Below, piece after piece: positions 1-34,921 of a stretch of 34,921 bases of DNA. The notes beneath the pieces are model-generated. The model was not told the DNA's origin. It ran no database searches and saw only the letters and a program-made list of their open reading frames with translations. Source of the DNA: Pseudomonadota bacterium (lineage in GTDB: Bacteria > Myxococcota_A > UBA9160 > PR03). Each line of letters begins with the position of its first letter. Position 1 is the stretch's first letter. The stretch is from the NCBI GenBank assembly GCA_003576805.1, contig QEVM01000088.1, positions 1 through 34,921 on the forward strand, written 5' to 3'. The translations under genes and the position numbers were made by a program.

Positions 1-460
1 TGACCATCCACGCGCTCGTCGGATCGCCGGCCATGCCCTCGAGGTCGATGTCGCGGAAGGCGACGTAGTCCACGGGCGCGGCCGAGAAGTCGAGGATCAA
101 CCGGCGGCTGCCGGTGGCGAGCGCGAGCGACCCGACCGGGAGCGATCCGCCGAGCTTCGCGCTGCCGGCGCCCTCGACCGTCACCGCCGTCGACTCGCTC
201 GCGTCGCGGATCACGAGCCCGCCCGGCAGCAGGCCGGGCTGATTCTCGAGCGACTGGCCTGCGGCGAAGCCGGTCTCGAAGTCGACGCGGAACTGCGGCG
301 TGACCTGGATCCGGGTCAGCCAGGCATCGCGACGCGCGGCGACGTCGGCGGGCGTCGGCGCGTCGTAGAACGCGAGCGCCGACGCGATGTCCGGTGCGCA
401 GGCGCCGAGCGCCGCGCTCCCCAGCGCGATCAGCGCGTGTCGCAGGCGGCGAGTGAACAT
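1..460 (-). CDS. Exported protein of unknown function, partial (3' end outside window)
   Basis: The frame reads leftwards from ATG at 458-460 for 153 codons to the window edge without a stop, so the C-terminus is missing. The N-terminus has arginines, a hydrophobic stretch and LGAC at residues 17-20, which could be a lipobox; signal peptidase I cleavage further on is also possible. The mature part is rich in Asp, Gly, Ser and Ala and looks like beta-sandwich surface-protein sequence, but I do not recognise a family. A GGAGG site lies 7-8 nt before the ATG, and a TAACGT -10 box is further upstream. The gene is divergent from the phytanoyl-CoA dioxygenase-like gene, which is itself likely leaderless. 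The reading frame and export are well supported; the function is unknown. Confidence 0.6.
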   Translation of the reverse strand, partial: MFTRRLRHALIALGSAALGACAPDIASALAFYDAPTPADVAARRDAWLTRIQVTPQFRVDFETGFAAGQSLENQPGLLPGGLVIRDASESTAVTVEGAGSAKLGGSLPVGSLALATGSRRLILDFSAAPVDYVAFRDIDLEGMAGDPTSAWMV

Positions 461-489
461 GGGCGATCCTCCAGCGGGGAGGCGGCCGC

Positions 490-495
490 ACGTTA
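490..495 (-). promoter_or_regulatory. Candidate -10 box of the leftward exported-protein gene
   Basis: On the minus strand this reads TAACGT. It would place the transcript start about 22 nt before the ATG, leaving room for the GGAGG ribosome site. The same hexamer recurs before the TetR gene at 22466. Confidence 0.4.
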
Positions 496-543
496 CCGCG
501 CCGCGCTGCCTCGGGCGACGCTCTGCGCCGCCGGCCGCCCTGC

Positions 544-549
544 TAGCTT
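544..549 (+). promoter_or_regulatory. Candidate -10 box for a leaderless transcript (dioxygenase gene)
   Basis: TAGCTT lies 7 nt before the ATG at 557, and there is no ribosome site between them. With a start point 6-7 nt downstream of the hexamer, the mRNA would begin at or next to the start codon. Confidence 0.45.
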
Positions 550-556
550 CCGTACC

Positions 557-1387
557 ATGAGCGAACCCGAGGTTTCGCACCATCTCGCGCGCATCGAGCG
601 CGACGGCTGGACGATCGTCGAGGACGTCTTCGACGCCGCCGCGGCCGACGCGCTGCTCGCAGAGCTCGCGCGGCTCGAGCGCGCGCTCGGGATCGGGTAC
701 GCGACCAACGCGTTCGAGGGTCACCGCACCAAGCGCGTCTACAACCTGCTCGCGCACGGCCCGCTCTTCGAGGCGATCCCCGTACACGAGCGCGTGCTGC
801 CGATCGTGGAGGGCGTGCTCGACGCCGGCTGCCTGGTGTCGTCGCTCTCGTCGATCGCGATCCATCCGGGCGAGATCGCGCAGCCGATCCACGCCGACGA
901 CCAGCTCCTGCCGCTGCCGAAGCCGCACGTCGCGACCGTCTGCAACACGATGTGGGCGCTCACCGACTTCACCGAGGCGAACGGCGCGACGCGCATCGTC
1001 TCGGGCTCGCACGGGGCGGACCACAGTCCGCGCTACGGCGCGGAGTACGCGTCGATCCCGGCGGAGATGCCGCGCGGCAGCGTGCTCGTCTGGCACGGCA
1101 GCCTCTGGCACGGCGGCGGCGCCAACCGCAGCGACGCGGTGCGCGTCGGCATCGCGATGAACTACTGCGCGGGCTGGGTGCGGCAGCAGGAGAACCAGCA
1201 GCTCGGCATTCCGCGAGATGTCGCGCGCCGCTTCTCGCCGCGCCTGCGCGAGCTGGTCGGCTACGGCGTCTACCGCGGCCTCGTCGGTCACATCGACAAG
1301 CGCAGTCCGGTGGAGCTGCTCGGCGACGCGGGCGATCTCACCACCGTCTGGGAGAGCGCGGATCGCGCGCTGCCCGGACGGCGCTGA
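557..1387 (+). CDS. Phytanoyl-CoA dioxygenase (PhyH) family Fe(II)/2-oxoglutarate oxygenase
   Basis: This 276-residue protein is predicted to be a cytosolic non-heme iron oxygenase. The iron ligands are visible as His112 and Asp114 (IHAD) and distal His185 in the WHGGG stretch. Asn190 and Arg196 follow in the pattern that binds 2-oxoglutarate in PhyH enzymes. The length suits the family. An open frame extends upstream to 437, but the ATG at 557 is preferred: it begins a typical PhyH N-terminus (a helix, then DGWTIVEDVF) and has a TAGCTT box 7 nt before it. The substrate cannot be told from sequence, since the family hydroxylates acyl-CoAs, small metabolites and antibiotics. It is followed after 74 bp by the RND operon, with no evident functional link. 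Confidence 0.85.
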   Translation: MSEPEVSHHLARIERDGWTIVEDVFDAAAADALLAELARLERALGIGYATNAFEGHRTKRVYNLLAHGPLFEAIPVHERVLPIVEGVLDAGCLVSSLSSIAIHPGEIAQPIHADDQLLPLPKPHVATVCNTMWALTDFTEANGATRIVSGSHGADHSPRYGAEYASIPAEMPRGSVLVWHGSLWHGGGANRSDAVRVGIAMNYCAGWVRQQENQQLGIPRDVARRFSPRLRELVGYGVYRGLVGHIDKRSPVELLGDAGDLTTVWESADRALPGRR

Positions 1388-1399
1388 CGCCCGCCATTC

Positions 1400-1407
1400 G
1401 ATACACC
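1400..1407 (+). promoter_or_regulatory. Possible -10 element of the RND efflux operon
   Basis: GATACACC is the only A/T-containing stretch in the 74-bp gap before the pump gene. TACACC also occurs at the polX start and before the gene at 6585, so it may be a local -10 variant. The evidence is weak. Confidence 0.25.
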
Positions 1408-1461
1408 TAGGCCTCCGCCGGGCGGACGCGCCCCCCGCGCCGGCTTCCGCCTGGGAGAATC

Positions 1462-4400
1462 TTGTCGCGCCCGCTCGAAGTCCCCGGTCCCTCCGAGGAG
1501 ACCGCGCCCGAAGAGACCGGCCCGCGCGCGCCCGGCTTCGTCGCGTTCTTCATCGACCGCCCGATCTTCGCGACCGTGGTGGCGATCCTGATCACGCTCG
1601 CCGGCGCGATCTCGATCCCGCTGCTGCCGGTCTCGCAGTTTCCGCCGATCGTGCCGCCCACCGTCCAGGTGTCCGCCAACTACAACGGCGCCAGCGCGGA
1701 CGTGGTGGAGCGCACGCTCGCGCTGCCGATCGAAGAGCAGGTGAACGGCGTCGAGGGCATGCTCTACATGGCCTCGACGAGCGCGAACGACGGGCAGATG
1801 GGCCTCACCGTGACGTTCGCGCTCGGCACCGACCCGGACATCGCGACGGTCAACGTCAACAACCGCGTCGCGGTGGCCGAGCCGCGCCTGCCCGAGGAGG
1901 TGCGGCGCTTCGGCATCACCACCCGCAAGCAGTCGCCCGACCTGACGCTGGTCGCGAACCTGCTCTCGCCCGACGGCTCGCGCGACGCGCTCTTCCTCTC
2001 GAACTACGCGCTGATCAACGTGATCGACCGGCTGAAGCGCGTGCCCGGCGTCGGCGAAGCCAACCTGTTCGGCGAGCGGCGCTACGCGATGCGCGTCTGG
2101 CTCGACCCCGAGCGGCTCGCGCGGCTCGGGCTCGAGGCGAACGACGTCGTCGCCGCGGTGCGCGACCAGAACGTGCAGATCGCCGCCGGCCGCGCCGGGT
2201 CGCCGCCCAACCCGGAAGGCCAGCAGCTCGACCTGCCGCTGCGCACCAAGGGCCGGCTCACCAGCGAGGACGACTTCCGCGCGATCGTCGTGCGCGCCGA
2301 GACGGACGGCTCGGTGCTCACGCTCGGCGACGTCGCGCGCGTCGAGCTCGGCGCGCAGAGCTACGCCGGCTTCACGCGCCTCTCCGGGCAGCCCACCATC
2401 AGCCTCGGCATCTTCCAGCTCCCCGAGGCGAACGCGCTCGACGTCTCGCAAGCCGTGCGCGCCGAGATGACCCGCATCGCCGAGGGCTTTCCGAGCGGCG
2501 TCGACTGGCGCGTCCGCTACGACCCGACGCGCTTCGTCGCGGAGTCGATCTCCGAGGTGCTGCGCACGCTGGTCGAGGCGATGATCCTCGTGTTCCTGGT
2601 CGTGTGGATCTTCCTGCACGACTGGCGCACCACGCTCATTCCGGCGGTCACGATCCCGGTGTCGCTGGTCGGCACGTTCGCGGTGCTGTACGCGATCGGG
2701 CTCTCGATCAACACGATCACGCTGTTCGCGCTGGTGCTGGCGATCGGGCTCGTCGTGGACGACGCGATCGTGGTGGTCGAGAACGTGTCGCGCCTGATCG
2801 GCACCGGGCTGCCCGCGCGCGAGGCGGCGCGCCGCTCGATGGGCGAGGTGACGGGCGCGATCGTGGCGGCGACGCTGGTGCTCGGCGCGGTGTTCGTGCC
2901 GGTCGCGTTCCTGCCCGGGACGACCGGGCTCCTGCTGCGGCAGTTCGGGCTCGCCGTCACCTGCGCGGTGCTGATCTCGTTGGTGAACGCGCTGACGCTC
3001 TCGCCCGCGCTCTGCGCGCTCCTGCTGCGGCCCGAGGCGGAGCGCAAGAACCGCTTCTTCCGCGCCTTCGACCGCGGCTTCGACGCGATCGTCACGCGCT
3101 ACGACCGCGGCGTGCGCGCGCTGTTCCCGCGCCGCTGGCTGGTCGCGGGCGCGTTCGGGCTGCTCGTGCTCGCGACCGTCGCGCTGTTCCGCGCGGTGCC
3201 GACCGGCTTCCTGCCCGACGAGGACCAGGGCTACTTCATCGTCAGCTTCCAGCTCCCCGACGGCGCGTCGCTCGACCGCACGCTCGACGTCGCCAAGCAG
3301 GTCGAGGCGATCCTGCTCGACACGCCGGGCATCGTCGGCACGAACCTGTTCGGCGGCTTCGACGCGCTGACCGGCACCAACCCGCCGAACTTCGGCTCGG
3401 TGTTCGTGACGCTCGCGCCGTGGGACGAGCGCGGCGAGCGCGGCGAATCGCTCGAGTCGATCTTCGCCGCGGTGCGCCCGCAGCTCGCGGCGATCGCGGG
3501 CGCGCGCGTGATCGCGCTCAACCCCGCGCCGATCCGCGGCCTCTCGCGCACGGGCGGCTTCGAGTTCCAGCTCCAGGACCGCGCCGGCGCCACGCTGGAC
3601 GAGCTCTCCGCCGCCGCCCAGCGCGTCGTCGACGCGGCCAACCGCTCGCCGGAGCTGCGCAACGTCTTCACCAGCTTCCGCCCGACCGTGCCGCAGATCT
3701 TCGTCGACCTCGACCGCGCCAAGGCGAAGGCGCTCGGCGTGGACGTGACGCAGGTCTTCGAGGCGCTGCAGATCTACATGGGCGGGCTCTACGTCAACGA
3801 CTTCGACCGCTTCGGGCGTCTCTTCCGCGTGTACGCGCAGGCGGAGGGCGATCTGCGCTCGCAGCCGGACGACGTCCAGCGCCTGTGGGTGCGCTCGGCG
3901 CGCGGCGAGATGGTGCCGCTCTCGACGCTGGTGTCGCTCGAGCGCATCGCGGGCCCGCGCGACATCCCGCACTACAACCAGTTCCGCTCCGCCAAGCTGC
4001 AGGGCGAGGCGGCGCCCGGCTTCAGCTCGGGCGAGGCGCTCGACCGCATGGAGGCGATCGCGCGCGAGGTGCTGCCCGAGGGCTTCGGCTTCGAGTGGAC
4101 CGGCACCGCGTACCAGGAGCGTCAGGCGGGCCGCGAGGTGCAGATCATCCTCGCGCTCTCGCTGCTCGTGGTGTTCCTCTTCCTGGCGGCGCAGTACGAG
4201 AGCTGGAGCCTGCCGCTCGTCATCATGCTGGTCGTGCCGCTGGCCTTCCTCGGCGCGCTCGGCGCGCAGCTCCTGCGCGGGCTCGGCAACGACCTCTACT
4301 GCCAGATCGGGCTCGTCACGCTGATCGGGCTCGCGGCGAAGAACTCGATCCTGATCGTCGAGTTCGCCAAGCGCCGCCGCGAGGAGGGCGCGAGCCTCGT

Positions 4401-4674
4401 CGACGCCGCGCGCGAGGCGGCGGAGACGCGCTTCCGCCCCGTCGTGATGACGGCGTTCGCGTTCATCCTCGGCGTGGTGCCGCTGGTGCTCGCGAGCGGC
4501 GCGGGCGCGGCGGCGCGCCGTTCGCTCGGCACCGCGGTGTTCGGCGGCATGCTCGTGGCGACGCTGCTGTCGCTGGTGCTGGTGCCGGCGCTGTACGTGC
4601 TCGTGCAGGGCGGCGCCGAATGGGTGGGACGCAGGCTGCGCAGCCGGCGCGTGGCCGAGGGGGGAGTGCGATGA
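1462..4674 (+). CDS. RND multidrug efflux pump, inner-membrane subunit (HAE1/AcrB-MexB type)
   Basis: At 1070 residues this is full length for an HAE1 RND pump. The first membrane helix is introduced by [12 protein letters not shown] (from about residue 29), followed by the [14 protein letters not shown] region of the porter domain. The proton relay is intact: Asp433-Asp434 in [14 protein letters not shown] and Lys960 in [14 protein letters not shown]. The start is inferred to be TTG at 1462, behind GGGAG; no ATG lies near the N-terminus, so this start is the uncertain point. The pump should use proton flux to expel drugs, bile salts or other amphiphiles across both membranes. It overlaps the adaptor gene by ATGA. 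The pump-before-adaptor order is the reverse of acrAB, and no outer-membrane channel gene is nearby. Confidence 0.93.
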
Positions 4675-5852
4675 CCGGGAGAGGCGCGCGCGGCGCGATC
4701 GCGGCGCTCGCGGCGCTGGTTGCGCTCGCGTGCGGGCGCGACGAGCAGGCGGCCGCACCGCCGCCGCCGGAGGTGCTGGTCGCGACCGCGCAGGTCGGCA
4801 ACGTGCCCGACCGCCGCGAGTACTCGGCCAACGTGCGCGCCGTGAACCGCGTCGACGTGCGCGCCCGCGTGCGCGGCTACCTGCGCGAGCAGCTCTTCGA
4901 GGACGGCCAGCTCGTCGCGAAGGACGCACTGCTCTTCCGCATCGACCCGCGCGAGTACGAGATCGCGCTCGCCGAGGCGAAGGGCCAGCAGGCGCGCGCG
5001 CGCGCCAACGCCGACCGCGCCCGGCGCGACTTCGCCCGCGCGCAGGAGCTGTACCAGCAGAAGGTGGTGAGCGTCTCGGTGCTCGACGAGCGCCGCGCCG
5101 CGCGCGACGCCGCCGCCGCCGAGGTGCAGGCCGCCGACGCCGCGGTGCGCGACGCCGAGCTGAACCTCTCGTACTGCCAGGTGACGGCGCCGATCGCGGG
5201 CCGCATCGGGCGCGCGCTGGTGGACGTCGGCAATCTGGTCGGCGAATCGGGCCAGGACACCGTGCTCGCCGAGATCGTGCAGGTCGATCCGATCCACGTG
5301 TACTTCGCGCCGACCGAGCGCGACCGCCTCGACGTGCTGCGCGGCGCGGAGGAGGGCCGCATCCCGCCCGTGCGGATCGGCACGATCCCGATCGAGCTGC
5401 GGCTCGGCGACGGATCGCTCTATGCGCACCCCGGCGTGGTGGACTACGTGGACCCGACCGTCGAAGCGACGCGCGGCACCGTCACGGTGCGCGCGCTCGT
5501 GCCGAACCCGGACGACGTGCTCCGGCCCGGCCAGTTCGTGCGCGCGACGGCGGTCTTCCCCGATCGCACCGGCGCCGTGCTGGTGCCGCAGCGCGCGGTG
5601 CTGCAGGAGCAGGCGGGCTCTTCGCTGCTCGTGGTGACGCCGGACGGCGTCGTCGAATCGCGCACGGTCGAGGTCGGCGCGGTGCACGACGGCATGCAGG
5701 AGATCCGCTCCGGCCTCGCGGCCGGCGAGCGCGTCGTGGTGGACGGCGTGCAGAAGGCGCGCCCCGGCTCGAAGGTCGTCGCGAAGCCGCTCGCGGAGGA
5801 CGTCGCGAAGTCGGCGGCCGCGAAGGAGGGCGCCGCCGCGCCGCCGCGCTGA
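4671..5852 (+). CDS. RND efflux periplasmic adaptor subunit (membrane fusion protein, AcrA/MexA type)
   Basis: This 393-residue protein links the RND pump to an outer-membrane channel. The N-terminus is a short hydrophobic segment ending in LVALAC, with Cys21 as the likely lipidated residue. The rest follows the family order: a lipoyl half-motif ([11 protein letters not shown], near residue 60), an Ala/Arg/Glu-rich helical hairpin (about 100-160), the second lipoyl half ([20 protein letters not shown]), a beta-barrel, and a membrane-proximal domain containing [10 protein letters not shown]. The tail is rich in Lys and Ala. The ATG overlaps the pump's stop (ATGA), so the two are translationally coupled and should be made together. 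No TolC-like partner is visible, so it presumably shares one encoded elsewhere. Confidence 0.92.
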
Positions 5853-5870
5853 GCGCAGCGCGTCAGCGCG
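5845..5870. terminator. Hairpin spanning two convergent stop codons
   Basis: CGCGCTGA (5845-5852) and TCAGCGCG (5863-5870) form a perfect 8-bp stem with a 10-nt loop. The stem contains the stop codons of both convergent genes. There is no T run, so this is only a candidate bidirectional terminator or mRNA 3' stabiliser. Confidence 0.35.
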
Positions 5871-6585
5871 TGTGCCCGGCGGAGATCGCGTCCACGGACG
5901 CGGCCTGCTTCTCCCCGATGAGCGCTCGGACGGCCCGAATCCGCTCCTGCGCGCCCGCGATCACGCCGTGCTTGCGCTGCACGCGGTCGAAGGCGTTGAT
6001 CGCGCGGAGCTGGACCTGCGGATCCTCGGAGCTCTCCAAGATCGCGAGCGCCGTGTCGGCGACGGCACGGGCACGCGTACGGCCTAGGGCCTCGATGGCG
6101 CTCAGGTAGCGATCCCGCACGGGCAGCCCAGCGTCCCGAAACGCTTCTCCGCGAATCGACACCTGGTCCTGCAGGTATTCCACCGCCACCGGGCTCTCCG
6201 TGAGGCCGAGGAGCCGCAGGTACGTACCGTGGTTCGGAAAGCCCTCCGCCTCGTTGGCCTCCACCTGCCGAATCAGATAGCGGGCGAGCTGGTCACTGCC
6301 TCCGCGGAGAAGAGCGAGCGCCTCGTCGCAGAGCCCGTCGGCTGACTCGACGCCGCCGCGCCCGCACGGAGTCGTCTCGAAGAACCGCTGCAGCAGCGCG
6401 CGCGACGCTTCGTCGGAGTCGTCGAGTGGCCTCAGGTACGTCCCGAATCCCTCCGGATTGGGAGCATCGAGCGGGGTTCCGGCCTCCGCGGCGCTCTCGT
6501 GGAAGGGGCGGTCGTCGTCACCCCAAGCTGGTGTGACACACGAGAGCGAGATCGTGATTGCGATGAGCCGCGAGTGCGCGTTCAT
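5863..6585 (-). CDS. Exported HEAT-like helical-repeat protein
   Basis: The product is 240 residues. The ATG at 6585 is chosen because GGAGG precedes it and because it begins a good signal peptide (about residues 1-22, ending PAWG before DDD). The mature protein is helical. Its C-terminal half has repeats of about 30-35 residues with the Leu/Ala spacing of HEAT repeats (around LRLLGLTESPVAVEYL, LSAIEALGRTRARAVADTA and LRAINAFDRV). Such repeats usually bind other proteins; no enzyme motif is seen. Codon use is looser than in the neighbours, with more A/T-ending codons such as CTA, GCA and ATT, which could mean recent acquisition or low expression. It converges on the RND adaptor gene 10 bp away. 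The frame is secure; the specific role is unknown. Confidence 0.75.
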   Translation of the reverse strand: MNAHSRLIAITISLSCVTPAWGDDDRPFHESAAEAGTPLDAPNPEGFGTYLRPLDDSDEASRALLQRFFETTPCGRGGVESADGLCDEALALLRGGSDQLARYLIRQVEANEAEGFPNHGTYLRLLGLTESPVAVEYLQDQVSIRGEAFRDAGLPVRDRYLSAIEALGRTRARAVADTALAILESSEDPQVQLRAINAFDRVQRKHGVIAGAQERIRAVRALIGEKQAASVDAISAGHTR

Positions 6586-6607
6586 GAGCCGCCCTCCGTC
6601 TGCCGTG

Positions 6608-6613
6608 GGTGTA
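6608..6613 (-). promoter_or_regulatory. Possible -10 box of the HEAT-like gene
   Basis: Read on the minus strand this is TACACC, 22 nt upstream of the ATG at 6585. It leaves room for the GGAGG ribosome site. The call is by similarity to other -10-like hexamers in the window. Confidence 0.25.
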
Positions 6614-6681
6614 GCGCGCGGTCGTGCCCGAGGGCTTCTCGGAACCTGCACGACGATCGCCTCGCCGCTTCCCCCCGCAGC

Positions 6682-7305
6682 TCAGCGCAGCTTCGGCAGC
6701 CGCGCCGGCCGCGCGCCCCGCCGCACCGCGCCGTCGAGCGGCTCGTAGGCGAGCTCTTCGCCCGCGCGCGCGGCGCGCAGCAGGAGGCCGCCGCGGCTCA
6801 TGTCGCCGCGGCCGACGAAGTCGGCGGGGAAGAGCAGCGACCTGCCGAACGCGGCGAGCAGCACGTCGACGTACTTCGGCGTCGCGATGCTGCCGAGCAG
6901 CACGACCTCCGCGTCGCGCGGGAGCCGCGTGCGCAGCGACTCGGCCGCGTCGCGCAGCGGCGTCACGTAGCGGTCCTCGCGCGCGTCGATCGGCACCGCG
7001 GCGAGGTCGCGCAGGTCGCGCGCGGTGACCGCGGTGCGCGGCGCGACGAGGCCTCGGCTCGGCGTGATCACGAGCACGCCGGGCGCGCGTCGCGGCGGCG
7101 CGGCGAAGCGCTCCGCGTAGGCGAGCTTGCCGCGGAAGTAGAGCGCCGAGACGAAGCTCATCACTTCGCCGATCGGCGCGCCGGCTTCGCGCAGCCGCAG
7201 CGCCAGCTCGAAGCGCGCGCGCGGGTCGACGAGCTGCTGCGCGCGCAGCCCACCGAGGTTCGCCGGCGAGAGGAGGAAGATGCGAGCGGGCACCGCGCCG
7301 AGCAT
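6682..7305 (-). CDS. Conserved-looking protein of unknown function, divergent from the DNA ligase
   Basis: The predicted product is 207 residues, soluble, without signal peptide or membrane helix. Strong G/C bias at third positions and a protein-like composition favour this frame over the overlapping ones. It begins with a hydrophobic strand (ARIFLLSPANLGG), has a central strand VLVITPSRGLV, then VVLLGSIATPKYVDVLLAAF, and a basic tail ending PARLPKLR. The alternation suggests an alpha/beta fold. I do not recognise the family and assign no function. ATG at 7305 is chosen, although GTG at 7293 is possible; neither has a clear ribosome site. The start lies only 18 bp from that of the DNA ligase on the other strand, so the two genes must share a very compact promoter region. 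Confidence 0.7.
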   Translation of the reverse strand: MLGAVPARIFLLSPANLGGLRAQQLVDPRARFELALRLREAGAPIGEVMSFVSALYFRGKLAYAERFAAPPRRAPGVLVITPSRGLVAPRTAVTARDLRDLAAVPIDAREDRYVTPLRDAAESLRTRLPRDAEVVLLGSIATPKYVDVLLAAFGRSLLFPADFVGRGDMSRGGLLLRAARAGEELAYEPLDGAVRRGARPARLPKLR

Positions 7306-7311
7306 CGCCGC

Positions 7312-7317
7312 TACGCT
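7312..7317 (+). promoter_or_regulatory. Candidate -10 box for a leaderless ligase transcript
   Basis: TACGCT lies 6 nt before the ligase ATG at 7324. The 18-bp gap between the two divergent start codons has no room for an ordinary 5' leader. Confidence 0.45.
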
Positions 7318-7323
7318 GGCCCC

Positions 7324-8400
7324 ATGCACCTCCCGGCCGCACCGACGATCGCGCCGATGCTCGCCAAGCGCGCCGACGCGCTGCCCGAGGGCGCGGGCTG
7401 GATCTTCGAGCCGAAGTGGGACGGCTTCCGGACGCTGGTCTTCCGCGACGGCGACGAGCTGCTGCTGCAGAGCCGCGACGAGAAGCCGATGGACCGCTAC
7501 TTCCCGGAGCTGCGCGCGCCGCTCCTGGAGCAGCTCCCGCCGCGCTGCGCGCTCGACGGCGAGATCGTGGTCGCGGGCGCGAACGGACTCGACTTCGAGG
7601 CGCTCCAGCAGCGCATCCATCCCGCCGCCTCGCGCGTCGCGCGGCTCGCGCGCGAGACGCCCGCCGCGATCGTGTTCTTCGACCTCCTGTGCGAAGGCGA
7701 GCGCGACCTGCGCGCGCGGCCCTTCGCCGAGCGGCGCGCGGCGCTGGAAGCGCTGCTCGCGCGCGCCGCGCCGCCGTTGCATCTCACGCCTGCGACGCGC
7801 GAGCGCGCCGTCGCGCAGGACTGGTTCGAGCGTTTCGAGGGCGCGGGCCTCGACGGCGTCGTCGCGAAGGCGGAGTCGGACGCGTACCAGCCGGGCAAGC
7901 GCGTGATGCTGAAGGTGAAGCACGCGCGCGAGTGCGACTGCGTGGTGGCCGGCTTCCGCTGGCACAAGGGCGAGCAGGGCCGGGCGGTGGGCTCGCTGCT
8001 GCTCGGCCTCTACGACGACGCGGGCACGCTGCACCACGTGGGCGTGTGCGCGAGCTTCACGGCGGCGCGGCGGCGCGAGCTGGTCGAGGAGCTCGCGCCC
8101 CATCGCACGGACGCGCTCGCCGATCACCCGTGGGCGGCGTGGGGCGGCGCCGATGCGGCGGCGCAGCGCATGCCCGGCGCGAAGAGCCGCTGGAGCGGCG
8201 GCAAGGACCTCTCGTGGGAGGCGCTGCGTCCCGAGCTGGTGGTCGAGGTCGCCTACGACCACATGCAGGGCACGCGCTTCCGCCACACCGCGCACTTCCG
8301 CCGCTGGCGCCGCGACAAGCCGCCGCGCGCGTGCACCTACGCACAGCTCGAGGTCGCGGCGCCGCACGAGCTCGCCGCGATCTTCGCCGGGCGCCGTTGA
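7324..8400 (+). CDS. ligC: ATP-dependent DNA ligase, LigC type
   Basis: At 358 residues this has the size of the stand-alone LigC ligases. It seals nicks using ATP. The adenylated residue is Lys31 in motif I (EPKWDGFR). Further nucleotidyltransferase motifs follow: LDGEIVV (III region), IVFFDLL, LDGVVAK (IV) and MLKVKH (V). An OB-fold domain comes next, with the usual VEVAYDHMQGTRFRHTAHF near the C-terminus. No polymerase or phosphoesterase domain is fused, so it is not LigD. A separate LigD-type polymerase gene lies 1.8 kb downstream (10162-11361). In mycobacteria, LigC is encoded next to such a Prim-Pol and the pair is linked to base-excision repair and gap filling; the same job is inferred here. 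No Ku gene is present in the window. Confidence 0.9.
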   Translation: MHLPAAPTIAPMLAKRADALPEGAGWIFEPKWDGFRTLVFRDGDELLLQSRDEKPMDRYFPELRAPLLEQLPPRCALDGEIVVAGANGLDFEALQQRIHPAASRVARLARETPAAIVFFDLLCEGERDLRARPFAERRAALEALLARAAPPLHLTPATRERAVAQDWFERFEGAGLDGVVAKAESDAYQPGKRVMLKVKHARECDCVVAGFRWHKGEQGRAVGSLLLGLYDDAGTLHHVGVCASFTAARRRELVEELAPHRTDALADHPWAAWGGADAAAQRMPGAKSRWSGGKDLSWEALRPELVVEVAYDHMQGTRFRHTAHFRRWRRDKPPRACTYAQLEVAAPHELAAIFAGRR

Positions 8401-8432
8401 CCCGCTGCGCGCGCGGTCGCTGAGGAGGGCGC

Positions 8433-10154
8433 GTGCCCCACGCCGCGCCGCTGATCACGACGATCGCCGCAGCGCTCGGATTGGCCGCGATCCTCGGCTT
8501 CGTCGCGGTGCGCCTGCGGCTGCCCGCGCTCGTCGGCTATCTCGTCGCGGGCATCCTACTCGGTCCCGCGACGCCCGGCTTCGTCGCCGACGTCGCGCTC
8601 TCGCAGCAGCTCGCCGAGATCGGCGTGATGCTGCTGATGTTCGGCGTCGGGCTGCACTTCTCGCTGGAGGACCTGCTCGCCGTGCGCCGCATCGCGCTGC
8701 CGGGCGCGGTGGCGCAGATCGCCGTCGCGACCGCGCTCGGCGCGGCCGTCGCCTCGTTCTGGGGCTGGAGCTTCGGCGCGGGCCTCGTGTTCGGCCTCGC
8801 GCTCTCGGTCGCGAGCACCGTGGTGCTGATCCGCGCGCTCGAGAGCCGCAGCGCGCTCGACTCGCTCAACGGCCGCATCGCGGTCGGCTGGCTCGTGGTC
8901 GAGGACATCGCGATGGTGGTCGTGCTCGTCGTGCTGCCCGCGCTCTCCGGCGCGCTCGGCGGCGCGGACGCCGCGGGCGGGGCGTCGGGCCAGCGCGGCC
9001 TGCTCGCGGCGCTCGTGATCACGCTCGGCAAGGTGACAGTCTTCGTGGGCCTGATGGTCCTGGTCGGGAGGCGCGTCTTTCCGTGGCTGCTCTGGCAGGT
9101 CGTGCGCACGGGCTCGCGCGAGCTGTTCCTGCTGTGCGTGATCGCGGCCGCCGTGGGGATCGCGTACGGCGCCGCCGCGGTCTTCGACGTCTCGTTCGCG
9201 CTCGGCGCGTTCTTCGCCGGGATGATCCTGCGCGAGTCGTCGTTGAGCCACCGCGCGGCCAGCGAGTCGCTGCCCCTGCGCGACGCGTTCTCCGTCCTCT
9301 TCTTCGTGTCGGTCGGCATGCTGTTCGACCCGGCCATGCTGGTGGACGAGCCGCTCCGGGTGCTGGTCGTGCTCGCGATCATCGTGCTCGGCAAGACGCT
9401 CGCGGCCTTCTGCCTCGTGCTCGCGTTCCGCTATCCGCTGAACACGGCGCTCACGGTGTCGGCCAGCCTCGCGCAGATCGGCGAGTTCTCGTTCATCCTC
9501 GCGAGCCTCGGCGTGTCGTTGGACCTGCTGCCGGCCGAGGGCCACAACCTGATCCTGGCCGGCTCGCTGCTCTCGATCGCGCTGAACCCGCTGGTGTTCG
9601 AGGCGGTGGCGCCGCTGCAGGCGTGGATCCGTTCGCGCTCGCGGCTGGCGCGCGCCATGGAGCGGCCCGACGACCCGCTCGCCGAGCTGCCGACGTCGGT
9701 GGACGAGAGCCGCCTCACCGGGCACGTGGTGGTCGTGGGCTACGGCCGCGTCGGCCGGCGCATCGCCGAAGCGCTGCTGCGCGACGGCATCCCGATCGTC
9801 GTCGCCGAGCAGAACCGCGAGATCGTGGAGCGGCTGCGCGCGCAGGGCGTGCCGGCCGTGTCCGGCGACGCGTCCGATCCGGCGGTGATCGTGCAGGCGC
9901 ACGTCGCGCGTGCGCGCATGCTCGTGATCGCGGTGCCGGACACCTTCCGCGCGCGCAAGATGGTCGAGATCGCGCGCAGGCTGAAGCCCGACATCGAGAC
10001 GGTCGCGCGCGCCCACAGCGACGAGGAGGCCGCGCTGCTCGAGAGCGAGCACGTCGAGAAGGTCTTCATGGGCGAGCACGAGCTCGCGCTCGGCATGCTC
10101 CGCCACGTCCTCGGCCGCGTCGCCGACCAGCCGCCGCGCAGCCGCCGCGCCTGA
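8433..10154 (+). CDS. CPA2-family cation:proton antiporter with C-terminal RCK (TrkA-N) domain
   Basis: This 573-residue inner-membrane transporter resembles KefB/KefC and YbaL (RosB) proteins. The first two-thirds hold roughly 12 hydrophobic segments of the Na+/H+ exchanger fold, including the motif FDVSFALGAFFAGMIL. A soluble nucleotide-binding domain begins at about residue 430 with VVVVGYGRVGRRIAEALL, a Rossmann GxGxxG followed by an acidic residue (AEQNRE). This domain probably gates the exchanger in response to NAD(H) or another nucleotide. Potassium is the usual ion but cannot be assigned. The GTG start at 8433 follows GAGGAGG, 32 bp after the ligase, so the two are probably one transcript. 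It is an odd partner for DNA-repair genes. Confidence 0.92.
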   Translation: MPHAAPLITTIAAALGLAAILGFVAVRLRLPALVGYLVAGILLGPATPGFVADVALSQQLAEIGVMLLMFGVGLHFSLEDLLAVRRIALPGAVAQIAVATALGAAVASFWGWSFGAGLVFGLALSVASTVVLIRALESRSALDSLNGRIAVGWLVVEDIAMVVVLVVLPALSGALGGADAAGGASGQRGLLAALVITLGKVTVFVGLMVLVGRRVFPWLLWQVVRTGSRELFLLCVIAAAVGIAYGAAAVFDVSFALGAFFAGMILRESSLSHRAASESLPLRDAFSVLFFVSVGMLFDPAMLVDEPLRVLVVLAIIVLGKTLAAFCLVLAFRYPLNTALTVSASLAQIGEFSFILASLGVSLDLLPAEGHNLILAGSLLSIALNPLVFEAVAPLQAWIRSRSRLARAMERPDDPLAELPTSVDESRLTGHVVVVGYGRVGRRIAEALLRDGIPIVVAEQNREIVERLRAQGVPAVSGDASDPAVIVQAHVARARMLVIAVPDTFRARKMVEIARRLKPDIETVARAHSDEEAALLESEHVEKVFMGEHELALGMLRHVLGRVADQPPRSRRA

Positions 10155-10156
10155 GG

Positions 10157-10173
10157 CCGGATCACAGATCCGG
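10157..10173. terminator. Perfect hairpin between convergent antiporter and Prim-Pol genes
   Basis: CCGGATC (10157-10163) and GATCCGG (10167-10173) form a 7-bp stem with an ACA loop. It overlaps the last codons and stop of the leftward polymerase gene and follows the antiporter stop by 3 nt. It lacks a T run, so it is a candidate bidirectional terminator only. Confidence 0.4.
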
Positions 10174-11361
10174 ATCCGGCGCCTCCTGCGCCGGCCGCAG
10201 CGCCTCGGGCACCTGGCGCAGGTTCACGCGGATCCGCGTCCAGGTGGACGAGCGCCCGCGCATCGAGTCGACGAGCACGTCGTCGACGGCGAGGTGCGCC
10301 GCCGCATCCGGATGGCGCGCCTTCCAGCGCTCGAGGCCCGCGAGCGCTTCGTCCTTGCTGCGCGACTTGGCGACGACCACGAGCGGCATCTTCACCCGGG
10401 CTGGCTTCTTGGCCGCGCCCTTTGCGCGCGAGGGCGCGACGCGCGGCGCCTCGCGCTCGCCCTTCGCGAAGTGCGGCGGCCACGGCGCGTCGCCGAGGCC
10501 GCCGGCGTGCGGATCGCCAATCTCCGCGAAGCGTCGCGGCACGGTGTCGACGTGGAAGTCCGCGGGGTCGCAGTCGGGCACCTCGTCCCACGCGAGCGGC
10601 GCCGACACGCGCGCGTCGGGCAGCGGGCGCACCGAGTACGCGGAGGCGGTGGTGCGGTCCTTGGCGTTCTGGTTGTAGTCGATGAAGACGCCGTGGCGCT
10701 CTTCCTTCCACCACTTCGAGGTGGCGAGCGCGGGCGCGCGGCGCTCGACCTCGCGCGAGAGCGCGAGCGCCGCGCGCCGCACCTCCGTGAAGCTCCAGCG
10801 CGGCTCGATGCGCGCGAGCACGTGCATGCCGCGCGAGCCGCTCGTCTTCGGCCAGCCGACGAGCCCCGTCTCCTCGAGCAGCGCGCGCACCTCGAGCGCG
10901 ACGCGCCGCACGTCGGCCCACGCGACGCCCGGGCCGGGATCGAGGTCCACGCGCAGCTCGTCGGGGTGCTCGAGGGCGCCCGCGCGCACCGGGTGCGGGT
11001 GCAGCTCGATGCAGCCGAGGTTCACGATCCACGCGAGCCCGGCCGCGTCGTCGACGACGATCTCCTCGGCGGTGCGGCCCGACGGAAACGAGAGCGTCGC
11101 GGTGCGCAGCCACGCCGGCCGGTTCTGCGGCGCGCGCTTCTGGTAGAAGGCCTCGCCCTCGGCGCCGTGCACGAAGCGCTTCAGCACGATCGGCCGGTCG
11201 CGGATGCCGGCGAGCGCGCCGTCCGCGACCGCGAGGTAGTAGCGGACGAGCTCCAGCTTCGAGAGCCGGCGCTCGCGGGAGAAGTAGAGCTTGCTCGGGT
11301 GCGTGATGCGCACCTCGCGCCCGTCGATCGCCAGCAGCTCGGGCGGCTCTTCTCGCGCCAT
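10162..11361 (-). CDS. LigD-type DNA polymerase / Prim-Pol (stand-alone polymerase domain)
   Basis: The 399-residue product matches the archaeo-eukaryotic primase-like polymerase of LigD, but stands alone like mycobacterial Prim-PolC/PolD. It should add ribo- or deoxyribonucleotides at short gaps or ends. Visible catalytic parts are Asp139 and Asp141 (VDLDPGP), the SxSxxxH motif at Ser174, Ser176 and His180, and a third Asp228 (FIDYNQN). A basic Ala/Lys linker near residue 325 leads to a C-terminal module containing GRSSTWTRIRVNL. The ATG at 11361 is preferred to an upstream in-frame start because TAGCCT lies exactly 7 nt before it. It is divergent from polX, with -10 boxes that overlap. Its likely partner is the LigC-type ligase at 7324. 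Confidence 0.9.
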   Translation of the reverse strand: MAREEPPELLAIDGREVRITHPSKLYFSRERRLSKLELVRYYLAVADGALAGIRDRPIVLKRFVHGAEGEAFYQKRAPQNRPAWLRTATLSFPSGRTAEEIVVDDAAGLAWIVNLGCIELHPHPVRAGALEHPDELRVDLDPGPGVAWADVRRVALEVRALLEETGLVGWPKTSGSRGMHVLARIEPRWSFTEVRRAALALSREVERRAPALATSKWWKEERHGVFIDYNQNAKDRTTASAYSVRPLPDARVSAPLAWDEVPDCDPADFHVDTVPRRFAEIGDPHAGGLGDAPWPPHFAKGEREAPRVAPSRAKGAAKKPARVKMPLVVVAKSRSKDEALAGLERWKARHPDAAAHLAVDDVLVDSMRGRSSTWTRIRVNLRQVPEALRPAQEAPDPDL

Positions 11362-11368
11362 GCGGGCG

Positions 11369-11378
11369 AGGCTACACC
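11369..11378. promoter_or_regulatory. Overlapping divergent -10 boxes of Prim-Pol and polX
   Basis: On the minus strand TAGCCT (11369-11374) lies 7 nt before the Prim-Pol ATG. On the plus strand TACACC (11373-11378) lies 6 nt before the polX ATG. The hexamers share two base pairs, and the start codons face away across 23 bp. RNA polymerase could open only one promoter at a time, which would make the two genes compete. Both transcripts would be leaderless. Confidence 0.45.
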
Positions 11379-11384
11379 TGTCCC

Positions 11385-13151
11385 ATGGCGCCTTCGATGC
11401 CCCCTTCGTCACACGATTCGAAGCAGGACGTGCTCGACATGCTGCGCGAGCTCGCCGAGCTGACGCAGATCGACGAGGCCGATCCGCAGTCGTTCCGGGT
11501 GCGCGCCTACGAGACCGCGGCGCAGGCGATCGCCGCGCAGGCCAGCGACCTCGGCCGCCTCACCGTCGAGGAGCTGCGCGAGATCCACGGCATCGGGAAG
11601 AGCACCGCGGACAAGATCCGCGAGCTGCTCGAGACCGGGCGCGTGCGCAAGCTGGAGGAGCTGCGCGCGAAGCACCCGCCGGGCGTCGTCGCGCTGCTGC
11701 GCATCCAGGGGCTCGGGCCGAAGTCGGTGCGCAGGCTGCGCGCGGAGCTGGGCGTCGACTCGATCGACTCGCTGCGCGACGCGCTCGCGCGCCACGCGAT
11801 GCGCGGCGTCGCCGGCTTCGGCGCCAAGGCCGAGCAGAAGCTGGCCGAGTCGCTGGCGCGGCTCGAGGCGCAGGGCTCGCTCGAACGCACGCCGATCTCG
11901 GTCGCGCTGCCGCTCGCGACGCGCATCGTCGAGCGCCTGCGCCAGGTGCCCGGCGTCTCGCACGCGGCCTACTGCGGCTCGCTGCGGCGCTTCGCCGAGA
12001 CGATCGGCGACGTCGACGTCGTCGTGGCGGCGAGCGATCCGGCGCCGGTGATGGACGCGCTCGTCTCGCTGCGCGTGGTCGAGCGCGTGCTCGGGCGCGG
12101 CGACTCGAAGGCGAGCGTCGTCACGCACCGCGGCACGCAGATCGACCTGCGCGTCGTCGGCGCGCACCAGCTCGGCGCGGCGCTGCTCTACTTCACCGGC
12201 TCGAAGACGCACAACATCGAGCTGCGCCAGCGCGCGCTGGCGCGCGGCATGACGCTGAACGAGTACGCGCTCTCCGAGCTGGACGGAGGCCGCGTCGTCG
12301 CGAGCGAGACCGAGGAGCAGATCTACGCGGCGCTCGGCCTGCCGTGGATCCCGCCCGAGCTGCGCGAGGGCGCCGGCGAGATCGCGGCCGCCGAGCGCGG
12401 CGCCCTGCCGGCCCGCATCGGGGACGTGATCGGCGACTTCCACGTGCACACGACCGTGTCGGGCGACGGGCGCTCGACGCTCGAGGAGGTGGTCGCAGCG
12501 GCGCGCGCGCGCGGCACGCGCGTCCTCGCCATCACCGATCACGCCGAGGGGACGCGGTCGGGCGTCGGACGCGAGGCGCTGCTCGAGCAGCGCGCGCGGA
12601 TCCGCGCGCTCCGCGCGGAGCTCGGCGACGAGCTCCTGCTGCTGCACGGCGTCGAGCTCAACATCGGCCCGAACGGCGAGCTCGACTACGACGCCGAGTT
12701 CCGGCGCGGCTTCGACTGGTGCCTCGCGTCGGTGCACGACCGCTTCGAGCTCGACCGCGCCGCGCAGACGCGCCGCATCGTCACCGCGATGCGCGATCCC
12801 GCCGTGCGCATGATCGGCCACCTCTCGGCGCGCATGATCGGCGCGCGCCCGCCGATCGACGTCGACCTCGACGCCGTCCTCGCGGCGGCGGAGGAGACCG
12901 GCACCGCGCTCGAGGTGAACGGCGCGCTGCCGCGCCTCGACCTCTCCGCGGACGCGCTGCGCCGCGCGCGCGAGCGCGACGTCACGTTCGTGCTGACGAG
13001 CGACGCGCACCACGCGCGCGAGCTCGAGCGCGTCGGCTTCGCGGCGCGCAACGCCGAGCGCGCGTGGGTAGGGCCCGACCGCATCGCGAACGCGTGGCCG
13101 GCCGAGCGGCTGTGCGCATGGGTCCGGCGGGAGCCGCGCGAGATCGCTTGA
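11385..13151 (+). CDS. polX: DNA polymerase/3'-5' exonuclease PolX
   Basis: This 588-residue protein has the complete bacterial PolX architecture. A helix-hairpin-helix region comes first (EIHGIGKSTADKIREL near residue 70, and RIQGLGPKSVRRLR near 110). The Pol-beta nucleotidyltransferase follows, with GSLRRFAETIGDVDVV carrying Asp209 and Asp211, and YFTGSKTHNIELRQRA. The C-terminal PHP domain has Asp351, His353 and His355 (DFHVHT), then TDHAEG, VELNIG, IGHLSARMIG and SDAHH, so the metal-dependent exonuclease and AP-site functions look intact. It should fill short gaps in base-excision repair. ATG at 11385 is the first in-frame start and has a -10-like TACACC 6 nt before it. It is divergent from Prim-Pol. 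Confidence 0.95.
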   Translation: MAPSMPPSSHDSKQDVLDMLRELAELTQIDEADPQSFRVRAYETAAQAIAAQASDLGRLTVEELREIHGIGKSTADKIRELLETGRVRKLEELRAKHPPGVVALLRIQGLGPKSVRRLRAELGVDSIDSLRDALARHAMRGVAGFGAKAEQKLAESLARLEAQGSLERTPISVALPLATRIVERLRQVPGVSHAAYCGSLRRFAETIGDVDVVVAASDPAPVMDALVSLRVVERVLGRGDSKASVVTHRGTQIDLRVVGAHQLGAALLYFTGSKTHNIELRQRALARGMTLNEYALSELDGGRVVASETEEQIYAALGLPWIPPELREGAGEIAAAERGALPARIGDVIGDFHVHTTVSGDGRSTLEEVVAAARARGTRVLAITDHAEGTRSGVGREALLEQRARIRALRAELGDELLLLHGVELNIGPNGELDYDAEFRRGFDWCLASVHDRFELDRAAQTRRIVTAMRDPAVRMIGHLSARMIGARPPIDVDLDAVLAAAEETGTALEVNGALPRLDLSADALRRARERDVTFVLTSDAHHARELERVGFAARNAERAWVGPDRIANAWPAERLCAWVRREPREIA

Positions 13152-13177
13152 TCCGCGCGCGGCGCTCGGGATATGGT
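13148..13177 (+). promoter_or_regulatory. Sigma70-like promoter for the gene at 13184 (leaderless)
   Basis: TTGATC (13148-13153), an 18-nt spacer and TATGGT (13172-13177) form a recognisable promoter. The -35 overlaps the polX stop codon. The -10 ends 6 nt before the ATG at 13184, so the transcript would start at the start codon. Confidence 0.5.
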
Positions 13178-13183
13178 GCGCCG

Positions 13184-13909
13184 ATGCGAAGCGGCTGGCG
13201 CAGGTGGCTCGGGATCGCGGTCGTCGCCGTCGGTGCGGCGTTCGCGCTGCTGGCGCTCGCGACGCTGCTGCGCGGCGGCTCGGACGCGCCGCCCGCGCCG
13301 GCGGACGTCGCAGCCGTGCCGCCCGCTTCTGACGCACTGCAGCCGGAGCCGGAGCCGCCGCCCGAGCCGCCCGAGCCGCGCGAGCTCCGGCCGCCCGAGC
13401 TGCTCCCGCCCGAGCCGCCGCCCGGCTTCGCGGCGATCGACCTCGAGGAGGTGCGCGAGGCGCTGCCCGACAACCTCTACTGGGAGCTCGCGGCGCCGAC
13501 CAAGGACCCGCGCCTGCTCGGCGATCGCGAGCGCGAGAAGAAGCGCCGCAACGAGCAGTACGGGAAGGTCCTCTCGGGCACTGGGACCGAGGACGAGATC
13601 CGGGACTACTACGACTACCGCAATCGTATGTCCGCGGATTACGTGCGCTTCGTCGACTACGTGCTGGAGCGCTACCCGGAGAAGCTGGGCGAGCAGGACC
13701 TCGAGCTGCTCCACGTCGCGCGCCGTCTTCACCTCGCCCGCTTGCAGGAGCTTCCGCGCCGCATGCAGGAGGCGTTCGACCGCAAGCGCGAGCAGGACGC
13801 CGCGCGCGAGGCGTGGCTCGCGGACGAGGAAGCCTTCGAAGCCGCCGCGCGCGAAGCCGCCGAAGCCGAAGCGGACGCCGCGACGGCGCCTCCTTCCGAC
13901 ACGCCCTGA
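13184..13909 (+). CDS. Membrane-anchored protein of unknown function with Pro/Glu-rich linker
   Basis: The product is 241 residues. A basic N-terminus (RSGWRRW) precedes one hydrophobic helix at about residues 9-29. A linker dominated by Pro, Glu and Ala follows to about residue 85, long enough to span some of the periplasm. The rest is a charged, helical domain with the compact stretch DNLYWELAAPTKDPRLLGDR, then YGKVLSGTGTEDEIRDYYDY, and an Ala/Glu-rich tail. The topology suggests an anchored protein whose soluble domain lies outside the cytoplasm. I do not recognise a named family. Its own promoter overlaps the end of polX, so it need not be co-regulated with DNA repair. Confidence 0.75.
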   Translation: MRSGWRRWLGIAVVAVGAAFALLALATLLRGGSDAPPAPADVAAVPPASDALQPEPEPPPEPPEPRELRPPELLPPEPPPGFAAIDLEEVREALPDNLYWELAAPTKDPRLLGDREREKKRRNEQYGKVLSGTGTEDEIRDYYDYRNRMSADYVRFVDYVLERYPEKLGEQDLELLHVARRLHLARLQELPRRMQEAFDRKREQDAAREAWLADEEAFEAAAREAAEAEADAATAPPSDTP

Positions 13910-13995
13910 CCCGATCGCGCTCCGATCGCCGCGCCCGCCGCGCCTCCCGCGCCTGACGCGACGCGGCGCACTCTGCGCGGCTCCGCAGTTCCGTG

Positions 13996-14025
13996 TTGAG
14001 CCGTACCCGGCACTCGTGATATGCG
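13996..14025 (+). promoter_or_regulatory. Candidate promoter of the pectinacetylesterase-family gene
   Basis: TTGAGC (13996-14001), an 18-nt spacer and TATGCG (14020-14025) lie in an unusually A/T-containing part of the 149-bp gap after the previous gene. A leader of about 28 nt would carry the GGGAGG ribosome site at 14043-14048. The rest of the gap shows nothing else recognisable. Confidence 0.4.
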
Positions 14026-14046
14026 GGAAAGATTCTCTCTTTGGGA

Positions 14047-14058
14047 GGGCGTACGCCC
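14047..14058. repeat. Perfect 12-bp palindrome abutting a start codon
   Basis: GGGCGTACGCCC is fully self-complementary and ends immediately before the ATG at 14059. It also overlaps the end of the GGGAGG ribosome site. It could be a protein-binding operator or, less likely, a small mRNA structure that limits initiation. Confidence 0.45.
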
Positions 14059-15378
14059 ATGTCACTTCTGCATTCGCTCCGATCGCGATCGATCGGGCGG
14101 GCCGCATGCGCGGCCTTGCTCGTCAGCGGCTTGTCATTCGCCACCGCCAACGGCATCGGCATCGAGGACGTCGTGGACGGCGGCAACAACTACGCCTGGC
14201 AGGAAGTGCGGTTGCCGGGAACGATCTGCGGGAACGGCTCGCAGTACAAGTTCTACGTCTACGACAGCCCGACCTCGAACAACATGTTGATCTCGTTCGA
14301 GGGCGGCGGCGCGTGTTGGGACTACGACACGTGCAGCGGTCGCGCGGGCATCCTCGGCGCCGCGCACCCGAACGGCATCCCCGACAACTACATCCAGGAC
14401 TTCCAGCCGAAGTACGTGTCGCCGCTCGTGAACGGCGCGGACCCCGGCATTCCGGGCCGCCCCAAGAAGGACATCGCGACCAAGGGCTTCGACATGGTGT
14501 ACGTGCCGTACTGCACGGGCGACGTGCACATCGGCAACAACGTCAAGACCTACACGGACCCGACCGGCCAGAACCCGCCGCTCACCTTCCGCCACAACGG
14601 CTACAACAACACGATGGCCGTGCTGACCTACCTGCGCGGCCGCTTCCCGAGCATCAACAAGCTGCTCGTGACCGGCTTCAGCGCGGGCGGCGTCGCCTCG
14701 CACGCCGGCTACTACTTCGCGCGCCGCACCTTGCTGCCCGCCCGCGGCTACATGCTGAACGACTCGGGCCCGACCTTCCCGGCGCCCAACTCGACCTACA
14801 AGTCGCGCCCGCTCCACGACCTCATCAAGACCAGCTGGAACCTGACGTCGGTCTACAGCCAGCTGCCCGCGCCGTTCAACCAGAACGACTTCGGCACGAT
14901 GACCGACATGATCGCGCAGCAGTTCCCCGGCGACCTGCTCGCGTACACCGGGTACTCGAGCGACTACAACTTCTCGCGCTTCTCGTACGAGCGCTTCTAC
15001 CCGGGCATCACGCAGGCCACGATCCTCGCCTACTGGCGGCAGGACCAGGCCAACTTCGTCAACAAGATGAAGACCTACTCGAACTTCAGCTATCACATCC
15101 CGTGGCACCGCCCGATCAACGACAGCCACTGCTCGGCCATCATCACCTTCATGGGAAGCCACGCGTGCTCGAGCATCCGCAAGAAGTACTGGTACGAGAT
15201 CCCGTGGCCGCAGTCCTGGAAGTGCACCGGGACGTTCCGGCCGATGGAGACGTTCCTCTCCAACTGGCTCACCAACAACCAGCAGCAGCGGATCGTCGAG
15301 ACCGAGAACTACTACAACAACGAAGATCCGGGCATGTCCATCGTCGCGCCGCTCATCAACGACGCGCTCGACGGCTGA
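14059..15378 (+). CDS. Secreted pectinacetylesterase-family hydrolase (PAE/Notum-like)
   Basis: The 439-residue protein has a signal peptide (residues 1-30, ending SFATA) and is probably secreted. It has the alpha/beta-hydrolase features of the pectinacetylesterase family: FEGGGACWD near residue 80 (oxyanion-hole region), YVPYCTGDVHIGN at about 148-160, the nucleophile Ser208 in GFSAGG, and a likely catalytic His in NDSHCSA. Several cysteines may form disulfides. Family members remove acetyl or acyl esters from polysaccharides or proteins; bacterial substrates are mostly unknown. ATG at 14059 is chosen over an upstream TTG (14041) because GGGAGG sits correctly. The gene is rich in Asn, Tyr and Phe codons with C at the third position, which lowers its GC locally. 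It ends before a strong hairpin, so it appears monocistronic. Confidence 0.85.
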   Translation: MSLLHSLRSRSIGRAACAALLVSGLSFATANGIGIEDVVDGGNNYAWQEVRLPGTICGNGSQYKFYVYDSPTSNNMLISFEGGGACWDYDTCSGRAGILGAAHPNGIPDNYIQDFQPKYVSPLVNGADPGIPGRPKKDIATKGFDMVYVPYCTGDVHIGNNVKTYTDPTGQNPPLTFRHNGYNNTMAVLTYLRGRFPSINKLLVTGFSAGGVASHAGYYFARRTLLPARGYMLNDSGPTFPAPNSTYKSRPLHDLIKTSWNLTSVYSQLPAPFNQNDFGTMTDMIAQQFPGDLLAYTGYSSDYNFSRFSYERFYPGITQATILAYWRQDQANFVNKMKTYSNFSYHIPWHRPINDSHCSAIITFMGSHACSSIRKKYWYEIPWPQSWKCTGTFRPMETFLSNWLTNNQQQRIVETENYYNNEDPGMSIVAPLINDALDG

Positions 15379-15393
15379 TTCCGATCTCGTGCG

Positions 15394-15427
15394 ACGGCCG
15401 GGAGTCCGCGCGGGCTCCCGGCCGTTT
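15394..15427 (+). terminator. Strong rho-independent-like terminator after the esterase gene
   Basis: ACGGCCGGGAG (15394-15404) and CTCCCGGCCGT (15415-15425) form a perfect 11-bp GC-rich stem with a 10-nt loop, followed by TTT. It begins 16 nt after the stop codon. The T run is short, but this is the most stable hairpin I found in the window. Confidence 0.65.
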
Positions 15428-15485
15428 CGCGCCCGGCGCGTCGCGCAGCGCGCAGGGCATCGCGCGGCTGGCGCTGCTGGCGTTC

Positions 15486-16163
15486 GTGGCGCTCGCGCCG
15501 GCGGCGCCCGTGCGAGCGCAGGACGACGAACCCGCCCGCGCCGACGCGCTCGGGATCGGTCAGATGCCGATTCCGCAGCCGTTCACGCCCGAGCAGCGCT
15601 TCCTGCACGCCGCGCGCACCGGCGATCGCGCGACGCTGCGGGTCGCGCTCGAACGCGGCGTCGCACCCACCGCGCGCGACGACCTCGGCCGCAACGCGCT
15701 GCTGCTCGCCGTGCGCGACGCGAACCGCCTCGACCTCGCGAAGATGCTGCACGAGAAGGGCGTGCCGCTCGACGAGCCCGACATCGGCGGGCGCGCCGCG
15801 CTCTCGTGGGCCGCGGCCGAAGGCCGGCTCGAAGCGGTGCGCTGGCTCGTGGAGCAGGGCGCAAAGGTCGACCGCCGCGAGTCGGACGCGCGCACGCCGC
15901 TGATCCACGCGGCGGCGGGCGGCCACGGCGAGGTCGTCGCCTTCCTGCTCGATCGCGGCGCTGCGGTGAACGCCGCCGACCGCTTCGGCGACACCGCGCT
16001 GATGATGGCGTGCAGCAAGGGCCAGGACGCCACCGCGGAGCTGCTCTTGCAGCGCGGCGCGGATCCGTCGCAGCGCAATCAGGAAGGGCGCACGGCCGCG
16101 GACGTCGCCGCGCCGGGCTCCGCGGTCTGCCGCAGCGCCGGCGCCCTGCAGTCGCCGCGTTGA
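15486..16163 (+). CDS. Exported ankyrin-repeat protein (start codon unresolved)
   Basis: The frame encodes a clear export signal (ARLALLAFVALAPAAPVRA before QDDE), then ankyrin repeats from about 15600. The repeat cores include GRNALLLAVRDANRLDLAKM, GRAALSWAAAEGRLEAVRWL, ARTPLIHAAAGGHGEVVAFL and GDTALMMACSKGQDATAELL; a fifth is partial. Ankyrin repeats bind other proteins, here probably in the periplasm. The listed start is the first GTG, at 15486, but it would cut the signal peptide in half. In-frame codons upstream are only CTG (15375, 15468 and others), ATT (15378) or ATC (15459); the true start may be one of these. It begins just past the terminator hairpin. Its stop overlaps the TTG start of lnt, so the two are coupled. 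Confidence 0.75.
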   Translation: MALAPAAPVRAQDDEPARADALGIGQMPIPQPFTPEQRFLHAARTGDRATLRVALERGVAPTARDDLGRNALLLAVRDANRLDLAKMLHEKGVPLDEPDIGGRAALSWAAAEGRLEAVRWLVEQGAKVDRRESDARTPLIHAAAGGHGEVVAFLLDRGAAVNAADRFGDTALMMACSKGQDATAELLLQRGADPSQRNQEGRTAADVAAPGSAVCRSAGALQSPR

Positions 16164-17674
16164 GCGCAGCGGCGCGCGGCGGGACGGCGCGCGCGCTCGC
16201 GGGCGCCGCGCTCGGCGGCGCGCTCTTCTTCCTCGGCTACGCGGGCTGGGGCGTCTGGCCGCTCGCGCTCGTCGCGTGGGCGGCGCTCTGGTGGGGACTC
16301 GAAGCGGCGCGCGCGCGCGGCGTCGCGGCGGCCGCGCTCGCGGGCTTCGTGTTCGGCTGGGTCGCACACGCCGGCGGCTTCGGCTGGCTGTGGCGCCTCG
16401 TCGACGTCTTCCTGGACGGCAACCGGCCGCTCGGCGCGGCGCTCTGGCTCGCGCACTCGGCCTGGTTCGCCGCTGCCTACGCCGCGTACGCGGCGCTGTA
16501 CGCCGCGCTGCGCGCGCGCGGCTGGGCGGTCGCGGCTGCCGGCGTCGCGCCGCTGCTCGCCGTCGAGTGGCTGTGGCCGGCGCTGTTTCCCGTGCGTCTC
16601 GGCGACGCCTTCGTCGACCGCACCGCGTTCGTGCAGATCGCCGACCTCGGCGGCGCGCTGCTGGTGACGGCGCTCGCGCTCGTCGTGAACGCGGCCGTCT
16701 TCGAGACGCTGCGCTGGGCCGCGGGCGCGCGCCCGCTGCCGCGCGGCACGTGGGCAGCCGCCGCGCTCGCGGTGGGCGCCGCCGCGGCGTACGGAACGCT
16801 GCGCATCCGCGCGCTCGAGGACGCCGTCGCGCGCGCGCCCGAGCTGCGCGCCGGCGTCGTGCAGGGCAATCTCGACGTGCTGGCCAAGCGCCGTGATCCC
16901 GAACGCATGCACGCCGCCTACCTGCAGCAGACGCGCGAGCTGCTCGCGGACGGCTCGGTCGATCTCGTCGTGTGGCCCGAGACCGTCTACACGCGCGGCA
17001 TCCAGGGACCGCTCCCCGTCGCGGGCGACCTGATCCGCCGCGACCTCGGCGTGCCGCTCCTGTTCGGCGCCGCGTCGGTGCGCAGCGGTCCCGACGGGCG
17101 CTCGCTCACCTACAACTCGGCGTTCCTGATCGAGGCCGACGGCGCGATCCGCGACGGCTACGACAAGAACCTGCTGATCCCGCTCGCGGAGCGGCTGCCG
17201 GTGGGCGCGCTCGCGCGCTGGCTGCCGCACGCCGATCACTTCGGCGCGGCGGCCGACACGCCGCCGCTCACGCTCGGCCCGTGGCGCATGGCGACGCCGA
17301 TCTGTTACGAGGCGATCGTCGCCGGCTTCGTGCGGCGCATGGTGCGCGAGGCGCGCCCGAACCTGCTCGTGATGCTCTCCAACGACAGCTGGTTCGGCGA
17401 CTCGCAGGAGCCGTGGCTGCACTTGAACCTCGCGCGGCTGCGCGCGATCGAGCACCGGCGCTTCGTCGTGCGCGCGGCGAACGGCGGCGTCAGCGCGATC
17501 ATCGACCCGCTCGGGCGGCTCGCGGGGCGCACCGGGCTGCTGACGCGCGAGAACCTGCGCGGCAGCGTCCGCGCGCTCTACGCCGACACCGTGTACGCGC
17601 GCCTGGGCGACTGGCCGGGCGCGCTCGCGACGGCGGCCGTCGCGGCGCTGCTGCTCGTGCGGCGCGCGGGCTGA
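16160..17674 (+). CDS. lnt: Apolipoprotein N-acyltransferase
   Basis: This inner-membrane enzyme adds the third acyl chain to the N-terminal cysteine of lipoproteins, the last step of lipoprotein maturation in Gram-negative bacteria. At 504 residues it has the expected size. The N-terminal half has about six hydrophobic helices rich in Ala, Leu, Trp and Gly. The C-terminal half is the nitrilase-like domain, with all three catalytic residues: Glu274 (VWPETVY), Lys336 (YDKNLLIPLAERLP) and Cys382 (ICYEAIV). SNDSWFG and EHRRFVVRAANGG are also typical. The start is TTG at 16160, overlapping the ankyrin gene's stop as TTGA. The gene converges on the DUF6496 gene with a gap of only 3 bp. Confidence 0.95.
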   Translation: MSAAARGGTARALAGAALGGALFFLGYAGWGVWPLALVAWAALWWGLEAARARGVAAAALAGFVFGWVAHAGGFGWLWRLVDVFLDGNRPLGAALWLAHSAWFAAAYAAYAALYAALRARGWAVAAAGVAPLLAVEWLWPALFPVRLGDAFVDRTAFVQIADLGGALLVTALALVVNAAVFETLRWAAGARPLPRGTWAAAALAVGAAAAYGTLRIRALEDAVARAPELRAGVVQGNLDVLAKRRDPERMHAAYLQQTRELLADGSVDLVVWPETVYTRGIQGPLPVAGDLIRRDLGVPLLFGAASVRSGPDGRSLTYNSAFLIEADGAIRDGYDKNLLIPLAERLPVGALARWLPHADHFGAAADTPPLTLGPWRMATPICYEAIVAGFVRRMVREARPNLLVMLSNDSWFGDSQEPWLHLNLARLRAIEHRRFVVRAANGGVSAIIDPLGRLAGRTGLLTRENLRGSVRALYADTVYARLGDWPGALATAAVAALLLVRRAG

Positions 17675-17677
17675 GCG

Positions 17678-17944
17678 TCAGCGCCCGCCGGAAGCGCGCT
17701 TCTTGCCGCCGGACGATTTGCTCGACGACGCCTTGCGCGACGACGACTTGCGCTTCGCCGTCTTCTTCTCGGGCTGGCGCGGCACCTTGCCGCCTTCGCG
17801 GCGCGCCTCGGAGAGGCCGATCGCGATCGCCTGCTTCGGGTTCGTCACCTTCTTGCCCGAGCCGCCGCTCTTCAGCTTGCCTTCCTTCATCTCGTGCATC
17901 TTCTCGCCGACCTTCTCGGACGCCTTCTTGCCGTACTTGGCCAT
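17678..17944 (-). CDS. DUF6496 family small basic protein
   Basis: The 88-residue protein begins MAKYGKKASEKVGEKMHEMK, followed by LKSGGSGKK and NPKQAIAIGLSEARREGGKV, which is the recognisable DUF6496 core. A Lys/Ser/Arg-rich tail from about residue 58 (KKTAKRKSSSRKASSSK and onward) resembles histone-H1-like or nucleic-acid-binding tails. Function is not established; DNA or RNA contact through the tail is inference. GAGGAG precedes the ATG. It lies downstream of the acetyltransferase gene on the same strand, 60 bp away. That gap contains a short A/T-rich stretch (GAATTCG) that might hold its own promoter. Confidence 0.85.
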   Translation of the reverse strand: MAKYGKKASEKVGEKMHEMKEGKLKSGGSGKKVTNPKQAIAIGLSEARREGGKVPRQPEKKTAKRKSSSRKASSSKSSGGKKRASGGR

Positions 17945-18004
17945 CGCCTGGGCTCCTCGCCGTCCCGCACACGAATTCGTTGCATCGACCGTGCCGGTCG
18001 CGCG

Positions 18005-18832
18005 TCAGGCGGGCGGCTTCGGCGGCGGCGGCAGCGGCTCGTCGGGCGGCAGGCGCGCGGCGATCTCCTCGGCGATGCCGAGCGCCTCGACGAGCCACGC
18101 GGTGCGCTCGCCCGGCTCGAAGGGTCGGATCGTGAGCGTTCCGTCGGGCGCGATCTCGGCGCGCTGGCCGAGTCCGACGCCCACCACGCCGCCCCCGCGA
18201 TTGCGGCGCGCGGAGATCGAGAAGTTGAACGGACTCCAGCCGCGCGTCGCCTCGTGCCGCGTGCAGAACTCCGCCGCGTCGCTGGCGAGCGAGTCGACGC
18301 GGCAGTCGAGCCCGTCGCCCAGGTGGAGCGGGCGCCAGCGCACGATCGGCTGCCCGTTCTCGCAACGCGCGGCGGCGCCCCACGCCGGATGCTCGACCGC
18401 GCTCGGCTCGGCGTCGGGGACGCGCAGCGGCGCGCCGAACAGCATCGAGGCGTCCACCAGGAAGCGGCCCTCGGCGAGCGCGACGCTCACGGTGCCGTGA
18501 TTCGGCGGCAGATCCGGCGCGACCAGCATCGTCGCGACGCCGCGCCGCGCGGCGAAGCCGAGCGCCTCGAGCAGCGCGCAGAGCGCGCCGTTGCCCGCCC
18601 AGCAGGTGCCGCCCGTGCCGTACGCGAGCCACGCCGCGAAGAACTCCGCGGGCGTGTCGCCGGGCAGCGGGCCCGCGTCGCCCGACGCGACGTGCAGCCG
18701 CTTGCGCACGTTGTCGAACGGCACGCGCTCGCACCACGCGGCATACACCGAAGAGAGTCCAGCGAGATCCGGCTCGGGCCGCGCGGCGAAGCCGAGCCGC
18801 TCGAGCACCTTCTCGACGAGCGCTGCGTCCAT
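18005..18832 (-). CDS. Arylamine N-acetyltransferase (NAT)-like protein
   Basis: The 275-residue product has the NAT/transglutaminase-like triad: Cys77 in GTGGTCWAGN, His112 in PPNHGTVSV and Asp127 in RFLVDASMLFGAPL. Classical NATs transfer acetyl from acetyl-CoA to arylamines or hydrazines. The active-site motif here departs from the usual RGGxCxExN, so it may be a divergent branch with another acyl donor or acceptor. The ATG at 18832 is preceded by GGAGG with 4 nt spacing; a longer frame upstream lacks such a site. The C-terminus ends in a Pro-rich tail (LPPPPKPPA). It is divergent from the molybdopterin oxidoreductase. Confidence 0.8.
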   Translation of the reverse strand: MDAALVEKVLERLGFAARPEPDLAGLSSVYAAWCERVPFDNVRKRLHVASGDAGPLPGDTPAEFFAAWLAYGTGGTCWAGNGALCALLEALGFAARRGVATMLVAPDLPPNHGTVSVALAEGRFLVDASMLFGAPLRVPDAEPSAVEHPAWGAAARCENGQPIVRWRPLHLGDGLDCRVDSLASDAAEFCTRHEATRGWSPFNFSISARRNRGGGVVGVGLGQRAEIAPDGTLTIRPFEPGERTAWLVEALGIAEEIAARLPPDEPLPPPPKPPA

Positions 18833-18857
18833 CGAACCTCCGTGCGGGCGCCTCGCC

Positions 18858-18863
18858 ACCCTA
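18858..18863 (-). promoter_or_regulatory. Candidate -10 box of the NAT-like gene
   Basis: Minus-strand TAGGGT fits TANNNT. It predicts a leader of roughly 19 nt that includes the GGAGG ribosome site, in contrast with the leaderless genes nearby. Confidence 0.4.
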
Positions 18864-18942
18864 GCCCGCACCCGGAGGCGCGGCGAAGTGGCCCGCGCCG
18901 CACGGCGGCGATTGGTTCTTTCCGCGCGGCGTGCGGCCTCCG

Positions 18943-18948
18943 TACCCT
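18943..18948 (+). promoter_or_regulatory. Candidate -10 box for a leaderless molybdopterin oxidoreductase transcript
   Basis: TACCCT ends 6 nt before the ATG at 18955. No ribosome site lies between. The A/T-richer stretch near 18911-18922 may supply a -35. Confidence 0.45.
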
Positions 18949-18954
18949 GTGCGC

Positions 18955-21183
18955 ATGACGCGAAGAACCGTCTACGGCACGTGCAGCTTCTGCGAGGCGA
19001 CCTGCGGGATCGAGGTGCAGCTCGAGGGGCGCGACGTCGTGCGCCTGCGCGGCGACGACGCGGACGTCTTCTCGCGCGGCCACGTGTGCCCGAAGGCGGT
19101 CGGCATGCGCGACCTGCACGCCGACCCGGACCGCCTGCGCCGGCCGCTGCGCCGCACCGCGCGCGGCGACTTCGAGGAGATCGGCTGGGAGGAGGCCTGG
19201 GACTTCGCGGCGGAGCGCATCGCGCGCGTGCGCGAGGCGGGCGGCGCGAACGCCGTCGCCCTCTACCGCGGCAATCCGGGCATCCACGACTACGCGACGA
19301 TCCTCGGCGCCAACGTGCTGGTGCGCGCGCTCGGCACGAAGAACGTCTACTCGGCGGGCGCGCTCGACACCTGGCCGCGCTGGGTGCAGGCGGGCAGCAT
19401 GTACGGCGGTCCGCTGCGCTGCCCCGTGCCGGACATCGAGCGCACCGACTGGTTCCTGATGGTCGGCGCCAACCCGATGGTGTCGAACGGCAGCCTGATG
19501 ACGGTGCCCGACTTCCGCGGCCGGCTCGCCGCGCTGCAGGCGCGCGGCGGCAAGCTGATCGTCGTCGATCCGCGCCGCAGCGAGACGGCGGAGCGCGCCG
19601 ACGAGCACCACTTCGTCGTGCCCGGCACGGACGCCGCCTTCCTGCTCGCGATGCTGCACGTGCTCTTCGCCGAAGGGCGCGTCGCGCTCGGCGCGTGCGA
19701 GGGGCTGGTGAACGGCGTCGGCGAGGTCGAGCGCATCGCGGCGCGCTTCGCGCCCGAGCGCGTCGCCGCGCGCTGCGGCATCGACGCCGCGACGATCCGC
19801 CGCCTCGCGCGCGAGATGGCGGAGGCGCCGAGCGCGGTCGCCTACGGACGCATGGGCACGTCGACGCAGGCGTTCGGCACGCTCGCGACGTGGGCGCTCG
19901 ATCTGCTCTGCATCCTCACCGGCAACCTCGACCGGCCCGGCGGCGCGATGTTCGCGCGGCCCGCGGCGCCGCTGCACTTCGCGTTCGAGCCGAACGGCGC
20001 GGTGCAGTTCGGCCGCTGGCGGAGCCGCGCCGGCGGCCGCCACGAGATCGTCGGCGAGCTGCCCGTGATGGCGCTCGCCGAGGAGATCGAGACGCCCGGC
20101 GATGGCCAGGTGCGCGCGCTCGTCACGGTCGCGGGCAATCCGGTGCGCACGGCGCCCAACAGCGCGCGCATCGAGCGTGCGATCGCGTCGCTCGACTTCG
20201 TCGTCTGCCTTGACTGGTACCGCAACGAGACGACGCGCCACGCGCACCTGATCCTGCCGCCGCCGGGGCCCTTCGAGCGCAGCCACTACGACCTCGGCCT
20301 CGCGCACTTCGGCGTGCGCAACTTCGCCAAGTACGCGCCCGCGGCGCTCGATCCCGAGCCGGGCGCGCGCAGCGCGTGGACCACCGCGCTCGAGCTGGCG
20401 CGCCGCTGGATGGGGCTCGCGTCGCTCGCGGCGGAGCAGGTGGACGGACTCGTGCTGCGCCAGTTCGCGACGCTCGCGCTCGCGGCGAGCCCGTGGCAGG
20501 GCGACGTCACGGTCGACGAGCTGGTCCATGCAACCGGCAAGGAGCCCGGCCCCGACCGCATCCTCGACGCGCTGATCCGCGTCGGCCCGTACGGCGACGC
20601 GTGCGGGCGTCGGCCCGAAGGCCTGACGCTCGCCCGCATCCAGCAGCACCCGCACGGCCTCGACCTCGGTCCGCTCGTGCCGATGCTGCCGGGCCACGTG
20701 CGCACCGCGAGCGGCCGGATCGAGCTCGCGCCCGAGCGCATCGTCGCGGACGTGCCGCGCCTCGAGGCGTGGCTCGCGCGCGAGGAGGCGCCCTCGCTGC
20801 GTCTCGTCAACCGCCGCGACCTGCGCTCGATGAACTCGTGGCTGCACAACCTGCCGTCGCTCGCGAAGGGGCGCGAGCGCTGCACGCTCCAGATGCACCC
20901 CGACGACGCACGCGCGTGCGGCCTCGCCGACGGCGCGATCGCGCTGGTTCGCTCGCGCGTCGGCGAGCTGCGCGCGCCGGTCGAGATCACCCGCGACGTG
21001 ATGCGCGGCGTCGTGTCGCTGCCGCACGGCTTCGGCCACGACGGCGACGGCATCGGGCTGGCCGTCGCGGCGCGCAAGCCCGGCGCGAACGTCAACGCCG
21101 TCACCGACGACGCGCCCGCCGACGGCCCGAGCGGCGCGGCGGTGCTGTTCGGCGGTGCGGTGGAGGTCGTCGCGGCGGGCTGA
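18955..21183 (+). CDS. Molybdopterin (bis-MGD) oxidoreductase with N-terminal [4Fe-4S] cluster
   Basis: The 742-residue protein belongs to the DMSO-reductase superfamily. The N-terminal cluster ligands are Cys10, Cys13, Cys17 and Cys45 (TCSFCEATCG and HVCPKAVG). Cofactor-binding stretches include DWFLMVGANPMVSNGSLM and KLIVVDPRRSETAERADEHH. A C-terminal domain with SWLHNLPSLAKGRERCTL and LPHGFGHDGDG closes the active site. The Mo-ligand region reads YSAGALDTWPRW, without Cys or selenocysteine at the expected place; Asp may be the ligand. There is no Tat signal, so it is probably cytosolic. Partner subunits are absent, so the electron donor or acceptor is unknown. Automated names such as formate dehydrogenase are not justified. 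It converges on the CoA-transferase gene 3 bp away. Confidence 0.88.
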   Translation: MTRRTVYGTCSFCEATCGIEVQLEGRDVVRLRGDDADVFSRGHVCPKAVGMRDLHADPDRLRRPLRRTARGDFEEIGWEEAWDFAAERIARVREAGGANAVALYRGNPGIHDYATILGANVLVRALGTKNVYSAGALDTWPRWVQAGSMYGGPLRCPVPDIERTDWFLMVGANPMVSNGSLMTVPDFRGRLAALQARGGKLIVVDPRRSETAERADEHHFVVPGTDAAFLLAMLHVLFAEGRVALGACEGLVNGVGEVERIAARFAPERVAARCGIDAATIRRLAREMAEAPSAVAYGRMGTSTQAFGTLATWALDLLCILTGNLDRPGGAMFARPAAPLHFAFEPNGAVQFGRWRSRAGGRHEIVGELPVMALAEEIETPGDGQVRALVTVAGNPVRTAPNSARIERAIASLDFVVCLDWYRNETTRHAHLILPPPGPFERSHYDLGLAHFGVRNFAKYAPAALDPEPGARSAWTTALELARRWMGLASLAAEQVDGLVLRQFATLALAASPWQGDVTVDELVHATGKEPGPDRILDALIRVGPYGDACGRRPEGLTLARIQQHPHGLDLGPLVPMLPGHVRTASGRIELAPERIVADVPRLEAWLAREEAPSLRLVNRRDLRSMNSWLHNLPSLAKGRERCTLQMHPDDARACGLADGAIALVRSRVGELRAPVEITRDVMRGVVSLPHGFGHDGDGIGLAVAARKPGANVNAVTDDAPADGPSGAAVLFGGAVEVVAAG

Positions 21184-21186
21184 CGC

Positions 21187-22377
21187 TCAGGCGCGCGGCG
21201 GGATCACGCCCGCTTCGGCGAGCGCCGCGAGCGCGGCGTCGTCGTAGCCGAGCTCGCGCAGCACCGCGTCGGTGTGCTCGCCGTGGAGCGGCGGCGGCGA
21301 CGCGGGCTCGCACGGCGTCGCGTCGAAGCGCGCGGCCGGGCGCGCCTGCCGCATCTTGCCCGCGACCGGGTGCTCGAGCTCGACGACCACGCCGTTGTGC
21401 CGCACCTGCGGATCGTCGAGCACGCTCGGGAGGTCGTTCACCGGCGCGGCCGGCACGTCCTCGGCGATCATGCGCGCGAGCAGCTCGCCGGTGCTCCACT
21501 TGCGGAACTCGTCGTAGAGGAGCTGGCCGAGCGCCTCGGCGTTCTTGCCGCGTTCCCACAGCGAGAAGCGCGGGTCGTCGCACAGCTCGGGCCGGCCGAG
21601 CGCGCGGAAGAGGCCGTGGAACTCGTCGTCGCTGGCGGCGAAGTAGACGAGGTGGCCGTCGGCGGTCTCGGTGAGGCGGTAGATCTCGTACAGCGTCGGG
21701 CCGGGCTGCACGTCCTCGCCGAGCATCGTGTGCGCCATCATGCCGTCGGGCCACAGGAACGCGAGCGCGACGTCGAGCATCGCGACGCGCACGTGCTGGC
21801 CGCCGGCGCCGCGCTCGCGCGCGAAGAGCGCCGCCGTGATCGCCTGCGCCGCGGTGTAGGCGCTCGCCTTGTCCACGACGACGTGGCGGATCAGGTCGGG
21901 GATCGGGACGTCCGGGTTCTTCTGGATCGCGACGTGCCCGGTGAGCGCCTGCAGGATCGGGTCGTAGACGCGCCGGTCCTTGTAGGGTCCGCTCTCGCCG
22001 TAGCCCGTGATCGACACGTACACGAGGTCGGGGCGCACTTTGCGCAGGTCGCGCTCGGCGATGCCGAGCCGTTCCACCGCGCCGGGCCGGAAGTTCTGCA
22101 CGAACACGTCGGCGCGCTCGACCAGCCGCAGCAGCACGTCGCGGCCGGCGGGCTCGCGCAGATCCACCACGACGCTGCGCTTGCCGCGGTTTCCGTTGGC
22201 GAAGAAGGCGCCCATCCCGCCGCGGCGGAAGGGCGAGAGGCGCAGCAGGTCGCCCACGCCGGGCGGCTCGACCTTGACGACGTCGGCGCCCTGGTCGGCG
22301 AGCATCATCGTGGCGAGCGGCCCGGCCAGGATGGCCGACACGTCGACGACGCGAACTCCGCTGAGCGGTCCGGGCAT
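21187..22377 (-). CDS. Class III CoA-transferase (CaiB/BaiF family)
   Basis: This 396-residue cytosolic enzyme moves CoA between carboxylic acids. It starts with the family signature GVRVVDVSAILAGPLATMML, followed by GADVVKVEPPGVGDLLR, NRGKRSVVVDLREPAGRD and VQNFRPGAVERLGI. Asp169 (HVVVDKASAY) aligns with the acyl-anhydride-forming aspartate of formyl-CoA transferase. A small-domain segment (ARMIAEDVPAAPVNDLPSVL) and PPLHGEHTD near the end are also typical. The substrate is unknown; family members act on formate/oxalate, carnitine, bile acids and branched acyl-CoAs. The ATG at 22377 follows GAGGAG. It is divergent from the TetR gene, and the palindrome between them could control both. Confidence 0.92.
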   Translation of the reverse strand: MPGPLSGVRVVDVSAILAGPLATMMLADQGADVVKVEPPGVGDLLRLSPFRRGGMGAFFANGNRGKRSVVVDLREPAGRDVLLRLVERADVFVQNFRPGAVERLGIAERDLRKVRPDLVYVSITGYGESGPYKDRRVYDPILQALTGHVAIQKNPDVPIPDLIRHVVVDKASAYTAAQAITAALFARERGAGGQHVRVAMLDVALAFLWPDGMMAHTMLGEDVQPGPTLYEIYRLTETADGHLVYFAASDDEFHGLFRALGRPELCDDPRFSLWERGKNAEALGQLLYDEFRKWSTGELLARMIAEDVPAAPVNDLPSVLDDPQVRHNGVVVELEHPVAGKMRQARPAARFDATPCEPASPPPLHGEHTDAVLRELGYDDAALAALAEAGVIPPRA

Positions 22378-22401
22378 GGCGGCTCCTCGTGGGAGAAGAG
22401 C

Positions 22402-22407
22402 AGCATA
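22402..22407 (-). promoter_or_regulatory. Candidate -10 box of the CoA-transferase gene
   Basis: Read on the minus strand this is TATGCT, the best -10 match in the divergent region. It would give a leader of about 20 nt with the GAGGAG site. Confidence 0.4.
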
Positions 22408-22441
22408 CCCCGGCAGGACGCGCGCGCGCGTCGGAATCAAC

Positions 22442-22471
22442 TTGCACGGGCGGTGCAAACTCACGTAACGT
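22442..22471 (+). promoter_or_regulatory. TetR promoter with embedded palindromic operator
   Basis: TTGCAC (22442-22447) and GTGCAA (22453-22458) form a perfect inverted repeat with a 5-nt spacer, the size of a TetR-type operator. The left arm is also a good -35 box, 18 nt from TAACGT (22466-22471), which ends 6 nt before the GTG at 22478. A repressor bound here would block the -35 directly. The site also lies about 35 bp upstream of the divergent -10 box. Confidence 0.6.
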
Positions 22472-22477
22472 GCTCGC

Positions 22478-23125
22478 GTGTCCGCCGCCGCCCGCCGCAG
22501 CGCTGCGTCACGCGCCGACGCCATGGCAGGCATCGACGGCCGCCGGCGGCGCGCCTTCCGCACGCGCGCCGCGGTCGTCGAAGCGCTGCTCGACCTGCTC
22601 GAGGCCGGCGAGCTGCGGCCCCGCGCCGACCGCATCGCGGAGCGCGCGGGCGTCTCCACGCGCTCGCTGTTCCAACACTTCGCCGACCTCGAGGAGCTGC
22701 ACGCCGCGGTGGCGGACCGCCAGCTCGAGCGCATCGCCCTCGAGATCGGCCCGCCCGCGACGACGGGCTCGCTGGCGGCGCGCGTCGCGTCGCTGGCCGC
22801 CGCGCGCGCCGCGCTCTACGAACGCATCACGCCGGTGCGGCGCGCGGCGCTGCTCCACGAGCCGTTCTCGCGCGCGATCGCCGCACGCCTCGCCGGCATG
22901 CGGCGCTCGTGCCGGCGCGACGTCGACCGCATCTTCCCGGCCGAGCTGGAGCGGCTGCAGCCGGCCGCGCGCCGCGAGCTGCGCGACGCGCTGTGCATGG
23001 CGTCGAGCTTCAGCGCGTGGGAGCACCTACGCCGACACGCCGGCGCGTCGGCGGCGCACGCCGAGCGCGTCGTCGCGCGCTCGCTGCTCGCGCTGCTGAC
23101 CGCGGCGCGCCGGAAGGAGTCGTGA
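22478..23125 (+). CDS. TetR/AcrR family transcriptional regulator
   Basis: The 215-residue protein has an N-terminal helix-turn-helix (about residues 24-72) with RADRIAERAGVSTRSLFQHF, the typical TetR recognition segment, followed by a helical ligand and dimer domain with no conserved family signature. The GTG at 22478 is chosen because a promoter with its -10 six nt upstream leads directly into it; an internal ATG at 22523 is an alternative. The palindrome in its own promoter suggests autorepression, and perhaps control of the divergent CoA-transferase. The stop codon overlaps the next gene's ATG (TGATG), so the lipoprotein downstream shares its expression. The ligand is unknown. Confidence 0.88.
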   Translation: MSAAARRSAASRADAMAGIDGRRRRAFRTRAAVVEALLDLLEAGELRPRADRIAERAGVSTRSLFQHFADLEELHAAVADRQLERIALEIGPPATTGSLAARVASLAAARAALYERITPVRRAALLHEPFSRAIAARLAGMRRSCRRDVDRIFPAELERLQPAARRELRDALCMASSFSAWEHLRRHAGASAAHAERVVARSLLALLTAARRKES

Positions 23126-24147
23126 TGGCCCGCTCTTCGCTCGCGTGTCTGGTCGCGTGCGCGCTCGCGGCGAGCGGCTGCGAGCGCTTCGTCGAGCGAC
23201 AGGTCGAGAGCACGCTGCAGCGCGCGGACCAGAGCCTGCTCGAGTCGCCCGCGCTGCACGTCGTGCTGTGCGGCACCGGATCGCCGCTGCCCGACCCCGA
23301 TCGCGCGGCGGCGTGCACCGCGGTGATCGCGGGGGGGCACTTCTTCCTCGTGGACGCGGGGCCGGGCTCCTGGGAGCAGGTGGACCTCGCCAACCTCCCG
23401 ACCGGCGCGCTGCGCGGCGTCTTCCTCACGCACTTCCACTCCGACCACGTCGGCGATCTCGGCGAGGCGATCACGCAGAGCTGGATCGCGGGCCGCGCGC
23501 AGCCGCTCGACGTGTACGGTCCGCCCGGCGTGGCGCGCGTCGTCGCGGGCTTCGCCGAGGCGCTCGCGGCCGACGTCGAGGCGCGCGTCGCCCACCACGG
23601 CGACGCCTACATGCCGCGCGCGGCGGCCGGCGCGGTGGCGCGCGAGACCGCGCTCGGCGACGCGCCGAACGCGAGCGCCGTGGTGTTCGACCAGGACGGG
23701 CTGCGCGTCACGATGTTCGCGGTCGACCACGAGCCGGTGCGGCCGGCGGTCGGCTACCGCTTCGACTGGAAAGGCCGCTCGCTCGTCGTCTCGGGCGACA
23801 CGCGCAAGAGCGCGTCGGTGATCGAGCACGCGAAGGGCGCCGATCTGCTCGTGCACGAGGCGCTCGCCGCCAGCTTCACCGAGCGGGCGGTCGCCACCGC
23901 GAAGCGGATCGGCATGGAGCGGCTCGCGAAGCTCGCCGGCGACATCCCGAGCTATCACACGACGCCGCGCGAGGCCGGCGAGGTGGCGCAGGCGGCGGGC
24001 GTCGCGCACCTCGTGCTCTCGCACATGGTGCCGGCGCCCAGCAACTTCCTCGTGCGGCGCAGCTTCCAGAAGGACGCCGAGAGCGCCTTCTCCGGAGAGG
24101 TGACGCTCGGCGAGGACGGCATGCGCTTCCTGCTCGCGCCGGAGTAG
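23125..24147 (+). CDS. Metallo-beta-lactamase-fold hydrolase, predicted lipoprotein
   Basis: The 340-residue product starts with a lipoprotein signal peptide ending LAASGC, with Cys19 as the modified residue. The hydrolase domain begins near residue 45 (LHVVLCGTGSPLPDPDRAAA), like the RNase Z/arylsulfatase branch of the fold. Metal ligands are His103, His105, Asp107 and His108 (THFHSDHVGD), with an Asp in VVSGDT and a His in LVLSHMVP further on. Its location in the envelope rules out tRNA processing; a secreted esterase, phosphodiesterase or arylsulfatase role is more likely. It is translationally coupled to the TetR gene upstream, so its substrate or product may be related to the regulator's ligand. 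Confidence 0.87.
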   Translation: MARSSLACLVACALAASGCERFVERQVESTLQRADQSLLESPALHVVLCGTGSPLPDPDRAAACTAVIAGGHFFLVDAGPGSWEQVDLANLPTGALRGVFLTHFHSDHVGDLGEAITQSWIAGRAQPLDVYGPPGVARVVAGFAEALAADVEARVAHHGDAYMPRAAAGAVARETALGDAPNASAVVFDQDGLRVTMFAVDHEPVRPAVGYRFDWKGRSLVVSGDTRKSASVIEHAKGADLLVHEALAASFTERAVATAKRIGMERLAKLAGDIPSYHTTPREAGEVAQAAGVAHLVLSHMVPAPSNFLVRRSFQKDAESAFSGEVTLGEDGMRFLLAPE

Positions 24148-24162
24148 CGCGAGCGCCGGCGC

Positions 24163-24402
24163 CTATTCCGAGGTCGGCCAGCGGAGCTGGAACTCGATCT
24201 CCTCGACGCCGTCGCCGCGCTCGTGCTCGATCTGGATCGTGGCGTCGGGCGCGATCGCGATGCGTTCGCCCGCGACCTGGATGCGGAACGTGCGTCCCGC
24301 CTCGATCGCGTCGGCGAGCCGCCGCAGCTTGGAGACGAACTGCTTCTTCGGATAGTCCCGCTCGACGTCGCGCCGCGCGCGGCGCCTTCTCTTCACGGCC
24401 AC
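24163..24402 (-). CDS. Amphi-Trp domain protein
   Basis: The 79-residue protein consists of a basic N-terminus (KRRRRARRDVERDYPKK), a short helix containing VSKLRRLADAIEAG, and strands ending in EEIEFQLRWPTSE. This is the amphi-Trp domain, a small domain of unknown function seen in archaea and bacteria. The GTG start at 24402 is supported by GAGGAGGAA 7 nt upstream. It follows the esterase gene by 18 bp on the same strand, so the two probably share a transcript. No function is assigned. Confidence 0.85.
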   Translation of the reverse strand: MAVKRRRRARRDVERDYPKKQFVSKLRRLADAIEAGRTFRIQVAGERIAIAPDATIQIEHERGDGVEEIEFQLRWPTSE

Positions 24403-24420
24403 TGCGAGTTCCTCCTCGTT

Positions 24421-25083
24421 TCAGGTTCGCTGCGCGAGCATCCAGCGCGGCAGCTCGGGCTCGCGGTACGCGGGCGCCCACGAGTCGTGACCGACGCCCG
24501 CGTAGCGCGTGAGCCGCGCGGACCCGCCGCGCTGCGCGATGGCGTCCACCAGCTCGAGCGAGCGCGCGAGCGGCACGATCGGGTCGTCGTCGCCGTGGAA
24601 CGCCCAGAGCGGCGTCGCGCCGATCGCCGCCGCCGCGGCGCCCGGGTCGCGCGCGCCGCCGCACACCGGCACGAGCGACGCGAAGCGCCACGCGAGCTGC
24701 GTCGCGAGCGCGATCGTGCCGTGTCCGCCTTGCGAGAGGCCGGTCAGGTGACGCCGCGCCGGATCGAGCCGCAGCGTGCGGTCGAGCTCCGCGAGGAGCG
24801 CCGCGAGCAGAGGCAGCTCGTCCGTCCAGGGTCGCGTCTCGTCGGCCTTCTGCGGAAACGCGACGACGAACGGCCACGCCTCGGGGCGATCGAGCATCGC
24901 GGGCGCGAGACCCTGCGCGAGCTGCCGGCGTCCGTCGCGTCCGCTCTCACCGCGGCCGTGCAGGAACACGATCGCGGGCCACGCGGCCTGCGCGTCGTAG
25001 CCGAGCGGCACGTGCAAGACCCAGCGCCGGCGCGCGCCGCCGACCGCGATCTCGCGATCCAGGAAACCTGTCGCTCCCGTCAT
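24421..25083 (-). CDS. Alpha/beta-hydrolase (phospholipase/carboxylesterase-like)
   Basis: The 220-residue protein has a complete alpha/beta-hydrolase core: oxyanion-hole strand IVFLHGRGESG, nucleophile Ser in LTGLSQGGHGT, acid in FHGDDDPIVP and His in GVGHDSW. The layout (strand, nucleophile at about residue 118, short C-terminus) resembles small carboxylesterases, dienelactone hydrolases and the catalytic domain of depolymerase-like esterases. No signal peptide is present, so it should act in the cytosol. The substrate is not known. It is divergent from the OpgC-like gene, whose promoter begins 7 bp beyond its start codon. Confidence 0.85.
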   Translation of the reverse strand: MTGATGFLDREIAVGGARRRWVLHVPLGYDAQAAWPAIVFLHGRGESGRDGRRQLAQGLAPAMLDRPEAWPFVVAFPQKADETRPWTDELPLLAALLAELDRTLRLDPARRHLTGLSQGGHGTIALATQLAWRFASLVPVCGGARDPGAAAAAIGATPLWAFHGDDDPIVPLARSLELVDAIAQRGGSARLTRYAGVGHDSWAPAYREPELPRWMLAQRT

Positions 25084-25089
25084 CTCGGC

Positions 25090-25117
25090 TTGACCCCGCT
25101 TCGGCTCTCTCTAGCAT
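25090..25117 (+). promoter_or_regulatory. Sigma70-like promoter of the OpgC-like gene
   Basis: TTGACC (25090-25095), a 16-nt spacer and TAGCAT (25112-25117) make the best -35/-10 pair in the window. The transcript would start near 25124, leaving a leader of about 55 nt before the inferred TTG start at 25180. Confidence 0.55.
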
Positions 25118-25179
25118 GGCCGTCCCTGCGCCACCCCCGCTCGTGTCGAGCCCCCCGGCGCCAACGCGAGGCGCCGTTC

Positions 25180-26529
25180 TTGGTTCGAGCCCGGAGTCGA
25201 AGCACGCAGCTCGCGGGAGCGACGGCGGCGTCCGCGCCGGCCACGCGGCGCGACGGCGTCATCGACCTCTGGCGCGGTCTCGCGCTCGTCGACATGGCGT
25301 GGCTGCACCTGCTCGGGCACGGACTCGCGTTGCCCGGCGCGCTCGACGTCGTGATGCGCGAGCACCTGCGCTTCGCGGCGGGCGCGTTCGTGTTCATCGC
25401 GGGGCTCGGCGTGGCGACCTCGTTCGGCGCCGCGCTCGCGGGCCGCGGCGCCGCCGCCGTGCGCGCGCGGCGCGCGCTCTGGCGGCGCGCGCTGTTGCTG
25501 CTCGTGCTCGATCGCGCCGTCGCGGTGGTACGCGTCGGGCTGCAGGCGGTCGCGTCGTCGGCCGAGCCTGCCGGCGACGCCGCGGCGCCCGCCATCCTGC
25601 CGATCCTGCTCTTCCGCGACCCGGGCGTCACCGGCGGCCTGCTGCTGCTCTACGCGATGCTGCTCGCGGCGACGCCGGCGCTGGTCGCGGTCGCGCGGCG
25701 CGTCGGCTGGACGGGCGTCGCGCTCGCGAGCGCCGCGGCGTACGCGCTCGCCGTCGCGAACGTGGCGCCGGCGAGCGACGCGGCGTGGAGCTTCCCGCTC
25801 GCGTTCTGGCAGCCGCTCTTCGTGGCGGGCTTCGTCGCCGCGCCGGCGTGGCGTTGGCTGCGCAGCGGCGGCACGCCGCGCCTCGCTGCATGGGCCGCGT
25901 GCGCCGGGTTGGCGTACGGCGCGCTGGTCGCGGCGCGCACGGGCGCCTTCGGACTCGCGCCGCTCGGCTGGAGCTTCACGAAGGTCCCGCTGCTGCCGGC
26001 CGAGCTGCTGCGCTACGCGCTCGCGATGCAGCTGGTGTTCGCGTGGACGGCGCTCGCCTTCGCGCGCGCGGGCGGCGTGCGGCGCGGCGCCGGGCTCGCA
26101 CGTCTGCTCGGCCGCAGCAGCCTCGCGGTCTACGTCGCGCACCTCTTCGTCGAGGTGCCGCTCACGGAGGGCATCTGGCGCGTCGGTCCGACGCCGCTGC
26201 GGATCGCGGTGCTGCTCGCGCTCGACGTGGCCGCGCTCGCCGCCGTCGCCGTCGCGGCCGAGTGGCTGGACCGGCGCGGGCGCGCGATCGCCCCGCTCGC
26301 GCGCCCGCTCTGGATGCGCTTGCCGCAGGCTGCCGTCGTGGGCGCGCTCAGCGCGCTGCTCTGCGCGGGCGCGCTGGTCGCCGTCCGTGCGCCGTACCCG
26401 GCGGCCGACCTGCAAGCCGCGGTGGAAGGCGGCGCGGTGGAGCTGGACGCGGGCGAGCGCGGCCCGGACGAGGACGCGCTTCCCGACGTCCTCGACGAGG
26501 CGGCCGCCGACGAGTCGGCGGGCGTCTGA
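25180..26529 (+). CDS. OpgC-like multi-pass membrane acyltransferase
   Basis: With the TTG start at 25180 the product is 449 residues. About ten hydrophobic helices follow an N-terminal cytosolic segment ending RRDGVIDLWRGLALVDMAW. That pattern (Arg-Asp, Asp-Leu-x-Arg-Gly, then a helix with His) is shared by OpgC and heparan-glucosaminide N-acetyltransferase-like families, which transfer acyl groups across the inner membrane to sugars or glucans. A second helix pair around SSLAVYVAHLFVEVPLTEG fits OpgC. The C-terminus is an acidic tail with many Asp and Glu. TTG is chosen because it is the only near start in frame upstream of the first helix and GAGG lies 9 nt before it. No glucan-synthesis gene is adjacent, so the acceptor is unknown. 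Confidence 0.78.
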   Translation: MVRARSRSTQLAGATAASAPATRRDGVIDLWRGLALVDMAWLHLLGHGLALPGALDVVMREHLRFAAGAFVFIAGLGVATSFGAALAGRGAAAVRARRALWRRALLLLVLDRAVAVVRVGLQAVASSAEPAGDAAAPAILPILLFRDPGVTGGLLLLYAMLLAATPALVAVARRVGWTGVALASAAAYALAVANVAPASDAAWSFPLAFWQPLFVAGFVAAPAWRWLRSGGTPRLAAWAACAGLAYGALVAARTGAFGLAPLGWSFTKVPLLPAELLRYALAMQLVFAWTALAFARAGGVRRGAGLARLLGRSSLAVYVAHLFVEVPLTEGIWRVGPTPLRIAVLLALDVAALAAVAVAAEWLDRRGRAIAPLARPLWMRLPQAAVVGALSALLCAGALVAVRAPYPAADLQAAVEGGAVELDAGERGPDEDALPDVLDEAAADESAGV

Positions 26530-26547
26530 GCGAACGCCGCGCTCTGG

Positions 26548-26553
26548 CATACT
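26548..26553 (+). promoter_or_regulatory. Candidate -10 box of the TauD-family gene
   Basis: CATACT, preceded by TGG, is the only A/T-rich hexamer in the 54-bp gap. It leaves a leader of about 24 nt with a GAGGAGGAG ribosome site before the ATG at 26584. Confidence 0.35.
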
Positions 26554-26583
26554 GAGCCGACGCGGAAGCGAGGAGGAGCGGCG

Positions 26584-27441
26584 ATGGCGGAGCGGAGGAT
26601 CGAGCTGCGGTCCGTGGCGGGCGCGCTCGGCGCGGAGATCGTGGGCGTCGACGTCGCGGGCGCGCTGGACGACGCCGCGGTGCGCGACCTGCGGCGCGCG
26701 ATCGTCGATCACGGCGTCGTGATGCTGCGCGACCAGAAGCTCGATCGCGACGCGCAGCTCCGCTTCGCGCGGCGGCTCGGCGAGCCGGAAGTGCACCCGA
26801 TCGCCAACGGCATGGCCGAGCACCCGGAGATCATTCGCGTGCTCAAGCCCGCCGGCGAGCGCGCCTTCTTCGGCACCTCCTGGCACACCGACAACAGCTT
26901 CTTCGCGCAGCCCACCTCGTTCACGATCCTCTACGGCGAGGTCGTGCCGCCCGTCGGCGGCGACACCGTGTGGGCGTCGATGGAGAAGGCCTGGGCGACG
27001 CTCTCCGCGCCGATGCAGCGCTTCCTCGAGCCGCTCGACGCCGTGCACAGCGCGGCCAGCGCCTACGATCCGCGCACCACCGGCGACGCCAAGTACCGCG
27101 GCGAGGCGCCGATCACCTACACGTACTCCGACGCGATCTGGGACGAGGTCGTGCACCCGGTCGTGCGCAGGCACCCCGAGAGCGGCCGCCAGAGCCTGTA
27201 CGTGAACCCGATGTTCACGCAGCGCATCGCCGGCCTCGCCGCGCACGAGAGCGCCGCGCTGCTCGCGATGCTGCACGCGCACTGCCAGCGCCTCGAGTTC
27301 CAGTGCCGCTTCGCCTGGCAGCCCGGCTCGCTCGCGATCTGGGACAACCGCTCGGTGCAGCACTACGCGATCGACGACTACGAGGGCTTCGAGCGCGTGA
27401 TGTACCGCGTGACGTTGCAGGGAGACACGCCGGTCCGATGA
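26584..27441 (+). CDS. TauD/TfdA-family Fe(II)/2-oxoglutarate dioxygenase
   Basis: The 285-residue enzyme has the full TauD active site: His101 and Asp103 in WHTDNSF, distal His260 in VQHYAIDDYEGF, Thr128 in GGDTVWASM and Arg275 in MYRVTLQG for 2-oxoglutarate. The spacing between His260 and Arg275 (15 residues) equals that of E. coli TauD. It should hydroxylate an organic substrate in the cytosol, releasing succinate and CO2. TauD itself acts on taurine, but close relatives act on alkyl sulfates, phenoxyacetates or amino acids, and no sulfonate transporter is nearby, so the substrate stays open. A strong GAGGAGGAG site precedes the ATG. Its stop overlaps the ATG of the broken amidotransferase gene (ATGA). 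Confidence 0.92.
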   Translation: MAERRIELRSVAGALGAEIVGVDVAGALDDAAVRDLRRAIVDHGVVMLRDQKLDRDAQLRFARRLGEPEVHPIANGMAEHPEIIRVLKPAGERAFFGTSWHTDNSFFAQPTSFTILYGEVVPPVGGDTVWASMEKAWATLSAPMQRFLEPLDAVHSAASAYDPRTTGDAKYRGEAPITYTYSDAIWDEVVHPVVRRHPESGRQSLYVNPMFTQRIAGLAAHESAALLAMLHAHCQRLEFQCRFAWQPGSLAIWDNRSVQHYAIDDYEGFERVMYRVTLQGDTPVR

Positions 27442-28251
27442 CCGGTCTGCGCCTGCTGGTGCTGGACGCCTATGCGCCCGAGGGCCGCGCCGCCGTGCGC
27501 GGCGCGGGCGGCACCGAGGCGGGCCGGCTGTACGAGCGCATGCTGCGCGCGCTCGCGCCGGACGCCGCCGTCGAGATCGCGTATCCCGCCGATCCCGATC
27601 CGCGCCTTCCGAGCGGCGCGGCGCTCGCGGACTACGACGGCATCGCGTGGACCGGCTCGAGTCTCACGATCCACGCGGCCGGCGACGCGCGCGTCGAGCG
27701 GCAGATCGCGTTCGCGCGCGCCGTGTACGACGCGGGCGTGCCGAGCTTCGGAAGCTGCTGGGCGGCGCAGCTCTCGGTCGCCGCCGCGGGTGGGCGCTGT
27801 GAGGCGAACCCGAAGGGCCGCGAGTTCGGCGTCGCGCGCGGCATCGAGCTGACGGAGGCGGGCGCCGCGCACCCGATGTACCGCGGCAAGCCGCGGCGCT
27901 TCGACGCGTGGACCAGCCACGCGGACCACGTCGTCGCGCTGTGCGAGGGCGCGACGCTGCGGCGTCGCGCGCGGCCGCGGCCGCTTCTGGGCGCTCCAGT
28001 ACCACCCGGAGTACGACGCGCGCGAGGTCGCCGCGCTCGCGCGCCTGCGCAAGGACGAGCTCGTCGCGCAGCGCACGTTCGCGGACGACGCGGCCGCGTG
28101 CGACTGGATCGCGCGCCTCGAGACGCTCGCCGCGGATCCGTCGCGCGCCGATCTCGCGGCGTCGCTCGGCGTCGGCCCGGAGCTCCTCGACTTCGCGCAG
28201 CGCACGCTCGAGGTGCGCAACTGGCTCGCGAGCCTCGCGCCGCGGCGCTGA
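27438..28251 (+). pseudogene. Class I glutamine amidotransferase (GMP synthase-like), frameshifted
   Basis: The first frame (ATG 27438, overlapping the dioxygenase stop) gives a normal GATase start: LRLLVLDAYAPEG, DYDGIAWTGSSLTI and the nucleophile Cys107 in PSFGSCWAAQL, then WTSHADHVVALCEGATL ending near 27959. After that the frame turns into Arg/Pro-rich nonsense and stays open to about 28517. The homologous continuation is one frame over, from about 27961: GRFWALQYHPEYDAREVAAL with the catalytic His (28003-28005) and Glu (28009-28011), ending at TGA 28249-28251 after NWLASLAPRR. The join also seems short by some 10-15 residues, which favours a small deletion over a single-base error. As read, the protein lacks two of three catalytic residues. 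An intact form would hydrolyse glutamine or a gamma-glutamyl bond. Confidence 0.8.
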
Positions 28252-28263
28252 CACGCAGACGCG

Positions 28264-28839
28264 TCATACGGGCGCGCCGACGCCGAGCAGCATCAGCACG
28301 CCGAGCGCCGCGAAGATCGCGGCCGCGATCCCGTGCACCAGCCGCATCGGCAGCTTGCGCGCGGCCGCCTCGCCGAGCAGCACGGCGGGCACGTTCGCGA
28401 GCAGCATGCCGAGCGTCGTGCCCGCGACGACCGCCGCCAGCGACGCGTACTTGGCGGCGAGCGCGACCGTGGCGATCTGCGTCTTGTCGCCCATCTCCAC
28501 CAGGAAGAACGCGATGAGCGTCGCGCCGAAGACGCCGAAGCGCGCCGGCGCCGCCTCCTTGGCCTCGTCGTACGAGTCGGGGATCCACGTCCACACCGCC
28601 ATCGCGAGGAACGAGAGGCCGAGGATCCAGCGCAGCGCGTCGGGTCCGATCGCCGCCGCGAGCCAGGCGCCGACGGCGCCCGCGAGCGCGTGGTTCGCGA
28701 GCGTCGCGACCAGGATGCCGCCGATGATCGGGAGCGGCCGCTGGTATCGCGCCGCGAGCACGAGCGCGAGGAGCTGGGTCTTGTCGCCGATCTCGGCGAG
28801 TGCGACCACGCCGGTCGAGACGAGGAAACCCTCGATCAT
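28264..28839 (-). CDS. TMEM165/GDT1 (UPF0016) family cation exporter
   Basis: The 191-residue inner-membrane protein has six hydrophobic helices in two homologous halves, each with the family motif: EIGDKTQ at residues 16-22 and EMGDKTQ at 115-121. Bacterial members (MneA-type) export Mn2+, and eukaryotic members carry Ca2+/Mn2+ in exchange for protons; Mn2+ export is therefore the best guess. The ATG overlaps the stop of the MOSC gene (TGATG), making it the last gene of a TetR-MOSC-GDT1 operon. No manganese riboswitch precedes it, which fits control by the operon's own TetR protein. Confidence 0.92.
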   Translation of the reverse strand: MIEGFLVSTGVVALAEIGDKTQLLALVLAARYQRPLPIIGGILVATLANHALAGAVGAWLAAAIGPDALRWILGLSFLAMAVWTWIPDSYDEAKEAAPARFGVFGATLIAFFLVEMGDKTQIATVALAAKYASLAAVVAGTTLGMLLANVPAVLLGEAAARKLPMRLVHGIAAAIFAALGVLMLLGVGAPV

Positions 28840-29693
28840 GCGTCGACGAGCTCGACGGGGTCGCCGACCTGCACCGCGCCGGGCGCGGTCACGTTCGCGT
28901 AGACGCCCACGTTCTGGTCGGCCTCGCGCACGACGACGCGCATCAGCGCGGGATCGCGCGGCAGGTCGGCGAAGCCGTGCGTGATCATCACGCAGCGCGG
29001 GCAGGGCGCGACGGCGTCGAGCAGCGCGCCGCCCACGCGCACGCGCCGGCCGCGCCAGCCGAGCTCCGGGAAGCCGTCGCCGCCGCCCGCCGTCTCGACG
29101 AGGAAGTTCGGGCGGAAGCGGCGCACGTCGATGCGCGACGCGGGCGCGAGCTGCGCGAGCCGGCGCAGCGTCGCGTCGGTGAGGAGCAGGATCGGATACG
29201 CGTCGAAGTAGGTGCCGGGCGGCGACTCGTACTGGATCACGTCGGGCGGGAAGAGCGAGAGGTCGGGCAGCGGCTCGCCCTCCTCGCGGCCGAAGATCGC
29301 GCGCAGCTCGGTGAGCACGTCCTCGTGGTCCGGCGCGCCGCGCCGGTAGTGGTCGAGCGCCGTCTCGGGCAGCAGCGGCCAGAGCGACACCTTGGCCTCA
29401 ACGGCCGCGCCGACGCGTGCGGCGGCGTCGGGCGCGTCGGCGCGCACGCAGGTGCCGTCGGGCAGCTCGATCTCCGGCGCCGACGCCGCTGGCTCGCCGG
29501 CGTAGCGCGCGCGGCAGCGCATCAGCCCGGGGAGCTTCTTGGCGCCGCGGATGCCGCCGCGCACCTCGTCGCGCACCGCCCAGGCGCGGTCGCCGGGCAG
29601 CCCTCGCACGCCGACCTCGGTGCGCGCGAGCCGCTCGCCCTCCATCGACTTCACGGGATGGCGCCAGATCTGCGCGACGCGGCCGACGATCAT
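28836..29693 (-). CDS. MOSC-domain molybdenum-cofactor protein (mARC/YcbX-like)
   Basis: The 285-residue protein has the N-terminal MOSC beta-barrel (VAQIWRHPVKSMEGERLA, then GLPGDRAWAVRD) and the MOSC catalytic domain (RFRPNFLVE, GDPVELVDA at the end). Cys234 in PCPRCVMITHG matches the cysteine that binds molybdenum in mARC and YcbX. Such proteins reduce N-hydroxylated compounds with electrons from a reductase. No ferredoxin domain is fused, so a separate electron donor is needed. The ATG at 29693 overlaps the TetR stop as TGATG, and its own stop overlaps the GDT1 start in the same way. Confidence 0.9.
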   Translation of the reverse strand: MIVGRVAQIWRHPVKSMEGERLARTEVGVRGLPGDRAWAVRDEVRGGIRGAKKLPGLMRCRARYAGEPAASAPEIELPDGTCVRADAPDAAARVGAAVEAKVSLWPLLPETALDHYRRGAPDHEDVLTELRAIFGREEGEPLPDLSLFPPDVIQYESPPGTYFDAYPILLLTDATLRRLAQLAPASRIDVRRFRPNFLVETAGGGDGFPELGWRGRRVRVGGALLDAVAPCPRCVMITHGFADLPRDPALMRVVVREADQNVGVYANVTAPGAVQVGDPVELVDA

Positions 29694-30349
29694 CGGAGCT
29701 CCTTCGCCGTGTGCGGCGCCAGGCCGCGCACGAGGTGACGGACCTCGGCGCGGTAGCGCGCGAGGGCGGCGGGCCGGTCGTCGGCCTCGCCGATGGCGAC
29801 GCCCGCCTGTGTCAGCGCGCCGAGCAGCAAACGGGCGAGCGGCTCGACGCGCTCGGCGCCGATCCAGCCGGCCTCGACCCAGTGCTCGAGCGCGTGGCCG
29901 AGCAGCGAGGCGAGGCCCGACTCGTCCTGCAGGCGGCGCCACTCGGCCCAGCCCAGCACGACGGGCGCGTCGCGCAGCAGGATCGCCTGGAGCTCCGGCT
30001 CGCCGTACGCCGCGAGCAGCACCTCGCAGCCGCGCTCGAGCTCCGCGGTGCCTTCGTCCACCTCGGCCATCGTGTCGGCGTAGACGCGCCGGGTGAGCTC
30101 GCCGAGCAGCTCGCGCGCGACCGCTTCGAACAGGCCGCGCTTGTCGCCGAACTGGTAGTGCAGGGCGCCGCGCGTGAGGCGCGCCTTGTCCGCGATCTGC
30201 TCGGCCGACACCTGCGCGTAGCCGCGCGTCGCGAACAGCCGGCGGCCGGCCGCGAGCAGCTTGCGGCGCGTGGCCTCGCTGATCTGCTCGTTGGTGCGCG
30301 GCCGGCTCGAGCGGGGCGCGCGCGCGCGCCCGGTTGCGCGTCTTTTCAT
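29690..30349 (-). CDS. TetR/AcrR family regulator of the MOSC-GDT1 operon
   Basis: This 219-residue regulator has a basic N-terminal arm (residues 2-18, rich in Arg) and a TetR helix-turn-helix: LLAAGRRLFATRGYAQVSAE, then IADKARLTRGALHYQFGDKR (to about residue 71). The C-terminal half is helical with no recognisable ligand signature. The ATG at 30349 is chosen because sequence upstream has no protein character, and a palindrome CATAC-N5-GTATG overlaps the start codon. The TetR protein probably binds there, controlling itself, the two coupled genes behind it and perhaps the divergent heme-protein operon. The ATG lacks a ribosome site, and the hexamer CATACA lies 6 nt before it, so the transcript may be leaderless. 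Confidence 0.9.
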   Translation of the reverse strand: MKRRATGRARAPRSSRPRTNEQISEATRRKLLAAGRRLFATRGYAQVSAEQIADKARLTRGALHYQFGDKRGLFEAVARELLGELTRRVYADTMAEVDEGTAELERGCEVLLAAYGEPELQAILLRDAPVVLGWAEWRRLQDESGLASLLGHALEHWVEAGWIGAERVEPLARLLLGALTQAGVAIGEADDRPAALARYRAEVRHLVRGLAPHTAKELR

Positions 30350-30384
30350 ACGTGTTGTATGTGTCCTGATACGGGGCGTACGAA
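30347..30384. promoter_or_regulatory. Divergent control region with CATAC-N5-GTATG operator
   Basis: CATAC (30347-30351) and GTATG (30357-30361) are inverted repeats around 5 nt and overlap the TetR start codon. On the plus strand, TTGTAT (30355-30360), 18 nt and TACGAA (30379-30384) could be the promoter of the heme-protein operon. On the minus strand, CATACA lies 6 nt before the TetR ATG. One TetR dimer on the palindrome could therefore affect both directions. The region is notably A/T-rich for this window. Confidence 0.5.
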
Positions 30385-30454
30385 AGTCCGGTAGGTGTAG
30401 AGGACCGGCGGGGGCCGGTCCAGCCCCCGCGCGCCGCGCCGCGAGGAGGAGTCG

Positions 30455-31072
30455 ATGACCAGCATCCCGGCCGCGCGCGCCGAGCGCCGCGCGCGCTCGC
30501 TCACGGCGCCGCTGTGCGCCGCCTCCGCGCTGCTCGCGAGCGGCGCGCTGGCGGCCGGCCTCGCGCTCGGCGCGGCGCCGGCAGAGGACTGGCAGCTCGC
30601 CGCCCGCTACACGGCGCGCTTCGCTTTCCTGCTCTTCCTGCCGGTGTACGTGGCGAGCGCCTGGAACCGGCTGGCGCCGAGCGCCGCGTCGCGCTGGGTG
30701 CGCAAGCGCCGCCGCTCGCTCGCGCTCGCGTTCGCGACCGCGCACGCGATCCACCTGGGTGCGCTCACCGCGTTCCAGCTCACCAAGGCCGAAGCGCCCG
30801 ATGCGGTGACGCTCGTCGTCGGCGGCGGCGCGTTCGTCGCGCTCGGCGCGCTCGCCGCGACGTCGAACGACGCGGCCGTGCGCCGGCTCGGGCGGCGCTG
30901 GCGGCCGCTCCACCTCTTCGGCGTGCACTACATCTGGTTCGTGTTCGCGTTCAGCTACTTCGGGCGCGTCGCCGCGGGGCAGCTCGCGTTCCTGCCGCTG
31001 TTCGGCGCGGCGCTCGGCGCGCTCGCGCTGCGGATCGTCGCGGCGCGGCGGCGGCGCGCGCGAAGCGGCTAG
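30455..31072 (+). CDS. Ferric-reductase-like (MsrQ-type) heme b membrane protein
   Basis: The 205-residue protein has about five or six hydrophobic helices with the ferric-reductase-like pattern: RRRSLALAFATAHAIHLGAL in one helix (His residues as likely heme ligands), RRLGRRWRPLHLFGVHYIWF in the next. This resembles MsrQ, which passes quinol electrons to the periplasmic Mo-enzyme MsrP. No msrP gene is visible. GAGGAGGAG precedes the ATG at 30455. Its stop TAG is part of a TAGAAT hexamer that may promote the next gene. The divergent operon carries a MOSC protein, so a link between the two is possible but unproven. Confidence 0.75.
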   Translation: MTSIPAARAERRARSLTAPLCAASALLASGALAAGLALGAAPAEDWQLAARYTARFAFLLFLPVYVASAWNRLAPSAASRWVRKRRRSLALAFATAHAIHLGALTAFQLTKAEAPDAVTLVVGGGAFVALGALAATSNDAAVRRLGRRWRPLHLFGVHYIWFVFAFSYFGRVAAGQLAFLPLFGAALGALALRIVAARRRRARSG

Positions 31073-31075
31073 AAT
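31070..31075 (+). promoter_or_regulatory. Possible internal -10 box before the LLM oxidoreductase
   Basis: TAGAAT is close to the ideal -10 and overlaps the previous gene's stop codon. A leader of roughly 27 nt would contain the AAGGAG ribosome site before the ATG at 31109. No clear -35 is seen. Confidence 0.4.
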
Positions 31076-31108
31076 GCCCCGGCACGCCTCACCAAGGAGC
31101 CCCCCGCG

Positions 31109-32146
31109 ATGCCCTCCCTCCGCCTCGGCCTCACCGCCGGCTACTCCGGCGCCTCGATGCAGATCAATCGCGACTTGATCCTGGAGGCCGAGCGGCTCGG
31201 CTACTGGTCGGTGTGGAGCGCGGAGGCGTACGGCTCGGACGCGGTCTCGCCGCTCGCGTACATCGCGGCGTTCACGACGAAGATCAAGCTCGGCACCGCG
31301 ATCATGCAGATGCCGGCGCGCACGCCCGCGATGACCGCGATGACGGCGATGACGCTCGACGCGATGTCGGGCGGTCGCTTCATCCTCGGCCTCGGCCCGT
31401 CGGGTCCGCAGGTCGTCGAGGGCTGGCACGGCGTCGCGTACGGCAAGCCGCTGACGCGCACGCGCGAGTACGTGCAGATCGTCCGCCGCATCCTCGCGCG
31501 CGAGGCGCCGCTCGAGTTCAAGGGCGAGCACTACCAGATCCCGTTCACGGGCCCGGGCGCGACGGGGCTCGGCAAGCCGCTCAAGAGCATCCTGCACGGC
31601 CGCAAGGACCTCGAGATCTACACGGCGTCGATCGGCCCCGCCGGCATCGAGTGCAGCGCCGAGGTCGCCGACGGCCTGATCCCGGTGTGGATGAACCCGG
31701 AGCGCTTCGACCTGCTCGAGCCGCACCTCGCCAAGGGCTTCGCGAAGGCCGGCGGCGGCAAGTCGCTGGCGAGCTTCGACGTCGCGCCGTTCGTGACCTG
31801 CGTGATGGGCGACGACCTCGAGAAGTGCCGCATGCCGGTGAAGGGCATGCTCGCGCTCTACATCGGCGGCATGGGCGCGCGCGGCAAGAACTTCTACAAC
31901 GACTACGCGAAGCGCCTCGGCTACGAGGAGGCGGCGGCGAAGATCCAGGACCTCTACCTCGCCGGGAAGAAGGCGGAGGCGATGGCGGCGGTGCCGAACG
32001 AGCTGGTCGATTCGATCGCGCTGCTCGGCACCAAGGAGCGCATCCGCGACCGGCTCGAGGCGTGGAAGGCGTCGCCGGTGAAGACGCTGCTCGTCGGCGC
32101 CGGGCAGCCCGAGGCGCTGCGCGCGCTCGCGGAGCTCGCGCTCTGA
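31109..32146 (+). CDS. LLM-class (F420/flavin-dependent) oxidoreductase
   Basis: The 345-residue TIM-barrel protein belongs to the luciferase-like monooxygenase superfamily, in the branch usually annotated as F420-dependent. Family features include LRLGLTAGY at the N-terminus, [39 protein letters not shown], the cofactor loop [20 protein letters not shown] and, after the insertion region, [21 protein letters not shown]420 use cannot be proved, as no F420 biosynthesis gene is in the window; FMN is the alternative. The substrate is unknown. AAGGAG lies 9 nt before the ATG. The bioA gene follows after 7 bp, so the two are co-transcribed. Confidence 0.9.
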
Positions 32147-32153
32147 TCGCACG

Positions 32154-33482
32154 GTGACGATCGACCGGGAGCGCGTCGTCGCGCTCGACAAGGCGCGCGT
32201 CTGGCACCCGTACACGTCGATGGACGAGTACGCGCAGGGCGTCGATCCGATCGTGGTGGTGCGGGCCGAGGGCCCGTGGCTCCACGACGCCGACGGGCGC
32301 GCGTACCTCGACGCCAACTCGTCGTGGTGGGTGGCGTCGCTCGGGCACAACCATCCGCGCCTCGTCGCGGCGCTCGCGCGCCAGGCGCGCGACAACTGCC
32401 ACAGCGCGCTCGCGGGCATGACGCATCCGCCCGCCGCGGAGCTGGCGGAGGCGCTGTGCGGCGTGGCGCCGCGCGGCGGACCGGACGGCGGCGGCCTCGA
32501 GCACGTCTTCTTCAGCGACGACGGCTCGACCGCGGTCGAGGTCGCGCTGAAGCTCTCCGTCCAGTACTGGGCGCAGAACGGCCGGCCGGCGCGCACGCGC
32601 TTCGCGGCGCTCGGCGAGGCGTTCCACGGCGAGACGATCGGCGCGACCGCGCTCGGCGGCGTCGAGCTGTTCCGGCGCCCGTTCCGCGGCGTGCTCGCGG
32701 AGTGCTTCCACCTGCCGTCGCCGGGCGATCCGTCCGTCTCGGCCGAGCGCGCGCTCGAGGCGCTCGAGCGGCTGCTCGCGCGCGAGGCCGACACGATCGC
32801 GTGCGTGGTGGTCGAGCCGATGGTGCAGGGCGCCGCCGGCATGTGGATGCACGACGCCGCCTACCTGCGCGCGGCGCGCGCGCTGTGCACGCGCCACGAC
32901 GTCTTCTTCGTCGCCGACGAGGTCTTCACCGGCTACGGCCGCACCGGCCCGATGTGGGCGTGCCAGCACGCCGGCGTCGCGCCCGACCTGCTGTGCACCG
33001 CGAAGGGATTCTCGGGCGGGATGCTGCCGATGGCGGCGACGCTCGCCACGCGCCGCATCCACGACGGCTTCCTCGGCGGGCGCGAGCGCGCCTTCTACTA
33101 CGGCCACTCGTTCTGCGGCAATCCGCTCGGCGCAGCCGTCGCGCTCGAGGTGCTGCGCGTCTACGACGAGGAGCGCGTGCTCGAGCGCGCGGCGCCGAAG
33201 GCGGCGCGCATCGCGGAGGCGTTCGCGAAGATGGCGTCGCTGCGCGGTGTCGCGCGCACGCGCTCGCTCGGCATGATCGGGGCGCTCGACCTCGCCGGCG
33301 ACGCCGGCTATCTCGCCGGCGCCGGCTGGCGCGTCTACGACGAGGCGCGCCGCCGCGGCGCGTACCTGCGGCCGCTCGGCAACGTGATCTACGTCGCGCC
33401 GCCGCTCAACATCCCCGACGCCGACCTCGAACGGCTCCTCGCGATCGTCGCGGAGAGCGTCGCGGCCGTCGCGGGCGCGTGA
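32154..33482 (+). CDS. bioA: Adenosylmethionine-8-amino-7-oxononanoate aminotransferase
   Basis: This PLP enzyme uses S-adenosylmethionine to convert 7-keto-8-aminopelargonate to 7,8-diaminopelargonate in biotin synthesis. At 442 residues it fits BioA. Signatures that separate BioA from other class III aminotransferases are present: VWHPYTSM at the N-terminus and NSSWWVASLGHNHP. PLP-site residues are in FFSDDGSTAVEVALK, the Asp in FVADEVFTGYGRTG, and Lys284 in CTAKGFSGGMLP. The GTG start at 32154 lies 7 bp after the LLM gene. No other bio gene is visible, so the rest of the pathway must be elsewhere. Confidence 0.93.
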   Translation: MTIDRERVVALDKARVWHPYTSMDEYAQGVDPIVVVRAEGPWLHDADGRAYLDANSSWWVASLGHNHPRLVAALARQARDNCHSALAGMTHPPAAELAEALCGVAPRGGPDGGGLEHVFFSDDGSTAVEVALKLSVQYWAQNGRPARTRFAALGEAFHGETIGATALGGVELFRRPFRGVLAECFHLPSPGDPSVSAERALEALERLLAREADTIACVVVEPMVQGAAGMWMHDAAYLRAARALCTRHDVFFVADEVFTGYGRTGPMWACQHAGVAPDLLCTAKGFSGGMLPMAATLATRRIHDGFLGGRERAFYYGHSFCGNPLGAAVALEVLRVYDEERVLERAAPKAARIAEAFAKMASLRGVARTRSLGMIGALDLAGDAGYLAGAGWRVYDEARRRGAYLRPLGNVIYVAPPLNIPDADLERLLAIVAESVAAVAGA

Positions 33483-33490
33483 GGAACCGC

Positions 33491-34495
33491 ATGCGCGTCT
33501 GGCTTCCGTGCGCCGCGCTCGCGGCGCTGCTCGCCCTCCCGGCCGCCGCGGCCGATCCGCCGTCGAAGCCGCCGGCCGCGGGCAAGACGCTGCCGGTGCA
33601 GCAGGATCCCGCGAAGTTGTACGGCTTCCGCGTGACGCGCCAGCTCGTCGACCGCGAGAAGATCGTGCCGGGCGGCCCCGGCCGCGACGGCATCCGCGCC
33701 GTCGACGCCCCGACCTTCGTGGGCGTCGAGGGAGCCGACGCGATCGCGCCCGAGACGCCCGTCGTCGGCGTCGCGATCGGAGGCGACGCGCGCGCCTACC
33801 TGGTCCCGATCCTCGAGTACCACCAGGTCGTGAACGACGAGGTGGGCGGCGTGCCGATCGCGGTCACGTTCGACCCGCTCACCGGCGTGCCGCGCGTCTT
33901 CCGCCGCGGAGTCGACGGCCGCACGCTGCGCTTCGGCGTGTCGGGTCTGCTCTACAACTCGGGCTTCCTGCTCTACGACCGCGAGACCGAGAGTCTGTGG
34001 TCGCAGTTCGAAGGCCGCGCCATCGCGGGCGAGCTCGCGGGCCGCTCGCTCGAACGCATCCGCGTGCGCCAGGAGGAGTTCTCCGCGTGGCGCCGCCGCC
34101 AGCCGAAGACGCGCATCCTGGTGCCGCCCGAGCCCGCCCGGCTCGACTACAACGCGTCGCCCTACGAAGGCTACGCGGAGAAGGACGGTTCGATCTTCCC
34201 GGTCGAGGCGCGCGACCGCCGCTTCCACGCGAAGGAGCTGGTGGTCGGCGTCGTCGTCGGCGGCAAGGCGCGCGCCTATCTGGCGTCGCTGCTGACCAAG
34301 AACGGCGGGCGCGTCGAGGAGACCTTCGAGGGCCGCCCGATCCGCGTCGCGTACGAGTCGGATCGCGGCGTCTTCGAGTGGGAGGCGCCCGAGGACGTCG
34401 AGGTCACCGAGGCCTACTGGTTCGCGTGGAAGGCGTTCCACCCCGACACCGAGATCTGGAAGGACCCGGGGCCCGTCGAGGGCCGCGAGCCGTAG
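33491..34495 (+). CDS. DUF3179 domain protein, exported
   Basis: The 334-residue protein has a signal peptide (residues 1-21, ending LPAAAA before DPPSK) and then a DUF3179 domain. Typical stretches are VVGVAIGGDARAYLVPILEY, VNDEVGGVPIAVTFDPLTG, FGVSGLLYNSGFLLYDRETE and SLWSQFEGRAIAGELAG. The function of DUF3179 is not established. ATG at 33491 follows GAGGAA that overlaps the end of bioA, and the short spacing suggests it is transcribed with bioA. It should be periplasmic. The match to the domain is clear; any role is unknown. Confidence 0.9.
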   Translation: MRVWLPCAALAALLALPAAAADPPSKPPAAGKTLPVQQDPAKLYGFRVTRQLVDREKIVPGGPGRDGIRAVDAPTFVGVEGADAIAPETPVVGVAIGGDARAYLVPILEYHQVVNDEVGGVPIAVTFDPLTGVPRVFRRGVDGRTLRFGVSGLLYNSGFLLYDRETESLWSQFEGRAIAGELAGRSLERIRVRQEEFSAWRRRQPKTRILVPPEPARLDYNASPYEGYAEKDGSIFPVEARDRRFHAKELVVGVVVGGKARAYLASLLTKNGGRVEETFEGRPIRVAYESDRGVFEWEAPEDVEVTEAYWFAWKAFHPDTEIWKDPGPVEGREP

Positions 34496-34523
34496 GCCGA
34501 GATCGCGTCGCGCGGGCGGCGCG

Positions 34524-34921
34524 TCACTCGGGCGTGTCGTCCATCCGCTTGCGCTTGGCGCGCCGCTCCTCGAGACGCTCGCGGCCGCGCTCGAAGATCG
34601 CGGTCAGCTTCTCGCGCTGCTCGGGCGTCAGGATCGCGCGGACCTCGAGCAGCGTGCGGAGCCGCTGCTTGTGGAGCGCGGTCTCCGCCTCGCCGACGCG
34701 GTCGGCCTGCGCCAGCACGGCGTCCGTGTCGGGCGCGTCGGTGCGCAGCAACGCGTGCAGCTCGTCGCGGCGCGCGCGCAGCCCGTCGCGCAGCGGCGCT
34801 TCGGTCTCGCGCGCCCGCTCGGCGATCGCGCTCACGCGGTCGCGCTGCTCGTCCGTCAGCTCGAGCTCGCTCGCGTGGCGGTCGAGCAGCCGCTCGATGC
34901 GCGGCGGCCCGTCGCGGCCGG
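34524..34921 (-). CDS. Spy/CpxP-like periplasmic protein, partial (5' end outside window)
   Basis: The frame runs leftwards from the window edge to a stop at 34524-34526. It is not limited to the GTG at 34835: the sequence upstream of that codon stays in frame and contains LELTDEQRDRV, an LTxxQ motif. A second copy, ILTPEQREKL, lies near the C-terminus. Two LTxxQ motifs in a charged, all-helical protein are the hallmark of Spy/CpxP-type chaperones and stress sensors of the periplasm. The tail is very basic and ends RMDDTPE. The N-terminus, including any signal peptide, lies beyond the window, so export cannot be confirmed. It converges on the DUF3179 gene 28 bp away. Confidence 0.75.
   Translation of the reverse strand, partial: GRDGPPRIERLLDRHASELELTDEQRDRVSAIAERARETEAPLRDGLRARRDELHALLRTDAPDTDAVLAQADRVGEAETALHKQRLRTLLEVRAILTPEQREKLTAIFERGRERLEERRAKRKRMDDTPE

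What the first reader, a model, noticed from the sequence alone, without database searches (positions are those of the whole stretch)
22442..22480. TTGCAC-N5-GTGCAA operator that doubles as a -35 box
A perfect palindrome has its left arm serving as a good -35 element, 18 nt from TAACGT, directly ahead of a TetR gene that is coupled to a metallo-beta-lactamase-fold lipoprotein and divergent from a class III CoA-transferase. The layout suggests an autorepressed switch controlling an envelope hydrolase and a CoA-transferase. No such regulon is known to me.
Basis: partly seen in the sequence, partly recalled or inferred. Interest (0 to 1): 0.5.

Follow-up and report, generated by a model that had tools for sequence, protein, structure and literature searches.

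The report
TetR operator overlapping its own promoter
A perfect DNA palindrome sits on the promoter of a TetR-type repressor gene in an uncultured relative of the myxobacteria, and the same palindrome recurs in front of related regulators' operons, so it is very probably the repressor's docking site: an ordinary kind of gene switch, but in an unstudied regulator group.

Summary
The palindrome TTGCAC-GGGCG-GTGCAA is at 22442-22458, as described, and is the only perfect copy in the 5.54-Mb genome. A 6-N5-6 palindrome alone is weak evidence: 4% of shuffles of this intergenic stretch contain one. Comparison makes it convincing. In a related TetR clade encoded downstream of a flavin monooxygenase gene, the same palindrome lies in front of that gene in 14 of the 14 loci with enough upstream sequence (12 perfect, 2 with one mismatch). 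Other clades carry different operators in the same 17-bp frame (TGTCAC or TGGCAY arms), and operator type goes with one recognition-helix residue, Arg or not. The promoter layout TTGCNN-18-YANNNT-6/7-start recurs in 7 of 9 members of one of the window's two nearest clades, which supports the -35 claim and suggests a leaderless mRNA. The metallo-beta-lactamase lipoprotein (arylsulfatase/RNase Z-like) is a recurrent TetR neighbour (12 of 54 genomes), in four with an operator between the two. Control of the CoA-transferase is not supported. Best reading: autorepressed TetR-hydrolase operon; a new member of a known kind. Nothing was tested in vitro.

The parts
22442..22458 (.). palindromic operator TTGCAC-GGGCG-GTGCAA
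   Evidence: identical arms in front of 12 related operons, one mismatch in 2 more
22442..22447 (+). left arm, probable -35 element (TTGCNN)
   Evidence: TTGCNN-18-YANNNT-6/7-RTG in 7 of 9 TetR genes with helix VSERTIFQHF and in the window, 0 of the 80 other rows (pattern formed after seeing the sequences)
22466..22471 (+). probable -10 element TAACGT, 6 nt before the GTG
   Evidence: for coordinates
22478..23125 (+). TetR-like regulator; GTG start probably leaderless, in-frame ATG at 22523 is the alternative start; recognition helix VSTRSLFQHF at residues 59-68
23125..24147 (+). MBL-fold lipoprotein (lipobox AASGC, HxHxDH motif); its ATG overlaps the TetR stop (TGATG)
   Evidence: lipobox and metal motif read by eye from the translation
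21187..22377 (-). class III CoA-transferase, divergent; probably not part of the switch

Best explanation
The palindrome is the operator of the adjacent TetR-type repressor. A TetR dimer bound at 22442-22458 covers the -35 element and much of the -35/-10 spacer of the single promoter that drives a probably leaderless TetR-MBL mRNA. It thereby represses its own gene and the coupled surface hydrolase until an unknown small molecule releases it. Shown by sequence: the site, its recurrence before related operons, the linkage to the MBL gene. Inferred: binding, repression, ligand release and leaderless start.
For: Same palindrome 1861-2007 nt upstream of the TetR match, i.e. before the flavin monooxygenase gene, in 12 of 15 monooxygenase-linked TetRs, plus one-mismatch sites in 2; the 15th contig ends too early. 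In one search, 8 of the 43 same-order genomes sampled carry the perfect palindrome, and in 6 of those 8 it lies within 2 kb of a homologue of this TetR listed (in G034 that homologue is a partial match, E 3.8e-8). Related clades have operators in the same 17-bp frame: 9 of 9 non-identical VS[TK]RAVFRHF TetRs with TGTCAC arms (5 perfect, 3 with 1 and 1 with 2 mismatches), 6 of 6 non-identical VGVRTVFRHF TetRs with TGGCAY arms (5 perfect, 1 with 1 mismatch). The only other homologue listed for this genome has helix VGLRSVFRHF, not the TTGCAC type (one search scored 15 of 52 first-look candidates, and the genome is 92.8% complete). Promoter geometry shared with 7 of 9 genes of one of the two nearest clades. 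TetR stop and MBL start overlap.
Against: No binding data. No close orthologue with the same layout was found: the ten best matches outside the window are 41-46% identical, and the two other genomes of the genus (67% and 85% complete) each have one homologue, of another helix type. The VSERTIFQHF clade, one of the two nearest in the tree (the three-way grouping has SH-aLRT 83 only and is unresolved), has no common 17-bp operator although it too lacks the Arg. Both promoter hexamers match consensus at 3 of 6. TetR_N scores 23.1 bits, just under Pfam's cut-off of 24.
Confidence: 0.82

Rival explanations
1. The operator is a shared switch that represses both TetR-MBL and the divergent CoA-transferase.
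For: Divergent layout with only 64 nt between operator and CoA-transferase start; divergent TetR-target layout with the operator between is seen with the MBL gene in G038, G077, G074 and G043.
Against: In G005, same family, the CoA-transferase (77% identical) and MBL (71%) genes are divergent with neither TetR nor palindrome, so their pairing does not depend on this switch. The operator lies about 35 nt beyond the only -10-like hexamer I could read for the CoA-transferase (TATGCT, 22407-22402, by eye). Outside the window and G005, the loci searched for the CoA-transferase (31 short loci; 20 longer loci) gave one match: 52% over 143 residues at a locus end in G028, 1.2 kb from a TetR of another helix type.
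Confidence: 0.2
2. The palindrome is bound by some other regulator, and the TetR controls other sites.
For: Palindromes with short arms are used by many families (recalled); no binding data here.
Against: The same arms accompany a related TetR clade in 14 of 14 assessable loci (12 perfect, 2 with one mismatch); the genome has no other site with perfect arms.
Confidence: 0.08
3. Chance palindrome in a GC-rich intergenic stretch.
For: A 6-N5-6 palindrome of any sequence appears in 4% of shuffles, any 6-bp-arm palindrome in 27.5%.
Against: This exact sequence appeared in 0 of 5000 shuffles and at 48 places in 235 phylum genomes (my count of the list), and it equals the operator of a related clade.
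Confidence: 0.02

Closest known systems
TetR-family autorepressors in general (TetR, QacR, KstR as described in PMC4482099, passages read)
   Same: HTH regulators that typically bind palindromes and control neighbouring genes, divergent or co-transcribed.
   Different: Sequence relation to any named TetR member is remote; ligand and regulon are unknown.
FasR of Mycobacterium tuberculosis and Ms6564 of M. smegmatis
   Same: Best Foldseek matches of the predicted model (6o6o, 6o6n, 6o6p, 4jl3; E 1.5e-4 to 6.7e-4, query TM 0.45-0.55).
   Different: 20-25% identity; NCBIfam FasR model far below its cut-off (22.4 against 330 bits); no evidence for acyl-CoA sensing or activation here.
Monooxygenase-linked TetR clade of the same order and class (no name known to me)
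   Same: Identical operator arms, same spacer length, related helix (no Arg at 66; Ser at 63 in 14 of 15).
   Different: TetR lies downstream of the monooxygenase; 34-42% identity to the window TetR (13 proteins).
MBL-fold arylsulfatase 8gyg, PNGM-1, RNase Z (for the partner enzyme)
   Same: Closest solved relatives of the MBL protein by sequence (E 5.7e-31, 2.6e-26, 1.9e-11).
   Different: Window protein carries a lipobox; substrate unknown.

Membership tests
TetR family of repressors | N-terminal TetR-type HTH | tested here: met
   TetR_N 23.1 bits, slightly below the curated 24, but the predicted fold has HTH helices at 50-57 and 61-67 and matches TetR-family structures; the profile of alignment A1 hits TetR-family PDB chains.
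TetR family of repressors | All-helical ligand-binding domain | tested here: met
   Model all-helical, mean pLDDT 90.5, pTM 0.76; matches FasR and Ms6564 at moderate TM.
TetR family of repressors | Palindromic operator at own or neighbouring promoter | tested here: met
   as sequence; not as binding.
TetR family of repressors | Binds operator as dimer, released by ligand | not testable with these tools
   Needs gel shift, footprint and ligand screen.
FasR | Equivalog score | tested here: not met
   22.4 bits against cut-off 330.
MBL-fold arylsulfatase / RNase Z-like hydrolases | MBL domain with HxHxDH metal motif | tested here: met
   PF12706 73.9 bits; HFHSDH read in the translation.
MBL-fold arylsulfatase | Sulfatase activity | not testable with these tools
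   Closest solved relative is 8gyg, named an arylsulfatase by its depositors; function not shown for the window protein.
Ribonuclease Z | Equivalog score | tested here: not met
   178.1 bits against cut-off 363 for the best model; the lipobox argues against a tRNA enzyme.

The most novel reading that the evidence does not exclude
These regulators form one natural specificity series. All read a 17-bp frame T-x-x-CA(C/T)-N5-(G/A)TG-x-x-A, and the residue before the conserved HF of the recognition helix sets the second base: Arg goes with TG (TGTCAC, TGGCAY), Asn/Tyr/Gln with TT (TTGCAC). The window protein, with Gln, is a second, separately branching case of the TT class. The family would then be a ready-made set for learning a TetR recognition code, and its operators (at sulfatase, MBL hydrolase and monooxygenase promoters) would outline a regulon type in an uncultured Myxococcota order.
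Probability: 0.5. Interest if true: 0.5.

Novelty: new member of a known kind. Interest (0 to 1): 0.36.

Why it matters
The switch itself is textbook. What it adds is a predicted operator, promoter and partner gene for a TetR group in a lineage whose named records here are metagenome-assembled genomes, and a natural set of clades that share one operator frame but differ in two bases and a few helix residues. That makes TetR DNA specificity testable by simple swaps. It also ties MBL-fold hydrolases, type I sulfatases and flavin monooxygenases to related regulators.

Tried and rejected
Close orthologues by a genome-contig scan with the TetR alone: none. A second scan, with alignment A2, returned 14 TetRs of the monooxygenase type (helices visible). 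No named close relative of the window TetR was found.

Other targets in the genome: three one-mismatch palindromes. In a crude listing of four ORFs per site, first 60 residues each, I recognised no TetR, MBL, sulfatase or monooxygenase, and one site (L214) lies inside a likely coding frame. Not counted as targets, but not excluded either.

An operator for the VSERTIFQHF clade: no 6-N5-6 palindrome in common; a DNA alignment was uninformative, partly because one row was given with the wrong stretch.

The hit in G128 (L169) lies inside a long hairpin just after the TetR gene and looks like a terminator; I left it out of counts (seen; set aside by hand; it is still inside the 14 of 27, so the count without it is 13).

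The first upstream survey read the minus-strand loci in the wrong orientation; corrected. Searches failed on a file path and were redone. The automatic gene picking is crude, and neighbour identities rest where these cover them.

The reversed-motif control gave zero hits and looked too clean; I replaced it with permuted-stem controls. There, with one mismatch allowed, TTGCAY stands at 16 of 27 non-Arg rows against a worst control of 9 of 27, TGTCAY at 12 of 60 Arg rows against 7 of 60, and TGGCAY at 27 of 60 against 20 and 18 of 60, so only perfect matches are relied on.

Literature: TetR with Baeyer-Villiger monooxygenase, operator and palindrom- (0 papers); TTGCAC and GTGCAA with TetR family and inverted repeat (0); TetR with metallo-beta-lactamase, arylsulfatase and repressor (3, listing only, not on point by title); TetR, TTGCAC and operator (113 papers, the 15 listed seen by title and start of abstract; in PMC9342713 passages showed TTGCAC only inside a primer; the other 98 were not seen); Myxococcota terms (1, listing only); two broader searches. 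PMC13273656 passages were read; it concerns an IclR-type regulator. PMC4482099 passages were read.

Full report
What is there. The palindrome TTGCAC-GGGCG-GTGCAA lies at 22442-22458 and is perfect. Eighteen bases after its left arm comes TAACGT (22466-22471), and six bases later GTG (22478) opens a TetR-like gene. That gene's stop overlaps by one base the ATG (23125) of an MBL-fold lipoprotein. On the other strand a class III CoA-transferase (PF02515, 351.5 bits) starts at 22377. The perfect palindrome occurs once in the window and once in the 5.54-Mb genome; three one-mismatch copies occur elsewhere.

Is it more than chance? Taken alone, only moderately. In 5000 dinucleotide shuffles of the 100-nt intergenic stretch, 4.0% contained some perfect 6-N5-6 palindrome and 27.5% some 6-bp-arm palindrome with spacer 0-9; none contained this exact sequence. 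The hexamers match TTGACA and TATAAT at 3 of 6 positions each, and a consensus promoter scan found nothing. The case rests on comparison.

Related regulators. Of 191 genomes searched, 73 hold homologues of the TetR at E <= 1e-5; apart from the window itself the ten best are 41-46% identical. I fetched the surroundings of 79 hits (not all hits), added 10 loci and the window, and obtained 90 TetR rows, 87 of them non-identical; one fetched locus (L177) gave no row at the score threshold used.

The same palindrome elsewhere. The pattern TTGCAC-N5-GTGCAA was sought in 235 genomes drawn from the phylum. Thirty-nine genomes have it, at 48 places by my count of the list. Of the 43 same-order genomes in that set, 8 have it, and in 6 of those 8 (G000, G027, G030, G034, G052, G058) it lies within 2 kb of a homologue of the window TetR (coordinates; the G034 homologue is a partial match, E 3.8e-8). 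The two exceptions are G010 and G023. In the five other than the window the site is 1.8-2.0 kb from the TetR match; in the loci read closely it stands in front of a flavin-monooxygenase gene that precedes the TetR (PF00743 28.7 bits, PF07992 44.2 bits for the L134 protein). In that monooxygenase-linked clade (15 TetRs from 15 genomes, 14 of the same order and one of the same class; SH-aLRT 100), 12 have the perfect palindrome 1861-2007 nt upstream of the TetR match, 2 have it with one mismatch (L136, L182), and the 15th (L164) sits on a contig with only 1020 nt upstream. The monooxygenase frame itself was translated for 6 of the 15.

Sister operators in the same frame. TetRs with helix VS[TK]RAVFRHF (9 non-identical; an MBL or type I sulfatase-type gene was seen near 7 of them) have TGTCAC-N5-GTGACA within 53 nt of the match start in 9 of 9 (5 perfect, 3 with one mismatch, 1 with two). 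TetRs with VGVRTVFRHF (6 non-identical) have TGGCAY-N5-RTGCCA in 6 of 6 (5 perfect, 1 with one mismatch). Aligned without gaps, the three arms TTGCAC, TGTCAC and TGGCAY share the frame T-x-x-CA(C/T)-N5. Near the genome's own second homologue (contig C13, helix VGLRSVFRHF) two TGGCAY-type sites lie 2.1 and 4.1 kb upstream of the TetR match, near the start of a GST-like gene and near a divergent gene by the crude gene picking.

Helix and operator. Among non-identical rows that have a site within 4.6 kb (one mismatch allowed), the 15 with a non-Arg residue at position 66 (window numbering) have TT arms, and the 37 with Arg have TG arms, without exception; 35 rows (12 non-Arg, 23 Arg) have no site (the hairpin of L169 set aside). 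With perfect matches only: TTGCAY in 14 of 27 non-Arg rows (13 without the L169 hairpin) and 0 of 60 Arg rows; TGTCAY in 5 of 60 Arg and 0 of 27; TGGCAY in 9 of 60 Arg and 0 of 27. Permuted-stem controls (8 stems per motif) gave at most 3 rows with perfect matches. With one mismatch the worst controls reached 9 of 27 non-Arg rows against 16 for TTGCAY, 7 of 60 against 12 for TGTCAY, and 20 of 60 against 27 for TGGCAY, so the one-mismatch counts, above all for TGGCAY, are weak. The rows are related by descent: the operator type changes only twice on the tree, and there are only one or two independent pairs, so the correlation is not replicated independently beyond the window itself. The nine VSERTIFQHF rows lack the Arg and yet show no TT site.

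Promoter. The window's layout TTGCNN-18-YANNNT-6/7-RTG recurs in 7 of the 9 TetRs with helix VSERTIFQHF and in none of the other 80 rows; I formed this pattern after reading those sequences. The window TetR, that clade and the VS[TK]RAVFRHF clade group together at SH-aLRT 83, with the order among the three unresolved, so VSERTIFQHF is one of the two nearest clades, not a proven sister. It has no common 17-bp operator. The shared spacing supports a -35 at TTGCAC, a -10 at TAACGT and transcription starting at or near the GTG (leaderless). The alternative start is ATG at 22523, which would give an N-terminus like those of several homologues.

Partner genes. MBL homologues at E <= 1e-50 occur in 54 of 79 genomes of the order. 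In 12 of these 54, one lies within 2 kb of a homologue of the TetR (G000, G004, G013, G038, G043, G049, G064, G065, G072, G073, G074, G077; coordinates); in 8 the gap is under 200 nt. In G038, G043, G074 and G077 TetR and MBL are divergent with a TGTCAC- or TGGCAY-type operator between them (one mismatch in G074). In G049, G065 and G072 a sulfatase-type gene stands between TetR and MBL (PF00884 confirmed for G065 and G072). So the MBL gene is a plausible regulated partner. The nearest MBLs by sequence (G002 79%, G005 71%, G012 63%, G010 56%) have no TetR of this kind in the stretch fetched; G002's contig ends inside the MBL gene. In G005 the CoA-transferase and MBL genes are divergent with no TetR and no palindrome between them. 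Control of the CoA-transferase therefore has no comparative support.

The proteins. The TetR model (mean pLDDT 90.5) is all-helical with HTH helices 50-57 and 61-67, so residues 61-67 (TRSLFQH) form the recognition helix. Its best structural matches are FasR and Ms6564 at 20-25% identity. The MBL protein is closest among solved structures to the arylsulfatase 8gyg (E 5.7e-31), then PNGM-1 and RNase Z. Its lipobox and HxHxDH motif were read by eye.

Mechanism. Most likely the dimer bound to 22442-22458 blocks RNA polymerase at the TetR-MBL promoter, giving autorepression and a low level of the surface hydrolase until an unknown ligand relieves it. The site, its recurrence and the gene linkage are shown from sequence; binding, repression, leaderless start and ligand are inferred.

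Where it stands. The host is an uncultured lineage: loci of the related clade come from records titled as MAGs, most of them Myxococcota, Myxococcales or Deltaproteobacteria (12 of 14; two only 'bacterium'). My paper searches showed no description of this operator or regulator group in the open-access library, within what the listings show. A survey of mycobacterial TetR regulators (PMC4482099, passages read) says that TetR regulators typically bind palindromic motifs and that most are predicted to control an adjacent gene. The finding is thus a well-supported new member of a known kind.

Noticed in passing
window 22462-22472: A second small inverted repeat, CACGT-A-ACGTG, overlaps the -10 TAACGT (listed); I took its 5-bp arms for chance without testing.
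   Followed up: no
L120, L121, L122, L123, L127, L128, L131 (upstream of the TetR match): Conserved probable leaderless promoter TTGCNN-18-CANNNT-6/7-ATG before TetRs with helix VSERTIFQHF, which lack the palindrome.
   Followed up: partly
L086 (own genome, contig C13, 4000-16000): Paralogous TetR (VGLRSVFRHF) with two perfect TGGCAY-N5-RTGCCA sites 2.1 and 4.1 kb upstream of it.
   Followed up: partly
L087 (G069 contig C112, site at 27792-27810): A perfect TTGTCAC-N5-GTGACAA palindrome near a sulfatase-type gene (same crude protein cluster) with no homologue of the window TetR found in the 12-kb stretch: a possible target in trans.
   Followed up: no
L083 (G060 contig C23, 1028-1855): A DAPG hydrolase (PF18089) domain protein stands next to a TGTCAC-type TetR.
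   Followed up: no
window 18931-21183 and 26584-27441: Molybdopterin oxidoreductase and a TauD/TfdA-type dioxygenase on either side of the region.
   Followed up: no
L169, 650 nt after the TetR match start: TTGCAC-N5-GTGCAA inside a long hairpin right after the TetR gene, terminator-like by eye; a reminder that the motif alone is not an operator.
   Followed up: partly
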